Of a DNA stretch of 64,000 bases, positions 1 through 64,000 are shown piece by piece. The DNA is from an uncultured Lachnospiraceae bacterium (GTDB taxonomy: Bacteria > Bacillota > Clostridia > Lachnospirales > Lachnospiraceae): contig CAMOWK010000007.1 of assembly GCA_946628415.1 (NCBI GenBank), forward strand, positions 62,001 to 126,000, read 5' to 3'. The first letter of the stretch is position 1; every line of letters starts with the position of its first letter. The notes beneath the pieces are model-generated. The model did not search any database. It was given only the letters and a program-made list of their open reading frames with translations, and was not told where the DNA came from. The position numbers and the translations under genes are program-made.

Positions 1-390
1 GGGAACTATCTTCGATACATTTTTTTTCTTATCGAATAATATATAATCTTCGTAAGTTCCTTCTTCGTTTTCGAGATAGCCATCCAGTACTGCCTGATAG
101 TATTTCCTGATTACCGCATCATCACCCGGCTGCTTCATCTGAATCATGTCACTCAGTTTTGCCGCAACCTCTTTTGTCCTGCCAAAAAGCATTATGCCTC
201 CGACGGGCTTATCAAGACGGTTTATTACAGCAAGATACGGCTCACTGTCCATATCCGATCTGTCAAATATATAATTTTTAACGATGGAAACCATATCTTC
301 GCCATTTGATCTGTCGCCCTCCGATGAAATGCCGGGAGGCTTTACCACTGCTGTAAGATATTCATCCTCGTATAAAACTTCAAGTTTCAT
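1..390 (-). CDS. RluA-family RNA pseudouridine synthase (partial, C-terminus beyond left edge)
   Basis: The reading frame starts at an ATG at 390 and stays open to the left edge, so only the first 130 residues are visible. Residues 57-60 read NRLD followed by KPVGG, matching the catalytic loop of RluA/RluD-type synthases, normally HRLD. Asp60 is the expected catalytic aspartate; the His-to-Asn change is a tolerated variation in the family. These enzymes isomerise uridine to pseudouridine in rRNA or tRNA; the target cannot be told here. The ATG follows the stop of the DUF885 gene after a single base, so the two are probably translationally coupled at the tail of the atp operon. No S4 domain precedes the catalytic domain in the visible part. 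The family call is secure, the substrate unknown. Confidence 0.85.
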   Translation of the reverse strand, partial: MKLEVLYEDEYLTAVVKPPGISSEGDRSNGEDMVSIVKNYIFDRSDMDSEPYLAVINRLDKPVGGIMLFGRTKEVAAKLSDMIQMKQPGDDAVIRKYYQAVLDGYLENEEGTYEDYILFDKKKNVSKIVP

Positions 391-391
391 T

Positions 392-2308
392 TTATTTGCT
401 TTCTTCTATATACTTATCAACTATTGGTGTAAGAAGATCAAATGATACCGGACCTGCTTCAAGAATAACTTTGTGGAAGCTTACCGGATCAAACTTGGAA
501 CCGAGTTCATGCTCTGCCTTGTCTCTCAATCCCTGCATCAGATAATATGATGTAACATATGACTGGTAGGTAGCAGGGTCGCCGGTTACAGTATTAAACA
601 GATTTTCTGCCGCACCGCCGTCATAACCATTCTGATCAAGATAGTTTTGTACGTCGTCTACTGTCCATCCAAAGTAATTGACATTAACATCTATTATACC
701 GATCAAAAGATAACTGAGCTCTGAATCAAGGCGGCACAGTTTAGCAAGCTGCGCTTTGTATATAGAATTATTAAAGTCATAATACTGATAAGCGTTATAT
801 GAAGTATATACTGCCCAACCTTCTTTATATCCTACGGAAGCAAGAATATCTCGTATAGGATGCGGATTTGTGCTCATAAAGTAAGCATTCTGGTACATGT
901 GTCCCGGAATACCTTCATGCGCAAGTGTATTCCAAAGTCCCTCCGGATTCTTTCCGTTTATACGGATTATATTGTTCTCCTCATCATCGTAGGCAGGAGA
1001 GTTGTAATAAGCAAGGATTCCGTCCTCGATTTCCCAAAGACTCTCGTCAAGATAATCCACGTCATACGGAATCTTTCCGATCTGCGGATAGTCATTCACG
1101 AAGAGAGTTTCAAAACCATCGATTATCTCCTGCGGTGTCATTCCGCTGTCAACATCCTCCCAAATGGATGAATAGTTCTCTGAAAAATATTGATATGCAT
1201 CCGGGTTGCTGTAAGCTATAGTCATAAGGCTCTGCATATGCTCCTGCATCTTTGACTCAAGCAGCTGTTTTACTTCACCCGGGCTCATGCTGGAACCGGC
1301 TCTGTTTTTGAGAAGCATTTCATAATACTCCTTTCCACCCGGCGCATTGCATATTCCTCCGTCAATGGTTCCTTTTCCCTTAAGCTCTGTCATTACACTT
1401 ATGACATTCTTAAACGCAGGGATTACATAGTTAAGAACTGCATCCTTATTCTGCTTTGAGAATTCAGCCCTGTCACTGTCAGAAAGAAACGAAAGTTCCT
1501 TTATGCTGTTATCAAAGGTTGTGATGAGGAAATGATTGTCTCCGCCAGAAACATAGTCCTCACATTTTTCTATAACCGAGTCGCAGTTTGCGTCTGACAT
1601 GAAACAGTTATTCTCGGATTTTCTTTTCTCAAATTCAAGACATTCATCGAAATAATCCGGGAACTGTTTTAGCAGTTCTATATATATCTCCACATCACGT
1701 TTATCATCAAATCTGTAATCGGTAAAATAAGTGGAAATGTATGTATGAATTCCTCCATTCGGACTGAAAGGATCAAACAGATAGATGTTGTCATACATTT
1801 TCTGATTGAGATCTATTTTTTCAGCTATCACATCATAAATAAGCTGATCATCCGGAGAAAGGAGTGACCTGTCGTATTCAGCAAGCTCAGCCGCATCATC
1901 CTTACATTCCTTCTTGGTTTCCTCGATATCCTTTTCATCGAGTCCGGCATCCCCAAGTGTTGCCTCAGGAACTGTAAAGCCATATGTTGCCGGATCTTTA
2001 ACAGCGGTGTTAAAGTTAAGTGAATCCGATTCCGCATACTCTTTAAAAGATGCATCAAGGTATGAGTGGAATCTCTCCGTTTCATCAGCATCACTTACAT
2101 CACTAGGCGTAGATGCAGTATTACCGGAGCCTGAGTCTGCTGTGGTAGCCGGTTCTTCGGCATTCTGGAAACTCTCCGAAAGGCTTTCTTTTATACCTTT
2201 CGACTCATATCCTCCTCTTCCATCAGAAACAGCCTCCTTGCCGCAACCGGCAAGAGAGGCTATCATAGACAGAATAAGTATTCCTGTTATTATTTTCTTT
2301 TTTCTCAT
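392..2308 (-). CDS. DUF885-family lipoprotein, putative metallopeptidase
   Basis: This 638-residue protein begins with a lipoprotein signal: basic residues, a hydrophobic stretch, then LAGC with the lipidated Cys at 22. It is probably anchored outside the membrane. An acidic low-complexity linker (about residues 25-80) precedes a DUF885 domain that fills the rest. Around residue 460 it carries HEGIPGHMYQ, the HExxPGH-like motif that defines DUF885 and is thought to bind a metal. DUF885 members are mostly uncharacterised and are annotated as peptidases by motif only. The start lies 9 bases after the atpC stop, with AGGGAAA upstream, so it is likely co-transcribed with the atp operon. A functional link to ATP synthesis is not evident. 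Confidence 0.85.
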   Translation of the reverse strand: MRKKKIITGILILSMIASLAGCGKEAVSDGRGGYESKGIKESLSESFQNAEEPATTADSGSGNTASTPSDVSDADETERFHSYLDASFKEYAESDSLNFNTAVKDPATYGFTVPEATLGDAGLDEKDIEETKKECKDDAAELAEYDRSLLSPDDQLIYDVIAEKIDLNQKMYDNIYLFDPFSPNGGIHTYISTYFTDYRFDDKRDVEIYIELLKQFPDYFDECLEFEKRKSENNCFMSDANCDSVIEKCEDYVSGGDNHFLITTFDNSIKELSFLSDSDRAEFSKQNKDAVLNYVIPAFKNVISVMTELKGKGTIDGGICNAPGGKEYYEMLLKNRAGSSMSPGEVKQLLESKMQEHMQSLMTIAYSNPDAYQYFSENYSSIWEDVDSGMTPQEIIDGFETLFVNDYPQIGKIPYDVDYLDESLWEIEDGILAYYNSPAYDDEENNIIRINGKNPEGLWNTLAHEGIPGHMYQNAYFMSTNPHPIRDILASVGYKEGWAVYTSYNAYQYYDFNNSIYKAQLAKLCRLDSELSYLLIGIIDVNVNYFGWTVDDVQNYLDQNGYDGGAAENLFNTVTGDPATYQSYVTSYYLMQGLRDKAEHELGSKFDPVSFHKVILEAGPVSFDLLTPIVDKYIEESK

Positions 2309-2317
2309 AACTTTTCC

Positions 2318-2719
2318 CTACTTTTTATCTGCCATCCTTATTCTAAGTATCGCACTCTTAAGCGATAGTTCAGCCTTGGCATCAATATCACCCTCAGCTT
2401 CAATTCTTCGCTCAGCTCTGATCTTCTCTTTCTCTGCCCTGTTCTTATCAATCTCCCATGGCCACTCGACCGCCTCGGCAAGAACAGTTATCCTATCGGG
2501 AAGGATCTCGGCAAAGCCTGAATGAAGTGCTGCTTCTTTAATCTCATCTCCATGATATATACGGAGAACTCCCGGGTCAAGAATTACAGTCATCGGAACA
2601 TGCATGGGATATATACCTACTTCACCATCGGCAGTATTAAATTCCATAAAATCAGCTACTCCATCGAAAAACACTTTCTCGGGAGTTATGATCTTGATCT
2701 GCATTTCCTTTTCTGCCAT
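2318..2719 (-). CDS. atpC: ATP synthase F1 epsilon subunit
   Basis: The 133-residue product has the N-terminal beta-sandwich of epsilon subunits (residues 6-90, including the conserved stretch GEVGIYPMHVPM) and a C-terminal helical hairpin rich in Lys, Glu and Arg (about 92-133). Epsilon belongs to the F1 central stalk with gamma, and its C-terminal helices typically restrain ATP hydrolysis. The gene starts two bases after the atpD stop, the usual last position of the F1 genes. Length and order are canonical. Confidence 0.97.
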   Translation of the reverse strand: MAEKEMQIKIITPEKVFFDGVADFMEFNTADGEVGIYPMHVPMTVILDPGVLRIYHGDEIKEAALHSGFAEILPDRITVLAEAVEWPWEIDKNRAEKEKIRAERRIEAEGDIDAKAELSLKSAILRIRMADKK

Positions 2720-2721
2720 CT

Positions 2722-4137
<1,416 letters not shown>

Positions 4138-4183
4138 CTATTTTACTATCGCAGAATCGTGCCTCCTTAGGTCAAGGTAGCGC

Positions 4184-4307
4184 CATATCTGCTTCGCATA
4201 TATGTATCCCTGCTCCGCAGGTCTATGCCCCGCTTCGCGTGGCGCGTCCTCGCTTCGCTCGGAACATGAGGTACTCCGTCACTCGCTTCGCTCGTGCCAC
4301 CTCATGT
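4184..4307. repeat. Hairpin array, locus 1 (atpG-atpD junction)
   Basis: Between atpG and atpD lie consecutive short inverted repeats, most with three-base loops: 4184-4204 (CATATCTGC / GCATATATG, loop TTC, one mismatch), 4209-4221 (CCTGC / GCAGG, loop TCC), 4227-4243 (GCCCCGC / GCGTGGC, loop TTC, one mismatch), 4247-4263 and 4280-4296 (both around the core TCGCTTCGCTC with the same symmetric 2x2 mismatch). A 9-bp outer stem, 4264-4272 with 4299-4307, encloses the last one and covers the atpG stop codon (4302-4304). The stretch is homologous to 45484-45543: the block CCTGC-N3-GCAGGTCTAT and the following two hairpins occur in the same order. On the transcribed (minus) strand most loops read GAA or GGA. 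Confidence 0.8.
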
Positions 4308-5234
4308 CAAAGCCTCGGCACCGGCTACGATTTCTGTGAGTTCCTGCGTGATCGACCCCTGTCTTGCGCGGTTGTACTGCAGCGACAGGCTGCTTATCAT
4401 ATCCTCGGCATTCTCTGTTGCCGAATCCATAGCCTGCATTCTCGATGCATTTTCACTGGCGATAGACTCAAGAAATGCACCGTAGATAATGTTCGTCATA
4501 TACTTCGGAATAAGCTGTGCAAGTATATCCTCCTCTGGGCTGTCGAAATTAATCCTCGTCCCGAGAGACGCAAGCTCAGTACTCCAGTTGAGTCCCGTAG
4601 AACCATAGTTCATGGTAAGAGACTTATCGACATCTGACTCATCGAGCATATCTTCCGGGAAATCCTCTGCCTCAAGCGGAATGACCTTTCTGAGTGTCGG
4701 AATATGAGTTACCGTGTTCTTAAAGTCCGTATATGCTATATATATTTCCTTTATATCACCGCCCAGATATCCTTCTACCAGTTCTTTGGTGATTGCTATA
4801 CAGTCATCATAAAGCGGGTCATTTATAACATCCGAATCATCTTTGAGTATAGTATATCCACGCCTTTTAAGACCTTCGATTCCCTTCCTGCCCAGACCGT
4901 AAATCTCGGTTTTGGATTTATCAAAGCCCGCAGCATCAACAAGCTTAACTATGTTAGTGTTGAAACCGCCCGCAAGACCTCTGTTGGAAGACATTACGAT
5001 CACTACCGTCTTACCGTCATCCTTTTCATTAAGAAATGCATTTTGAGATATGAGTGTCTTGCTCATTATAGAACACATAACCTTATAAAGCATTTCGAAG
5101 TAAGGCGTGTTTGCCTCAACCCGGGCTCTTGCCTTCTGGAGCTTTACGGTTGCTACCAGCTTCATGGCCTTGGTTATCTGCTGCGTACTCTGCACGCTTT
5201 CTTTTCTTCTTTTTATGCTTCTCATTGAAGCCAT
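4302..5234 (-). CDS. atpG: ATP synthase F1 gamma subunit
   Basis: The 310-residue protein starts MASMRSIKRR and ends in the conserved helical segment with SLQYNRARQGSITQEL and EIVAGAEAL, the two ends that pair as the rotor coiled coil. Gamma couples c-ring rotation to the beta catalytic sites. It is slightly longer than typical bacterial gamma (about 285-295), with extra residues in the central domain. The stop codon and last codons lie inside the outer stem of the downstream hairpin array. Fifteen bases separate it from atpA. Confidence 0.97.
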   Translation of the reverse strand: MASMRSIKRRKESVQSTQQITKAMKLVATVKLQKARARVEANTPYFEMLYKVMCSIMSKTLISQNAFLNEKDDGKTVVIVMSSNRGLAGGFNTNIVKLVDAAGFDKSKTEIYGLGRKGIEGLKRRGYTILKDDSDVINDPLYDDCIAITKELVEGYLGGDIKEIYIAYTDFKNTVTHIPTLRKVIPLEAEDFPEDMLDESDVDKSLTMNYGSTGLNWSTELASLGTRINFDSPEEDILAQLIPKYMTNIIYGAFLESIASENASRMQAMDSATENAEDMISSLSLQYNRARQGSITQELTEIVAGAEALT

Positions 5235-5250
5235 ACAAAGTTACCTCCGC

Positions 5251-6753
5251 CTAAAAGGCTTCTTTAGTATCTTCAATCTGCTTGATAAGCAGCTTTTCTA
5301 TATCGTCATTTATAACCTTTTCATTTCTGATTGACTCAAAAATCTCAGGAGCCTGTGCTCCGATTCTTTCGAACAGCGCCTCTTCAAATTCTGCAATTCT
5401 TGAGGTCTCAATATCAAGAAGATAATGCTTAACTGCCGCATAGATAATAACAATCTGTTTTTCAACAGCAAGCGGCTTATACTGCGGCTGAACAAGAATC
5501 TGACGGATCTTTTCACCCTGTACAAGCTTTTCTTTTGTATCATCATCAAGCTCTGAACCGAACTGTGCAAAAGCAGCAAGTTCTCTGTACTGTGCAAGTT
5601 CCACACGGATAGGTCCGGCTATCTTCTTCATAGCCTTTACCTGCGCAGCGCCACCTACTCGGGAAACTGAAAGGCCCGGGTTGACAGCCGGTCTGAAGCC
5701 CGAATTAAACATTTCTGTCTCGAGATAAATCTGTCCGTCTGTAATGGAAATGACATTCGTAGGGATATATGCCGATACATCCCCTGCCTGTGTCTCTATT
5801 ATAGGGAGAGCTGTAAGGCTTCCTCCTCCAAGTTCATCCGAAAGTTTTGCCGCTCTCTCAAGAAGTCTTGAATGAAGATAGAATACATCTCCCGGATATG
5901 CCTCACGTCCAGGTGGTCTTCTCAGAAGAAGTGAAAGTGTACGGTATGCCTGTGCATGCTTACTTAAATCATCATAAATGATAAGCACGTCCTTGCCGTT
6001 TTCCATCCACTCTTCACCGATAGCACATCCTGCATATGGTGCAATGTACTGAAGCGGTGCCGTTTCACTGGCAGTTGATGCAACTACCGTTGTATAACTC
6101 ATGGCATCGTATTCATTAAGTGTCTTAACTATATTTGCAACTGTTGAAGCCTTCTGACCTATAGCTACATAGATACAGTAAACCCCAAGTCCCTTCTGAT
6201 TGATAATGGTATCAAGTGCTATCGCCGTCTTTCCTGTCTGACGGTCACCGATTATAAGCTCTCTCTGCCCTCTTCCTATCGGAACCATGGCATCGATTGC
6301 CTTAATACCTGTCTGAAGCGGAGTGTCTACCGACTTACGTGTGATAACGCCCGGAGCCACTCTTTCGATAGGTCTTGATTTATCTGTTTCGATAGGTCCC
6401 TTGTCATCTATAGGCTGTCCTAATGCATTTACTACTCTTCCGAGCAATGCATCTCCAACAGGCACAGTTGCTACACGTCCTGTAGTCTTAACAAGGTTAC
6501 CCTCACTGATCTTTGAAGTATCGCCTAGAAGAACCGCTCCAACATTATCTTCCTCAAGGTTCATGACCATGCCGTAAACGTCGTTAGGAAAGAGAAGAAG
6601 TTCTCCCTGCATGGCATTATCAAGACCATGTATTCTGGCTATACCGTCCGCCACCTGGATTACTGTTCCGGTTTCAGCCGTTTCAAGCTTAACTTTGTAG
6701 TTTTCAATCTGTTTCTTTATAACAGAGCTTAACTCTTCCGGTTTAAGTTCCAT
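5251..6753 (-). CDS. atpA: ATP synthase F1 alpha subunit
   Basis: This is a 500-residue non-catalytic alpha subunit with the P-loop GDRQTGKT at about 169-176, the [17 protein letters not shown] stretch and the C-terminal helical domain. Length and motifs are canonical. It lies 16 bases from atpG and starts two bases after the atpH stop, consistent with tight translational coupling in the operon. Confidence 0.98.
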
Positions 6754-6755
6754 GC

Positions 6756-7298
6756 TTACATATTCCTTTCCAGGCTTTTCCTGAGAGTCTCAAGTTTGGT
6801 AGCAATGCTGCTGTCGAGCATTTTATCGCCAAGCTTAATAACAAGTCCGCCTATGATTTTCTTATCTACATTAAAATCCATTCTCATTCTACTGTAACGA
6901 GTAGTTTCAATGAGTTTATCCGTTATACGCTTTTTCTGTTCATCGGAAAGCGGGAAACTGGAGGTAACAGATGCAACTCCTATCCCTTCTGCCGAAAGCG
7001 AAAGCTCTATAAATGTCCTGAGTGTCTTTACTATCTTACCCGGATGATCCTTCTCAATAAGTGTAACCAGAGTTCCGGTTATAAGAGGATCCGCTTTTCC
7101 TTCAAAAGCTTCACTTATAAGAGATAATTTCTCGCTTGTCTCAATATCAGGATGTTCAAGTATTCTTCTGTAATCGGGATTATCATTTAGAACCGAGATT
7201 ATCTCCTCAGCTTCCTCCCTTACCTTGCTTAGTTTATCCTGTTCCTTTGCAGCAGAAAAAAGAGCGTTTCCATATATGGACTCAACTAGTTTTGCCAT
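6756..7298 (-). CDS. atpH: ATP synthase F1 delta subunit
   Basis: The 180-residue peripheral-stalk delta (OSCP-type) subunit has an N-terminal helical bundle (about 1-105) and a C-terminal segment with [20 protein letters not shown], the strongest family signature. Delta joins the b dimer to the top of the alpha/beta hexamer. Its start overlaps the end of atpF by 13 bases, as is common for these two genes. Confidence 0.96.
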
Positions 7299-7834
7299 GT
7301 ATCCTCACCTATTTCAAGAAGCGTTTCATCAACAAGCTTCTCCTGCTTTGCTTCATCCATCTCTTCTTCCACAAACTTACCTGCAACGAGAGTTGCCACG
7401 TTGATTATCTCAAGACGAACCTCGTCACTGACCTTAGCCTTTTCAAGTTCGGCCTCTCTGTGTGCATTTGAAATGATACGCCCTGCCTCTTCTTTAGCTT
7501 CGGCAATGATGTCAGACTCATTTTTAACAGCCTTACGTCTTGCTTCACTAAGAATCTCCTTGGCCTCTTCATCAACCTTGTCCAGTTTTTCTTCGTATTC
7601 AGCTTTTACTTTTGCGGCATCCTCTTTATCACGCGCCGCATCCGCAAGGTCGCTTTTTACCTTTTCCTGTCTCGCTTCAAGAGCTTTTCGCACAGGATTG
7701 ATAAGAAGATAACCTACGAAAAAGAAAAGAACGAATATAGCAATCCCCTGAAACAGAAGATCAAATAAAAGCTGGCTGTCGAGTCCGAAGATTCTGCCCG
7801 CAAGAATAGCAGGCGCCGTTATCGACATATTCAT
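7286..7834 (-). CDS. atpF: ATP synthase Fo b subunit
   Basis: The 182-residue protein has an N-terminal membrane helix (about 25-45, ending at the conserved LINPVRKALEARQ) followed by a long charged coiled coil rich in Ala, Glu and Lys. That is the dimeric right-handed coiled-coil stator. A single b gene is present, so the stalk is presumably a homodimer. It overlaps atpH by 13 bases and lies about 50 bases from atpE. Confidence 0.96.
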   Translation of the reverse strand: MNMSITAPAILAGRIFGLDSQLLFDLLFQGIAIFVLFFFVGYLLINPVRKALEARQEKVKSDLADAARDKEDAAKVKAEYEEKLDKVDEEAKEILSEARRKAVKNESDIIAEAKEEAGRIISNAHREAELEKAKVSDEVRLEIINVATLVAGKFVEEEMDEAKQEKLVDETLLEIGEDTWQN

Positions 7835-7883
7835 ATACTGTTCTCCTAAAATCCTGAAGTAACTGTTATACCAGTTTTAACTC

Positions 7884-8174
<291 letters not shown>

Positions 8175-8187
8175 TTATTCTTAATAT

Positions 8188-8233
8188 GTAACTTCTCAGT
8201 TACTTATATTTATTATCAGTGACGGATGTCACT
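8188..8233 (-). other. Two stem-loops upstream of atpE
   Basis: The 120-base gap between atpB and atpE is the longest Fo gap. It holds two perfect 6-bp hairpins with four-base loops: 8218-8233 (AGTGAC / GTCACT) and 8188-8203 (GTAACT / AGTTAC; loop GAGA in the mRNA, a GNRA tetraloop). Neither is followed by a U-run, so they are not terminators. Hairpins upstream of atpE can stabilise or help translate the highly needed c-subunit message in other bacteria; that role here is inference. Confidence 0.5.
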
Positions 8234-8264
8234 TACTTTCGACCATACATGTTTGCAAAGCCTT

Positions 8265-9014
8265 CTACTCTGCCCCGCGCTTATCTGTAATAAATGTAAT
8301 CGTCAGCATACAGAAAACATAAGTCTGTATTGCGCCTGAAAAGATATCAAAATATACATGAAGCGCTGCAGGTACGCCGATTTTGGCAAACCACGGAAGC
8401 ATACCGTAGTAAAGTGCCATAAGCACGGTTCCGCCGAGAATGTTACCGAAAAGACGCAGTGACATCGAAAGCGGCGTCGAGAATATACTGATAACATTCA
8501 TAGGGAAGAACAGCGGAAACGGTTCAAAGAGAGCCTTGACCGAGCCCCATTTGTTGTATCTTATATCCGCATATTCAATCATGATAAATGTTATAAGCGC
8601 AAGTGAAAGCGTAGTGCCGTAATCTGCTGTCGGCGGACGGAGTCCGAATATTCCGGCTGTATTTGAGAAGAAAATAAACAGGAAAAGTACTCCTATATAA
8701 GTGATGTACTTCTTAGCCGTCTTCTTTCCCATCGTCTCAGTCACAAAGTTCGTGAGCATATCAACGCCCATCTCTGTAATGGTGGAAAGTGTTGTCATCT
8801 TTCCAGTTGCTTCAGCCTTAAGAAAACTTCTTCTCGCACATACGGCGAATATCATTATCACTATCATTACTATAATAGTGCATACATGTGTAGTTGTGAT
8901 GTATACCTCGGTTCCGAAGAAATTCACCGGATAAAGCTGATGGATATAAAAGTCAGCTTCCTTTGATGAATCTGCAAGAATATGAGGTGCATTTCCTACT
9001 ATACCGGAAAACAT
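8265..9014 (-). CDS. atpB: ATP synthase Fo a subunit
   Basis: The 249-residue integral membrane protein has about six hydrophobic segments. The segment SMSLRLFGNILGG carries the essential arginine that faces the c-ring carboxylate, and the C-terminal helix contains GAIQTYVFCML, also typical. It forms the ion half-channels with the c ring. A strong SD (GGGAGG) precedes the ATG. It starts two bases after the stop of the upstream small membrane protein. Confidence 0.97.
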   Translation of the reverse strand: MFSGIVGNAPHILADSSKEADFYIHQLYPVNFFGTEVYITTTHVCTIIVMIVIMIFAVCARRSFLKAEATGKMTTLSTITEMGVDMLTNFVTETMGKKTAKKYITYIGVLFLFIFFSNTAGIFGLRPPTADYGTTLSLALITFIMIEYADIRYNKWGSVKALFEPFPLFFPMNVISIFSTPLSMSLRLFGNILGGTVLMALYYGMLPWFAKIGVPAALHVYFDIFSGAIQTYVFCMLTITFITDKRGAE

Positions 9015-9016
9015 CT

Positions 9017-9430
9017 TTATTCCTCCCAGGAGAGAATTTTATCTATAAGTTTATCTATAAGCGGATGTGTAAGCGCCGAAAATTTAATGGTAAAAAGTCC
9101 GATTGCCGCACCCGCAAACATATACGTATCCAGAATTATCGTTACTACCATGACAAGAAGAGCTATTATAAGCCTTACTGTCTTTCTTCCAAAGGTAAAG
9201 CCTTTGGCTTTTTTTTCATTCATCTCAAGCGATGCATCGATGGAATCATACATATTAACAAGGAATAATGATGCCGCTATCACACCCAGGATAACGCCCG
9301 CAGTAAAGAGAAGTTTCTTCGGGACAAATATAAGCCCTATCAGTATCGCGACTATTCCATATAATAAACAACCAAAGATAAGCCCTGCGAGCGTCCTTCC
9401 GGCCACATCGTCACGCCTTATCCTCATCAT
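9017..9430 (-). CDS. atpI: ATP synthase subunit I-like membrane protein
   Basis: This small, basic, hydrophobic protein has four predicted membrane segments and sits just before atpB, where subunit I (AtpI/UncI, thought to help c-ring assembly) is found. Sequence similarity to AtpI is weak, so position and topology carry the call. The frame is open up to an ATG at 9481, but that start lacks an SD and would overlap atpZ by 71 bases. I chose the in-frame ATG at 9430. A GTG at 9406, four bases past the atpZ stop with AAGG upstream, is another good candidate. Confidence 0.7.
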   Translation of the reverse strand: MMRIRRDDVAGRTLAGLIFGCLLYGIVAILIGLIFVPKKLLFTAGVILGVIAASLFLVNMYDSIDASLEMNEKKAKGFTFGRKTVRLIIALLVMVVTIILDTYMFAGAAIGLFTIKFSALTHPLIDKLIDKILSWEE

Positions 9431-9683
9431 CCTTATTAAAAGCTTTTTTAACCCACTCTTCAGGCTCTTCTTCTTTTCCATGTATATGCTTCTTAATGAG
9501 AAGGTACACTGCCCTGTATCCGCTCAGTATACCAAGCACTATAAAGAAAAATATAAGCTTCGTTCCAAACTTTTTATCTATGAAATACCCTGCACCAAAG
9601 CATATTCCGAAGGTAACCATCATCGTGATGCCTACCTGCAGAACAAGAAATAAAGTTTCAAGTACCTCGTGATTCTTCTTCAT
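9411..9683 (-). CDS. atpZ: AtpZ-type small membrane protein, first gene of the atp operon
   Basis: The 90-residue protein has two membrane helices (about 8-30 and 42-62) with the intervening GAGYFIDKKFGTK and a charged C-terminal tail. This is the pattern of AtpZ/AtpI family proteins (Pfam ATPase_gene1) that precede atp operons in Firmicutes and have been linked to Mg2+ or Ca2+ handling or assembly. There is no SD before the ATG, and the predicted promoter lies so close that the transcript would have almost no leader (see the promoter entry). The family call is good; the role is unproven. Confidence 0.8.
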   Translation of the reverse strand: MKKNHEVLETLFLVLQVGITMMVTFGICFGAGYFIDKKFGTKLIFFFIVLGILSGYRAVYLLIKKHIHGKEEEPEEWVKKAFNKDDEDKA

Positions 9684-9693
9684 AGCACAAATG

Positions 9694-9722
9694 ATTATAA
9701 TTTATAAGGCGCAATGCCGCAA
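9694..9722 (-). promoter_or_regulatory. Predicted atp operon promoter (near-leaderless)
   Basis: On the minus strand TTGCGG (9717-9722) and a perfect TATAAT (9694-9699) are separated by 17 bases. Only ten bases separate the -10 box from the atpZ ATG at 9683, so a start 6-8 bases downstream would leave a leader of about 2-4 bases. No SD lies between. No terminator is visible between alaA and atpZ, so readthrough from alaA is also possible. Confidence 0.6.
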
Positions 9723-9765
9723 GAGATTTAAAAACTAATTTAGCACAGCAACCCCATCTTTGACA

Positions 9766-10992
9766 TTAGACAAAAACACCTTCCTGTCTGTAATTTGACA
9801 GAAAATCTCTTATTCTTTCAGCGGCATCCTTAAGTACATCCATTTCCGGAAGATATACTATGCGGAAATGATCCGGAACTTCCCAGTGGAATCCTCCGCC
9901 GTGAGTAAAGAGAATCTTTTTCTCCTTAAGGATATCATAGGCGAACTTCTCGTCATTTACTATTCCAAACATTTCCGTGTCAATCTTAGGGAAGATGTAA
10001 AATGCCGCCTTCGGCTTAACTGCCGAAAGACCCGGAATGTCATTTATCGCATTGTAAATGAACTCCCTCTGCTCATAAACCCTTCCGCCCGGCTGTATCA
10101 GAGTATCGGTTTCAGCTGTAATATCAAGCGCCGGAGCTATAAGAGACTGAGCCGGAACATTGGAACAGAGTCTCATGGATGAAAGGAGATTGATTCCTTC
10201 TATATACCCTTTGGCATTTTTCTTATTACCTGAAATGGACATCCAGCCTACACGGTATCCTGCGATAAGATGCGACTTGGACAATCCGTTAAATGTAATG
10301 CAGAGTCCGTTTGTAAGGCTTGCAATTGACACATGCTTCTCGCCGTCCATAACAAGACGGTCATATATCTCATCGGCAAAAATGATAAGATCATGTGCTT
10401 CGGCAAGATTAACTATATCGATAAGAATATCCTTCGGATAAAGAGCTCCCGTCGGATTATTCGGATTAATCACAACTATGCCCTTGGTTCTGGGCGTGAT
10501 CTTTTTTCTTATATCATCTATATCAGGATACCAGTCCTGTTCTTCGTCACATATATAGTGAACAGCCGTTCCGCCCGCAAGCGTTACAGATGCCGTCCAA
10601 AGAGGATAGTCCGGAGCAGGAACAAGGATTTCATCACCGTAATCAAGAAGCCCCTGCATGGAAAGTGTTATAAGTTCACTGACTCCGTTTCCGGTATAAA
10701 CATCATCAATGGACACGCCATCGATCCCTTTCTTTGAATCGTATTTTATAATTGCTTCTCTTGCCGAGACAAGACCTTTTGAATCAGAATATCCCTCTGT
10801 ATCAACAAGGTTGTTGGTCATGGTTTTTATGAGCTCATCCGGTGCTCTGAAACCGAAGGGTGCCGGATTTCCTATATTAAGCTTAAGTACGTCTTCTCCC
10901 GCACGGATCATACGATTCGCTTCATCCATTACAGGGCCTCTTATGTCGTAACATACATTATTAAGCTTTACAGATTTTTCAAAATTCCTCAT
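9766..10992 (-). CDS. alaA: AlaA-type alanine aminotransferase (PLP, fold type I)
   Basis: The 408-residue enzyme closely follows AlaA of enterobacteria over its N-terminal part (DIRGPVMDEANR, LKLNIGNPAPFGF, GYSDSKGL). The PLP lysine lies in FNGLSKSHLIAGYRVGW, with the NPNNPTGALY and DEIYDRLV cofactor motifs upstream. The expected reaction is pyruvate plus glutamate to alanine plus 2-oxoglutarate. I placed the start at the ATG at 10992 because AAGGAGG lies six bases upstream; a GTG one codon earlier is less likely. No terminator is visible after the stop, so some transcripts may run into the atp operon. Confidence 0.88.
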   Translation of the reverse strand: MRNFEKSVKLNNVCYDIRGPVMDEANRMIRAGEDVLKLNIGNPAPFGFRAPDELIKTMTNNLVDTEGYSDSKGLVSAREAIIKYDSKKGIDGVSIDDVYTGNGVSELITLSMQGLLDYGDEILVPAPDYPLWTASVTLAGGTAVHYICDEEQDWYPDIDDIRKKITPRTKGIVVINPNNPTGALYPKDILIDIVNLAEAHDLIIFADEIYDRLVMDGEKHVSIASLTNGLCITFNGLSKSHLIAGYRVGWMSISGNKKNAKGYIEGINLLSSMRLCSNVPAQSLIAPALDITAETDTLIQPGGRVYEQREFIYNAINDIPGLSAVKPKAAFYIFPKIDTEMFGIVNDEKFAYDILKEKKILFTHGGGFHWEVPDHFRIVYLPEMDVLKDAAERIRDFLSNYRQEGVFV

Positions 10993-11143
10993 CACTAGCC
11001 TCCTTAAAAAACCCAGATGGCATAATCACACACTGAGTCAGTTTATCATAAAACAAAATGACATTGCAAGCACGCCATGCAATATTGCTGCATTATTTTC
11101 TGAATACTATTACCCCATTAATTCCGGTATTAATAATCCCGGT

Positions 11144-11692
11144 TCAATCCTGCATAAGTAATTGAAGGAGTTTGTCATATATAAAATCTACGCTTGCCTC
11201 TCTTACCGCATTTCTTCCTATATCACCAAAATGCATGAGCCATGTAAATGTCTTTCCACCCATGTATATACCAAAGGAAACTGTCCCCACAGGTTTTTCC
11301 AAGCTTCCGCCGCTTGGGCCTGCAATTCCGCTTATCCCAACACCAATTACGTCTGTAACTATCGCATCGCTATCACCGGCATCGACCTCATCTACAGGCA
11401 TCTTACTTCTTATCAGACGCCCGACTCTTGCGGCGCCGTATGCCATCTCGCCTGCAACCTCCTCGCTTACTACCCCATACTTTTCTATCGTTTCTGCTTT
11501 TACCCCAAGCTCCTGAACCTTCGCCTCATTTGCATAGGTAATGAAACTCACATCAAGTACGGAAGATGCGCTCGGTACATTTACAAGTCTTGCCGCTGCA
11601 AGCCCCGCGGTGCATGACTCCGCAAACACTATATGATAACCTCTTTCAGCAAGAAGATTCACAAGCTTTTCCTCTTTTGTCATCTCTATCAT
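11144..11692 (-). CDS. pncC: CinA C-terminal (PncC-type) nicotinamide-nucleotide amidase
   Basis: The 182-residue protein consists only of the CinA C-terminal domain: AESCTAGLAAARLVNVPSAS near the N-terminus, FITYANEAK, and GISGIAGPSGGSLEKPVGT. Stand-alone PncC deamidates NMN to nicotinate mononucleotide in the pyridine nucleotide cycle. An extra segment of about 20 residues (around 95-115) relative to short PncC is visible between the VGR and GVGISGIAGP motifs. The N-terminal MoaB-like domain of full CinA is absent. It follows the acyl-ACP thioesterase gene with a 37-base gap. Confidence 0.85.
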   Translation of the reverse strand: MIEMTKEEKLVNLLAERGYHIVFAESCTAGLAAARLVNVPSASSVLDVSFITYANEAKVQELGVKAETIEKYGVVSEEVAGEMAYGAARVGRLIRSKMPVDEVDAGDSDAIVTDVIGVGISGIAGPSGGSLEKPVGTVSFGIYMGGKTFTWLMHFGDIGRNAVREASVDFIYDKLLQLLMQD

Positions 11693-11729
11693 CTCCTAAA
11701 TGCATGTGATAAGAGATTTCTCATCACCT

Positions 11730-12491
11730 TTAATTCTTACTACTTGTTTCAAATCGGGCAATAAGCATAGGCTTTCCTTCTTCATCACCCAGAACAACCG
11801 TCCATACATTTTCCGCTCTTTTAATGCGTGGATACAGCTTATCTCCGAGATGAGCCTGCTGTTTATATTCCGCAGCAAAACTGCTCACATTTATATTCTC
11901 GGGAAGAGTTCTTAAGGCTATATCTATATACTGCGCGTTATTAACATGCCCGTTAGTATCAATATTGGTAGGAAGTACCTCTATCACCTTTTGCTCTTCC
12001 CACTCACCTGTACGTATATCGATTTTCCCTTTTATGAAATGTTCCTTTATGCTTTCATCTATCCCAAACTGAGAAAGCCTCTCTTCTACCGGCGTATCAC
12101 TTCCATAGGCGTCAAGTTCTTCCTGTGGTACATTTTTGTCCGGCATACCCGAACTTAGTTTTACATATGCCCATTCAGACATGGCAAATACCAGTACCTC
12201 GCCCTTACTGTCCTTTATGAGAAAGCTTCTTTTTCCTATGAAGTATCTAAAACCACATGCCCATGTTACGATTTCGATCTCTTCACCAAAGCGGGGTTCC
12301 CGAAGTATAAACACCTGCCAGTTTGTAAGCATCCATGCCGTATCATGTTCTTTAAGCCAGTCAAGTCCAACGCCCTTATCCTCGGATTCAAATGAACAGC
12401 AGTCCTGAAAATAGTTGACTATTGAAAGCGGTGTAAGAACCCTTGTATGCGATGCTTCGCTGTATCTTATCCTTGATTTAAAACTATACAT
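11730..12491 (-). CDS. Acyl-ACP thioesterase
   Basis: This 253-residue protein is of the FatA/FatB-like Acyl-ACP_TE family with two hot-dog domains. NWQVFILREPRFGEEIEI and the WACGFRYFIGKRSF segment lie in the N-terminal domain. NIDTNGHVNNAQYIDI (about residues 178-193) carries the Asn and His of the active site in the C-terminal domain. It would release free fatty acids from acyl carrier protein; chain preference cannot be read. The acpP gene lies about 15 kb away. The start MYSFKSRIRYSE fits family N-termini. Confidence 0.88.
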   Translation of the reverse strand: MYSFKSRIRYSEASHTRVLTPLSIVNYFQDCCSFESEDKGVGLDWLKEHDTAWMLTNWQVFILREPRFGEEIEIVTWACGFRYFIGKRSFLIKDSKGEVLVFAMSEWAYVKLSSGMPDKNVPQEELDAYGSDTPVEERLSQFGIDESIKEHFIKGKIDIRTGEWEEQKVIEVLPTNIDTNGHVNNAQYIDIALRTLPENINVSSFAAEYKQQAHLGDKLYPRIKRAENVWTVVLGDEEGKPMLIARFETSSKN

Positions 12492-12552
12492 GTAATGTCA
12501 CCATCCATATTCCGTACAAATATAACTCCCGGGAGCCCTGATATGTACCGCC

Positions 12553-12597
12553 CAATAAAAGAGGGGTCAAATAAACTGCAACATGACCCCTTTAAAA
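12553..12597 (-). terminator. Rho-independent terminator after the DtxR-family gene
   Basis: On the minus strand, just after the regulator stop at 12604, AGGGGTCA (12584-12591) pairs with TGACCCCT (12562-12569) over a 14-base loop, followed by CTTTTATT. This separates the regulator from the thioesterase gene downstream. Confidence 0.7.
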
Positions 12598-12603
12598 TCT
12601 ATA

Positions 12604-12972
12604 CTAATTTTTAGAATCTTTAACGTACTGTTTAATACCCTGAAATGTACTTTCACTGATGATGTGTTCTATTCTGCATGCATCCTTCTCTGCTGTTTCT
12701 GCATCTATCCCTGCAGTAAGCTGAAGAAATTCTGTCAGAGTAGTATGCTTCTCATATACCTCACCGGCTTTTTTCATTCCAAGCTCAGTAAGATGAATTA
12801 CGCCATCATCACTCTTTACTATATACCCATCCTTTGAAAGGAGGGACATTGCCCTGCTTACACTCGGTCTGCTGAATCCCAGTTCACGTGCAACATCAAT
12901 GGAACGAACATTGCCGTTCTTCTCCTTTAGTATAAGTATTGTCTCAAGATAATCTTCGCCTGATTCGTACAT
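12604..12972 (-). CDS. DtxR/MntR-family metal-dependent transcription regulator
   Basis: The 122-residue protein starts MYESGEDYLETIL, the typical N-terminus of this family. It has a winged helix-turn-helix (ARELGFSRPSVSRAMSLLSKDGY, about 28-50) and a dimerisation/metal domain ending in DACRIEHIIS, whose Cys, Glu and His match DtxR/MntR metal ligands. It presumably represses metal uptake genes when Mn2+ or Fe2+ is plentiful. No transporter gene is adjacent. The frame is open 24 codons further upstream, but GGGGG six bases before the ATG at 12972 and the family N-terminus fix the start. Confidence 0.9.
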   Translation of the reverse strand: MYESGEDYLETILILKEKNGNVRSIDVARELGFSRPSVSRAMSLLSKDGYIVKSDDGVIHLTELGMKKAGEVYEKHTTLTEFLQLTAGIDAETAEKDACRIEHIISESTFQGIKQYVKDSKN

Positions 12973-13003
12973 TTTATCCCCCAAATATACTATTATTACA
13001 GGT

Positions 13004-13032
13004 ATTCTATAACTTAGATACCAACTATGCAA
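13004..13032 (-). promoter_or_regulatory. Predicted promoter of the DtxR-family gene
   Basis: TTGCAT (13027-13032) and TAGAAT (13004-13009) are separated by 17 bases on the minus strand, about 30 bases before the start codon. An imperfect palindrome GTATCTAAGT-TATAGAATAC covers the -10 region (13003-13022) and could be an autoregulatory operator; that part is inference. Confidence 0.5.
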
Positions 13033-13114
13033 GAGCGATTTCATGATGAAATGCTGTTCATCTGTAATTAAATGATATTATCAATCTGTAGGATTTTTAC
13101 TGCACATTGCCGCC

Positions 13115-13879
13115 TTACATATTCGATGCTAAACTCTCTGCCAATTCAGCCTGCTCCGCTGCATCTGTCTCATTCTGTTTCCATGTGAGTCCGAGACCGT
13201 CATCATTATATCTCGGTATAACATGAACATGAAGATGGAAAACAGTCTGACCTGCCGCAGGCTCATTGTTCTGAAGAACATTTACACCGTCACAGTTAAA
13301 TGTCTTCTTCATGGAAAGAGCAATTCTTTTTGCAAGAGGAAGAATCTTTTCTGCCACAGTATCATCTACCTCATAAAGGTTATCAGCGTGCTGCTTAGGT
13401 ATAATAAGTGAATGGCCTTTCGCCGCAGGACTGGCATCAAGTATCACTCTGAAATCATCATCTTCATACACAGTATTTGTAGGGAATACCCCATTTGCAA
13501 GCTTGCAGAATATGCAATCATCTTTCGTCATTTTCTTTTCCTCCTTTAAAATCATCCTCTCCCTATTATAATCATTTATCATCTGTTTTAAAAGCTTTGT
13601 AGGAACACGCACACTTCTTGGATTATCATTTTCCGAAAACTGCTCTTCTATAAGAGTCTCATCCTTTCCGAACTCCGCAGTAAAAACATTTCCGCCAAAT
13701 GAACCGCCGCCCGACTCAGCTTTCCCGAGTTCCTCTTCAATGTAATCACTGAAATTCGGAACCTCTACATTTATGAACGAGGAGAGCAGGGAGTAATTCT
13801 CTTCCTCTATATCAAGCACTAGCCTTTTTCTTCCCTTCCGAAGAGATATCGTTCGGAAGCTGTAATGTATATCATCCAT
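13115..13879 (-). CDS. HIT-family hydrolase with in-frame N-terminal extension
   Basis: Codons 117-254 encode a complete HIT protein: CIFCKLANG zinc-binding start, LDASPAAKGHSLIIPKQH, and the catalytic histidine triad FHLHVHVIPR. Such enzymes hydrolyse nucleoside phosphoramidates or dinucleotides. Codons 1-116 form an unrecognised region starting MDDIHYSFRT (AGGGA six bases upstream), with a Gly-rich stretch and a basic, helical end. No stop separates them. Yet the HIT ATG at 13531 has its own consensus SD (AAAGGAGG), so the HIT part can be made alone. It may be one fusion, or two products from one frame. A GTG at 13912 is a weaker alternative start. Confidence 0.8.
   Translation of the reverse strand: MDDIHYSFRTISLRKGRKRLVLDIEEENYSLLSSFINVEVPNFSDYIEEELGKAESGGGSFGGNVFTAEFGKDETLIEEQFSENDNPRSVRVPTKLLKQMINDYNRERMILKEEKKMTKDDCIFCKLANGVFPTNTVYEDDDFRVILDASPAAKGHSLIIPKQHADNLYEVDDTVAEKILPLAKRIALSMKKTFNCDGVNVLQNNEPAAGQTVFHLHVHVIPRYNDDGLGLTWKQNETDAAEQAELAESLASNM
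13531..13550 (-). promoter_or_regulatory. Internal Shine-Dalgarno and start for the HIT domain
   Basis: AAAGGAGG lies about eight bases before an in-frame ATG at 13531, which encodes MTKDDCIFCK, a canonical HIT-protein N-terminus. It sits inside the longer frame, so the 138-residue HIT protein can be translated independently of the 116-residue upstream segment. Confidence 0.7.
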
Positions 13880-14017
13880 ATTAAATCCCTGTTCTGTAAA
13901 ATGTATCGCCACGCCTTACATAAATAGCAATCCTTGCTTTGTTTATGTGATTTTTATTTATGAATTATTTGTCTCATTATTATATGTTTTCTTATGATAT
14001 CATGCAGGAAATTTTAG

Positions 14018-14860
14018 TTAGTTATCATAAATCGGAAATGCAGAAATGATTCTTCCGTCATCGGTAAGATACATATCGATGAGTATACCACTTTCCGAAA
14101 CACCTTCGTAAGTATTTCCCGAGACAAGCTCTCTGTCATTATATGCTTCCGTAATGGCATCTATAACTTCCTGCGGCGACAGTTCAATAGGGAAGAAAGA
14201 AGAATACCCTTTGTTGCCATTTTTGTTTTTCCCGTCTATCTTTACTTTCGCAGTATAAACTCCATAGTCGTCAGGCTCAGTTCTTGAATCAGGATCCGCC
14301 TCGCCGGGCGTATTGCCTATACCCTCATAATGGTATCCGCCGCCATTACTGCCCTTAAAGATATGTTCTATGGCTGACTTTGTAAAAATCTTCGTGCCTG
14401 AAAGCTTCTTTAATTCAAGCTCGCTGTACCTGCCGTAAAGACTGTCCCTGTCTACTTCGGTTTCATCCTCTTTTGACTCATCTCCGGACTCACCGTTTCC
14501 TAATCCTGTTTTATCAGCTTTCGATTCATCTCCTGACTTGCTGCTTCCTGATTCAGCTTTATCCTCTTTTGATTCATCTCCTGACTTGCTGCTTCCTGAT
14601 TCTGTTTTATCAGCTTTCGATTCCGTCGTCAGGCTCTCAGCAGTTGCCGTGGTGCCGCTTTCAGTCGTCAGCTCAGCGCCGCTCGCAGTTGTCAGCTCAG
14701 TCACGCTCTCGGTCGTCAGCTCAGTCACACTTTCAGTTGTCTCCACTGAAAGCGTCGTATGAGGCTCTGCTGTTCCTCTTCCTCTAAACATCGTTACAAC
14801 GCCGATAATGATCATTACCGCCACTGCAACAGCTAAAACGATTTTATCTCTCTTGTTCAT
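14018..14860 (-). CDS. Membrane-anchored EndoU-type ribonuclease with low-complexity linker
   Basis: The 280-residue protein has an N-terminal membrane helix (about 7-24, signal peptide or anchor), then about 120 residues rich in Thr, Ser, Glu, Lys and Gly, with repeats of SGSSKSGDESK. The C-terminal domain (about 154-280) matches the bacterial EndoU fold seen in toxin C-termini: IEHIFKG with His166, GGYHYEG with His177, then GVYTAKVKIDG, SSFFPIELSPQEVIDAI and IISAFPIYDN. EndoU nucleases cleave RNA, often tRNA anticodon loops, in contact-dependent and polymorphic toxins. Here the domain stands alone behind an export signal and linker. No obvious immunity gene is adjacent. An SD-like GGAG precedes the start. 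Domain call is good, role uncertain. Confidence 0.8.
   Translation of the reverse strand: MNKRDKIVLAVAVAVMIIIGVVTMFRGRGTAEPHTTLSVETTESVTELTTESVTELTTASGAELTTESGTTATAESLTTESKADKTESGSSKSGDESKEDKAESGSSKSGDESKADKTGLGNGESGDESKEDETEVDRDSLYGRYSELELKKLSGTKIFTKSAIEHIFKGSNGGGYHYEGIGNTPGEADPDSRTEPDDYGVYTAKVKIDGKNKNGNKGYSSFFPIELSPQEVIDAITEAYNDRELVSGNTYEGVSESGILIDMYLTDDGRIISAFPIYDN
14463..14625. repeat. Imperfect tandem repeat in the EndoU linker
   Basis: The coding DNA repeats a unit of about 45-48 bases, encoding SGSSKSGDESKEDKAE and variants three times. A shorter Thr/Glu/Val repeat (VTELTTES) follows at about 14690-14745. The repeats keep the reading frame and lie in a likely extended linker. Confidence 0.75.
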
Positions 14861-14925
14861 TTCTTATCTCCATCTGCAAGTAAATATAAAAAGATGGTCA
14901 ATCTGTATATCCGCCGTAGATAGTC

Positions 14926-15651
14926 TTATTTCGGATCCTCGAGCATCTCACTGTTCACTTTTATAACAGCTCTCGGAATAGCATCTCTGGAATTCTTCCA
15001 GTCCGCATCCTTGTTTCTGTAATCATACTTATCTATAAACCAGGACACATCCCCGTTCACTCTTTTTATATTTTCAAAGAAAACCTTATTTAATACTTCA
15101 AGGAACTCCGCATACTGCCTGTCATTTAACTCTTTTCTTCCAAGAGAATAAAGCTCCTTATAATGCTCTATACAGAACCCCTTACCGCTACTGAATTTTT
15201 CTCTGAAACTTTCTTCCTTTTTCCAAAGATGAAAAATCGTATTTATGTATCTTGGATAATTCTTATCTATCCTGTCACATACAAAACAGCTGTCATTTAA
15301 CTTTTCAACATATTCTTCAACTTCAGACTTTTCCTTTGCAGTGCCAAAAAGACTCTTCTTCGGAGCAGGGCTCTTTGCCGCCTTTTCGAGATCCCCTATC
15401 ACCTTATTCATATGAGTATTCAGCATAAGAGCAAGACCAAGCCTGTTCTTGTTGGTATACATCATACGTATATGCGGAGCACAGAATCCAAGTCTGTCCG
15501 TCATTTCCCTGTTATCATCCTCCATATACGAAGGTCCCATAGTAAACTCGATTGCATCATTTTCAAGTTTCTTATATATACTGCATATAGGACATTCCGT
15601 ATCCTCGGAAAATGCATCGTTAACCGGTATAGTAAAAAGCTGTTCTGCCAT
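14926..15651 (-). CDS. DUF6062-family cysteine-rich protein
   Basis: This 241-residue cytosolic protein has paired cysteine and histidine motifs: CPICSIY near residue 20, FCAPHIRMM, CFVCDRI around 120, and FCIEHYKELY. This repeated CxxC plus CxxH arrangement looks like metal binding and is typical of DUF6062 proteins of Lachnospiraceae, whose function is unknown. I placed the start at the second ATG (15651), eight bases after AAGG; an ATG two codons earlier is too close to the SD. A TATAAT (15683-15688) lies just upstream. It precedes the EndoU gene by 65 bases, but nothing in it suggests an immunity protein. Confidence 0.75.
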   Translation of the reverse strand: MAEQLFTIPVNDAFSEDTECPICSIYKKLENDAIEFTMGPSYMEDDNREMTDRLGFCAPHIRMMYTNKNRLGLALMLNTHMNKVIGDLEKAAKSPAPKKSLFGTAKEKSEVEEYVEKLNDSCFVCDRIDKNYPRYINTIFHLWKKEESFREKFSSGKGFCIEHYKELYSLGRKELNDRQYAEFLEVLNKVFFENIKRVNGDVSWFIDKYDYRNKDADWKNSRDAIPRAVIKVNSEMLEDPK

Positions 15652-15699
15652 GACCATATCCTTTCTTTATATCAATGCTGCAATTATAGTATATCTGCA

Positions 15700-15750
15700 A
15701 AGAAAATAAAAGACTGATAAACTGAAGGTCTGACCACAGTTTATCAGTCT
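15700..15750 (-). terminator. Terminator of the calpain-like gene
   Basis: A perfect 14-bp stem (15711-15724 with 15737-15750) with a 12-base loop begins seven bases after the calpain-like stop and is followed on the minus strand by TTTATTTTCT. Confidence 0.85.
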
Positions 15751-15757
15751 CTTATGA

Positions 15758-18700
15758 TTATCCTTTTTTAGCTCCTACATGTTCCTTTTTCTCTTCTTTT
15801 TTCACTGTCTTATTCGTTTTAGTCATCTTACGTGGATCCTTGGTTGCTTTCATAGTTGCCAAATCCACTCCTTTATCTATGCCACGCCCCTTCAGGCTGG
15901 TCTCTATCTTCTTAAGATGCGTTTCAACCTGATTCTTTGCAGGATTCTTCATACTGAAAATGTTAGTATTATTCGCGATTCCTCTAAATGCTTTATTATT
16001 ATATAATCGATCTGCCACAGCATCTATCTCTGATTTATCCTTTATATTGTTCATATCATAATACTTATCAATAAGAGTTTTGGCATATTCTTTCTCATAT
16101 TCCTGGTGAGGATTACGCCCTTCCTTTATAGCTGTTACCACTTTTCGGATTTCAGAACAAACCTTTTTTCTTCTGCTCTGTCTCTTGCTTGGTCCCATGA
16201 TTTTATCATCTACATGTTTTTCATAAGCACCAACAAGATTCATCAGTGGTTCAGTAAGCTTTTCCATATCCGCAATATTTCTTCCCTGTGCACCTGCCAG
16301 TTTATGACGGAACTGCTTTAAGCCTTCCACCAGGTCTTTATACTGATCCGAATCATGAGAATACTTTGAATTAGTGCATATAAGCGCATCATACAGATCA
16401 TTTGCCGATTTCATATAATCAGTCAGTTTATCATTTGTAACTATACTTTTCTCATGCTTATCCACTTCAGCAGGTGTAATTATATCGTAACCCACAATCT
16501 TTTTCTGCGGTATACTTTCAAGAACCTTATCGCCATTATAATGAATTCTTTCAAAATCATTCAGAAAGTCCTCCATCTCCATATCAAAGATTCCATCTTT
16601 AACGTTTACCCACTTTCCTACTACCTTGCCATCCTCATTGGTATATTCGACACCATTATCTGATGTAAGCTTCGTGTGCGGATTCTTTATCCTGAAATAA
16701 TATTTCGGAGGCACATCATCCGATGCATATGCTCCGATAAGCGAATACGCGTGCTGCTCATCCGCAAGCTTCGTTTTTTCCGCTTTATTATAAGTTGAGC
16801 AGGAAACAAGAAGCCCTTTATCAATAGCGGTCTTAACCTCGTTAAAGAATTTTTCCGTCTTCTCTCTTTTGGGTATTTGATGTTCAAGACCCATATCAAA
16901 GATCCTCTCCCTGAGCCGTTCATATACACCTATCATACCTCTTTCAAATCCATCAAACTCATTACCAGTTAAATCATTGTCTTTAGCCACCTCTTCTATC
17001 GCATTATCACGGATATTTGCAAGAGAATTGCCAAGATCTTTAGTATTTCTTTTTTCCGGCGGATATGAAAGAATCGTTGTTACCATTTTAACAAGTCCGT
17101 CATATATATATTCCATGTATTCACCAGCAGCTTGATAACCAAGGTTGACAAAGAAATCATCAACCTTACTTACCACTTCATCTTTAGTAAGCTTTTGGAA
17201 CTCTTTTTCAGACATGTCTCCTATTCGGTCTCCTGGACTGCTTTTAGAATAACTGTAAAGAGCGTGCTTCACTATTGATTCCGGATCATTTACATCTACG
17301 TCTTTGATCTGTTCAAGTTTTTCCTTGGCTTCTTCAAGCTTCTTTCTTTCTTCTTGCACATTATAAAGTGATGGTTTATCAATAAAATGGCTTACCCCGT
17401 CAGGTCCCAGAAGATTTTCAAGGAATTGCTCCTCCAGACCGCCTTCTATTCCTCTTACACTTGGCTTCCAGTTTTCGAAACCCTTTGTCCTTCCAGCCAT
17501 AATCGGAAGATTATCGTTTTCACCTCTTGTTTCATGCAAACCGCTCATGGCGTAGGCTCTCTCAATAAGATTTACCCAAAGGCAGTCTTCTCCCATTCTT
17601 TCATACTGAATGCCTGCGGCACCAAATTTAGAGATGACCTTATCAACTCTGACATATACAGGCACAAATTCGGTAGTCCTGGTCTCTTTATTAAACTTTT
17701 TACCATAAAGTCTAACAGTTGCAGTACCGTCGCCATTATCTTTTATCATTTCCTTTATCTTCTGGGGATACATTCTTGCCACATTCTGAAGTCCCGCATA
17801 AAGATAACATTCCCCAGATACTCTCTGTGATACATCCGTCATCATGGGTTCATGAGGAAAGATCGGGGCATCAGGAATCTCTATCTCCTTGGAGGTTGTA
17901 TCAGCAAGTGTTACAAGAGTCTTTTGAAATGAATTCAGTCCCTCCCTGTCTATATTAAGATCAAGCTTTACCTTGTGCGAATTAATATAATAGAATTCAT
18001 TACCGTCTTCATCATTAAGGCATATAGCAGTGCGTCCATCTAGACCATCAGCGTATTCTATATTCAACTTTAAATCTACCTTTGTCTTCTTAAGACCTAG
18101 TTTGATTTCATCATCTGACTGCTTCATGAAATATGACTGTTTTTTCAGTTCATCTATATCCTTCATCTCGCCCCTTGACATGTTTTCAAAATACATATCA
18201 AAAGATGCAAGAGCTCTTCTTCTGTTATCTATAGTCTCCTGCATTAAGACATACTTACGATCAATCTTTTTACGCTCATCTTCGGGCAGCTTTTTAAAAG
18301 CCTCTTCATCTATCTCATTTAGTTCTTTCTGAAGCTCCTCTTCTTCTATGTCCAGCGCTTTATTCAATTCCTCAAGCTTCTTGGGAATGCTGCTCACAAA
18401 ATCTCTTTCCTTAACATAGTTTTCATGTGTATAAGGATCAAGAAGTGCATACTCCTTCATTTCCTTTATAAAACTGTTAAACACAGGATTCTCTTCAAAG
18501 AAAACCCTGTACTGATCGCAGAGATTCCCTATCATCTGCTTATCTGCAAACGTATCCTCTTCGTAATCATGAAAACCAGCATTTATCCTTGCATGTCTTT
18601 CCAGCTGCTCAAGTGACTTTTCACCATACTTAGCAAGCGGGGTAATGTCGAAGATGTCTTCTTTTTTATTTGCAGTTGCATTACCTTCTACATTATTATT

Positions 18701-18787
18701 TGCATCCGCTTTATCTGCTCCCTTGTTATCAGCTTCAGCTTTATCTACTTCGATTTCATCTATATCATTTTCATTTAATTCTTTCAT
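15758..18787 (-). CDS. Calpain-like (C2 family) cysteine peptidase, 1009 residues
   Basis: The N-terminal 60 residues are acidic, low-complexity Ala/Asp/Asn-rich sequence, followed by helical, charged sequence. A calpain-type catalytic core follows. Residues around 320-355 (TDVSQRVSGECYLYAGLQN, then NGDGTATVRLYG) match the Q-x4-GDCW and DNGDGTYTV blocks of calpains, with Cys327 as nucleophile. QHAYSLIGAY gives His679, and RIKNPHTK gives Asn702, 23 residues on as in calpains. The Cys-His spacing (352) is about twice that of human calpain, so a large insertion is present. There is no signal peptide or membrane segment, and the tail is Lys-rich. SD AAGGAGGG; monocistronic, with its own promoter and terminator. 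Substrate and role are unknown. Confidence 0.75.
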   Translation of the reverse strand: MKELNENDIDEIEVDKAEADNKGADKADANNNVEGNATANKKEDIFDITPLAKYGEKSLEQLERHARINAGFHDYEEDTFADKQMIGNLCDQYRVFFEENPVFNSFIKEMKEYALLDPYTHENYVKERDFVSSIPKKLEELNKALDIEEEELQKELNEIDEEAFKKLPEDERKKIDRKYVLMQETIDNRRRALASFDMYFENMSRGEMKDIDELKKQSYFMKQSDDEIKLGLKKTKVDLKLNIEYADGLDGRTAICLNDEDGNEFYYINSHKVKLDLNIDREGLNSFQKTLVTLADTTSKEIEIPDAPIFPHEPMMTDVSQRVSGECYLYAGLQNVARMYPQKIKEMIKDNGDGTATVRLYGKKFNKETRTTEFVPVYVRVDKVISKFGAAGIQYERMGEDCLWVNLIERAYAMSGLHETRGENDNLPIMAGRTKGFENWKPSVRGIEGGLEEQFLENLLGPDGVSHFIDKPSLYNVQEERKKLEEAKEKLEQIKDVDVNDPESIVKHALYSYSKSSPGDRIGDMSEKEFQKLTKDEVVSKVDDFFVNLGYQAAGEYMEYIYDGLVKMVTTILSYPPEKRNTKDLGNSLANIRDNAIEEVAKDNDLTGNEFDGFERGMIGVYERLRERIFDMGLEHQIPKREKTEKFFNEVKTAIDKGLLVSCSTYNKAEKTKLADEQHAYSLIGAYASDDVPPKYYFRIKNPHTKLTSDNGVEYTNEDGKVVGKWVNVKDGIFDMEMEDFLNDFERIHYNGDKVLESIPQKKIVGYDIITPAEVDKHEKSIVTNDKLTDYMKSANDLYDALICTNSKYSHDSDQYKDLVEGLKQFRHKLAGAQGRNIADMEKLTEPLMNLVGAYEKHVDDKIMGPSKRQSRRKKVCSEIRKVVTAIKEGRNPHQEYEKEYAKTLIDKYYDMNNIKDKSEIDAVADRLYNNKAFRGIANNTNIFSMKNPAKNQVETHLKKIETSLKGRGIDKGVDLATMKATKDPRKMTKTNKTVKKEEKKEHVGAKKG

Positions 18788-18875
18788 ATTCCCTCCTTAT
18801 CTGCATAATTCCGCATTTATAAATAAACCCGGAAGTGCTGACAACAGTCTTCTCGCCCCTTGTATCATATGTACG

Positions 18876-18881
18876 ATTATA
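18876..18881 (-). promoter_or_regulatory. Extended -10 of the calpain-like gene
   Basis: TGATATAAT reads on the minus strand, a consensus extended -10, about 90 bases before the ATG. No clear -35 is visible, which extended -10 promoters can tolerate. Confidence 0.5.
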
Positions 18882-18938
18882 TCATATACAGATAACAAAA
18901 GCGCAACAGTTAAAACACTTAAAATGAACTGATTTTAA

Positions 18939-18967
18939 TAGACTAAACCCGTTTCTTATGGTAGAAT
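18939..18967 (+). promoter_or_regulatory. Predicted promoter of the epimerase gene
   Basis: TAGACT (18939-18944) and TAGAAT (18962-18967) are separated by 17 bases, followed by the SD AAGGAGG at about 18987. It is divergent from the calpain-like promoter within the same intergenic region. Confidence 0.5.
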
Positions 18968-19001
18968 ATCTTTGTATGTGAACATTAAGGAGGTGTGTCC
19001 A

Positions 19002-20012
19002 GTGTCTATTACATCAGAGGTTAAAAAGTATCAGGATAAAGACGTCATCATTCTTACTGCAGGAAGATATACAGCCACCATAGCTCCTTTCCTTGGAAGC
19101 AATATCATCCGCATGCAGGATATAGAGAATGATATTGATTTTTTCAGAAATGACGAGAGTCTTTCGGTTGAGGAACTGAAGGCTTCAGCAGAAGTTTACG
19201 GTTTCCCTACACTCTACCTTCCGAACAGACTGAGTAACGGGGTTTTGAAAGTATCAGACTATACTTATAATTTCCCTGTAAACGATCCGCTTGGGAATCA
19301 TCTTCACGGTTTTCTCCATAAGCGTGAGCATGAGATAGTTGCTGCTGCAGTCGAAGGAAGTTCCGCAGTAGCAAGAACTGCTTACACCTATGACGAGAAA
19401 GATCCATTCTTCAGTACATTTCCCGTAAGCTTTAAAGCGGAATATACTTTTATGCTTTCTGATGAGGGTATGAATTATGAATTTAAACTCACCAATCTCT
19501 CAGACAGACAGCTTCCTTTCGGAGTATGCAACCATACTGCATTTAAGGGTCCTTTCGTTAAGGGCGCAGACCCACTTGATACAAGACTCTATGTTCCTAT
19601 AGGTGATAAGTGGCAGCTTTCCAAAAAATGCATTCCGACGCTTGATTTTACCGAGCTTGACCATCACGATAAGCAGTATCTTACAGGTTCTATGATTCCT
19701 GTAGAGCATGATATAGATAACGATGTTTATTATGCTATAGACGGTGAGATGGACGGAAAGCCATTTTATGGAGCAGTAGCATCTGATCTCGGTTCAGGCA
19801 AGCAGATCCGCTACGAGGTATGCCGTGATTTCAAATACTGGGTTATCTGGAACGACCACGGTGACAAAGGCTACTTCTGTCCGGAACCTATGACATGGAT
19901 CATAGATGCACCTAACCTTCCTCTTCCTGCCGAAGAGACAGGTTATATGGAACTTGCTCCCGGCGAGGCGAAAGTTCTTACAGAAAGAATCTACAGCTAT
20001 ATTGAAAACTAG
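19002..20012 (+). CDS. Aldose 1-epimerase (galactose mutarotase-like) family protein
   Basis: The 336-residue protein has the galactose-mutarotase fold signature. NHLHGFLHKREHEI carries the catalytic histidine region, GVCNHTAFKGPF the second conserved histidine, and CPEPMTWIIDAPNL the Pro-Glu-Pro-Met catalytic glutamate motif. It interconverts sugar anomers. I start it at GTG 19002 because AGGAGG lies eight bases upstream; the frame runs back to a TTG at 18972, which lies before that SD. The adjacent cellobiose phosphorylase gene suggests it supplies the right anomer for cellobiose use; that link is inference. Confidence 0.85.
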   Translation: MSITSEVKKYQDKDVIILTAGRYTATIAPFLGSNIIRMQDIENDIDFFRNDESLSVEELKASAEVYGFPTLYLPNRLSNGVLKVSDYTYNFPVNDPLGNHLHGFLHKREHEIVAAAVEGSSAVARTAYTYDEKDPFFSTFPVSFKAEYTFMLSDEGMNYEFKLTNLSDRQLPFGVCNHTAFKGPFVKGADPLDTRLYVPIGDKWQLSKKCIPTLDFTELDHHDKQYLTGSMIPVEHDIDNDVYYAIDGEMDGKPFYGAVASDLGSGKQIRYEVCRDFKYWVIWNDHGDKGYFCPEPMTWIIDAPNLPLPAEETGYMELAPGEAKVLTERIYSYIEN

Positions 20013-20133
20013 CTGCATCTTTGTATTTACATTTTAATTTACTTTTTTGTCAGTACATTTACCGGCATGATAGCTTCATTTCCGGTTATGGATATAAAAA
20101 TAATAAACACTATATAAAAGGGAGGATTACTAC

Positions 20134-22584
20134 ATGAAATTCGGTTACTTTGATGACGCCAAAAAGGAATATGTCATCACATCGCCAAAGACTCCATATC
20201 CATGGATCAACTACCTTGGAACTGAGGAGTTCTTCTCACTCATTTCAAATACTGCGGGAGGTTACAGTTTCTTCAAAGACGCGCGTCTCAGAAGGATCAC
20301 CCGTTATCGTTATAACAACGTTCCTGTTGATGTCGGAGGACGTTACTTCTACATTAATGAAGATGACGTTGTATGGAATCCCGGCTGGTCACCTGTAAAG
20401 ACAAAGCTTGATTTCTATGAATGCCGTCATGGTATGGGTTATACCATCATCACAGGTAAGAAAAATGAATTAAAGGCAGAAGTTACTTTCTTCGTACCAC
20501 AGGGAGTCAGCGCTGAAATCCAGAAGGTTGTACTTAAGAACGAAGGTACATCACCTAAGGAATTCACACTCTTCTCATTCCTCGAGTGGTGTCTCTGGAA
20601 TGCCGAAGACGATTCAACAAACTTCCAGAGAAACTTCAGCACAGGTGAAGTTGAGGTTGAAGGATCAACTCTCTTCCATAAGACTGAATACAAAGAGCGT
20701 CGTGATCACTTTGCTTTCTATACAGTAAACAGTGATATCGATGGTTATGACTGCGACCGTGAATCCTTCCTTGGTCTTTACAACGGCTTTGATAAACCGG
20801 ACGTTGTATTCGCAGACAAGTCAAATAACAGCAAGGCTGATGGATGGTCACCGATTGCATCTCACTCCCTTAAAATAAAGCTTGCTCCGGGCGAAGAGAA
20901 AGCACTTGTATTCATTCTCGGTTATGTTGAGAATGGCAAAGACAAATGGAATGCTGACGGAAGCATGAATAAGTCCAAAGCATATGCCATGATAGAAAAG
21001 TTCAATACAGCAGAGAAAGTTGATGCCGCATTTGCTGCCAATAAAGCTATGTGGGATGATCTTCTTTCCAAATATGCAGTTAAGACACCTGATGAGAAGG
21101 TTGACCGTATGGTTAACATCTGGAATCAGTATCAGTGTATGGTTACATTTAACATGTCACGTTCAGCATCTTACTTTGAGTCAGGTATAGGACGTGGAAT
21201 GGGATTCCGTGATTCTAACCAGGATCTTCTTGGTTTCGTTCATCAGATTCCTGACAGAGCAAGAGAAAGAATCCTTGATCTTGCTGCTACTCAGTTTGAG
21301 GATGGCGGCTGCTTCCATCAGTATCAGCCTCTTACCAAGAAGGGTAATGACACTCTCGGCGGTAACTTCTCAGACGATCCGCTTTGGATGATCCTTTCTA
21401 CTGCTTCTTACATCAAAGAAACAGGAGATTATTCAATACTTGACGAGCAGGTTCCATACAGAAACGATGAGTCACTTTCTCAGTCAATGATGCATCACTT
21501 AAAGCAGTCCTTCTACAAGGTTGCAAAATCTGTAGGTCCTCACGGACTTCCACTTTCAATGAGAGCTGACTGGAATGACTGTCTCAACCTTTCCTGCTGG
21601 TCAGATACACCGGGCGAAAGCTTCCAGACATACACATCACCTAAGTATGGTGACAAAGGCTTCTCAGATGTAGCTGAGTCAGTTTTCGTTGCAACCCTCT
21701 TCACGTATGCAGGTCCTGAATATGTAGCTCTCTGCAAGTATAAGGGAGACGAGGAAGGCGCAGCTGCTGCACAGGCTGAGATAGATAAGATGAAGAAAGC
21801 CATCATGGACTACGGCTGGGATGGCGAATGGTTCCTCAGAGCTTACGATGACCTCGGAAGAAAAGTTGGTTCCAAGGAAAACGAAGAAGGTAAGATCTTC
21901 ATCGAGCCACAGGGCTTCGGTATCATGTCCGATATCGGTAAGGATGAAGGTTACGCAGAGAAGGTTATTAATGCCGTTGAAGAGAGACTTGGCTGCAAGT
22001 ACGGTCTTGTTCTTAATAACCCGGCATTTACAAAATACTATATCGAATATGGTGAGATTTCAACATATCCTGCAGGTTACAAAGAGAACGCCGGCGTATT
22101 CTGCCACAATAATGCATGGATGATTGCTGCTGCTGCATATGCAGGACAGGGTGACAAGGCATTTGACTGGTATTCAAGAATCGCTCCTGCTTTCCTCGAG
22201 GACATTTCAGACCTTCACAGAACAGAGCCTTATGTATATGCTCAGATGGTTGCAGGTAAGGATGCAGGTCGTCAGGGTGAAGCTAAGAACTCATGGCTTA
22301 CAGGTACAGCAGCTTGGAACTTTGTTGCTATAAGCCAGTATATTCTCGGAATTGCACCGGACTGGACAGGTCTTAAGGTTGATCCTTCTATTCCAAGTGC
22401 ATGGGATGGATTCACAGCAACCCGTCAGTTCCGTGGTGATACATATAATATCGAAGTTAAGAACCCGGATCATGTATGTAAGGGTGTAAAGAGCATCACT
22501 GTTGATGGTCAGCCTGTAGAAGGAAATATCATTCCGGTAGCAGGTGACGGTGCAGCTCATCAGGTAGTTGTAACACTCGGCTAA
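20134..22584 (+). CDS. cbp: Cellobiose phosphorylase (GH94)
   Basis: The 816-residue enzyme is collinear with characterised clostridial cellobiose phosphorylases from the start ([49 protein letters not shown]). It carries [14 protein letters not shown] with Asp482 as the general acid. It cleaves cellobiose with phosphate to glucose 1-phosphate and glucose in the cytoplasm, saving one ATP relative to hydrolysis. No signal peptide is present, as expected. SD GGGAGG. The glucose 1-phosphate could feed glycolysis or glycogen; glgP is encoded at 27.4 kb. A terminator follows. Confidence 0.96.
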
Positions 22585-22591
22585 TCATTAT

Positions 22592-22637
22592 AAATGTGCC
22601 AATTGGCTCTCCGGAGTTAGTTGGCACATTTTTTTAC
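22592..22637 (+). terminator. Terminator of cellobiose phosphorylase gene
   Basis: An 11-bp perfect stem (22592-22602 with 22621-22631) with an 18-base loop, itself holding a small CTCCGGAG palindrome, is followed by a T-run. Confidence 0.9.
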
Positions 22638-22666
22638 GTATTTCTTTCAGATAGGGAAATGTCAAT

Positions 22667-25600
22667 ATGAGCGAACATTATAATGCATTTATTTCTTATA
22701 AGCACGAAGAAGTAGATACTAAAATTGCAAAAGAAGTTCAAAGAAATCTTGAGAATTTTCGTATTCCTGAGCGAATCCAGCAAAAGACCGGAGTAAAGAA
22801 AATAGAGAAAGTATTCAGGGACACTGATGAACTCTCTCTCACAAGTAATCTATCTGAGACAATTACTGAGGCCCTGCTCAACACAGATTATCTGATAGTA
22901 ATATGCTCCCCAAAAACCAGCGAGTCAGAGTGGGTTCTTAAAGAGATAAACTTCTTCCTTGAGCACCACTCACGCGACCATATCTTTACGGTAATAGTTG
23001 ACGGCGAGCCGTCCGATGTTGTTCCTGATATTCTTCAGTATGACGAAAACGGCAATAACACCGAACCACTTTCATGTGATTACCGTATGAATAAAAAGAT
23101 AGCAAATAAAGTGGAACTTCCCCGCCTTGTCAGCGCTATAATCGGATGCTCCTACAATGAGCTTATGAACCGCCAGCGTGTTTATTATATCAGGCATATG
23201 ATAAGGGTTGCTTCCACAATTTCAATTATAACCTTACTCTTTCTAGTCATGCTCATAGTCGGCATAGTCAGAATCAACCAGAATTACACTACAGCCATCA
23301 CCAATCAGTCAAAATATCTATCAAAAGAATCCGAGACCCTTCTTACGGAGGATGACCGTATGACGGCAATTCTGCTTGCACTTGAAGCCCTCCCAAAGAG
23401 CCCTACCGACCGACGCCCCATCACATCCGAGGCAATAAAGGCGCTTACCAATGCAACAGATGTTTACAGTACTTCTGATGCTGACAGACTGATTTCTGAT
23501 AAAGCATACCGTACTGCCGACGAGTTAATTTCTTTCGAAGTTTCCCCAGGTGGCAGATACATTGCCGCTCTCACCGCTCATAATGTATTTTATATATTTG
23601 AAACAAGCACAGGAAAATGTATCAATTACATTTCCATTTCCGATTATCTTACCAACTATAAATTTATATCATCAACCGAATTTATAACTATCAGCGATTC
23701 CAATATAACCCTTTGGGATATAAGCAAAAATGAGCTTAAATGGCAATATGAGATTGATACCCCTTCGTTCTGCTGTAATTTTATGTTGGATAAAGATAAT
23801 AACGCCATAAAAATAGTAACAATAGACGGAGAGATATTATCTCTTAATCTGTCAGACGGAAAAGAAGTAAAAAAAGAAAAGATTCCAAAGAACTGCCCTT
23901 ACGGAATCAACTTAGACGTTTCATTTTCACCCTCAAATGATAAAATGATTTTCGAATACTATGGTGAAGATGAAACTGTACATCTCGCCTGCTACGATAT
24001 AAAAAGCAGAAAAGTAACGGAACTTGATAAATCCGAGTTCTATATCCGGAGTTTATATTTCCCGGATGATAAGACGCTGGTTGTAAGCCGCGAAACAGAC
24101 GCTTTTGAACAGTACTCATCTGATAATGAAGATCTTGAAATCTCAAATTCCGAAGCACTTATCACCTGTTATGATATCCCATCTGGTGATACTAAATGGA
24201 ATACTACTTTTACATATAACAGTGATTCTCCCGCATCTTCCTTCATCTCACTTTCAGGCTTAAATAGATTTGCCTTTTTTTCAGGAAACGAAGTTGCCGT
24301 CTATAATGCTGATAATGGAAAAGAGTTTTATTCCTATAATGTTAATTACCCTATAATAGGAATAAACGATGATGATAATGACGGAATCCCTACAATTATT
24401 ACCGAGAACGGATATACCGGTAATGTGGAAAATGGGGAAATCGTGCACCTCAAGAGAGAGTACGGTAATCATATTCAGTCATTTGTAATTGATGATGCTA
24501 TATATATCATGCCAAAGAATGAAAGAAAGATAATCCGTTACGAAAAGGGGTTCACAAATCCCAGTTGGCATCCTATCGATAATATAGCTCCTCAGCCGTT
24601 ATTCTCATATAATTACTTCGCTGACGGAGAATATTTTATAATAATAACGTATGAAGAAGAGAGCTTTGCAAAAAAACTGCTCATTATAGATGAAAGCGAC
24701 TACTCCTTAAGCCGCGAAATCCCTATACAGAATGATAGTATAGAATCCGACATAACCATGCTTGGAATTTATGATGAAACATTTTATTTTGTACATGATT
24801 CTTCTCCCGACTCAGATAATATAAAACTATCAATTGGAGAAATAGATCTTGAAACCGGCGACGTTAGCTACAGCGACCTTCCAAACTACAGCGGTAAAAT
24901 GGGCTTTTTCGGAGCCATGGATGAAAATGTAATCGCTTATATCAATTATACGGATTCCGAGGCTTACTGCTTAAATACAATTAACCTTGATACTGACGAA
25001 GAAAAAACTATTCCACTTCCACTTGATGATTCTGTCTTCATATCTAAAATCGCATATAATGCAGAGCGGAATTTGGCATATATTTCTTCGAATAAGAATG
25101 ATGTCATCGTAAATACTGATGATGAAACCACAAAAGTCATTGAAGGCGCCGGCACAGATTCAGCGAATGATATACTCTTTTCTGATGATGATACGATAAT
25201 TAAAACCTCCGGTGAAAAGGTGGAAGTCATGGGACTTGATGGGCGTATCAGGTACGAAGTCTCAAAGAAAGGAAACAAACCTATAAGTTCATTTTATTAT
25301 AAGCGAAACAAAAGCAAAAGACTTCTTGTGGTATATAGTAATGACCTATGCATTTATGATGCGTCAAACGGAAAGCTTCTTGATGAGCTTCCCATGTCTA
25401 TGGATAATAAAACCATCTACAGATATGAAATGGATTACGAAGAAGAACTGCTTTATATCATTTCAGACAGAGTTGATATAGTTAGTACAAAAGATATGGT
25501 AATACTGGCTAGTATAGAGTATTCACTGGATTACTGCAAAGACAGCGAAAGATTCCTGACGATTCAAAACGGTGAAGATAATCAGGTCAGAATCGGATAT

Positions 25601-25705
25601 ATAAAGCACTATTCACCCGAGGAACTTATAGAAATCGGCAAAGAAATGACTGATGGTCTGGAACTTACCGACAGACAAAAAGCTGAGTACGGAATAGGCA
25701 GCTAG
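22667..25705 (+). CDS. TIR domain - transmembrane - beta-propeller protein
   Basis: Residues 3-155 are a TIR domain: YNAFISYKH at the start, FRDTDELSL, LIVICSPKT, then SEWVLKEI, where Glu93 aligns with the catalytic glutamate of NAD-cleaving TIRs such as SARM1. A single membrane helix follows (about 180-201), with basic residues before it, then a short helical stretch (QSKYLSKESETLLTEDD). About 780 residues of beta-rich repeats with WD40/PQQ-like blades (ITLWDISKNELKWQYE, LLVVYSNDLCIYDASNGK) complete it. Topology suggests a cytosolic TIR and an outer propeller. It could be an immune-type effector or receptor. No partner gene is adjacent; the gene stands alone after a terminator. Confidence 0.8.
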   Translation: MSEHYNAFISYKHEEVDTKIAKEVQRNLENFRIPERIQQKTGVKKIEKVFRDTDELSLTSNLSETITEALLNTDYLIVICSPKTSESEWVLKEINFFLEHHSRDHIFTVIVDGEPSDVVPDILQYDENGNNTEPLSCDYRMNKKIANKVELPRLVSAIIGCSYNELMNRQRVYYIRHMIRVASTISIITLLFLVMLIVGIVRINQNYTTAITNQSKYLSKESETLLTEDDRMTAILLALEALPKSPTDRRPITSEAIKALTNATDVYSTSDADRLISDKAYRTADELISFEVSPGGRYIAALTAHNVFYIFETSTGKCINYISISDYLTNYKFISSTEFITISDSNITLWDISKNELKWQYEIDTPSFCCNFMLDKDNNAIKIVTIDGEILSLNLSDGKEVKKEKIPKNCPYGINLDVSFSPSNDKMIFEYYGEDETVHLACYDIKSRKVTELDKSEFYIRSLYFPDDKTLVVSRETDAFEQYSSDNEDLEISNSEALITCYDIPSGDTKWNTTFTYNSDSPASSFISLSGLNRFAFFSGNEVAVYNADNGKEFYSYNVNYPIIGINDDDNDGIPTIITENGYTGNVENGEIVHLKREYGNHIQSFVIDDAIYIMPKNERKIIRYEKGFTNPSWHPIDNIAPQPLFSYNYFADGEYFIIITYEEESFAKKLLIIDESDYSLSREIPIQNDSIESDITMLGIYDETFYFVHDSSPDSDNIKLSIGEIDLETGDVSYSDLPNYSGKMGFFGAMDENVIAYINYTDSEAYCLNTINLDTDEEKTIPLPLDDSVFISKIAYNAERNLAYISSNKNDVIVNTDDETTKVIEGAGTDSANDILFSDDDTIIKTSGEKVEVMGLDGRIRYEVSKKGNKPISSFYYKRNKSKRLLVVYSNDLCIYDASNGKLLDELPMSMDNKTIYRYEMDYEEELLYIISDRVDIVSTKDMVILASIEYSLDYCKDSERFLTIQNGEDNQVRIGYIKHYSPEELIEIGKEMTDGLELTDRQKAEYGIGS

Positions 25706-25741
25706 ATCCATGTAGTAATTATCCGGAGATTTTACTTCCTT

Positions 25742-27037
25742 TTATTTGGCCTGGAACAGATTATCCATCGTCCATCTTAAGATGTCAGATGCATTAAATA
25801 CTGCTTTTTCATATATATCAGGGTTATCACAGCTAAACGTTTCTTCGACGGTATCGCCGCATTTTTTACATACCCCCACCTTGAGCCCTTCTTTATCCGG
25901 AAACGCTTCTTCGGCAACAGTCCATTCATAGTCATGCTGCTTAAGTGTATATGTATCCTTCCAGGAATATCCGCAATCACTGCAGGTATGAGTTATATAA
26001 CCAAATGAATCGCAGTCACCTTTTGTCTCGATATCAGTCACATTTTTATGGGAGCATTCAAACTGATCCTCATAATCCTCTCTCGGGAATTTAACTCCCA
26101 TAGGAAGAAGGTCTATTTCATAACATTTTACTTCATCTCTTGTAAAATCGTTATCCATATTGCCATAGAGAAATGTCCAGTTCATTATCTCTCCGAAATA
26201 CGGCTCACAGTAGGCTCTCCTGTCTGTATTATCCTCATAAAAAGTAATCTTGCCTTCTACATAGTTTTCATCCATTATGCCTTCATAAGTAAGACCCTGG
26301 GGATAAAGAACATACATGCCCACAAGACCGCCGTTATGTGCGTAGCCATGCTCTGATGCATAGCCGTCGATCTTAACGTCCGTCTCCGTGATGTCCGGAT
26401 AACCGGCACCGGAAACGCCGCCCATAAACTGCTCATCTCTCGTAGAACTGTCGGTATCTATACAGACAAGAGTAACATCTGCTTTATCCCGTTCTACTTT
26501 TCCATTGCCGTATCCGATGACTCCGCCCACACCGAACATTCTGTCGTGAGCCCTGAGAGTAAGCCTCGCCTCTATACTGCAGTCTGTAATTTCTGATTCC
26601 TCCATATAGCCTGCAATACTTCCGATAAAGCACGGGCTGTCCGACTCTACATCGACAGTGAGATTATACAGGTTCAGATTCTTAATCTCTGCACCCGAAA
26701 GCACATCAAACATTCCGGAAAAGTATGTGTCATAGACCTTGAAATTTCCGTCATAGGTATCTTTCGTGGCAGAGCCGGTACTTTTAACCGAAAGATTAAG
26801 AATGCTGTATCCATTTCCGTCAAATGTACCGCTGAAAGAAAAAGGAACCCATTCATTTTCGGACATATCTATATCGCTCATGAGCTTGTAATTCCCTGAC
26901 GGATCGTCCGCCATGCCCATCAGTTCCTCAGGCGTTCTTATCTCCTTAAATTCCTCTGCATTTGAAACACTAACCGGGAGAAATACAACCATTAAAAGCA
27001 GTAAAACTAATGAAAAATATGCAAATTTGCAGTTCAT
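25742..27037 (-). CDS. Secreted GLUG-type surface protein with Cys-rich tail
   Basis: The 431-residue protein has a signal peptide (about 1-27, cleavage near SNA-EE). It is followed by beta-helix-like repeats: SGTFDGNGYSILNLSV, FIGSIAGYMEESEITDCSI and similar, as in GLUG-motif surface proteins. The C-terminal part has CSHK, THTCSDCGYSWKDTY and VCKKCGDTVEE, paired-cysteine modules common in surface proteins of this family of bacteria. There is no sorting signal or C-terminal membrane helix, so it is probably secreted or loosely wall-bound. The start lies only 14 bases past the acpP terminator. Function unknown. Confidence 0.7.
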   Translation of the reverse strand: MNCKFAYFSLVLLLLMVVFLPVSVSNAEEFKEIRTPEELMGMADDPSGNYKLMSDIDMSENEWVPFSFSGTFDGNGYSILNLSVKSTGSATKDTYDGNFKVYDTYFSGMFDVLSGAEIKNLNLYNLTVDVESDSPCFIGSIAGYMEESEITDCSIEARLTLRAHDRMFGVGGVIGYGNGKVERDKADVTLVCIDTDSSTRDEQFMGGVSGAGYPDITETDVKIDGYASEHGYAHNGGLVGMYVLYPQGLTYEGIMDENYVEGKITFYEDNTDRRAYCEPYFGEIMNWTFLYGNMDNDFTRDEVKCYEIDLLPMGVKFPREDYEDQFECSHKNVTDIETKGDCDSFGYITHTCSDCGYSWKDTYTLKQHDYEWTVAEEAFPDKEGLKVGVCKKCGDTVEETFSCDNPDIYEKAVFNASDILRWTMDNLFQAK

Positions 27038-27051
27038 TTCCTCATCCTCGT

Positions 27052-27098
27052 AAAAACAGCCGAGCTATGCAAAACATGCATTATGCCCGACTGTTTTT
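27052..27098 (-). terminator. Terminator-like hairpin after acpP
   Basis: A 14-bp stem (27085-27098 with 27052-27065) with two G-U pairs, a 19-base loop holding a TGCA-TGCA inner pair, and a run of five U at the 3' side follows acpP on the minus strand. The next gene starts 14 bases beyond it, so this hairpin also sits directly before that start. Confidence 0.75.
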
Positions 27099-27112
27099 CG
27101 TAAATCTACTAA

Positions 27113-27349
27113 TTAATCCTCTACACCAAGCTCCTTAAGGATCCTGATAAGGTCTTCAACTGTCTCAACATCCTTAGTTTCGTCTTCACCGACTTCAACA
27201 TTGAACTCCTCTTCTATAGCCATAACAAGGTCATAAAGATCAAGTGAATCGGCAGCGAGATCATCCTTAAATGAAGTATCCAGCTCTATATCCTGCTTTT
27301 GTACTCCCAGATGTTCTGCAATAATCTCAACAAGCTTATCAAATATCAT
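27113..27349 (-). CDS. acpP: Acyl carrier protein
   Basis: The 78-residue acidic protein carries the phosphopantetheine site ADSLDLYDLV with Ser35, and the usual helices 1-4. It carries acyl chains in fatty acid synthesis. It is placed 25 bases after glgP and ends at a terminator, apparently the last gene of the ileS-glgP-acpP unit rather than of a fab operon. It may therefore be a secondary acyl carrier. Confidence 0.93.
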   Translation of the reverse strand: MIFDKLVEIIAEHLGVQKQDIELDTSFKDDLAADSLDLYDLVMAIEEEFNVEVGEDETKDVETVEDLIRILKELGVED

Positions 27350-27374
27350 ATACTTAAGGCTCCTTAATCCAGTT

Positions 27375-29825
27375 TTATGCTTTTGGGAGGTTAACTTTTA
27401 CCTTTTTAAGCTTCCAAATATCCTTAACATACTCTTCAATGGTTCTGTCTGATGAGAACTTACCTGCACATGCTGTATTCATCATTGCCATACGAGCCCA
27501 TCCTGCCTCATCTCTATATGCTTCATCAACACGTCTCTGTGCATCTGCATAAGAATCAAAATCCTTAAGTATGAAGTATACATCCTCTTTTGTAAGTGAA
27601 TCATAAAGATCTCTGAAGAGTTCTGTATCTTCATTGTAAGTACCGTTTATAAGCTGAGTAAGCACACGTCTTACATTCTGGTTTGAGTTATATATATCCC
27701 AAGGATTATATCCGCCCTCACGCTCATACTTCATAACTTCATCAGCTGAAAGTCCGAAGATAAATGCATTTTCAGCGCCTACTTCTTCAACAATCTCTAC
27801 ATTGGCACCATCCATGGTTCCGATTGTAGGAGCACCGTTAAGCATGAACTTCATATTACCTGTACCTGATGCCTCACGGGAAGCTGTTGAAATCTGCTCT
27901 GAAAGATCAGCCGCAGCAACAAGAATCTCAGCATTTGATACTCTGTAGTCCTCTATAAATACAACCTTGATCTTACCGTTAATTGACTCATCGTTATTGA
28001 TAACATCAGCAACTGAGTTGATGAGCTTGATAGTAAGCTTAGCTCTCTTATATCCGGCAGCAGCCTTTGCACCGAAGATGAATGTTCTTGGGTACATATC
28101 AAATGACGGATTCTCCTTAAGCTCGCTGTAAAGATGCATAACATGAAGTATGTTGAGAAGCTGTCTCTTATACTCATGAAGTCTCTTGATCTGAATATCA
28201 TAGATTGAATGAGGATCGATATCGATGCCGTTATGCTCTTTGATATACTCAGCAAGTCTTACTTTGTTCTGATACTTAATGTTCATGAATTCCTGCTGAT
28301 ACTTAGGATCATCAACATGAAGTGCAAGCTTCTTTATCTTGGAAAGATCTGTGATCCAGTCATCACCGATTTTCTCATTAAGCCATGTAGCAAGAAGCGG
28401 ATTACCATGAAGAAGGAATCTTCTCTGTGTAATACCATTGGTCTTGTTATTGAACTTCTCAGGAGTCATCTCATAGAAGTCCTTTAATTCTCTCTTCTTA
28501 AGAATCTCTGTATGAAGTCTTGCAACACCGTTAACCGAGAAGCTTCCTGCTATTGCAAGGTGAGCCATCTTAACCTGTCCGTCATAAAGTATAGCCATAG
28601 ACTTAACCTTATCAGGATTACCCGGATACTTCTTCTCTATCTCAAGAACGAATCTTCTGTTTATCTCTTCTACTATCTGATATATACGTGGAAGAAGTCT
28701 GCTGAAGAGCTCTATAGGCCACTTCTCAAGTGCTTCTGACATGATGGTATGGTTTGTATATGCACAGGTTCTTGTTGTGATATCCCATGCCTCATCCCAC
28801 TCAAGACCTTCCTCATCCATAAGGATTCTCATAAGCTCTGCAACACATACAGTAGGATGTGTATCATTAAGCTGGAATATAACCTTATCAGGAAGATTCT
28901 TTATATCATCGTTATTTTCCTTAAACTTAAGGATTGCTCTCTGTACTGAAGCAGAGATGAAGAAGTACTGCTGCTTCAGACGAAGCTCCTTACCTGAGTA
29001 GTGATTATCATTTGGATAAAGTACTTCTACTATGGTACGTGCAAGATTAGCCTGCTCAACAGCCTTCTCATATTCACCCTTGTCAAATGAATTGAGGTTG
29101 AACTCCTGAGTAGCTTCAGCATCCCAGATACGAAGGGTATTGACTACGTTATTGCCATAACCTACAACCGGAAGATCATAAGGCACAGCTCTTACTTCCT
29201 GATATCCTTCCTGCTTAAATACATTCTTGCCGTTTATATTTTCAACTCTGACATAACCACCGAATTTGACATTTACAGCATATTCAGCACGCTTTACTTC
29301 AAAAGGATAACCATGCTTAAGCCAGTCATCCGGCTCCTCAATCTGATAGCCGTCTTTTATAGCCTGCTTGAACATTCCGTAACGATAACGGATTCCGCAA
29401 CCATATGCAGGATAACCAAGCGTTGAAAGTGAATCAAGGAAGCAGGCTGCAAGCCTTCCGAGACCGCCGTTACCAAGAGCAGGATCTCTCTCCTGATCTT
29501 CGATAAAGTTAAGGTCGAATCCCATCTCAGCGAGAGCTTCCTTAATCTCATCGTAGTAACCTATGTTGATCATGTTGTTACCCATAAGTCTTCCGATAAG
29601 AAACTCCATTGAAAGGTAGTAAACCTTCTTTACGTTCTGCTTCTTGTAAACCTTATGTGTAGCTATCCATCTGTCGATGATATCCTCCTGCACTGTATGT
29701 GCAACTGCCTGGTATACCATCTGTGGTGTTGCTTCGTCCAGAGTCTTTCTGTAAAGAGTCTTTATGTTATTCTTGACTTCTTTTTTGAAATTCTCTTTGT
29801 CGAATTCTGCCATCTTTGCCATCAT
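27375..29825 (-). CDS. glgP: Glycogen/alpha-glucan phosphorylase
   Basis: This 816-residue GT35 enzyme has ERDPALGNGGLGRLAACFLDS near the N-terminus, FQLNDTHPTVCVAELMRIL centrally, and EASGTGNMKFMLNGAPTIGT (about 650-670) with the PLP lysine. It releases glucose 1-phosphate from glycogen or maltodextrin. SD GAGGAGG. It follows ileS by 39 bases with no visible terminator or promoter, so read-through from ileS is likely. Confidence 0.97.
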   Translation of the reverse strand: MMAKMAEFDKENFKKEVKNNIKTLYRKTLDEATPQMVYQAVAHTVQEDIIDRWIATHKVYKKQNVKKVYYLSMEFLIGRLMGNNMINIGYYDEIKEALAEMGFDLNFIEDQERDPALGNGGLGRLAACFLDSLSTLGYPAYGCGIRYRYGMFKQAIKDGYQIEEPDDWLKHGYPFEVKRAEYAVNVKFGGYVRVENINGKNVFKQEGYQEVRAVPYDLPVVGYGNNVVNTLRIWDAEATQEFNLNSFDKGEYEKAVEQANLARTIVEVLYPNDNHYSGKELRLKQQYFFISASVQRAILKFKENNDDIKNLPDKVIFQLNDTHPTVCVAELMRILMDEEGLEWDEAWDITTRTCAYTNHTIMSEALEKWPIELFSRLLPRIYQIVEEINRRFVLEIEKKYPGNPDKVKSMAILYDGQVKMAHLAIAGSFSVNGVARLHTEILKKRELKDFYEMTPEKFNNKTNGITQRRFLLHGNPLLATWLNEKIGDDWITDLSKIKKLALHVDDPKYQQEFMNIKYQNKVRLAEYIKEHNGIDIDPHSIYDIQIKRLHEYKRQLLNILHVMHLYSELKENPSFDMYPRTFIFGAKAAAGYKRAKLTIKLINSVADVINNDESINGKIKVVFIEDYRVSNAEILVAAADLSEQISTASREASGTGNMKFMLNGAPTIGTMDGANVEIVEEVGAENAFIFGLSADEVMKYEREGGYNPWDIYNSNQNVRRVLTQLINGTYNEDTELFRDLYDSLTKEDVYFILKDFDSYADAQRRVDEAYRDEAGWARMAMMNTACAGKFSSDRTIEEYVKDIWKLKKVKVNLPKA

Positions 29826-29864
29826 CTAATCCTCCTCATAATAATTGTAGGGATAAACCGAAAA

Positions 29865-32800
29865 TTAACCAATCACTTCTACGCCAAATGAAACGTCTTC
29901 TCCGTTAATATTCCAATCTTTTGAGAATCCCTTAATATCGCCAACTACTACATTTTCAGCCAGCACGGCTGTCTTAATCTTTTCATTATTGGCTGATACT
30001 ATATCCGCAAGTTTGTCATTGCCACGGATATAAAGATTTATCCTGTCCATTACGTTGAAGTCTGCTTCCTTACGCATGGACTGAATCTTTGAAATAATCT
30101 CTCTTACAAATCCTTCTTCTATAAGTTCCGGTGTAAGTCTCTTGTCTATAACAACGGAAACGTTATTATCGCCTTCCGTTACAAAGTCCTCGGACTCGGC
30201 AACTTCAATGAGAAGATCTTCTTCACCAAGAGCAATCTCAGTATCACCTACAGTGAATTTGATCGCACCATCTCTCTTTAACTCATCCATAAGAGCTCTT
30301 CCGTCAGCGTTTGAAAGATATTCTCTGATTCCGTTAAGGCTCTTTCCGTATTTAGGACCTACTGTTCTCAGCTGAGGTTTAATTATATATGCTGAGAATT
30401 CTGAAAGGTCATCACGCCACTCAACCGATTTAATATTAAGCTCATCCTTGATTACATCAACAAAGTAGCTGCTGAGCTCTTTTTTCGATTTAACATACAT
30501 TTTTGCGATAGGCTGTCTGTTCTTAATGTTTGAAGTATTTCTCGCTGCACGTCCGAAAACAACTATCTTAAGAACGCTGTCCATACTCTCTTCAAGATCC
30601 TTATCGATATACTCCTGAACTACCGTAGGGAAGTCGCAAAGATGAATACTGATAGGTGCATCTTTATCTATATTTCTTACCAGGTTCTGATATATGCTTT
30701 CTGCCATAAACGGAATCATCGGTGCAGCCACTTCAGAAACAGTTACAAGCGCAGTATAAAGAGTCATGTATGCATTTATCTTGTCCTGAGGCATATCCTT
30801 TACCCAGTAACGCTCACGACATCTTCTTACATACCAGTTACTCATATCATCAACAAATTCAGCAAGAACCTTTGCAGCCTCCGGAACCTTATAGCTTCCA
30901 AGATTCTCATCGAATTCTTTAACAGCAGTATTAAGTTTACTGAGAAGCCATTTATCCATAACCGAAAGCTTGTCATAGATAAGCTCATGGTCAAGCGGAT
31001 TAAACTGGTCTATCTCTGCATAAAGTGTATAGAAGGCATATGTATTCCAGAGTGTTCCCATGAACTTTCTCTGGCCTTCTGTTATGGCATCTTCATGGAA
31101 CCTGTTCGGAAGCCATGGTGCCGAATTGGTGTAGAAGTACCATCTTATAGCGTCTGCACCGTACTTACCGAGTGCATCCATAGGATCAACTGCGTTGCCC
31201 TTGGATTTACTCATCTTCTGTCCGTCCTTATCAAGCACGTGGCCGAGAACGATAACGTTCTTGTAAGGCGCCTTGTTGAAGAGCAGTGTTGATTCAGCCA
31301 TAAGTGAGTAGAACCATCCTCTGGTCTGATCAACTGCCTCGGAAATGAAATCTGCAGGGAAGTTATCCTCAAAAATTTCTTTATTCTCAAATGGATAATG
31401 CCACTGTGCAAAAGGCATTGCTCCTGAATCAAACCAGCAGTCGATAACTTCAGGCACTCTCTTCATGTCATGTCCGCAATCAGGACAGGTGCAGTAAATA
31501 TCATCTACAAATGGTCTGTGAAGTTCTATATCAGCCGGAACTTCCGAATATTCGGTCTCACCGTTTTTCTTTAGTTTACCCTTCTCACGAAGTTCAGCTA
31601 TGGAGCCGATGGATATCTGCTTTCCACAGTCAGGGCATTCCCAGATATTAAGCGGTGTTCCCCAGTAACGGTTACGGGAAATGCCCCAGTCCTGAACATT
31701 CTTAAGCCAGTCACCGAAACGTCCCTTGCCGATTCCTTCAGGAATCCAGTTAACCGTGTCATTATTCTTAACCATCTCTTCGGATACGGCTGTCATCTTT
31801 ATGAACCATGATTCTCTTGCATAGTAGATAAGAGGTGTATCGCATCTCCAGCAGAAAGGATAATCATGCTCGAATTTCGGAGCTGAGAAGAGAAGCCCTC
31901 TTTCCTCGAGATCAACCAGAACCTTAGGGTCTGCATTCTTTACAAAGAGTCCTGCAAAAGGAGTCTCTTCTGTCATATTACCCTTGCCGTCTACAAACTG
32001 AATAAACGGAGAATCATACTTACGTCCCACACGTCCGTCATCCTCACCAAATGCAGGAGCGATGTGAACTATACCTGTACCATCTTCCATGGTAACGTAA
32101 TTATCGCATACTACAAAATGAGCTTTCTTGTGCTGCTTCTCAGCCTTTTCTCCTGCACATTTAAAGAGCGGCTCATATTCTTTATATTCAAGGTCTGTTC
32201 CCTTATACTCTTCAAGGATCTCATATGCTTTTCCGTCTGCATTTGCAGCAAACTTTGCATTTCCGTCCTTATCCTTCTCCGAAAGAAGTCCGCCTATCAC
32301 CTTCTCAAGAAGTGCTTTTGCGAGAATGTATGTATAGCCGTCAACAGCCTTAACCTTAACGTAAACTTCATCAGGATTAACGCAGAGAAGTGTGTTGCTC
32401 GGAAGTGTCCATGGAGTTGTCGTCCATGCAAGGAAGTAGAACTGCTCCTCTCCCGGTGCAACTTTCGCCTTAAATCTTACAACAGCAGAGCGTTCCTTAA
32501 CTGCCTTATAGCCCTGGGCCACCTCATGACTTGAAAGAGGGGTTCCGCAGCGAGGACAGTAAGGTACTACTTTAAAGCCCTTATAGAGAAGGCCTTTATT
32601 CCATATCTCTTTAAGAGCCCACCACTCTGACTCGATATATTCATTATGATAAGTAACATATGGGTCATCCATATCAGCCCAGAATCCTACCTTACCGGAG
32701 AACTCTTCCCACATGCCTTTATACTTCCAGACAGATTCTTTACATTTGCCGATAAATGGCTCTATACCGTATTCTTCTATCTGTTCCTTGCCATCAATAC

Positions 32801-33101
32801 CAAGAAGCTTTTCCACTTCAAGCTCAACCGGAAGTCCGTGAGTATCCCAGCCTGCCTTACGTATGATCTTGTGCCCTTTCATGGTCTGGTAGCGCGGAAT
32901 CATATCTTTGATTACACGGGTTAATACATGTCCTATATGAGGAGTACCGTTTGCAGTCGGAGGTCCGTCATAAAATGTATATGTCGGAAGATCCTTTTTC
33001 TCCTCTATACTTTTTTCGAAAATTTTGTTCTCTTTCCAAAACCGGAGAACCTTTTCCTCATTTGTTACAAAGTCCAGCTTTGGGGAAACCTTATCGTACA
33101 T
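29865..33101 (-). CDS. ileS: Isoleucyl-tRNA synthetase, type 2
   Basis: The 1078-residue class I synthetase has the HIGH motif at 55-58 (PPTANGTPHIGH), KMSKS at 629-633 and the editing domain between them. GWDTHGLPVE rather than GWDCHGLPIE, and overall length, place it in the type 2 (eukaryote-like) IleRS, which is naturally common in clostridia and generally insensitive to mupirocin. CPRCGTPLSSHE and CPDCGHDM are zinc-type motifs. The roughly 100-base leader lacks the T-box sequence AGGGTGG and terminator expected of many clostridial synthetase genes. Confidence 0.97.
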   Translation of the reverse strand: MYDKVSPKLDFVTNEEKVLRFWKENKIFEKSIEEKKDLPTYTFYDGPPTANGTPHIGHVLTRVIKDMIPRYQTMKGHKIIRKAGWDTHGLPVELEVEKLLGIDGKEQIEEYGIEPFIGKCKESVWKYKGMWEEFSGKVGFWADMDDPYVTYHNEYIESEWWALKEIWNKGLLYKGFKVVPYCPRCGTPLSSHEVAQGYKAVKERSAVVRFKAKVAPGEEQFYFLAWTTTPWTLPSNTLLCVNPDEVYVKVKAVDGYTYILAKALLEKVIGGLLSEKDKDGNAKFAANADGKAYEILEEYKGTDLEYKEYEPLFKCAGEKAEKQHKKAHFVVCDNYVTMEDGTGIVHIAPAFGEDDGRVGRKYDSPFIQFVDGKGNMTEETPFAGLFVKNADPKVLVDLEERGLLFSAPKFEHDYPFCWRCDTPLIYYARESWFIKMTAVSEEMVKNNDTVNWIPEGIGKGRFGDWLKNVQDWGISRNRYWGTPLNIWECPDCGKQISIGSIAELREKGKLKKNGETEYSEVPADIELHRPFVDDIYCTCPDCGHDMKRVPEVIDCWFDSGAMPFAQWHYPFENKEIFEDNFPADFISEAVDQTRGWFYSLMAESTLLFNKAPYKNVIVLGHVLDKDGQKMSKSKGNAVDPMDALGKYGADAIRWYFYTNSAPWLPNRFHEDAITEGQRKFMGTLWNTYAFYTLYAEIDQFNPLDHELIYDKLSVMDKWLLSKLNTAVKEFDENLGSYKVPEAAKVLAEFVDDMSNWYVRRCRERYWVKDMPQDKINAYMTLYTALVTVSEVAAPMIPFMAESIYQNLVRNIDKDAPISIHLCDFPTVVQEYIDKDLEESMDSVLKIVVFGRAARNTSNIKNRQPIAKMYVKSKKELSSYFVDVIKDELNIKSVEWRDDLSEFSAYIIKPQLRTVGPKYGKSLNGIREYLSNADGRALMDELKRDGAIKFTVGDTEIALGEEDLLIEVAESEDFVTEGDNNVSVVIDKRLTPELIEEGFVREIISKIQSMRKEADFNVMDRINLYIRGNDKLADIVSANNEKIKTAVLAENVVVGDIKGFSKDWNINGEDVSFGVEVIG

Positions 33102-33182
33102 ACGAAACGTCCCTTTCTAATAGTATAATCTTTGTCCGAATATCCTCGGAAACCGCCTTGGGCAGTGATATTAAAACCACAA

Positions 33183-33249
33183 AAAATCGCCCATACTATT
33201 CGCAATTATACCATTTTGAATGATATATGTCTAGCATATGGGCGATTTT
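33183..33249 (-). terminator. Terminator of the Na/Pi gene enclosing the ileS promoter
   Basis: On the minus strand a perfect 13-bp stem (33237-33249 with 33183-33195) flanks a 41-base loop, with the 3' arm ending in a U-run. It follows the Na/Pi transporter stop by 17 bases. The loop contains a complete promoter (separate entry). Confidence 0.7.
33205..33233 (-). promoter_or_regulatory. Predicted ileS promoter
   Basis: TAGACA (33228-33233) and a perfect TATAAT (33205-33210) are spaced 17 bases apart. Both lie in the loop of the terminator hairpin of the preceding gene. Transcripts from here carry only the 3' arm of the hairpin. Confidence 0.7.
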
Positions 33250-33266
33250 ATTACTTTCACTGTATT

Positions 33267-35411
33267 TTATTTTTCTTCGTGTTTCTTTTTCTTCTTTCCG
33301 CTGTCCTTGGTCTTGTCCTGTTTTTTTACCGGCGGTTTTTCTTTAACCTTCTCTTTTACATTTTCTTTTGCTTTTTGTTTGATGCTTTCTTTCTGCTTTT
33401 TAACATTCTCCTTAATGCTTTCCTTCGGCTTTTTTGCATTTTCCTTAATGCTTTCCTTAGGATTCTTTGCATTTTCCTTTATGCCTTCCTTAGGATTCTT
33501 TGCATTTTCTTTTTCTATACTATTATCTGCAACGATTTCAGGAGTTACAGCTTCTCCTGAAGTCTTCTTCCCGCTTTCTCTCTCTTTTCTCATCAGGTTA
33601 TACTTCTCGATTTCTTCAGGAGTAAGAGGCTTCTCGATAGGCTCTATGAACTGGGACTCATAATAGTGATACATCGCTCTGTATTCTTCACTGAATCTGT
33701 CCGCAGCGTGTCCATGCATTTCATCGAAATTCTTATCACCTGCAACCTGTTTTACAACATGAAGAGCGATATTCTTTGAATGACCTGCTATCCTGTCAAA
33801 GCATGTAAGAAGGTCAAAGAGTGAAACTCCGCCTTCAATACTGCATGTACCTGCCTGGAGTCTGTCAACATGATGTGACTTGATCACTTCTTTAAGGTTT
33901 TCTATTGTTTCCGCAAGCGGCTCAACTCTTGTAGCAAGGCTGTCATCACCGTTAAGGAAGGAAGTAAGAACCGTATCTATCGTGTATTCGACAGCATCCA
34001 TTATGGTATCAACTTCCTTATGTCCTGCAGGCGAGAAATGAATGTTCTGTTCATTCTTCTCTCTTGCAACAAAGGCTATGTTCATACAGTAGTCTCCCAT
34101 ACGCTCAAGATCGCCTATGGAATTAAGTATGGCATTCATGAGGAACTTATCATTCCTTGTAAGTCTCTTTCTGTCTATCCTTATGATATATGCCGAAAGA
34201 GCCGTCTCACATTTATCAATAAATGCTTCGTTTTCCTCAAGCCTTGGGAACTTATCCGCATCATAATCATAGATAAGGGAAGTAGCGTTCTTGTAGTTTT
34301 CAAAGATCGCATTTCCCATCTTTGATATAAGATTACGGCACTGCTCAAGTGCTATAGTAGGAGTATTAAGAAGCAGATCGTCCAGCTTCTCGAACTCTTT
34401 ATCCTGCTCACTTACTTCGTCCGTACCGATTATCTTCTCGCAGAGCTTTTCAATCTGCTTTGTAAAGAAGAGCATGAATATACTGGTTATAAGGTTGAAT
34501 GCCAGATGGAAATTCGCTATATCTCCTCTGTTAACAACCTTCGTCATTGCCGGTATGCCAACCGTATAGTATATAGCGTAAATGACTGTCATAAAAACTA
34601 CGGCACCGAATACATTAAAGAGAATATAGCTTACCGACACCCTCTTTGCCTTTTTATCCGACCCGAGCATTCCAAGTACTATAGGCGTACATTTACCTAT
34701 ATTCATTCCGATTACTATAGGAATCGTAGTAGCGTAGGTTACTGTACCTGAAGCCGAAAGAGCCTGAAGTATACCAACGGATGCACTTGAACTCTGAATT
34801 ATGAGAGTCAGCACAAGTCCGATTAAAAATCCAAGGAAGGGGTTTGAAAATGAAACAAAGATTTCCTGAAATTTAGGAGATTCCTTAAGTGGTTCAAAAA
34901 CACTTTCCATAAAGTGCATACCATAGAAAAGTTCACCAAGTCCGACTATAATTCCGGCCGTATGCTTTACGTTCGGCTTTTTGGCAAACAGCATCATGAC
35001 AGCACCTATTCCGACAAGCATAGGTGCAAAAGATGAAGGCTTTAGCAGCTGAAGAATAATATTATCAGATCCCAGATCACCGAGACGAAGAATCTGACCT
35101 GTTACGGTACTGCCGACATTTGAGCCGAATACAACAGGGATAGCCTGAGTAAGCTGCATAATTCCGGCATTAACGAAACCACATACCATAAGTGTCGTAG
35201 CCGCCGAACTCTGAATAATACCTGTAACTCCTGTTCCGAATGCCCAGCCTTTGAGACGTCCGGTCACTTCACTTTTTCCTATCGTAACCTTCTCGAGAGC
35301 TTTCTCAAGACCGCTTCCGGCCAGTTTATTCAGTGACGAGCTCATAAGGCTCATTCCGCAAAGAAAAAGTCCAAGTCCGCCAAAAAGCTGTAAAATCGAA
35401 ATAATGTCCAT
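33267..35411 (-). CDS. Na/Pi cotransporter family protein with PhoU domain and repeat tail
   Basis: The 714-residue protein has an N-terminal NptA/YjbB-type membrane domain (about 1-320) with the duplicated motifs GIIQSSAATTLMVCGF and LIIQSSSASVGILQALS, the QSSS signature of Na+/phosphate cotransporters. A PhoU-like helical domain follows (about 350-560: RMGDYCMNIA, HSKNIALHV). The last 120 residues are Lys/Glu-rich, with four or five copies of an 11-residue unit like KNPKESIKENA. The substrate is probably phosphate; the tail is unusual. A likely promoter sits 35-70 bases upstream (TTTACA, then GATAAA). Confidence 0.88.
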   Translation of the reverse strand: MDIISILQLFGGLGLFLCGMSLMSSSLNKLAGSGLEKALEKVTIGKSEVTGRLKGWAFGTGVTGIIQSSAATTLMVCGFVNAGIMQLTQAIPVVFGSNVGSTVTGQILRLGDLGSDNIILQLLKPSSFAPMLVGIGAVMMLFAKKPNVKHTAGIIVGLGELFYGMHFMESVFEPLKESPKFQEIFVSFSNPFLGFLIGLVLTLIIQSSSASVGILQALSASGTVTYATTIPIVIGMNIGKCTPIVLGMLGSDKKAKRVSVSYILFNVFGAVVFMTVIYAIYYTVGIPAMTKVVNRGDIANFHLAFNLITSIFMLFFTKQIEKLCEKIIGTDEVSEQDKEFEKLDDLLLNTPTIALEQCRNLISKMGNAIFENYKNATSLIYDYDADKFPRLEENEAFIDKCETALSAYIIRIDRKRLTRNDKFLMNAILNSIGDLERMGDYCMNIAFVAREKNEQNIHFSPAGHKEVDTIMDAVEYTIDTVLTSFLNGDDSLATRVEPLAETIENLKEVIKSHHVDRLQAGTCSIEGGVSLFDLLTCFDRIAGHSKNIALHVVKQVAGDKNFDEMHGHAADRFSEEYRAMYHYYESQFIEPIEKPLTPEEIEKYNLMRKERESGKKTSGEAVTPEIVADNSIEKENAKNPKEGIKENAKNPKESIKENAKKPKESIKENVKKQKESIKQKAKENVKEKVKEKPPVKKQDKTKDSGKKKKKHEEK
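33380..33513. repeat. 33-bp tandem repeat in the Na/Pi transporter tail
   Basis: About four copies of a 33-base unit (encoding KNPKESIKENA and variants) occur in tandem in frame. Copy number is likely to vary by slippage. The encoded segment is charged and helix-prone. Confidence 0.8.
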
Positions 35412-35506
35412 ATTTCTCCTCTGAAATCCTCTGTCTTTTTATTTTTAAAATTACCAACCGTCACGATTTTATCATTTGTATAGTATTCATGTAAAGAAAA
35501 ATAAAA

Positions 35507-37219
35507 CTAACAGTCTATAGCACTGTAATAAGATTCCATCATCGGTCTGGCAGCGATATAGTATTTTTTTAATTTTTCATCAAATTGTCTGCCCATACCA
35601 TCCATGATGATCTTATCAGCTTCTTCAAATGACATCTTATCTTTATAAACCCTCTTGCTGACAAGGGCGTCATAAACATCGGCAATTGCCATTATTCTCG
35701 CCTCAAGCGGAATCTCTTCTCCTTTTAAACCTTCAGGATATCCCGATCCATCCCATCTTTCATGATGATAATGCGCTACATTTTCGGCTATACTTTTAAA
35801 GCTGTCATCATCCGTTTCAGCCAGTATCTCATGAATAATCTTGGCGCCTTCAGCTGCATGTGTTTTCATCTTCTCATATTCTTCATCAGTAAACTTTCCC
35901 GGTTTTCTGAGGATTGCATCATCTACAGCTATCTTTCCAAGGTCATGCATTGGCGCCGCCTTTATGATATCCCTGCAGAATTCTTCTGAAAGCCCAAGTA
36001 AACTGTCTTTCTTCATTTCATCAATAAGGATCCTGACTCCTATGCTGGTACGTCTTATGTGCCCTCCGGTAGAATTATCTCTTGATTCAACCATGGTAGC
36101 CATGCTGAGGATGAGATTGTCATGCATTTCAACTATATGTTTTGTCTTTTTTTCAACCTCTTCTTCAAGCTGGCTGTTATACTTATCAAGAAGTCTTACG
36201 TACTTCTGATTCTTGGTATCATCAGTAAGGAAAACCTGGTATCCCCTTTTCTTCTTATCGTCATATAAATAATTAACATTTACCAGATACATTCTGTCAT
36301 CATCAGGGTTATCAGAGATACTTCTAATATAGAGATTGCGTCCGGCCTTTTCATCCTCCGCAAAATGTTTAATCCAATGCAGAACTGTTTTACCGAGCGT
36401 TTCATTTCCGATAAGACTTTCATCCACAGTGAGCGACCTTAATTCCGGGATAATATCTTTCGCGGTCTCATTGCTTCCCAGATAATGATATTTGAAGTCA
36501 CAGGATACAAATCCGGTTTCTCCGGTCTGCACCATGGAATCAATAACCATATCGCTGACATTGTACATGCTCATCCTTTTTACAATGAAAATATAGACTA
36601 TCTGGGCAAATACAAATGTAACCGGCATTATCTCATATTTTCCCCTTACCAAAGCCGTACCAAAGAAACCGAATACGGAAATTATCTCCGGAAGAAAGAG
36701 AAGATAAAGAACCCTGTTTGATATCTGCTTCTTTTTGAATAAGCTGTAGATTATTGCCGTTATACCTATGGCAAAGTAAATTCCTACCGTTATATAGAAA
36801 ATACTGTGAAGCGGTCCGTAGGTTTTAACGATAATACGTCCGTCCCCCAAAAATTTAAGTGTAATATCCTGATAGTAGTAAGGTTTATTGCCTATCGTAA
36901 GTATTATGCTGTAGAAAAATGAACAGATTAAAAACCCGGTAAGTCTGATCCATTTTTTAACCTCAATATTGCAGAGACTCATTATACACATCGTAATAAA
37001 GTAAATAAGATAACAGCCACCGATGTAATAAATCTTAATCCCGGCAATCAGGGTATCGACATCTTCAGCATTTCCGAAAATCATGAAGCCCAGATTAGAG
37101 ATCGGAATAAGAATAAATATCGCTGTAATATTGATATCAAAATGCTTATGCCATAAATAAAGATATAAAGATGTTAGAATAATTGAAACTATGAATATTA
37201 TTTCATAATAGTAATTCAT
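35507..37219 (-). CDS. HD-GYP phosphodiesterase with 7-helix membrane sensor
   Basis: The 570-residue protein starts with about seven membrane helices (1-225), resembling the 7TM region of histidine kinases. A PAS-like segment (about 230-355), a coiled coil (KYNSQLEEEVEKKTKHIVEM) and an HD-GYP domain follow. The domain shows H425-D426 in APMHDLGKIA and HHERWDGSGYP about 60 residues later. HD-GYP enzymes degrade cyclic di-GMP. The ATG overlaps the patB stop in ATGA. The family is clear; the signal sensed is unknown. Confidence 0.9.
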   Translation of the reverse strand: MNYYYEIIFIVSIILTSLYLYLWHKHFDINITAIFILIPISNLGFMIFGNAEDVDTLIAGIKIYYIGGCYLIYFITMCIMSLCNIEVKKWIRLTGFLICSFFYSIILTIGNKPYYYQDITLKFLGDGRIIVKTYGPLHSIFYITVGIYFAIGITAIIYSLFKKKQISNRVLYLLFLPEIISVFGFFGTALVRGKYEIMPVTFVFAQIVYIFIVKRMSMYNVSDMVIDSMVQTGETGFVSCDFKYHYLGSNETAKDIIPELRSLTVDESLIGNETLGKTVLHWIKHFAEDEKAGRNLYIRSISDNPDDDRMYLVNVNYLYDDKKKRGYQVFLTDDTKNQKYVRLLDKYNSQLEEEVEKKTKHIVEMHDNLILSMATMVESRDNSTGGHIRRTSIGVRILIDEMKKDSLLGLSEEFCRDIIKAAPMHDLGKIAVDDAILRKPGKFTDEEYEKMKTHAAEGAKIIHEILAETDDDSFKSIAENVAHYHHERWDGSGYPEGLKGEEIPLEARIMAIADVYDALVSKRVYKDKMSFEEADKIIMDGMGRQFDEKLKKYYIAARPMMESYYSAIDC

Positions 37220-38460
37220 TTAAGAGATAACTCCTTTAATCCTGACCTTAGCCTTTTAGCCCCATCAATTATAATACTCTTTGGGCATGCCGCATTTATG
37301 CGAAGGAAACCCGACCCGGCTCTTCCGTAACCGGCTCCGTCCAGTACGTACAGCCCTGTTATTTCTCTTATTTTTTCTGCTATACCCGCACTCTTTGTAT
37401 TTTGATGCCTGAAAAATTCATTTAAAAGGACGCCACTTAAGTCCTCCTGTTTCCACGGAATTTTTCTTTTATCCAGAAAACTCCTTATATCGAGCCACAT
37501 GAGATACGTTGCATCCTGAGGGACAAAGCGTATCCCGGAAACGCCTCCGTCCATAACAACCATTTCAAATGTTCTTTTGTTTTCACTGATATACTCATTC
37601 AGCTGTTTCAACCACTCGCCGCCATAATTAAATGCCGCTACAGCTGAAACTACCGCGAATGAATTGGGCTCCGCAACCTCATCCGTATTAAGAGCTCTCC
37701 TCACTTTTCTTCTCAGCGCATCATCATATACATATACTGCCGATGTCTGGAGTCCCGCCAGATTAAATGCTTTCGTCGGCGAAAAGAGTGAGACTGATAT
37801 ACTCCTGTTTATATCGGATGCTGCCGCAAATGGAGTATAAGCCTTTCCCGGTTCCACTATATCGCAATGTATCTCATCAGAAATGACAGTAACTCCGTAC
37901 TTCCATGCAAGCCGTCCGATTTCCGCAAGCGTATCCCTGTCCCATATCTTCCCTACGGGATTGTGCGGATTTGAGATTATCAATAGACTCGTATCCGGAT
38001 CGGACAGTTTCTCCTCAAGATCAGGAAATGAAACTCCGTAATACCCATCCTTGTAAAGAAGTTCATTTTCAACAACTACTCTGCCGTTATTGTTGATCGA
38101 ATTATAGAATATATTGTAGACCGGGGTCTGAATTACAACCTTTTCACCCGGTTCCGTAAGCTTTCTTACAAGCGAAGAAAGCGATGGTATGACTCCTGTT
38201 GAAAATGTAAGCTCCGACTTCTTTATATCGAGATCATGGCGCTCGCCCCACCATTTTATATAGGCATTGTACCATTCAGGGGGAACGTCTCCGTAGCCGA
38301 AAATCCCATGGTTTAGGCGTTCTTCCATCGCCGACAGGATTTCAGGCGCCGTCTTAAAATCCATATCGGCAACCCACATGGGAAGCTCGCCTTCTCCTAC
38401 AGCCCACTTATATGCATCGCTTCTTTTCCTGTTATGTACTGTATCAAAATCGTATTTCAT
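37216..38460 (-). CDS. MalY/PatB-type PLP enzyme, probable cystathionine beta-lyase
   Basis: The 414-residue protein has the PatB/MalY signatures PMWVADMDFKTAPEI, GIFGYGDVP, LLIISNPHNPVGKIW, VISDEIHCDIV and the PLP lysine in SPTKAFNLAGLQTS. It should cleave cystathionine or other cysteine S-conjugates to pyruvate, ammonia and a thiol; these enzymes can also act as aminotransferases. The start is set at ATG 38460, five bases after AGGG; a GTG four codons upstream would overlap the DUF3737 stop. It is the middle gene of DUF3737-patB-HD-GYP. Confidence 0.87.
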   Translation of the reverse strand: MKYDFDTVHNRKRSDAYKWAVGEGELPMWVADMDFKTAPEILSAMEERLNHGIFGYGDVPPEWYNAYIKWWGERHDLDIKKSELTFSTGVIPSLSSLVRKLTEPGEKVVIQTPVYNIFYNSINNNGRVVVENELLYKDGYYGVSFPDLEEKLSDPDTSLLIISNPHNPVGKIWDRDTLAEIGRLAWKYGVTVISDEIHCDIVEPGKAYTPFAAASDINRSISVSLFSPTKAFNLAGLQTSAVYVYDDALRRKVRRALNTDEVAEPNSFAVVSAVAAFNYGGEWLKQLNEYISENKRTFEMVVMDGGVSGIRFVPQDATYLMWLDIRSFLDKRKIPWKQEDLSGVLLNEFFRHQNTKSAGIAEKIREITGLYVLDGAGYGRAGSGFLRINAACPKSIIIDGAKRLRSGLKELSLK

Positions 38461-38468
38461 ACGAGCCC

Positions 38469-39326
38469 TCACTCAGCCTTTTCTCCTGTAATAACGATCT
38501 TTGTTTTCGTTTTATCAATCTTCGGATCGGACATATCAAGCTCGGCAATCTCCGCGGCTCTTATTATCCCGCCTGCCGGATTCACCACGCTGTCAATACG
38601 GTTGATCACTTCTGCGTCCACAGTCGAGTACTCAAACGATCTTGTGGTGTTTATAGTTCTGCAATTCTTAAGGACAACATTGTCCATATAACAGAATCCC
38701 TGAAGGCTCTCAACCGTACAGTTTATAAGCGTTACATTTTTTGAATTCCAGCCTATATATTCGCCTGTGATAAATGAATCGTATATCGTTACATTTTCAG
38801 CATTCCAGAATGCATCCTTCGATATGAGTCGCGAGTCACGTACAGTAACATTTTTCACTCCGTCAAAGGAATAATTCCCCACAAGTGAAAGTCCGCTTAT
38901 CTCCATATCTGATGAATTCATCGCAAAATAGTCGCCCTTTGCTTCTATATTTTTTAACTTAATATCGCAGCAGTTCCAAAAAGTCTCCTTAGCATCAGGA
39001 AATGAAACGTGCTCTATATCAAGTCCCGTACACCTTCTGAACATCTTCGGTGCTTCTACTATAACATCCTTCATCCGAAGTTTCTTTGTGTACCAGATTC
39101 CGGCTCTTGCCATCTCAAAAAAGGTACAGCTCTCTATATCAACATTCTCCGCATACCAGAATGGATACTTCCATCTGAAAAGCGAATTCCTGACTGTTAT
39201 ATTCCTGCTTTCTTTAAGCGGTGATTCCCCATCATCAAAAACAGTATCGTATATCTCTAAATCCTCAGCCTGAAAAAGAGCTCTTTCCCCGGTATAATAT
39301 TCCTGTACAATCTTCTGTTTTGCCAT
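38469..39326 (-). CDS. DUF3737 family protein (beta-helix)
   Basis: The 285-residue protein has short repeated strands such as NVTIYDSFITGEYIGWNSKNVT and KNVTVRDSRLISKDAFWN, typical of the right-handed beta-helix of DUF3737 proteins. LFRWKYPFWYAENVDIES and GIWYTKKLRMKD match family blocks. It has no signal peptide. Function is unknown. It is first in an operon with patB and the HD-GYP gene. Confidence 0.88.
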   Translation of the reverse strand: MAKQKIVQEYYTGERALFQAEDLEIYDTVFDDGESPLKESRNITVRNSLFRWKYPFWYAENVDIESCTFFEMARAGIWYTKKLRMKDVIVEAPKMFRRCTGLDIEHVSFPDAKETFWNCCDIKLKNIEAKGDYFAMNSSDMEISGLSLVGNYSFDGVKNVTVRDSRLISKDAFWNAENVTIYDSFITGEYIGWNSKNVTLINCTVESLQGFCYMDNVVLKNCRTINTTRSFEYSTVDAEVINRIDSVVNPAGGIIRAAEIAELDMSDPKIDKTKTKIVITGEKAE

Positions 39327-39363
39327 ACCTTGGTCCTTTCTAAAATCAGTTCTCGTAATGCCA

Positions 39364-39369
39364 ATTATA
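39364..39369 (-). promoter_or_regulatory. Extended -10 upstream of DUF3737
   Basis: TGATATAAT lies about 40 bases before the start. A second candidate, GATAAAAT followed by AGGCATGAT, lies just upstream and resembles the end of the 135-bp repeats at 45.2 kb. The rest of the 298-base region 39327-39624 contains only the hsp20 control sequences; I see no gene in it. Confidence 0.45.
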
Positions 39370-39503
39370 TCATGCCTATTTTATCATAGTTTCCCGTTAC
39401 TGGTAAATAGCAGGTGTTGAAGATGGGCATTGAAATCCGGGCTGCAAATAAGTAAGGTAAAATGCATTTCAGGGCGGAGGACACAAAAAATTCACAAAAT
39501 TTA

Positions 39504-39530
39504 TTAGCACTCACCCTTGACGAGTGCTAA
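39504..39530 (+). promoter_or_regulatory. CIRCE operator (HrcA binding site)
   Basis: TTAGCACTC (39504-39512), nine bases, then GAGTGCTAA (39522-39530) is a perfect match to the CIRCE consensus bound by the heat-shock repressor HrcA. It precedes hsp20 by about 95 bases. Confidence 0.97.
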
Positions 39531-39545
39531 TAAAGGTGGTATAAC
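39517..39545 (+). promoter_or_regulatory. hsp20 promoter overlapping CIRCE
   Basis: TTGACG (39517-39522) and TATAAC (39540-39545) are spaced 17 bases apart. The -35 lies within the CIRCE spacer and its right arm, so HrcA binding would block RNA polymerase directly. Confidence 0.75.
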
Positions 39546-39624
39546 GTAATCATCAAACAAATAAATACTTCGATTCAGATAAAACTCAACCGAAGCGCAT
39601 ATATATCGAAAGGAGAGATGACTT

Positions 39625-40164
39625 ATGTATTATCCAAATCTTTTTAATGACAGTTTTGTACAGGATCTTTTTGATGAGATGTTCGGAACACCTTATAAGA
39701 GCGAAAAAGCAAAGGCGGCGCTTCCTCGTATCGGTAATACTTTAACGGATATTCAGGAATTTAGCGACAGATTCGAGCTTGATATGGATCTTCCGGGATA
39801 TGATAAAAAGGATATTCATGTAGAGCTTAAAGATGGCTATCTTACAGTAAGAGCCGATCATAAGGAAGAAAAGAATATAACTGATGCCGAGACCGGTAAA
39901 GAAAGTGAAAAAGCTGAAGCTGCTGAGAATTCTGAAGCTAATGATGAAACATCCACAGATGTAGCTGAAACAGCTGACAAGAAGGAAGTAGGAAGATACA
40001 TCCGTAGAGAAAGATATTACGGAAAGATTCAGAGAAGCTTCTACGTTGGCGACAGAGTTACACAGGAAGATATAAAGGCAGGCTTTAACAACGGAGTTCT
40101 TAAGGTAACTGTTCCTAAACTTCCTGAGAAAGTATCCGAAGGACAGACGATTTCTATTGATTAA
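39625..40164 (+). CDS. Hsp20/alpha-crystallin small heat-shock protein
   Basis: The 179-residue protein has the alpha-crystallin domain split by an acidic insert. The first part runs DIQEFSDRFELDMDLPGYDKKDIHVELKDGYLTVRA. Then about 38 residues rich in Glu, Ala, Thr and Asp (about 90-128) intervene. RRERYYGKIQRSFYVGDRV and the C-terminal NNGVLKVTVPKLP follow. A chaperone role is expected. SD AAAGGAG. It is controlled by a perfect CIRCE and ended by a strong terminator. Confidence 0.93.
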   Translation: MYYPNLFNDSFVQDLFDEMFGTPYKSEKAKAALPRIGNTLTDIQEFSDRFELDMDLPGYDKKDIHVELKDGYLTVRADHKEEKNITDAETGKESEKAEAAENSEANDETSTDVAETADKKEVGRYIRRERYYGKIQRSFYVGDRVTQEDIKAGFNNGVLKVTVPKLPEKVSEGQTISID

Positions 40165-40210
40165 TAGAACTTCATTATTCATCAAATTTCATAATTACCC
40201 TCCTGATTTC

Positions 40211-40242
40211 CGGGGATGCCAAAAACTGGCATCCCCGTTTTT
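40211..40242 (+). terminator. Terminator of hsp20
   Basis: A perfect 10-bp GC-rich stem (40211-40220 with 40228-40237) with a 7-base loop AAAAACT is followed by a T-run. Confidence 0.95.
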
Positions 40243-40387
40243 ATATATGTAGTTCAGCCCCGGCGTGCAGCAGAAAAACATAAACGCCATCATAAATATG
40301 CAAATGTCACCTTCTTGTGCACAGTTGTTAAAATACCGATTTTATGCTAATCTATTATCAGTTTTTCATAATAAAGGAGGTCGGCTT

Positions 40388-41707
40388 ATGCTTCTTATAA
40401 AAAATGGTCACGTTATGGATCCGGTCACCGGAACAGATGCTGTACTTGACGTACTTATAAATGAAAATACTATCATAGATGTTGCAAAGGATATAACTGA
40501 CGAGGAAATTTCTGTCATAAGAAAGAACCTTTCAGAAGCAAATGGCACTCCCGAAGATTTAAAAATCATTGACGCCACAGGACTTATAGTTGCACCCGGT
40601 CTTGTTGACTCTCACGTTCATTTCCGTGATCCCGGATTCACGTATAAAGAAGACATTATAAGTGGTGCCGCCGCTGCTGCAAGAGGCGGTTTTACTACCG
40701 TTATATGCATGGCAAACACAAAACCTCCGGTTGATAATTTAGATACTCTGCACTACATTCAGGAAAAAGGTGAGCAGACCGGAATACATGTTCTTCAGAC
40801 TGCAACTGTAACAAAAGGAATGGCTGGGAAAGAGCTTACTGACATGGAAGCCCTGGCATCAGGCGGTGCTGCCGGTTTTACAGATGACGGACTCCCGATA
40901 ATGGATGAAAAGGTGCTTTATGACGCTCTTATAAAAGCAAAAGAACTTGACCTTCCGGTTAGTCTTCATGAGGAAAATCCCCTTTTCGTGGACGCCCCGG
41001 GTGTCAACAAAGGTGCCGTTTCAGAAGCTCTCAGTTACGGCGGGGCCTCAAGAACTGCCGAAGATATAATGGTTGCAAGAGACTCTGTACTTGCGCTTCA
41101 CACCGGAGCTACTCTCTGCATACAGCATATAAGTTCCAAAAATTCCGTTGAAATAGTCCGTACATTTAAAAAACTCGGTGCAGATATACACGCCGAAGTT
41201 ACGCCTCATCATTTCACTCTTACTGAGGATGCAGTTTTAAAATACGGAACAAATGCCAGAATGAATCCGCCTGTCAGAACTGAGGAAGACAGACTGGCAA
41301 TCATTGAAGGCATAAAAGACGGAACTATAGATATGATAGTTACGGATCACGCTCCTCACAGCAAAGAAGAAAAGTCCCTTTCCATGGAAAAAGCTCCAAG
41401 CGGAATTACGGGACTTGAGACATCTCTTGCTCTCGGCATTAAATCCCTTGTACAAACCGGAGAAATAAGCCTTATGTACCTTCTTTCACTTATGACAGTA
41501 GGTCCGTCTCTTCTCTACCGTATGATACCGGGCAGCATAACCGAAGGCGCTCCTGCCGATATAGTAATATTTGGCGAAAATGAAACGTGGACCGTTAAAG
41601 AAGATGAATTTGCATCGAAAGCTTCCAACAGTCCTTTTATAGGCTGGGAACTTCCCGGCAAAATTCATTTCACAATATGTAACGGAAATATAGTTTACGA
41701 GGCATGA
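40388..41707 (+). CDS. pyrC: Dihydroorotase (class I)
   Basis: The 439-residue amidohydrolase has DSHVHFRDPGFTYKED with two zinc ligands, TPHHFTLTEDAV, and TDHAPHSKEEK with the catalytic Asp. It interconverts carbamoyl-aspartate and dihydroorotate in pyrimidine synthesis. The start is the ATG at 40388, six bases after AAAGGAGG; the frame is open further upstream but without an SD. No other pyr gene is adjacent. Confidence 0.94.
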   Translation: MLLIKNGHVMDPVTGTDAVLDVLINENTIIDVAKDITDEEISVIRKNLSEANGTPEDLKIIDATGLIVAPGLVDSHVHFRDPGFTYKEDIISGAAAAARGGFTTVICMANTKPPVDNLDTLHYIQEKGEQTGIHVLQTATVTKGMAGKELTDMEALASGGAAGFTDDGLPIMDEKVLYDALIKAKELDLPVSLHEENPLFVDAPGVNKGAVSEALSYGGASRTAEDIMVARDSVLALHTGATLCIQHISSKNSVEIVRTFKKLGADIHAEVTPHHFTLTEDAVLKYGTNARMNPPVRTEEDRLAIIEGIKDGTIDMIVTDHAPHSKEEKSLSMEKAPSGITGLETSLALGIKSLVQTGEISLMYLLSLMTVGPSLLYRMIPGSITEGAPADIVIFGENETWTVKEDEFASKASNSPFIGWELPGKIHFTICNGNIVYEA

Positions 41708-41711
41708 AATA

Positions 41712-41740
41712 CCGGAGGGATATGATTCCCTCCGGCATTT
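41712..41740 (+). terminator. Terminator of pyrC (possibly bidirectional with pyk)
   Basis: A 9-bp stem CCGGAGGGA / TCCCTCCGG (41712-41720 with 41727-41735) lies between the convergent pyrC and pyk genes, with a T-run on the plus strand. The minus side has only a weak T-run. Confidence 0.88.
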
Positions 41741-41741
41741 T

Positions 41742-43154
41742 TTATATATCTTCTATCTTTATAAGATTGGTATTGCCGCTCTGTCCGTTTGTAATACCAC
41801 CCGTTATTATGACCTTATCACCCTTAGTCAGAGAAAGTGTTTCTGTCGCAATCTTCTTGGCGCCGTAGAAAAGAACGTCTGTTGAAGGATACATCTCACA
41901 CATCTTAGGGATAACGCCCCATGATAATGAAAGCTTTCTATAAGTTCTTTCATCCGTTGTAAGCCCTATTATATCAATAGGTGACCTGAATCGTGAAACC
42001 ATTCTGGCTGTTATTCCTGAGATTGTACATGCAACGATTGCCTTAGCATCTACATCTATAGCCATGCCGCAGGTTGCGTGTGATATTGCATCAATATCAT
42101 TTCTGATATCAAAATCAAAATTATGGAATCGCTTCTTATAATTGATATTCTTTTCGGTAGTCTCGGCAACCTTTGCCATAGTTGTAACTGCTTCGACAGG
42201 ATATTTACCTGCTGCCGTTTCACCGGAAAGCATCACCGCACTCGAACCGTCATAAACTGCATTTGCAACATCCGAAACCTCGGCTCTTGTAGGTCTTGGG
42301 CTGTGAATCATGGATTCAAGCATTTCTGTCGCAGTTATAACCCTCTTACCGAGCATCCTGCATTTTGTTATAAGCTTCTTCTGCATAGCCGGAAGCTTGT
42401 CATAGGCAACTTCAACTCCGAGATCGCCTCTTGCAACCATAACTCCTGCGCATTCTTCACATATCTCTTCGATATTATCATATCCGCTCTGGTTCTCTAT
42501 TTTGGCAATTAGTTCAACTCCTGTGGCTCCATGTTCCTTAAGGAGATTATTAACATCTATAAGATCCTGCCTTACAGATACAAATGAGCAGGCTATAAAA
42601 TCAACGCCGTTTTCGATACCGAACAGGATGTCGCTCTTATCCTGATCAGACAGATACTTCTGCTTGATTACCTTACCCGGGAAGCTCATGCTTTTTCTGT
42701 TGGAAAGCTCTCCACCCACTTCGACAACAGTATGTATCTCATGTCCTTCTATAGAAGTTACTTTGAATACGAGAAGTCCATTATTAAGAAGTATCGTATC
42801 TCCCTCAGTAAGTTCATCCGAAAGACCATGGTAACTAACCGAAACCCTTTCCTCATTTCCCACGATATCATCGGTAGTAAAAGTAAATGTATCGCCATCA
42901 TTTAAATATATCTTATCATTTTCAAATGTACCGATTCTGTATTCAGGTCCTTTTGTATCAAGCATGATTGCAATAGGAAGTGAGAGCTCTGCCCTTACCT
43001 TCTTGATCATCTCTATACGCTTTAAGTGCTCTTCGTGAGTACCATGTGAAAAGTTCAGTCTTGCAACATTCATACCTGCGAGGCAAAGAGCTTTAAACGT
43101 CTCCTCTGATTCACTGGCAGGGCCGATCGTACATACTATTTTAGTCTTTCTCAT
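41742..43154 (-). CDS. pyk: Pyruvate kinase
   Basis: The 470-residue enzyme has MRKTKIVCTIGPASES at the start, IAKIENQSGYDNIEEI with the catalytic Lys-Glu, MVARGDLGVEV and the signature CRMLGKRVITATEMLESM. It lacks the extra C-terminal PEP-utilising domain found in many Bacillus and clostridial enzymes, so it is of the short type. It makes ATP and pyruvate from PEP and ADP. It starts 15 bases after the GQPG-repeat gene. Confidence 0.97.
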   Translation of the reverse strand: MRKTKIVCTIGPASESEETFKALCLAGMNVARLNFSHGTHEEHLKRIEMIKKVRAELSLPIAIMLDTKGPEYRIGTFENDKIYLNDGDTFTFTTDDIVGNEERVSVSYHGLSDELTEGDTILLNNGLLVFKVTSIEGHEIHTVVEVGGELSNRKSMSFPGKVIKQKYLSDQDKSDILFGIENGVDFIACSFVSVRQDLIDVNNLLKEHGATGVELIAKIENQSGYDNIEEICEECAGVMVARGDLGVEVAYDKLPAMQKKLITKCRMLGKRVITATEMLESMIHSPRPTRAEVSDVANAVYDGSSAVMLSGETAAGKYPVEAVTTMAKVAETTEKNINYKKRFHNFDFDIRNDIDAISHATCGMAIDVDAKAIVACTISGITARMVSRFRSPIDIIGLTTDERTYRKLSLSWGVIPKMCEMYPSTDVLFYGAKKIATETLSLTKGDKVIITGGITNGQSGNTNLIKIEDI

Positions 43155-43169
43155 TTAAGTAATGCTCCT

Positions 43170-44138
43170 TTAATATCCAAGTTTTTTCATAACGCCCTCA
43201 ACCATGCTCTTATTTGATTCAGCACTGTAAGCAACAATTACCATGTTATCTACCCTGATGGTGTAGTAGAATTTTCCTCCATCAGTTCCCTTTGTATATT
43301 CATAGTTACCTGCATTTACACTTGAATAAATGCTTGGGCCGCTGTCATTATCAAATGCATACTTTGTGTAATAGTTTCTTGCACTGTCTTCTTCGCCAAA
43401 CTGATCGTAGGATATAAATACATTCCAGTCGGATTCAGTGCCATTTACATTATATGCATACGCCTCACCTGTGGCACCCGGCGCCATATCACCTGTCTCA
43501 ACATAAGTCGTAAGGCCTTCTCCTTCGCAGGCACTTACAAACTGATCGGACGAGATAACCGGAAGCTGCTTATTCGCAAATCGGGTTACGGCAACTATAA
43601 CTGCTATGATCCCGCCAACAATAAGAACTCCAACTACAGCAAGGATTATGAATAATGTTTTGTTGCTCTTTTTTTCAACAGAAGCCCTTCCACCATTCAT
43701 GACCACTCCCTGACTTGGATTATACGAGCCACCGGAAGGCTGACCGTAAGGGTTCCCACTTCTTCCGTATCCCTGATTTCCCATGCCGGACTGGTCGTAA
43801 GGGTTCCCACTTCTGCCAGGGCCAGGGTTCCCTTGTCCCGGACGTCCGTAAGGACCTCCCTGATTCATATTTCCCGGCTGGCCACCGTACGGATTTCCCG
43901 CTCCCGGCTGACCGCCATATGGATTTCCTGCTCCCGGCTGACCACCGTATGGATTCCCTGCTCCCGGCTGGCCGCCATACGGATTCCCTGTTCCCGGCTG
44001 GCCGCCATATGGATTCCCTGCTCCCGGCTGGCCGCCGTACGGATTCCCTGCTCCCGGCTGACCGCCGTACGGATTCCCTGTTCCCGGCTGACCATAGGGA
44101 TTATTCTGATTGTAAGGATTCTGACCATCGTAACTCAT
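43170..44138 (-). CDS. GQPG-repeat membrane protein with extracytoplasmic domain
   Basis: The 322-residue protein has an N-terminal region of Gly, Gln, Pro, Asn and Tyr, with seven tandem copies of GQPGxGNPYG (residues 16-85) and degenerate copies to about 145. A basic stretch, one membrane helix (about 160-186) and a C-terminal domain of about 135 residues (DQFVSACEGEGLTTY to MKKLGY) follow. Topology should place the repeats inside and the C-domain outside. The C-domain is unrecognised. SD GGAGG. Between cysE and pyk, probably co-transcribed. Role unknown. Confidence 0.75.
   Translation of the reverse strand: MSYDGQNPYNQNNPYGQPGTGNPYGGQPGAGNPYGGQPGAGNPYGGQPGTGNPYGGQPGAGNPYGGQPGAGNPYGGQPGAGNPYGGQPGNMNQGGPYGRPGQGNPGPGRSGNPYDQSGMGNQGYGRSGNPYGQPSGGSYNPSQGVVMNGGRASVEKKSNKTLFIILAVVGVLIVGGIIAVIVAVTRFANKQLPVISSDQFVSACEGEGLTTYVETGDMAPGATGEAYAYNVNGTESDWNVFISYDQFGEEDSARNYYTKYAFDNDSGPSIYSSVNAGNYEYTKGTDGGKFYYTIRVDNMVIVAYSAESNKSMVEGVMKKLGY
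43884..44093. repeat. 30-bp coding minisatellite, seven copies
   Basis: Seven in-frame 30-base units encode GQPGAGNPYG or GQPGTGNPYG, with few synonymous differences. The near-identity suggests recent expansion. Confidence 0.95.
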
Positions 44139-44221
44139 ATCATTTCCTCCATAATACAGATCAAATGCTGCGTTCTTTGTTCAACTGATTACTACTCCAC
44201 ATCACCGTGGATACCACAGTT

Positions 44222-45160
44222 CTAGATCACATAATCGAAATAATCTACACCATACTGATACTCCTTACCCTTCAGCCTAAGCTCCTGATTCTTAAGGCTT
44301 ACCCTTGTCTCAGGCGCAACCGAAAATGTAATGAAGCAGTTACCACCGATAACAGAGTCATGCCCTATCACAGTCTCGCCGCCGAGTATCGATGCATTTG
44401 AATAAATAGTTACATTATCCTCAATAGTAGGGTGTCTCTTTTCCCCCTTAAGATGCTGTCCGCCCTTTGTGGAAAGAGCGCCTATCGTAACGCCCTGATA
44501 AATCTTAACATGTTCTCCTATGATCGACGTCTCACCTACAACAACGCCTGTTCCATGATCTATCATAAGATATTTCCCAAGGGTTGCTCCCGGATGAATA
44601 TCAATACCTGTCCTGCTGTGTGCATATTCAGTCATGATCCTCGGGATGAGCGGCACCTCGAGAAGGTAAAGCTCATGCGCCATACGATTTATGGTTGTAG
44701 CGAGAAGCCCCGGATATGAAATGACTATATCCTGTTTATCATATGATGCCGGATCCCCATCATAAGTCGCCTGTATATCAGTATTCACATACTCCCTTAT
44801 CATAGGGATTCGGTTAAAGAAAGCCGTTGTTATCTCATCAGCCTTAGGACGAAGCAGCTCTTCTTTTTCATCGGTAAAATCAGGTCTGTGCCGGAGCGCC
44901 ACCTCTATCTGCTTTGACAGATTATAAAATGTATCTTCGATGAGGATTGATAATCTGAATTCGTTATTACAGCTTTTATAAACCTTTTCCTGATAATAAC
45001 CGGGAAAAAGAATATGGATCAGCTTACGGGTAACGCTTCTTACCTCATCTTTGTCAGGCTGTCCGTGGATATCCATCTCATCGATATCCCTGCCTTTTTC
45101 ATAATCACTGAGGATTTCATTTACTATCTTTTTAATATCATTATTTGTTTTTCCAGTCAT
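44222..45160 (-). CDS. cysE: Serine O-acetyltransferase
   Basis: The 312-residue protein has an N-terminal helical part and a C-terminal left-handed beta-helix with hexapeptide repeats: IDIHPGATLGKYLMIDHGTG, VVVGETSIIGEHVKIYQGVT. The catalytic Asp-His region (MIDHGTG) is present. It makes O-acetylserine for cysteine synthesis. It is of the longer, EpsC-like type common in Clostridia. SD AGAGG. The likely promoter comes from the adjacent repeat array. Confidence 0.95.
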   Translation of the reverse strand: MTGKTNNDIKKIVNEILSDYEKGRDIDEMDIHGQPDKDEVRSVTRKLIHILFPGYYQEKVYKSCNNEFRLSILIEDTFYNLSKQIEVALRHRPDFTDEKEELLRPKADEITTAFFNRIPMIREYVNTDIQATYDGDPASYDKQDIVISYPGLLATTINRMAHELYLLEVPLIPRIMTEYAHSRTGIDIHPGATLGKYLMIDHGTGVVVGETSIIGEHVKIYQGVTIGALSTKGGQHLKGEKRHPTIEDNVTIYSNASILGGETVIGHDSVIGGNCFITFSVAPETRVSLKNQELRLKGKEYQYGVDYFDYVI

Positions 45161-45192
45161 ATCAGACCTCTTCTATTATATTCATTTTGCAT

Positions 45193-45580
45193 CGTGAATC
45201 ATGCCTATTATATCACAGTACCGAGATTCGCATCAGCGAATCCGGGACGTTGCAGGCTGGTTTCGAAGAAACCAGTCCGACGACAGGAGGATACAATGTG
45301 CGTTTCATATACGCACATGATTCACTCCGTGAATCATGCCTATTGTACCACAGTACCGAGATTCGCATCAGCGAATCCGGGACGTTACAGGCTGGTTTCG
45401 AAGAAACCAGTCCGACGACAGGAGGATACAATGTGCGTTTCATATACGCACATTCTGGTGCCATATGTGCAATGCACATATGATATCCCTGCTTCGCAGG
45501 TCTATATTACGCTCCGCGTAATGCATACTCGCTGCGCTCGCACATGATTCACTCCGTGAATCATGCCTATTGTACCACAG
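45193..45580. repeat. Hairpin array, locus 2 (two 135-bp units plus a third partial copy)
   Basis: The 421-base gap between cysE and mazF is filled by this array. Unit 1 (45193-45327) and unit 2 (from 45328) are near-identical 135-base direct repeats; the first 26 bases recur at 45555-45580. Each unit holds hairpins GATTCGC/GCGAATC (45225-45242), CTGGTTTC/GAAACCAG with loop GAA (45257-45275), ATGTGCGT/ACGCACAT (45296-45318) and CATGATTCAC/GTGAATCATG with loop TCC (45316-45338). Between unit 2 and the third copy lie CATATGTGC/GCACATATG (45462-45482), CCTGC/GCAGG (45488-45500) and ATTACGC/GCGTAAT (45506-45522). The latter part is homologous to locus 1. No protein is credible here. Confidence 0.9.
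45207..45212 (-). promoter_or_regulatory. Extended -10 within repeat unit 1, probable cysE promoter
   Basis: The cysE-proximal copy reads TGATATAAT on the minus strand, a perfect extended -10, about 50 bases before the cysE ATG. The equivalent site in unit 2 and in the partial third copy is TGGTACAAT. No good -35 is visible. Confidence 0.5.
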
Positions 45581-45581
45581 T

Positions 45582-45893
45582 TTAGTCGTACTCGAAAATA
45601 CCTTGAATGACATCCGATATATTCATAACATCCGCATATGATAAATAGTCTATCTTGTTACATCCCCTTGATATAGGATCAATCAGTTTTATCTGTTCAC
45701 ACAAAACTATTCCCGTTTCACCATTTTTACCTGCCACAAGAATATGAATGGGACCATCTTGGATTCCGTCGAGCATAGGGCATACGTGGAACATTCCTGT
45801 TGCCCTTATAAATGCATTTTTACTGACTACAAGAAACCGTTGTTTTTTAAAGCCATTTATTTTGATTATATCCCCCTGACATAATTCCATCAT
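45582..45893 (-). CDS. MazF/PemK-type toxin
   Basis: The 103-residue protein begins MMELCQGDIIKINGF, with KKQRFLVVSKNAF and TGIVLCEQIKLIDP, the pattern of MazF/PemK endoribonucleases. It overlaps the antitoxin stop in ATGA, the usual toxin-antitoxin coupling. The frame extends ten codons upstream into the antitoxin, but the ATG at 45893 with GGGAG upstream is preferred. MazF toxins cut mRNA at short sites; the recognition sequence cannot be predicted. Confidence 0.8.
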   Translation of the reverse strand: MMELCQGDIIKINGFKKQRFLVVSKNAFIRATGMFHVCPMLDGIQDGPIHILVAGKNGETGIVLCEQIKLIDPISRGCNKIDYLSYADVMNISDVIQGIFEYD

Positions 45894-46132
45894 AAAATTT
45901 CTCTCCCAACAGGTTCTCCCCAATCAAATTCAGAAACCGATATTTCTCCTCCATATTCTGCAAGCCTCTCCTCAAAAGTTTTATGGGTGAACTTTTTTCT
46001 GAGTACAATTGCATCTTTTTCAATTTCAATTTCCAGAATGTCAGAAGTTTTTAATTTCATTTTATTTAAAATATCCTTTGGAATTCTGATGCCCTGACTA
46101 TTTCCCCATGTTCTTATTGCAACTTGTTCCAT
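45890..46132 (-). CDS. MazE/AbrB-type antitoxin
   Basis: The 80-residue protein has the swapped-hairpin AbrB DNA-binding fold (VAIRTWGNSQGIRIPKDIL, then LEIEIEKDAIVLRKK) and an acidic C-terminal tail (YGGEISVSEFDWGEP) that would mask the toxin. AAAGGAGGG precedes the ATG. A 12-bp palindrome and a TATAAT lie upstream, suggesting autorepression. Confidence 0.88.
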   Translation of the reverse strand: MEQVAIRTWGNSQGIRIPKDILNKMKLKTSDILEIEIEKDAIVLRKKFTHKTFEERLAEYGGEISVSEFDWGEPVGREIL

Positions 46133-46151
46133 GAAATCACCCTCCTTTCAT

Positions 46152-46167
46152 ATGTATATACATTATA
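46152..46167 (-). promoter_or_regulatory. mazEF -10 and palindromic operator candidate
   Basis: TATAAT (46162-46167) is directly followed by a perfect palindrome ATGTATATACAT (46152-46163) just before the SD. MazE-type antitoxins commonly bind such palindromes; the binding is inference. Confidence 0.5.
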
Positions 46168-46204
46168 CAGTATAATTATAGAAAAACAAACATTTCTTAT
46201 CTTA

Positions 46205-46232
46205 AAAATGCCGGAGGTGAGCCTCCGGCATT
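46205..46232 (-). terminator. Terminator of the pilus operon
   Basis: An 11-bp stem (46222-46232 with 46207-46217) with a 4-base loop is followed on the minus strand by TTTTAAG. It begins six bases past the stop of the giant adhesin gene. Confidence 0.92.
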
Positions 46233-46238
46233 CCAGGT

Positions 46239-49200
46239 TTATTCTCTGCTTAACTGTCTCAACCGTCTTGTCCTGAAAATGATTCCAAGACAGAGTGCTA
46301 TACCAAGAATAAGCAGTGATATGAATCCCATATAGATTCCGGTCGGAATGATTGCATCTTTCGTATTGGTGAAATTAAGAACCGTATTACCGTTTACGGA
46401 TATGGTATCTCCATTTGCAAATTCTGTCGGAGTATTGCCGGTGCTATCTGCCGGGTCACTGCCACTGCCTGACGGGCCCTCATTTCCACTTACAGGATTT
46501 GTTACAGTATATTCAGCCGATGCCGTATAGCCAAGCATAGTATAGTCATTCTCTCTTACCATAACCTTGGTTCCTGCCGGAAGATTAAGGAATGAATATG
46601 TCTCGCCGTGGGCAAGATCGATTCTCATTGTACCACTGTCGAGTAGAAGCGTAACCGGATCAAGAGGCACGCCGTCAACAGTTTTCTGAACCCTGTATCC
46701 ATCTCCCGTAAGCGGTTTACCTGTACTGTCATAAAGATCAACAAGGAAGCTGAATACTTTTTCCTTATTACCGAATTTACCGTCAACAGTCTTTGTAATA
46801 GTAAATGACTTTGTATCCGCGCTTTTATTTGTGATAGCCGCATCAAGAGTATTGCATTTTGAATCGCTTGTATCCGTAAATACAGCAAAGCTTATCACTC
46901 TGTCGTCATAATCCTTAAGGGTTTCCTGCGTATATCCTGCAGTCGGAATAACTGTATATCCTGCAACAGGGTCTTCACTTATAAAATAGTCATATCTTAA
47001 ATTTGTATCATTATTTTCATATCTTGGAAGATCTTCTACTACAGCTGTCCATGTACCGTCAGCATTTTCCGTAAAATCATACTTGTTTAGCTGAACAGTC
47101 TTTACCGCAACCTTTGTATCCTGAGCTACCCCTGCTCTGATATTAAATGTTTTCCTTCCGACATAAACAGTAAGTGTTTCAGGAAGAAGCGCCTGATTCG
47201 TAACAGGATTTCCATCCTTATCTACCCAATTCTTAGTGATAGTAAGCTGTAACTTATTCGGATCAGGTTTCTGGACTGTCTTTTTATTCGTGTAGACAAT
47301 GCTGTCATTATCCGAAAGAACTCCGTTATACAGTGCTGCTTCCACCGCTTCGTCCGAGTTAGCCTCGTAGCTTACTTCATACTTTGTTTCAGTATCAGTG
47401 GTATCAGGTGTGTATGTTTCTTCAACTGAGTAAAGTGCTCCCATAGGGAGATCCGTAAATACTATCTTCTCTATAGCCTTAATCTTAAGATTTCCGTCAC
47501 TTCCTAAACTTGCCTTTCCTTCTTCGTCAGATGTAAATGTACGGGCTGACCCGTCTACAATATCACCTGTCAATGTCTCTATATGATAATTATAGGTAGC
47601 TCCGGCATTCAGATTAGAGAAGCTAAAGCTGTAAGGGAACTCTGTAGCTACCCATGCAGCAAGATCTGTGTCATTAAGAGGGTCAGGAATCTGTACCGGC
47701 TCAGCGTCGCCGTATTTCTTATACAGAAGTGCCAGTTTTCTGACTGTAAGAGTCTTTGTAATGACTTTATTACTTACATTTACAAGGGAAGGAGTTATAC
47801 TTCCCGGGTTTCCGGCAACAATTGTTCCGGTGCTTTCAGTAGTTCCACCGGTAATACTATCAAACTCATAGCCTTCAGGCATCGGATGATCTGTATCCGC
47901 CGGATCCGTCACCTCTGAAACAATATACTTACATTCATCAGGAAGACCGGAAATTGCAGTTGTTTCACCCGGAATCACTTTAAAGTAACCTACACCATAG
48001 TTATCAATACCTGAAACTTCAGCAAATGGCGCATATGTATAAGCCGATCCATCAGAATTCTGCATAAGAACCTTTACCCAGAAAGCAGCACCGTCAGCTC
48101 GCTTTCCAAGAGAAGTTCCGTTTTCATCAGTCAGCGCTTTAGTAATGTCAAGCTCACCAACCGGTCCCTGGGAATTGGTAATTACAGGCGTTTCTCCCGA
48201 ACCTACTCTCGTAGGATTATCCCAAAGAGCAGTCGAATTATATCCTGCCACTTCATCTTCCCATGCAAAGAATTCTTCCTCAGCATCAAATACACTGACT
48301 TTAAGCTCCCACTGGGAAGTACCGTTTCTATCAACCTTAGTCCAGACAGCCTTCTTCTTAGTGCCCGGATTATACTTATAGACAGTCTTCTTTCTCTTTG
48401 GAGTTCCGTTATCATCAATTATTTCATCAACCGTAAGATAAACATCTTCATCTACTTCGTAACCTGTTTCACCCGAAACTTCTACCTCTGTTCCTTCTGT
48501 TCCTGTAACATATTCAAAAGTAAATGACCTGTTTCCTATATCATCAGCAGTAAGTGTTGAATCCTCCTCGGCATCATACTCATGATATGTTCCGAAATTC
48601 TCCGGAAGCCTGAGTGATGTATCTCCGCCACCAGATGAAGACGAACCACTTCCCGAGCCCCCATCATGAGTTTCTCCAGGGAAGGTGAAATTTCTGTAGA
48701 AATCAGAATTTGCATCGTTGAAGTAGCCTGCTCTTGGTCTAAGTGATCCTTCCATATATGTGTACTGATCAAGTGTTTCTTCAGCCTGAATAGTAAAGTG
48801 CCGCGGATCTCCTTCACCGCCATATTCAGCAATAATGTTTTTATTATTGTTATTCCAGCATGGAGTACCATATAGATTTATTCTGAAATAGTTATCATTA
48901 TCCTTATTTGCAGCAGCTCCACTGCCAATCTCCCATTTACCCTTTGCAAAAACAGCACATCCATTTCTATATCCCGAGCCTTTGTCTTTACCCGCACATA
49001 CATGATTAAATACTGCATAAACATCATTAAGATTTGTGCTTGTCTCAAAATTAGAAAGATCTATATATTCAAGGTGATAACATCTATTAAACCAACTACG
49101 AATAGTAGTAAGATTAGGACAGTTTCTAAACCCTCTTAGGTCTATCCCCTGAAGTGCCTGACAGTCAATAAACATACCTTCAACTGTCGTAAGCTTATCC

Positions 49201-52200
49201 CCTGCCGTAAATTTTGAGGGATCAATCTTGATTACCTCGAGCAGTTTACAATTATTAAACATATTCGCCATGGTTGTAACGTTGGCAGTCTCAAGATTTC
49301 TAAGGTCAAGAAATGTAAGTTTAGTACAACCACTAAACATAGAAGACATATTCGTTGTCTTACTGCTAGTAAACGGTCTTAGATCAAGTTTTGTGAGATT
49401 TGTACATCCGTTAAAGAGATTACTTGAATCAATCGGAAGATTAACAACTTCTGCATCACTCCACCATTTAAGAGTATCGACTTCTACCCATGCATAGAAA
49501 TGTCCCTTTTCGCCATTCTGTTCTCTCCATGCGGAATATGCACTATCTGTTTCCAGCGCTTCTGCTGTTACACCTGCCGGCAGCTCGCTCGCCTTTTCCA
49601 TTTTCTTTATTGCTGTTTTGCTCTGGCTGATAGCAGTTTTAAATGCATTTCCTATAGTAACCGTCTTTGTCTCTGCAAGAGGTTTCTCCGTACTTAGGTG
49701 CATGGAAGGAAAGCCCTCAGGCATAGGTGTTCCAACCCAGGACTTAATAGCCAACTTTGTTTCATTAAACTCTTCATCATTTAAGATTCTGTAGGATTCG
49801 GCATCCTCTTCATTGGCAACTCTGACGAATCTGCCATTCTCAAATTTTATAAATTCAACGCCCTTTGACGTGCCGTCTTTATCCTTAAGTGTATAGGAAT
49901 ATCCCGTACCATCATCCTTTTTTGTAATGGTAAGTATGTAATAATCTGAGAGCTTGGAATATTTATCAGGCACCACTTCTTCTGTCAGGCGGTAAGTACC
50001 CGCAACGAGTCCACCGAAGTAGTATTCACCATCCGGTCCTACATTTCCTTTTGTAAGTGTCTTCTTATAACCGCTCTCTGCGTCTACAACCCAGCCACCT
50101 GTACCGCTGCTGATGCTGCTGTCATTTGCTATTACTGCGGCAATAGCATTTTTCGTTGCTTCACCCTCCGTCACAAGCGTAAATGTAGCATTATTAAGGC
50201 CGCTGCCTGTAATACTGTCTACCTTTCTAATATCTATACCTGCATAAGGAGTATTATAGATCACAGAATTTATATTATCGACATCATCTGCACTGTCTCC
50301 TTCTCCGACAATCTCAACAAGGGCAGACCCATTTGCGCCTTCCCTGATCCAGACTTTATATGTACTTTCAGCAGGCATATATCCTTCCTTAGTCTTAGTT
50401 TCTTTTAGAATGTAAGGCTGGGAGGATGACATTTCAAGATCAGTAAAACGAACTACGCCGCTCACATCACTTTCAGCTTCTACGTCCTTATACTCTCTGT
50501 TGTACGCAGATGTTCCGTTTAAAGTAAATCTAACTCCGGAAATTGCTTCGCCTGTATATTTATCTCTCTTAGTAAACTCAAGATCTGTATGAATACGCGG
50601 TACATTTTCTATAACATAGTGAGTTATTATCGAGTCATCTACAAACTCATATTTGCCTGTACTCTGATCATAAAGAATTGCATTTCCCGATATATCGGTT
50701 GTTGCTGTATGTCCGTCAAAATCATCAATCGTAACTATCATCGTATTTCCGGAAGGAGTAACACTTACCCTTCTCGGAGTTGAGTCGAGAAGATGATCAT
50801 TTCCTGCATCCTCTTCAGTGAGAGTATATGTACCCTTCTCAAGTCCGGAGTAGTAAACTCTTCCGTGATCATCGGACTCAAGTTCTTCATCAACAACAGT
50901 ACCATAATCGGATGTACCCGAAAGACGGAAGACTGTTCCGGAAACTCCTGCCTTTGTGGACGCATCAGCCTTCGAAAAGCTGAGTTCACCTGTCGTCTTA
51001 AAATCTACTTCCGTATAGTCATAATGGGTATAGAAGTATACACTTTCCCCGTCTTCACCATTTTCTTTAATATTTGTGTTAGTAAATGATCTGTAGATAT
51101 TATTGAAGGTCTTCGGCGGAATCTCATATCCTGTAGTCGGATCCGTATGAGGTATCGGAATCTTATCCGGCGCTGTCATCTTTACAGTAAATGAAATGCT
51201 CTCCGAATCACCCAGTGTATATTCCTTTCTTAAGTACACTATAAGTGCAGTTACCTTGCTGAGATCCACATTATCATTTTCAGGATTTCTCCAGTCAGAA
51301 ACACGAACCCATCCATTGTACGGAGTTCCCGGCTCCTGACTAAGTATTCCATTAAGAAACGCTTTTCTTTCAGATGCATCTGAGTAGTTAGTATCATCCT
51401 CAAGGTTAACTATATCATCTCCCACATAAAGGAAGAGATATGGCGTGAAGGATGAATCCTGAACCTTCATCTTTGCCTCAATGCCGGACAGGTCAACTCC
51501 CTTAAATGTACCCTTCCAGTCACGTATAAAGCTTTCTCCTGCCGAATTGTATCTTGTTCCTTCAGCACCTTCTGTTCCGGCAACGTACATATAATTCTCA
51601 AGAGAATCAAGTATCGCTATATCCCTCGCTCTTGTTCCCTGGGAATTCTTCATACGTATAGTGTATGTATAGTCTTCGCCCTGATGAACGGTTGCATTGT
51701 GCCCCGGCGATACATTTTCATTTGATGATACCTTCTTATATACACCCGAAGCACTCTGAATAAGCGCAAGTATATTGACATTCGCTGACTCGTAGATAAA
51801 TCTTTTTGCATCACCGTTGTCCGGATCAAGCCCTATCATATGGTCACGGTCAGCGAAGAATTTATTACCGCCGTCATCCGGGAAACCGTTGCCTATATTC
51901 TCATTTCCCGTCTGATAGGCAACAGTATTTACAGCTATGTAACCGTAATCCTGAAGATCATCATGGGTATGAACTGTCACATATTTAAGCTCATATTTAA
52001 CATCACAAGGAGAATTGATCTCTACTTTAAGGAGCTTCTTGCCCGACTCATCATAGTTATCAATTCTTGGATAAACGGTATAAGACGCAGGTGGAAGAAC
52101 CTTCTCTACTACACGTCCGCTGCTGTCATAGTTATAAGCAGTAACTGTAAGTGACTTAGGAATAATATCGCAGTGCGCAGGAAGTAAGTCATAGAAAGTT

Positions 52201-54968
52201 CCGCTTTCCTGACGCACATATTCCGTATTTGAATTTCCGCCCTGTCCTGTTACAGTCTCACTTACTTCTGTTTTCCATGCAACTGTATATTGCTGATTAA
52301 GAGTGTCATTTCCTGAAGAATACTGCTTGCCGTCATTTCCTGTAATGATGGTATCCTCATCAAGGGCCTTCTTATTTATGGACGATGATTTTATAGCCTG
52401 GGCTATATAATCGGTTCCCTGCATCTCGATCTTCGCAGAATCTTTAGTTTCATTTTTATTTTTTACCTTCCAGACCGCATCATTTCTGACGCCGGCTTTC
52501 ATAACATCTTCATCGGTAAGTGCAGTAATAAAGTTTGAAACTGCTTCTGACGGAAGAAGTGTCACGGAAGGTGTTGCTTTAAGCTGTACATAGTAATATT
52601 TGTTCTCAGTTACGATCTTATAGCCAAGAACTGTATTCGGAACAAATGTTACTTTCTTTTCATCGATCGAAGATACGACGTCACTGTCTATTATATTTCC
52701 CTTACTAGTATCAAGATTATACGTGGCAACAAGCTTTTCAGTTCCGTCACTCAGCTTTGCATAAATATTCAGGATATCCTCTTCTTCTGTCTCATCAAAG
52801 CTCGTTATCGACTTCGAGATATATGCCATTGAATCCTTATCATACTCAACAGCAGCAGCCTTATACTCATATTCAACGCTGTCGAAATAGTAGTCACCCG
52901 ACTCAAGTTTCAGCTGGGTTTCAGGATCTGCAGGAGTACGATAATCAATAAGGGTAACTGAATTATCTTCAAGAGTATATGTAACGTCTACCTTGTTATA
53001 CTGCTCACTCAGCTTAAGAGCCGCTATCTGCTTCAGTCTGAGAAGACTCACTGTGTGATCGTCAGTTACAGTCGAAGCCGCAGCACTTCCTTCTTTAAGC
53101 GTATATTCATTTGCCGCCATATTCTCATCATGAGAATATACAGTATCACCTATAGTAACGGAATATGAAGTCCCATTATCCTGAATCTGCATATCCCTTA
53201 TTTCGCTGTTAACATCATTAACGGTCTTAGGGAAGGCATATGCTTCTGAATTAACAAGATAGAGAAGATTTCTCAGATTTTTGCCTTCTGTAAGGTTATC
53301 CATATTGAAGGACGATACATTTCCCGGTCCGCCTACTATACTTCTTCCTGAGCCGTAGAGTCCATACTTTTTAGATGTATAATTTTCAACAGGCGGAACA
53401 TAATTCGGATCATTTAATTCGTACTTCCAAAGCCCGTTACTCGACTTAACAGTCTCTTTATCTACATAATTATCTGAATCATCCTTATCTGCAGGCTGAA
53501 CAGCCGTGGAAACACTGTTGGTCGCCTGATATATACCGCTTCTAGGCGCAGCCCAAAGCGCGTCAATTCCTTCATTTCCTTCCTTAGGAAATGCTGTGAT
53601 AATATAATCCGTTCTGTTGCCCGAATTAAGGATTCCCTCGATGGTATCGGTCTTTCCGGCTGTATAGGCAGAATTTCCGGCAAGCTTTACAGCTATGACA
53701 TTTCCCGTAATCGTATGATTATTCCCATCTGCATCTTCACCTGTAAGTACTACAGGACCCGGATCGTTTATACTGAAATTATATCTTTCAGTTACATTTA
53801 CAACCTTCGACAGAGCTGACCAGACTACATAGTAATGATCTTCGTCAAGGCTAAGTCCATCAAGAGTCGACGCATTTGATACGTATGACCTAAGTTCAGA
53901 AAGGCTCATAACAGTTGAAGCTACTTTCTTCTCCACAGATTCAAGCTTTGCACCTGTATTGATATGAACCGGAATCTGATTGGAGGACGTATAAATGTAT
54001 CCGGTACTGGAAGGATCCTCAATCTTCATAGTTTTAAAATCAACGTATGCCCTGAACGGGTCAGATTCCCCGAGATCCCTGTACTCATATGATTTCTGAG
54101 TTGTCTTATATGCTACAGGAAGTTCATACACTTCACCTGCAGATATAGGCTTGATATTCTGGATGACATAGTAAGTCTGTCCGTTTATTTCTTTCGTTGA
54201 ATAGGCAAAATTATTGCCTGTTACGTATTCTATATTCCCACTTGCGTCGGTCTTTTTCTCGATAAGGTTTATATCAGGAACCGAAAGTTCAAGAGTATCA
54301 CCGTATCTTCCGCCTTCACCGACTTTGCTTTGTCCATTAAGCTTAAGTATGTGTGCAGGAATGTATATATTGACATCGCCCGGCTGAACAACCTCATGAC
54401 TTCCTGCAGTACTACCTACACCTGAAAGGCTGAGCTTTATGTCATATACAAATTTATGACCGCTGTTCTGTGTGTCGGCAGTCCATACATATGCCCCCGG
54501 CTTTTGGGATCCGCCACTAAAATTTGTCCCGCCTGAGTCTTTAAGGCCTGAAGACATAAGCGGATCTTCACTTAGCATGTCATTATCATGATAACCGCTC
54601 GAATAAAACTCAGCTCCCGTCCTGAGCGAAACCGCAAAAAGATTGATCTTATGCGCAGCCTGACCCTCCGGTATGAGCATATCGCTTACGTTAGCAGATG
54701 AGTTATTTAAAAGTGCCTCTACAGGTCTTTCTGCCCCGGCACCAAGCGACATCATAGGAGCCTTCTTTAAGGTAAAAGTAGTTTCCGGTGCATTTATCTC
54801 CGCATCATCAGTGCCACTTTCTGCATCACCGTCGCTGGCAACTTCTTCCCCGTTTCCTTCTGCGAGGGCAGGAGCAGCCGCCGGCATATAGATAGAAAGA
54901 ATAAGCACTAATGCCATAAGAATGCAAAGTACACTCTTTATTCTGTTTTTAACCCTGGTATTTTTCAT
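46239..54968 (-). CDS. Giant sortase-anchored pilus adhesin (2909 residues)
   Basis: A signal peptide (1-36, cleavage after ALA) opens the protein, followed by a long N-terminal surface region. SpaA/Cna-B-like domains are visible at about 1325 (ELSFSKADASTKAGVSG), 1458 (LEFTKRDKYTGEAISG) and 1573 (IDIRKVDSITGSGLNN). A DUF285/BspA-like leucine-rich block lies at about 1845-1990 (NLFNGCTNLTKLDL, SSMFSGCTKLTFLDLRNL, ANMFNNCKLL). More Cna-B-like domains occur near 2275, 2405, 2573 and 2723. It ends with IIPTG (2873-2877), a membrane helix and a basic tail, a sorting signal shared with the major pilin. It is the last gene of the pilus operon, probably the tip or shaft adhesin. Ligand unknown. Confidence 0.85.
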   Translation of the reverse strand: MKNTRVKNRIKSVLCILMALVLILSIYMPAAAPALAEGNGEEVASDGDAESGTDDAEINAPETTFTLKKAPMMSLGAGAERPVEALLNNSSANVSDMLIPEGQAAHKINLFAVSLRTGAEFYSSGYHDNDMLSEDPLMSSGLKDSGGTNFSGGSQKPGAYVWTADTQNSGHKFVYDIKLSLSGVGSTAGSHEVVQPGDVNIYIPAHILKLNGQSKVGEGGRYGDTLELSVPDINLIEKKTDASGNIEYVTGNNFAYSTKEINGQTYYVIQNIKPISAGEVYELPVAYKTTQKSYEYRDLGESDPFRAYVDFKTMKIEDPSSTGYIYTSSNQIPVHINTGAKLESVEKKVASTVMSLSELRSYVSNASTLDGLSLDEDHYYVVWSALSKVVNVTERYNFSINDPGPVVLTGEDADGNNHTITGNVIAVKLAGNSAYTAGKTDTIEGILNSGNRTDYIITAFPKEGNEGIDALWAAPRSGIYQATNSVSTAVQPADKDDSDNYVDKETVKSSNGLWKYELNDPNYVPPVENYTSKKYGLYGSGRSIVGGPGNVSSFNMDNLTEGKNLRNLLYLVNSEAYAFPKTVNDVNSEIRDMQIQDNGTSYSVTIGDTVYSHDENMAANEYTLKEGSAAASTVTDDHTVSLLRLKQIAALKLSEQYNKVDVTYTLEDNSVTLIDYRTPADPETQLKLESGDYYFDSVEYEYKAAAVEYDKDSMAYISKSITSFDETEEEDILNIYAKLSDGTEKLVATYNLDTSKGNIIDSDVVSSIDEKKVTFVPNTVLGYKIVTENKYYYVQLKATPSVTLLPSEAVSNFITALTDEDVMKAGVRNDAVWKVKNKNETKDSAKIEMQGTDYIAQAIKSSSINKKALDEDTIITGNDGKQYSSGNDTLNQQYTVAWKTEVSETVTGQGGNSNTEYVRQESGTFYDLLPAHCDIIPKSLTVTAYNYDSSGRVVEKVLPPASYTVYPRIDNYDESGKKLLKVEINSPCDVKYELKYVTVHTHDDLQDYGYIAVNTVAYQTGNENIGNGFPDDGGNKFFADRDHMIGLDPDNGDAKRFIYESANVNILALIQSASGVYKKVSSNENVSPGHNATVHQGEDYTYTIRMKNSQGTRARDIAILDSLENYMYVAGTEGAEGTRYNSAGESFIRDWKGTFKGVDLSGIEAKMKVQDSSFTPYLFLYVGDDIVNLEDDTNYSDASERKAFLNGILSQEPGTPYNGWVRVSDWRNPENDNVDLSKVTALIVYLRKEYTLGDSESISFTVKMTAPDKIPIPHTDPTTGYEIPPKTFNNIYRSFTNTNIKENGEDGESVYFYTHYDYTEVDFKTTGELSFSKADASTKAGVSGTVFRLSGTSDYGTVVDEELESDDHGRVYYSGLEKGTYTLTEEDAGNDHLLDSTPRRVSVTPSGNTMIVTIDDFDGHTATTDISGNAILYDQSTGKYEFVDDSIITHYVIENVPRIHTDLEFTKRDKYTGEAISGVRFTLNGTSAYNREYKDVEAESDVSGVVRFTDLEMSSSQPYILKETKTKEGYMPAESTYKVWIREGANGSALVEIVGEGDSADDVDNINSVIYNTPYAGIDIRKVDSITGSGLNNATFTLVTEGEATKNAIAAVIANDSSISSGTGGWVVDAESGYKKTLTKGNVGPDGEYYFGGLVAGTYRLTEEVVPDKYSKLSDYYILTITKKDDGTGYSYTLKDKDGTSKGVEFIKFENGRFVRVANEEDAESYRILNDEEFNETKLAIKSWVGTPMPEGFPSMHLSTEKPLAETKTVTIGNAFKTAISQSKTAIKKMEKASELPAGVTAEALETDSAYSAWREQNGEKGHFYAWVEVDTLKWWSDAEVVNLPIDSSNLFNGCTNLTKLDLRPFTSSKTTNMSSMFSGCTKLTFLDLRNLETANVTTMANMFNNCKLLEVIKIDPSKFTAGDKLTTVEGMFIDCQALQGIDLRGFRNCPNLTTIRSWFNRCYHLEYIDLSNFETSTNLNDVYAVFNHVCAGKDKGSGYRNGCAVFAKGKWEIGSGAAANKDNDNYFRINLYGTPCWNNNNKNIIAEYGGEGDPRHFTIQAEETLDQYTYMEGSLRPRAGYFNDANSDFYRNFTFPGETHDGGSGSGSSSSGGGDTSLRLPENFGTYHEYDAEEDSTLTADDIGNRSFTFEYVTGTEGTEVEVSGETGYEVDEDVYLTVDEIIDDNGTPKRKKTVYKYNPGTKKKAVWTKVDRNGTSQWELKVSVFDAEEEFFAWEDEVAGYNSTALWDNPTRVGSGETPVITNSQGPVGELDITKALTDENGTSLGKRADGAAFWVKVLMQNSDGSAYTYAPFAEVSGIDNYGVGYFKVIPGETTAISGLPDECKYIVSEVTDPADTDHPMPEGYEFDSITGGTTESTGTIVAGNPGSITPSLVNVSNKVITKTLTVRKLALLYKKYGDAEPVQIPDPLNDTDLAAWVATEFPYSFSFSNLNAGATYNYHIETLTGDIVDGSARTFTSDEEGKASLGSDGNLKIKAIEKIVFTDLPMGALYSVEETYTPDTTDTETKYEVSYEANSDEAVEAALYNGVLSDNDSIVYTNKKTVQKPDPNKLQLTITKNWVDKDGNPVTNQALLPETLTVYVGRKTFNIRAGVAQDTKVAVKTVQLNKYDFTENADGTWTAVVEDLPRYENNDTNLRYDYFISEDPVAGYTVIPTAGYTQETLKDYDDRVISFAVFTDTSDSKCNTLDAAITNKSADTKSFTITKTVDGKFGNKEKVFSFLVDLYDSTGKPLTGDGYRVQKTVDGVPLDPVTLLLDSGTMRIDLAHGETYSFLNLPAGTKVMVRENDYTMLGYTASAEYTVTNPVSGNEGPSGSGSDPADSTGNTPTEFANGDTISVNGNTVLNFTNTKDAIIPTGIYMGFISLLILGIALCLGIIFRTRRLRQLSRE

Positions 54969-55018
54969 TCTGTCTTTCCTGTTTAATAATACAGTCCGTT
55001 ATTTATTATGCCTATACC

Positions 55019-55774
55019 TTACTCGGATTTATTCATGTATCTTTTTCTTACAATATATAGACAAACGATAAGAATCAGTGATATACATGCTATACTTATA
55101 AGGATGGCAGGACTTACTGTATCTCCCGTCCTTACACTTTTTTCATTGGTCTTTTTATCGGTTTTCTTGCCCGTGCTATTTTCGGTGGTATCACCATCCG
55201 TCTCGGTCGTAACTTCCGTTGTTATTTCAGTCACTTCCTCTGTCTCTTTTTCGGTTGTCGTTTCCGTTGTAGTTTCAGTGCTCTCTTCTTCACTTTTAAC
55301 TGTATTTTTAAACTGAACACTTTCAGGCTTTGTATCCGTTCCGGCTATGTTTACAGTTACAGAATAGGATAATCTTCTACTGTCCTCAGAAACCACAAAA
55401 AGATGAGCCTCGTAAACCGTCTCATCATATTCCATATCTTCAGTGTTTCCTTTAATCTCCCGAATCAGATAATCATAAGTACCCGGCTCGGTCACTCTTA
55501 CAGTAAAACCCCCTTTTCCATCTGCGTCAGCAGTAATGGAATCCGCATCCGGAAGAGGAAAATCACTGTCCATAGCTTCAATCTTTATCACATACTCGCT
55601 TTCAGGTATCTTTTCCGATACTTCGCAGGAAAATGGAATAACTGCCTCTAAAGAAGCGTATTCATTTTCCGCATGGACATAAAGCCCTCCGAGATATATG
55701 CCGAAAATAACACAAATCGAAAAGCATAGCATGCTTATATATAGTTTTGTTTTAGATGATTTAAATCTAAACAT
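55019..55774 (-). CDS. Minor pilin, FctB-like, with Thr/Glu-rich stalk
   Basis: The 251-residue protein has a signal peptide (cleavage near VHA-EN) and a single FctA-type pilin isopeptide-like domain (about 40-155: FTVRVTEPGTYDYLIREIKG, YDETVYEAHLFVV). A stalk of Thr, Glu and Val repeats (about 160-200) follows. The C-terminal signal VRTGD (214-218), membrane helix and RKRY tail differ from the IIPTG of the two other pilus proteins. By analogy with streptococcal FctB it could be the wall-linked base subunit. Confidence 0.75.
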   Translation of the reverse strand: MFRFKSSKTKLYISMLCFSICVIFGIYLGGLYVHAENEYASLEAVIPFSCEVSEKIPESEYVIKIEAMDSDFPLPDADSITADADGKGGFTVRVTEPGTYDYLIREIKGNTEDMEYDETVYEAHLFVVSEDSRRLSYSVTVNIAGTDTKPESVQFKNTVKSEEESTETTTETTTEKETEEVTEITTEVTTETDGDTTENSTGKKTDKKTNEKSVRTGDTVSPAILISIACISLILIVCLYIVRKRYMNKSE

Positions 55775-55801
55775 ACTCCGTACCTGTCACTTTAAATTCC
55801 G

Positions 55802-56515
55802 CTATTCATATATGTAGCAGAAAACAAGAAGCCTTTTTTCCGAAACCGGCTCAACGCAAGTCGAAAGGGCAAGTATATTGTCCGATGGCTGAACCGCCTC
55901 GTCATAGACCGAGGCTTTTTCTTTTATAAGACTCTTTATATCTTCTGTATCCGGATCAAATAATTCATAGTTGTCGAATACATTTACCTTTACAGCAGCA
56001 AAGACCTTTAACCTCTTCTCAGATACATTTTCTCTTCCTATAAGAAGGGTGCCTTCGCTGTGATTCTTCAGATAGGTCTCGTCCAGATACTCATCAAGAG
56101 CTCCGAACATTACACCATACTCCATATGATGCCCATAAAGGATCGAGTAATTATCGCTAAAATCGGACGTGTTCCTGCTGTCAAGGAAAATGCTTCCTGA
56201 CAGGGAATACTCTCCGTATGGATTTATATTAAGAAATCTGGAATTATCCTCCCCCTGCATAACAGGATAATCGATGCCTGTATCCGTAAGCGTAATCCAC
56301 GCAACCATCTCATCGGTTATGGGATAGTCCTGCGGTGCCTCCTTTCCGGGAACCGGTTTATACTTTAAAATATCCGTATCACTTGCATTCTTAAATACAT
56401 ACCAGCTGTCGTAAAGCCCGTAGAGGACGATGAGCAGCACTAAAATGAACGAAGTAAGCATAAACTTCTCGTAAAGGATATTCATTTTAATCCAGAATTT
56501 TCTACTCTTCAGCAT
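55802..56515 (-). CDS. Class B sortase, pilus type
   Basis: The 237-residue transpeptidase has an N-terminal membrane helix (about 18-36), SILYGHHMEYGVMF with His129, LSTCVEPVSEKRLLVF with Cys220 and Arg228, and the GIDYPVMQGEDNSRFLN segment typical of class B. All three catalytic residues are present. It overlaps the end of the major pilin gene by 14 bases. It presumably joins IIPTG-bearing subunits, as class B sortases do for EVPTG/QVPTG-type pilins in streptococci. Confidence 0.93.
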   Translation of the reverse strand: MLKSRKFWIKMNILYEKFMLTSFILVLLIVLYGLYDSWYVFKNASDTDILKYKPVPGKEAPQDYPITDEMVAWITLTDTGIDYPVMQGEDNSRFLNINPYGEYSLSGSIFLDSRNTSDFSDNYSILYGHHMEYGVMFGALDEYLDETYLKNHSEGTLLIGRENVSEKRLKVFAAVKVNVFDNYELFDPDTEDIKSLIKEKASVYDEAVQPSDNILALSTCVEPVSEKRLLVFCYIYE

Positions 56516-57755
56516 ATCTCTTCTTAGATCTTACTGCGAAGAAAATGATTCCCGCTATAACTACGAGTCCTAAAACTACCCACGGTGTTATAGAAAGCAA
56601 AACGCCTGTAGGTATGATGCCATTTCTGGTATTTGTAAATCCGGTATATATATCAGATGTTCTGATAGTTCCGCTTACCGGATTTGAAAGAGCATGATCA
56701 TCTCCATCCACTCCTTTAACAGTAAGTGTCGCAGCTCCTTCTGTCTTCTTATAATCCTCTTCATTCTCACTGACAGCATATGTCGCTCCCGAGGTAATAC
56801 CTGTTATGGCAACATACTGACCATGCTGAAGATAGAATGTGCCTTCTGCCTTACCGCTTGTGTTTGCAGCAAGTTCTGTTGGATTAGTCTTTCTAGCGTT
56901 ATCTGCTATTGTTGCCGCATTAGCCCCTGATGTAATATCAGCATTTCCGTCTGCTGTACCGTTCGTCCTGTCATCATCAATAGAAACCCCAAGCACTGTA
57001 TCTGCCGGAAGATTTTCTATTTTAACAGTCACTGCAAAATACTTATCCTTTGAGCCCTGATTACCTGTTACAACCTTACCAACGAAAAGGTTTCTCGTTG
57101 TATATGTATTCTTTATACCGTCAACCTTAGTGCTGAGACGCTGATCATTGCTTCCGTTATCAGTTCCAAGCGTAGGAGCCGCCGTACCCGTATGAAGGAT
57201 ATAGCTATCGTCTTCTACTTTAAGCTTAAGACCTGAATTATCTGAAGCATCAGTAACATATACATCAAGCGTATATTCTGTCTCATCATATCCTATACCG
57301 GTAGCTGTACCTTTAGTCTCTTTAAGCGTATATCTGTAAACGCCCGGCTCTGTAAATGAAACAGACCTAAAATCTATCGTAACATCCTTTTTGGCGTACT
57401 TCTCACCGGAATTTAAGGCGAGGGAGTCATTCGTTTGAACAGCATCGTAAGTAGCATCTGCCGATGCTCCTGTCCCTGTAAAGCTTGCTGTACCGACAGT
57501 AGGAGTTCCGATTCCTGCCTTAACTTCCATGGTAGTATCGGTCTTAGATATAGCCTGACCCGGTTCTATGGTAAAGTTAAATGTAACCTCCGGAACCGAC
57601 GCTCCCTTATCCATTACAAGATACTTTTTAAATGTAGTCGTTCCTCCCGCAACAGGAGTGTAACTAGCTGCTTTTCCCGGAATAACCGTTATAACAGCAA
57701 CTGCCGCTACAAGTAAAAGCATCATTAATAATTTGCTTCTATCCCTTAGTCTCAT
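56502..57755 (-). CDS. Major pilin, FctA-like with isopeptide-type domains
   Basis: The 417-residue protein has a signal peptide (1-29). The first domain (about 35-215) has FKKYLVM near its start and DFRSVSFTEPGVYRYTLKET, then YDETEYTLDVYV, the FctA/Spy0128 pattern in which Lys and Asn form an internal isopeptide with Glu nearby. The second domain (about 218-375) begins TYTTRNLFVGKVVTGNQG. The C-terminus has IIPTG (380-384), a membrane helix and a basic tail. It is likely the polymerising backbone subunit. SD GGAGGA. Confidence 0.88.
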   Translation of the reverse strand: MRLRDRSKLLMMLLLVAAVAVITVIPGKAASYTPVAGGTTTFKKYLVMDKGASVPEVTFNFTIEPGQAISKTDTTMEVKAGIGTPTVGTASFTGTGASADATYDAVQTNDSLALNSGEKYAKKDVTIDFRSVSFTEPGVYRYTLKETKGTATGIGYDETEYTLDVYVTDASDNSGLKLKVEDDSYILHTGTAAPTLGTDNGSNDQRLSTKVDGIKNTYTTRNLFVGKVVTGNQGSKDKYFAVTVKIENLPADTVLGVSIDDDRTNGTADGNADITSGANAATIADNARKTNPTELAANTSGKAEGTFYLQHGQYVAITGITSGATYAVSENEEDYKKTEGAATLTVKGVDGDDHALSNPVSGTIRTSDIYTGFTNTRNGIIPTGVLLSITPWVVLGLVVIAGIIFFAVRSKKRYAEE

Positions 57756-57778
57756 TTAATTCCTCCTTGATCAAAAAC

Positions 57779-58312
57779 TTATATACCTCTTTTCCGCATT
57801 ATGAATATAATCTTTCCTTTTATATCCTTTTTATTAACTGCTCCGAATGTCCTGCTGTCATTTATATCTGATCTGTAGTCATTTAATATAAATACCGAGT
57901 CATCCGGCACAGTATAAGGGAAATCTATTGATGCCCCTTCACCGGTTGTGGGATATACGGCATTTTCATACACACCGTATCCGTTAACCGTGACAGCATC
58001 CGAATCAATAGCCACAACATCCTGCGGCATGGCAACTACCCTGCCAAAACGAATCTTCCCATCCTGCTTATAAATGACTGCATCATCCACATAAATCTTT
58101 GCATGACGAAAAGCAATACAGAGATCACCATCTTTGATCATCGGATAACATGTATTGCTGTGATTTATAAAAATACCTATTACAAAGGTGCAGAGAATCC
58201 ATACTACAAGTACAGTCAGCGCGACTTTTATAAAAAATTCAGCCGCCAGCTTACCTGCACCTTTTTTAGGTGCTTTTTTCATATTTGTATCGGATACCGT
58301 ATTCTTATCCAT
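57779..58312 (-). CDS. Signal peptidase I homologue lacking the catalytic dyad (SipA-like)
   Basis: The 177-residue protein has one membrane helix (about 28-49) and the S26 fold: the YPMIKDGD box, FGRVVAMPQDVV, and PDDSVFILNDYRSDINDSRTFG, matching the conserved C-terminal boxes of type I signal peptidases. The nucleophile position of SMxP is Thr54 (TCYP) and the general-base Lys of KRVVGLPGD is Gly90 (GRVVAMPQD). It should therefore be inactive, as is streptococcal SipA, needed for pilus assembly. The start is the ATG at 58312 with GGAG six bases before; an upstream ATG at 58360 overlaps the hairpin array. Confidence 0.88.
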   Translation of the reverse strand: MDKNTVSDTNMKKAPKKGAGKLAAEFFIKVALTVLVVWILCTFVIGIFINHSNTCYPMIKDGDLCIAFRHAKIYVDDAVIYKQDGKIRFGRVVAMPQDVVAIDSDAVTVNGYGVYENAVYPTTGEGASIDFPYTVPDDSVFILNDYRSDINDSRTFGAVNKKDIKGKIIFIMRKRGI

Positions 58313-58340
58313 TTCTGCTCCGTATCTACGGTGTTCCCAA

Positions 58341-58473
58341 AGGTAGGTATTCGAACACATTAGGTGTTCGGATACCGTACTGGCCTAGCTCCGAAGGAGC
58401 TACCCGTAGGGTTATCGAACGGCTATCCTTTGCCGTTCGATAAGGTATAGGTATTCGAACACATCCGGTGTTC
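58341..58473. repeat. Hairpin array, locus 3 (leader of the pilus operon)
   Basis: Four inverted repeats lie in the 5' leader of the pilus transcript: 58346-58376 (13-bp stem with one G-T, 5-base loop), 58386-58402 (TAGCTCC / GGAGCTA, loop GAA), 58413-58442 (11-bp stem TATCGAACGGC, 8-base loop) and 58457-58473 (GAACAC / GTGTTC). A direct repeat of about 26 bases (AGGTATTCGAACACAT and on) begins both ends of the array. The organisation resembles loci 1 and 2; the sequence does not. The rest of 58361-58601 holds the promoter and no gene. Confidence 0.75.
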
Positions 58474-58505
58474 ATTTACATTTACCGACACTAATCTAGT
58501 ATATT

Positions 58506-58534
58506 ATGTTAACACTGCGACGGGGTTATGTCAA
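58506..58534 (-). promoter_or_regulatory. Predicted pilus operon promoter
   Basis: A perfect TTGACA (58529-58534) and TAACAT (58506-58511) are spaced 17 bases apart on the minus strand. A start near 58499 would give a leader of about 187 bases that contains hairpin array 3. Confidence 0.7.
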
Positions 58535-58601
58535 TCATTTAAGCCGGAGTTCATCATTATTTTATAACTTTTTTCATCGTTTTTATACTTTTCAGAGCCA
58601 T

Positions 58602-59936
58602 TTATTCGTACCTTAGGGCTTCTATCGGATCAAGAGCTGCCGCCTTCTTTGCCGGATAGCTTCCGAAGAAGACACCGACAAGCATGGAAAAGAGCACTGA
58701 TATAACTATTGCCTTTATGGAAGGCGAAATAGTTATCTCGAATATATTTGAAAATGATGAGTAACTCTTTGCTATAAGACTTTCCGCAATCTTTCCTATC
58801 AGAACGCCGTTTAGAATACCTATAAGTATTCCTATGACTCCTCCTATAAGGCATATTACCACCGACTCGATAAGGAACTGTCTTCTTATAGTCTTCTCCT
58901 TTGCCCCAAGAGCCTTCTCTATACCTATCTCACGGGTTCTTTCAACCACGCTGACAAGCATGATATTCATAACGCCGACACCGCCTACAAGGAGCGATAT
59001 GGCGGCGATAACAGATATCGCTACAGTGATAACATTAAGAACAGCCGATATCTGCTTAAGCATATCAGATTCATTTTCTATAATCACTGTCCAGTCCGTA
59101 TTAGTCTCATATTTTTCATCAAAGAAATCCTGAAGCTCCTGCCTTAGCATTTCAGGTTCGTAATCAGTATTCCACATGATGCTTATATATGTAAGATAAT
59201 CTTCCTCAATCATTTCAGGTGCTATATCTTTCGCCGTATGAGTTGGGATATATACCGTAGTCATCTTGTCCTCTTCCCTTTCAGCAGGTGAAAATGCACC
59301 CATAATGGAAGCGGAATACTCATATACGCCGACTATCGTCCCTTCAAATGCCTTTCCGGTTTCCGTAACAAAATCTACAGTTTTACCAAGGGGGTCTGTC
59401 CCTTCTTTAAAATACTGTCTTACGAAGATATCCGAAACAAGGCATGACGACCTGTGCTCTAAGTCGTCCCTTTGAGTGAGTCCCCTTCCATACAGTATAT
59501 TCAGCTTATACTGCTTTGCATATGACTCCGATACTCCTAAAACCGTCACCTTTGACTTCTTACCGCTGCTGTTACGTGCTTCTCCGCTTCCGACAGGAGA
59601 ACTTGTTAACTGGTCGAAATGTCCCGGATACTTTTCATACAATTCATTTATCATATCCTCAGTTATAACGTCCTCTTCATCCAGTTCAGGATACTCTATC
59701 TCTTCGCCGGAAAGAACGGCATTATAATCTATATTCGGTTCCAGATATACATCAAAAATATTTACTCCAAGAGAGTTAAATGTATTTGACAGAGTTTTTT
59801 CAATTGAGGTTCCTATAGTCGTTATCGTTATAACCGAGCTTATACCTATAATGATGCCGAGCATAGTAAGAAATGACCGCATCTTATTACTTTTAATTGC
59901 TGTAAGCGCGAGCTTTATGGTTTCAAAAAATCCCAT
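58602..59936 (-). CDS. MacB-type ABC transporter permease
   Basis: The 444-residue protein has an N-terminal helix starting MGFFETIKLALTAIKSNK, then MRSFLTMLGIIIGISSV, a large extracytoplasmic domain (about 50-290), and three C-terminal helices with VGVMNIMLVSVVERTREIGIEKALGA, the MacB/FtsX hallmark. I start it at ATG 59936, directly after the ATPase stop; a GTG four codons earlier is possible. It forms a mechanotransmission-type pump with the two genes upstream. No clear terminator follows. Confidence 0.9.
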   Translation of the reverse strand: MGFFETIKLALTAIKSNKMRSFLTMLGIIIGISSVITITTIGTSIEKTLSNTFNSLGVNIFDVYLEPNIDYNAVLSGEEIEYPELDEEDVITEDMINELYEKYPGHFDQLTSSPVGSGEARNSSGKKSKVTVLGVSESYAKQYKLNILYGRGLTQRDDLEHRSSCLVSDIFVRQYFKEGTDPLGKTVDFVTETGKAFEGTIVGVYEYSASIMGAFSPAEREEDKMTTVYIPTHTAKDIAPEMIEEDYLTYISIMWNTDYEPEMLRQELQDFFDEKYETNTDWTVIIENESDMLKQISAVLNVITVAISVIAAISLLVGGVGVMNIMLVSVVERTREIGIEKALGAKEKTIRRQFLIESVVICLIGGVIGILIGILNGVLIGKIAESLIAKSYSSFSNIFEITISPSIKAIVISVLFSMLVGVFFGSYPAKKAAALDPIEALRYE

Positions 59937-59937
59937 A

Positions 59938-60708
59938 TTACACCTCACCTTCCGGAGTCTCGCCCCTATACTCTGTGTAATATGAAGGTCTCCTACTTTT
60001 CATCACAGGCTTATATTCATTATTCATATGATTTCCCGTAATCTCACCGTCCATGATGGTAACAATACGCTCGGTTTCTTTTGCCAGTTCAGGGCTGTGG
60101 GTTATAAGGACTATGGTATTTCCTTCCTCTTCGTGAAGCTTATGGAAAATATCCATAACCAGATGTCCCGTCTTAGTATCAAGGGCACCCGTCGGCTCAT
60201 CCGCCAGAATTATGGACGGCTTATTTGCCATGGCGCGTGCTATGGCAACCCTCTGTTTCTGTCCGCCTGAAAGCTCATTCGGATTATGATTCATTCTGTC
60301 TTCCATTCCGACTATGCGAAGCAGCCTCTCGGCTCTTTCCCGTCTTTCACGTTCCTTCATCCCGGCGTACATCATAGGCATTTCAACATTTTTAAGTGCA
60401 TTTATTCTGGGGATCAGGTTAAATGTCTGGAACACGAAACCTATCTTCTGATTTCTGATCTCGCTCTGCTCGTCACTGTTCATGGCTCCCACATCAACTC
60501 CGTCAAGAAAGTAGCTGCCATATGTTGGTCTGTCGAGAGCCCCTATTATATTCATAAGCGTACTTTTTCCGGAGCCGGAAGGGCCTACTATAGATACAAA
60601 TTCCCCTTTTGCAACAGAGAGATTTATACCATGAAGTATCTCCAGCTCATTTGGCTCGCCTATGTAGTAACGCTTTATGATGTTCTGCATCATAATTATA
60701 TTATTCAT
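59938..60708 (-). CDS. MacB-type ABC transporter ATP-binding protein
   Basis: The 256-residue ATPase has Walker [13 protein letters not shown], signature [14 protein letters not shown], Walker [13 protein letters not shown] and the H-loop LITHSPELA, as in LolD/MacB cassettes. About 25 extra residues at the C-terminus are not part of the cassette. It lies 13 bases after the adaptor gene and directly before the permease. Confidence 0.93.
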
Positions 60709-60721
60709 GGTCTGCTCCCGA

Positions 60722-62680
60722 TTATTTCTCTTCCTCTTCCGTTGTACTGTAAATAGTAGAAAAGTCTATTACTACAAACTGCTGATCCGCTGCCACCATA
60801 TCCGGAGTCGTAACTACCTTGTCACCTTCCTTAAGCCCTTCTACCACCTCAACATAGTAGCTGGTTTCCATTCCTTTTTTAATATATGTCTGCCGTGCAA
60901 TGTAGACACCCGACTGTCCCGGAACTTCTTCCGCTATAAATACATATTCCTGATCCTTGTCATCGGTAAGTATGCTTTCATACGGAACAGAAATGACATT
61001 TTCCTTTTCATCAAGAACAATCTTTCCTGTAGCTGACATTCCTATAAGAAGTTCTGTATCTTTATCTCCGATCTCGATTTCAGCCGAGTAACCGCCTGTT
61101 TGTCCTGTAGGATCGACACTAAGTACATTTACTACCTTTGTCACCTTGCCGCTGAACTCCTTGTCTCCTGTTGCTGTGGTTTTAATTACAGCCTTCTGAC
61201 CTTCCTTTAATTTAAGGATGTCACCCTCATCTATGGCTACTGTGATCTTAAGCTTCTTGCTGTCTTCTATAGTCATGATCACATCAGTTCCGGCCATACT
61301 GCCCTCAGCTACATTAAGAGACGTAATAATTCCGTCCATAGGAGCAGTCACCTTACATTCATCAAGCTTTCTGTCAAGTTCCTCAAGTGTATTGATAAGA
61401 GTATTATCCTCTACCTTATACTGTGATTCTTCAATCACATCCTTAGCTGTGTCTATAGCAGAATCCGCCGTTTTTGCTATCTCCTTATATGCACTTTCTG
61501 CTGACGCAACCGCCTCATCAAACGCAGCAAGCCCGGCTTTTTCTTCAGCTATAGCCTCAGCTTCTTCCTTTATAGTTTCAGAAAGAGCCGCTATCTCGGA
61601 ATTTATTTCAGCAAGTCTTTCGGCAGGAGTCTTTTCTCCTGAATTATCAGTCTCTGTTGTGTCACCCGTGTCCTTTGTTCCGGCGCCGGTATCTTCTTTG
61701 CTACCCGTATCTTCCGGGTTTTCAACAGGTGCCTCGGTCGGCTCTTCAGAAGTTACTTCTTTCTCAAGTTCAGTCTTCTCTTCATTTAATGATTTAAGAA
61801 GATTTACGTCTTCATTGTAAGCTGCAACGTGAGCATTATAGAGGGTGTACGCACTATCCCTTCTTGCCTTTGCAGCATCAACCTGGGTCTGGGCATCAGA
61901 AAGAGCTTCACTTTTATCGCTCTTTGCGTCATTTAAGTTCTTCTGCATTTTCCTCGCAAGATAAGCCTCATAAGCTGCAGTTCCCTGAACCTGTTTTAAA
62001 GTACTGTCATACTGCTTCTCGAGGTCATCATTCTCAAATTCACAGAGAACATCGCCCTTCTTTACATAGTCGCCCACTTCGACATTCAGTTTCTCAATCG
62101 TAGTTCCGGTTAAGGTTGATGTAATATTTACCTTATTCTGGCTCTCAACCTTTCCCGATACACCTATATAATTCATCAGATCCTGCTTCTCAATCTCAAT
62201 CACGTTCGGTGAATTAAATGACGAAAGCGCCTTCATACCCTTATTTACAAGATATACGCATCCGCCTATAAGAAGGACAAATACTGCCACGATTATTCCT
62301 ACTACAATAAGTGCAGTCTTCTTGCCTTTTTTCTTTTTCGGTTTTGCCGGTGGCGTAGGATATGGCGGAATCTGCCTGTTACCCTGTGCAGTCGGACTGT
62401 CCGGTGCAGCCGCGGTATTTGATCCGATCTGGTTATCCGTCCCACTCGCGTCATTTGAGCCTGCCTGGTTATCCGCCCCGCTCACGCCATTTGAGCCTGC
62501 CTGGTTGTCCGCCCCACTTGCGCCATTTGAGCCTGCAGCCGGCACTGCGCTACCCTGGTTATCATTTTTAACAACCATATTTTTTGCATCCTGCCCACTT
62601 GTATTACCCGATTCATTTATGCCTGTATCAGGTATTTCAATTGTATAAGAATTTGGCTGGTTATAGGAATTATTCTCCAT
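60722..62680 (-). CDS. Efflux adaptor (HlyD/MacA-like) with low-complexity segments
   Basis: The 652-residue protein starts with about 120 cytosolic residues of Asn, Gly, Ser and Ala with tandem GSNGASGADNQA units, then KPKKKKGKK and a membrane helix (about 122-145). A lipoyl/barrel-sandwich half (GVSGKVESQNKVNITS, GDYVKKGDVLCEFEN), a long coiled-coil hairpin with an acidic Thr/Asp/Glu-rich insert, the second half (CKVTAPMDGIITSLNVAEGS) and beta-barrel domains follow. It probably delivers substrate with the MacB-like pump. Start at ATG 62680 (SD AGGAGAAA). The export substrate is unknown. Confidence 0.88.
   Translation of the reverse strand: MENNSYNQPNSYTIEIPDTGINESGNTSGQDAKNMVVKNDNQGSAVPAAGSNGASGADNQAGSNGVSGADNQAGSNDASGTDNQIGSNTAAAPDSPTAQGNRQIPPYPTPPAKPKKKKGKKTALIVVGIIVAVFVLLIGGCVYLVNKGMKALSSFNSPNVIEIEKQDLMNYIGVSGKVESQNKVNITSTLTGTTIEKLNVEVGDYVKKGDVLCEFENDDLEKQYDSTLKQVQGTAAYEAYLARKMQKNLNDAKSDKSEALSDAQTQVDAAKARRDSAYTLYNAHVAAYNEDVNLLKSLNEEKTELEKEVTSEEPTEAPVENPEDTGSKEDTGAGTKDTGDTTETDNSGEKTPAERLAEINSEIAALSETIKEEAEAIAEEKAGLAAFDEAVASAESAYKEIAKTADSAIDTAKDVIEESQYKVEDNTLINTLEELDRKLDECKVTAPMDGIITSLNVAEGSMAGTDVIMTIEDSKKLKITVAIDEGDILKLKEGQKAVIKTTATGDKEFSGKVTKVVNVLSVDPTGQTGGYSAEIEIGDKDTELLIGMSATGKIVLDEKENVISVPYESILTDDKDQEYVFIAEEVPGQSGVYIARQTYIKKGMETSYYVEVVEGLKEGDKVVTTPDMVAADQQFVVIDFSTIYSTTEEEEK
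62430..62536. repeat. 36-bp tandem repeat in the adaptor N-terminus
   Basis: Three to four copies of a 36-base unit encode GSNGASGADNQA or close variants. The segment is predicted disordered and cytosolic. Confidence 0.85.
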
Positions 62681-62779
62681 GTCATTTCTCCTAGTTAAGC
62701 TTCTTAATTTATACTTGCCTCTACTTCTTATAATGCGCACATATTTGATTCACACATATAATATAGAATAGTTACCAGT

Positions 62780-62820
62780 TTATAGAATAAATGAGGCACT
62801 GATAAAAATCAATGCCTCAC
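62780..62820 (-). terminator. Terminator of thrS
   Basis: A 12-bp stem (62808-62819 with 62792-62803, one G-U pair) with a 4-base loop is followed by TTTATTCT on the minus strand, about 55 bases after the thrS stop. Confidence 0.88.
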
Positions 62821-62875
62821 TCTTTAAAATAACCTTAATATTACCTTAACTCAGTCCACGAATCATGAACGTGCT

Positions 62876-64000
62876 TTAGAACTCATCAACGAGTTCAAGT
62901 GTGTGATTCTCGCTTTGTTCCTTGCAAATCTCAATGAACTTATCAAGCGGAATTCCGTTTGCCTGCTTATTGCCTCTGATATTAACAGACACAGTTCCCT
63001 CTTCTGCCTCTTTATCACCGAGCACGAGGATATACGGCTCTTTATACTTCTTAAAGCCTTTGATCTTGGTCTTCATATTCTCATCGCTGTAATCAGCCTC
63101 GACTCTTATGCCGGCTTTCCGGAGAGCTTTCTCAACCTTCTTTGCATATTCATTATGCTCTTCTCTTATAGGCACTATACCAACCTGATAAGGTGAAAGC
63201 CAGAATGGGAAAGCTCCCTTGAAGTTTTCTATAAGTATTCCGATAAATCTTTCAAATGAACCGAATATGGCTCTATGTATCATAACCGGTCTCTTCTGGG
63301 TTCCGTCCTGTGCAACATACTTAAGATCGAAGTTAAGCGGAAGCTGGAAGTCAAGCTGTATGGTTCCCATCTGCCATTCACGTCCGAGACAGTCTTTCAT
63401 CTTAAGGTCGATCTTCGGTCCGTAAAATGCACCGTCGCCTTCATTTATCTCATAATTTCCTTCACCATACTTCTTATCAAGTATCCTCTTTAAGGAAGCC
63501 TCTGCAGCATCCCAAAGCTCAGGTTCACCCATAAAGTCATCCGGTCTTGTGGAAAGCTCAGCCGCATATGTAAGTCCGAATGTCTCGTAAATGAATTTGG
63601 CTATATCCATGATATCGCCGATCTCATCCTCTATCATATCCTCTGTAAGGAAGGTATGATCGTCATCCTGATGGAACATCTGAACACGGAAAAGACCATT
63701 TAATTCGCCGCTCTTTTCACGTCTGTGAATTACCTGGGTCTCGCTGTAACGGATAGGAAGATCCTTGTAGCTGTGAAGCCCGTTCTTATATACATTTATG
63801 GCATTCGGACAGTTCATCGGCTTAATGGCATATTCAACATCTGTGCTGATCTTCTCTTCACCCGTCTCTTCATCTGTCGATGCATTTGTAATAAGGAACA
63901 TGTTCTCTTTATAATGTCCCCAATGCCCTGATGTTTCCCAGAGTTTTCTGTGATTTATAACAGGCGCAAGTATTTCCTGATAACCATGCTCTTCATGGAT
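62876..64000 (-). CDS. thrS: Threonyl-tRNA synthetase (partial, N-terminus beyond right edge)
   Basis: The frame is open to the right edge, giving 374 residues. It begins inside the catalytic core with EEHGYQEILAPVINHRKLWE and WETSGHWGHYKENMF. It continues with MNCPNAINVYK (zinc Cys), FRVQMFHQDDDHTFL (zinc His), MIHRAIFGSFERFIGI (third ligand, class II motif 3) and the C-terminal anticodon-binding domain. The TGS and editing domains lie outside the window. It attaches threonine to tRNA-Thr. Confidence 0.96.
   Translation of the reverse strand: MHEEHGYQEILAPVINHRKLWETSGHWGHYKENMFLITNASTDEETGEEKISTDVEYAIKPMNCPNAINVYKNGLHSYKDLPIRYSETQVIHRREKSGELNGLFRVQMFHQDDDHTFLTEDMIEDEIGDIMDIAKFIYETFGLTYAAELSTRPDDFMGEPELWDAAEASLKRILDKKYGEGNYEINEGDGAFYGPKIDLKMKDCLGREWQMGTIQLDFQLPLNFDLKYVAQDGTQKRPVMIHRAIFGSFERFIGILIENFKGAFPFWLSPYQVGIVPIREEHNEYAKKVEKALRKAGIRVEADYSDENMKTKIKGFKKYKEPYILVLGDKEAEEGTVSVNIRGNKQANGIPLDKFIEICKEQSENHTLELVDEF

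Follow-up and report, generated by a model that had tools for sequence, protein, structure and literature searches.

Two dispersed repeat families, A and B, one nested in the other, make up the hairpin array that lies between the cysE-like and mazF-like genes. Family A is mobile and was dispersed by insertion without target duplication. We favor, with a probability of roughly 0.55, the reading that the array consists of non-autonomous elements that travel as a folded DNA single strand by an HUH/Y1-like route, in the style of REP or IS200/IS605 elements. Since loops are conserved and stems free across genera, empty sites are mapped and a target rule is known, structure-led transposition becomes directly testable. 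The family also explains a class of intercistronic hairpin arrays in rumen and gut bacteria that might otherwise be taken for terminators or regulators. To our knowledge, few structured mobile repeats have been described from Clostridia, and our literature search for such repeats in Lachnospiraceae found none described.

Composition of the array

The array fills most of the gap at 45161-45581 of the window (the whole stretch of 64,000 nucleotides analyzed), and Pfam confirmed both flanking genes as the preliminary description had named them. The features are as follows.

44222..45160, minus: cysE-like serine O-acetyltransferase gene (Pfam Hexapep above cut-off, SATase_N just below)
45193..45218, no strand assigned: left remnant, the 3′ arm of the last family B hairpin plus a TACCACA-type junction (family D2, 67% copy)
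45219..45318, plus: family A (4HP, subfamily F1) unit 1, 98% identical to unit 2, with other copies in the genome; hairpins H1 45225-45242 (loop ATCA), H2 45257-45275 (loop GAA), H2b region 45276-45291, H3 45296-45318 (loop TTCATAT)
45316..45343, minus: last family B hairpin, CATGATTCAC-TCC-GTGAATCATG (minus-strand GGA loop), between units 1 and 2
45344..45454, plus: family A (4HP, F1) unit 2, matched by covariance model R2 at 45353-45461 (E 7.6e-7; model E-values are rough); hairpins H1 45360-45377, H2 45392-45410, H2b 45411-45426, H3 45430-45454
45455..45570, minus: family B (F3), sitting as an insertion within the unit 2 tail of family A, with a match to model R3 and compensatory changes; hairpins 45462-45482, 45488-45500 (GAA on minus), 45506-45522 (GGA), 45528-45540 (GCA, tandem G.A), 45543-45565 (GGA)
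45571..45581, plus: displaced family A tail GTACCACAGTT, which runs up to the mazF-like gene's stop codon
45582..45923, minus: MazF/PemK-like toxin gene (Pfam PemK_toxin)
45890-46132: MazE-like antitoxin gene (Pfam MazE_antitoxin)

Farther out on the minus strand, 43170-44138 encodes a protein with many GNPYGGQPGA repeats followed by a membrane segment, and 46239-54968 encodes a surface-type protein of 2909 aa, in which a scan of the C-terminal 1253 aa gave DUF7601, DUF285 and LRR-like domains.

The preliminary description had read the gap as consecutive perfect hairpins arranged in two 135-bp direct repeats and a third partial copy. Ten perfect hairpins (stem of at least 7, loops of 3-7 nt) are present at 45225-45565, far above the chance rate: mononucleotide shuffles of the 389-bp array gave a mean of 0.12 such hairpins and a maximum of 2. 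The direct repeats are likewise real, comprising 45193-45318 and 45328-45453 at a spacing of 135, with 126 matching nt and 98% identity. What had been taken for a third partial copy is a separate repeat family (45455-45570), whose last 43 bp are also present where the 135-bp units join. Folding was far better than that of dinucleotide shuffles on both strands, for DNA and RNA alike, with z scores of -10.6 and -10.9 for single-stranded DNA and -9.6 and -8.1 for RNA; 0 of 100 shuffles folded as well. A CRISPR array was ruled out, since the units repeat in full (98% identity) and unique spacers are absent.

Family B interrupts the tail of family A in the window: H3 ends in ..ACGCACATT, family B follows, and then comes GTACCACAG. 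At another locus (L004), a pure F1 tandem with a period of 109, the tail directly follows H3 and the family B hairpin is missing. The GTACCACA end of the array's displaced tail lies directly 3′ of H3 both there and at L003. Unit 1 retains solely the last family B hairpin, which accounts for 26 extra bases and thus for the 135-bp period (109 + 26; unit about 110 bp). We propose that insertion of family B into the family A tail, followed by partial deletion and tandem duplication, may have generated this period. Nesting of B in A was also found in another species (L288). A search for an orthologous empty site at the array's own locus found none.

Conserved loops on variable stems

The family A unit is about 104-112 bp long and contains four hairpins whose loops and linkers are conserved and whose stems are free to vary. 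The 5′ part reads TA/GG-H1 (7-14 bp; loop ATCA, ATCAA or ATCAG)-CCGTAC..RCC, where the slash marks the insertion point. The middle consists of H2 (7 bp, loop GNA) and H2b (YCC..GNA..GGR), the latter with tandem G.A pairs in some copies (CCCGAACGAAGTGAGGG), and the 3′ part is H3 (12 bp; loop 7-8 nt and pyrimidine-rich, e.g. YATCCTTT)-AAGG-tail. A pseudoknot between the H3 loop and the tail was dropped by inspection, as it fits some copies and not those of F2 or genome G002.

The preliminary description had named uniqueness of the array to its locus as a ground for refutation; copies are instead dispersed in this genome and across the genus. Full or partial matches to the 135-bp unit number about a dozen in this genome of 2.26 Mb. 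The F2 104-bp unit occurs about 15 times, with up to three copies in tandem, although the sample is mostly metagenome-assembled genomes, in which tandem copy numbers may be collapsed. The window itself holds a second family A copy (58346..58480, plus), an F2 104-bp unit followed by the H1 hairpin of the next unit. Some contigs end inside repeats (L006/L027, L028), as expected for recent repeats. A DNA search of relatives with the 139-nt unit gave matches in this genome only; structure models were needed because the stems diverge beyond the reach of DNA search. The first covariance model, built from 12 F2 copies, matched in 11 of the 61 genus genomes with up to 26 matches in one, some of them weak palindrome echoes; low-scoring reverse-strand matches of this kind were left out. 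Model R2 was built from 41 copies, none of them from the present array and none of type F1, and it recovered the array units (45353-45461) as well as L003, L004 and L007. Since R2 finds the array without having been built on F1, the F1 (135-bp) and F2 units constitute one family.

Family A extends to four further genera of the same bacterial family and is absent from most sister species. One carrier locus is identical to that of Lachnospiraceae bacterium YSB2008, and another carrier's to that of Eubacterium sp. RGIG4867; these two were also the only true matches in collection scans with the H3 core, the rest being isolated chance hairpins. Rfam 15 gave no match up to E 1 for the array and eight other loci.

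Covariation analysis of the 41 copies showed compensatory change at 30 of the 35 pairs, with 97.9% of cells paired and a score of 0.63 compared with 0.18 for shuffled and <=0.10 for slid-structure controls, figures that are inflated because the alignment was fitted to the structure. The 12-copy alignment, made without structure fitting, already contained six doubly changed pairs.

The loops had been likened in the preliminary description to GNA minihairpins. Triloops of GAA and GGA (TTC, TCC) closed by C-G are indeed present, whereas the loops of H1 (ATCA) and H3 (7 nt) are not of the GNA type. For H2 and H2b the reading gained statistical support: of the 107 triloops in 82 distinct copies, 97 are GNA (GAA 82, GCA 8, GTA 6, GGA 1) and 104 have a C-G closing pair, compared with GNA in 5 of 73 background triloop hairpins of the window. 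These loops match the DNA GNA minihairpin, a C-G-closed GNA triloop with any middle base, and d(GCGNAGC) oligonucleotides of this type have an established, unusual thermal stability. In addition, G.T pairs exceed A.C pairs in family A by 27 to 3. The two results together indicate that the GNA-bearing strand is the strand whose fold is kept. The GNA triloop is a DNA optimum, and RNA would favor GNRA or UNCG tetraloops; mainly for this reason we prefer a DNA fold, and the loop type suggests single-stranded DNA rather than RNA as the folded form.

Family B consists of successive GNA hairpins whose fold lies on the minus strand in the array, and two of them carry tandem G.A mismatches. Compensatory change was found at seven pairs over eight copies. 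The 45455-45570 block has about 20 related places in this genome (E<1e-4), and model R3 gave matches in 37 of 41 genus genomes, with 30 in this genome. At other loci, relatives lack the family B insertion, with divergence blurring its exact ends. A second copy in the window (4176..4303, minus, model R3), the site of which is empty in relatives, lies beside genes that we take, by inspection, to be ATP synthase genes. No autonomous element was found between inverted family B pairs, where tRNA genes or small ORFs lie. At L280 (genome G005), two inverted family B copies enclose a tRNA gene cluster.

Insertion sites and their targets

Empty sites demonstrate the mobility of family A. At L055, six sister species read CCGGTATGT-TATA-CTCAG, while this genome has a clean 104-bp insertion. 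The possibility that the repeats are immobile and grew as local palindromes by template switching during replication would suit the perfect stems and the internal deletions between repeats that are common at hairpins. That insertion, the dispersal to unrelated loci, and the linkers and loops conserved across genera leave this explanation scarcely credible, and immobility of family A is refuted by the empty sites.

The remaining empty-site pairs define the target. L104 reads TATA[GG..CAGGTTGA]GGTTT where a relative has TATA/GATTT, and L105 and L185 agree with it: insertion after TA, before G, with no duplication. The left dinucleotide is TA at 46 of 58 sites, giving the target YTA/G, and the inserted element carries its own 4-nt right tail (TATA, CAGA, TTGA etc.). 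The first base after the tail is G at 29 of 58 sites (p 9e-7).

The preliminary description had suggested looking for target-site duplication, which would be the mark of ordinary MITEs, whose duplex ends are cut by a DDE transposase with duplication of TATA (or TA). TATA flanks both sides of the L055 insertion and occurs once in the empty site, which can alternatively be read as a 4-bp duplication, so that L055 alone is ambiguous; the left and right 4-mers also agree at 14 of 58 sites. The 4-mers mismatch, however, at the other 44 of 58, the L104, L105 and L185 pairs fit no duplication, and neither flank comparison nor empty sites yield a consistent duplication length. Moreover, the ends GG...AAGG form no inverted-repeat pair, and conservation of internal loops is not expected of a MITE. 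We therefore consider this alternative quite unlikely. Apparent repeats of 7-11 bp at L103 and F1 loci, examined as a fixed-length duplication, proved to reflect a target similar in sequence to the junction of the element itself.

With a tail that in many copies is TATA with a G after it, the right end may serve as a further target, which would account for head-to-tail arrays. In the proposed mechanism, a TATA tail and the following G would re-create TA/G, new copies would land head-to-tail, and arrays would grow by re-insertion. Units of different stem type occur within one array at L096. At the family A site of YSB2008 (L238, G000:C1:241180-241750), the sequence in this genome is AAGGTATAG-TATTT-AGGTATAG, resembling a small excision footprint or what is left after an internal deletion.

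The target also brings the element into stop codons. Its first G completes the TAG stop of the upstream gene at 21 of 73 non-redundant sites, compared with 15.6 expected for insertion at any TA of the gap (p 0.014); at sites with at least two TA, 15 stop-codon insertions compare with about 6.5 expected (count from the same table). These comparisons indicate that stop-codon insertion is mainly target choice and tolerance with some real enrichment. At L117, the ribosomal protein L21 gene of relatives (named by inspection) ends in TAA at the place of insertion, so the L21 protein is unchanged. Stop-codon insertion offers a mobile element a simple way of entering operons without doing harm.

With genes around the copies taken from simple ORF calls, 37 copies are in sense and 12 in antisense orientation (p 5e-4), and many copies in apparent operons begin at one gene's stop codon and reach nearly to the following gene. 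Such a sense bias counts against our main reading, as selection in mRNA could explain it as well as replication could. The folds may have been selected as RNA, namely as intercistronic or 3′-UTR elements serving mRNA stability, processing or translational insulation, with spread being secondary, as in bcr and ERIC repeats. Besides the bias and the filled operon gaps, the excess of G.T over A.C on the sense strand and RNA fold z scores of -8 to -10 agree with this. About a quarter of the tandem-gene sites are antisense, however, including most F1/F2 copies of this genome; copies are near-identical within a genome while stems are free between genomes, which points to bursts of copying; the triloops are of the stable DNA type rather than GNRA or UNCG; and the lack of an Rfam match and the absence from most sister species also count against a selected RNA. 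Consequently, we regard selection as RNA as unlikely.

Candidate mechanism and comparison with known elements

HUH-type transposition is the likeliest mechanism because it predicts free stems, kept loops, one folded strand and a fixed orientation, and because the left-flank target and lack of duplication are also as predicted. One strand of family A would fold into four hairpins with loops ATCA(R), GNA, GNA and a 7-8-nt pyrimidine-rich sequence, and an enzyme acting in trans would move this folded single strand. The element would insert in one orientation after TA (YTA/G) without target duplication, and an excised circle would carry the junction AAGGTATA/GG. The array may also influence mazEF-cysE expression.

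Our search for such an enzyme in this genome found no RAYT gene and no intact Y1 transposase gene, only one degraded Y1 fragment; no Y1 transposase was detected in three other carriers (G036, G017, G278), whereas carriers G436, G020 and G340 possess an intact Y1 protein. No family A copy lies within about 1.5 kb of the 17 RAYT-size loci of the genus or beside IS200/IS605 loci, and the Y1 loci of the genus have different ends and no model match. A resident RAYT or Y1 partner was therefore rejected, there being no association in the genus or the carriers. The enzyme could since have disappeared, could come from mobile elements, or could belong to the host. Retroposition, in which a trans-acting reverse transcriptase copies folded RNA into nicked DNA in a SINE-like manner, would also produce a sense bias, a folded strand and insertion without duplication. 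A reverse transcriptase domain is absent from six of the eleven carriers searched, this genome included, which makes RNA-mediated copying less likely, and the GNA loops favor DNA; we consider retroposition very improbable.

RAYT-size genes at L135 and L138 are flanked by different palindromes of their own (e.g. GGGACGGTTCTG..CAGAACCGTCCC), apparently undescribed REP-like families.

Family A resembles the REP/BIME repeats associated with RAYT (GTAG superfamily; Di Nocera 2013, PMC3733652), which are short intergenic hairpin repeats, clustered and mostly downstream of genes, whose stems vary while structure holds and which are thought to move as single-stranded DNA. It differs from them in having four linked hairpins per 104-112-bp unit, in conserving loops rather than a tag, and in having no RAYT gene beside its copies; the consensus ends TA/GG and AAGG(TATA) contain no GTAG (or CGTC) hairpin-foot tag. 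The families surveyed in PMC3733652 are from other phyla, and "Firmicutes" and "Clostridi" do not occur in its text. Family A works like a REP-type element, a likeness of behavior, and REP/BIME and bcr repeats are the kinds closest to it. With PATE-type elements derived from IS200/IS605, family A shares the absence of target duplication, a left flank that is the target, a fixed orientation and hairpins near the ends. As in IS200/IS605, the element lands 3′ of a short fixed target that is not duplicated (TA at 46/58; L104, L105, L185). Unlike PATE-type elements, it has extra internal conserved hairpins, no intact Y1 in this genome, and ends that differ from those of the genus's IS200/IS605 copies.

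ERIC, RUP and Correia-type elements, which insert at TA, duplicate it and have long TIR palindromes, are similar to family A as small structured repeats near genes. Family A has neither duplication nor TIR, and accordingly lacks both the target duplication and the terminal inverted repeats of DDE-type MITEs. The bcr1-bcr3 repeats of the Bacillus cereus group (PMC3446304) are comparable as MITE-like mobile Gram-positive repeats of about 100-150 bp in UTRs and operon gaps, and related bcr families have conserved secondary structure (PMC3446304). Family A is, by inspection, unrelated to them in sequence and is distinguished by extensive compensatory change across species and genera and by GNA loops.

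More tentatively, family A might represent a new class of gene-less Lachnospiraceae elements, recognized by the conserved loops and linkers of a single strand with four hairpins and not by end sequence. Its enzyme would then be something other than RAYT or the TnpA of IS200/IS605, perhaps one of the host's own, with TA/G steering insertions into TAG stops without protein change.

We also observed palindromic TTTACCAAGGGGACAGCCCC repeats adjoining a family A copy (L061, G000:C10 about 83250-83500), and similar motifs recur in other intergenic gaps.
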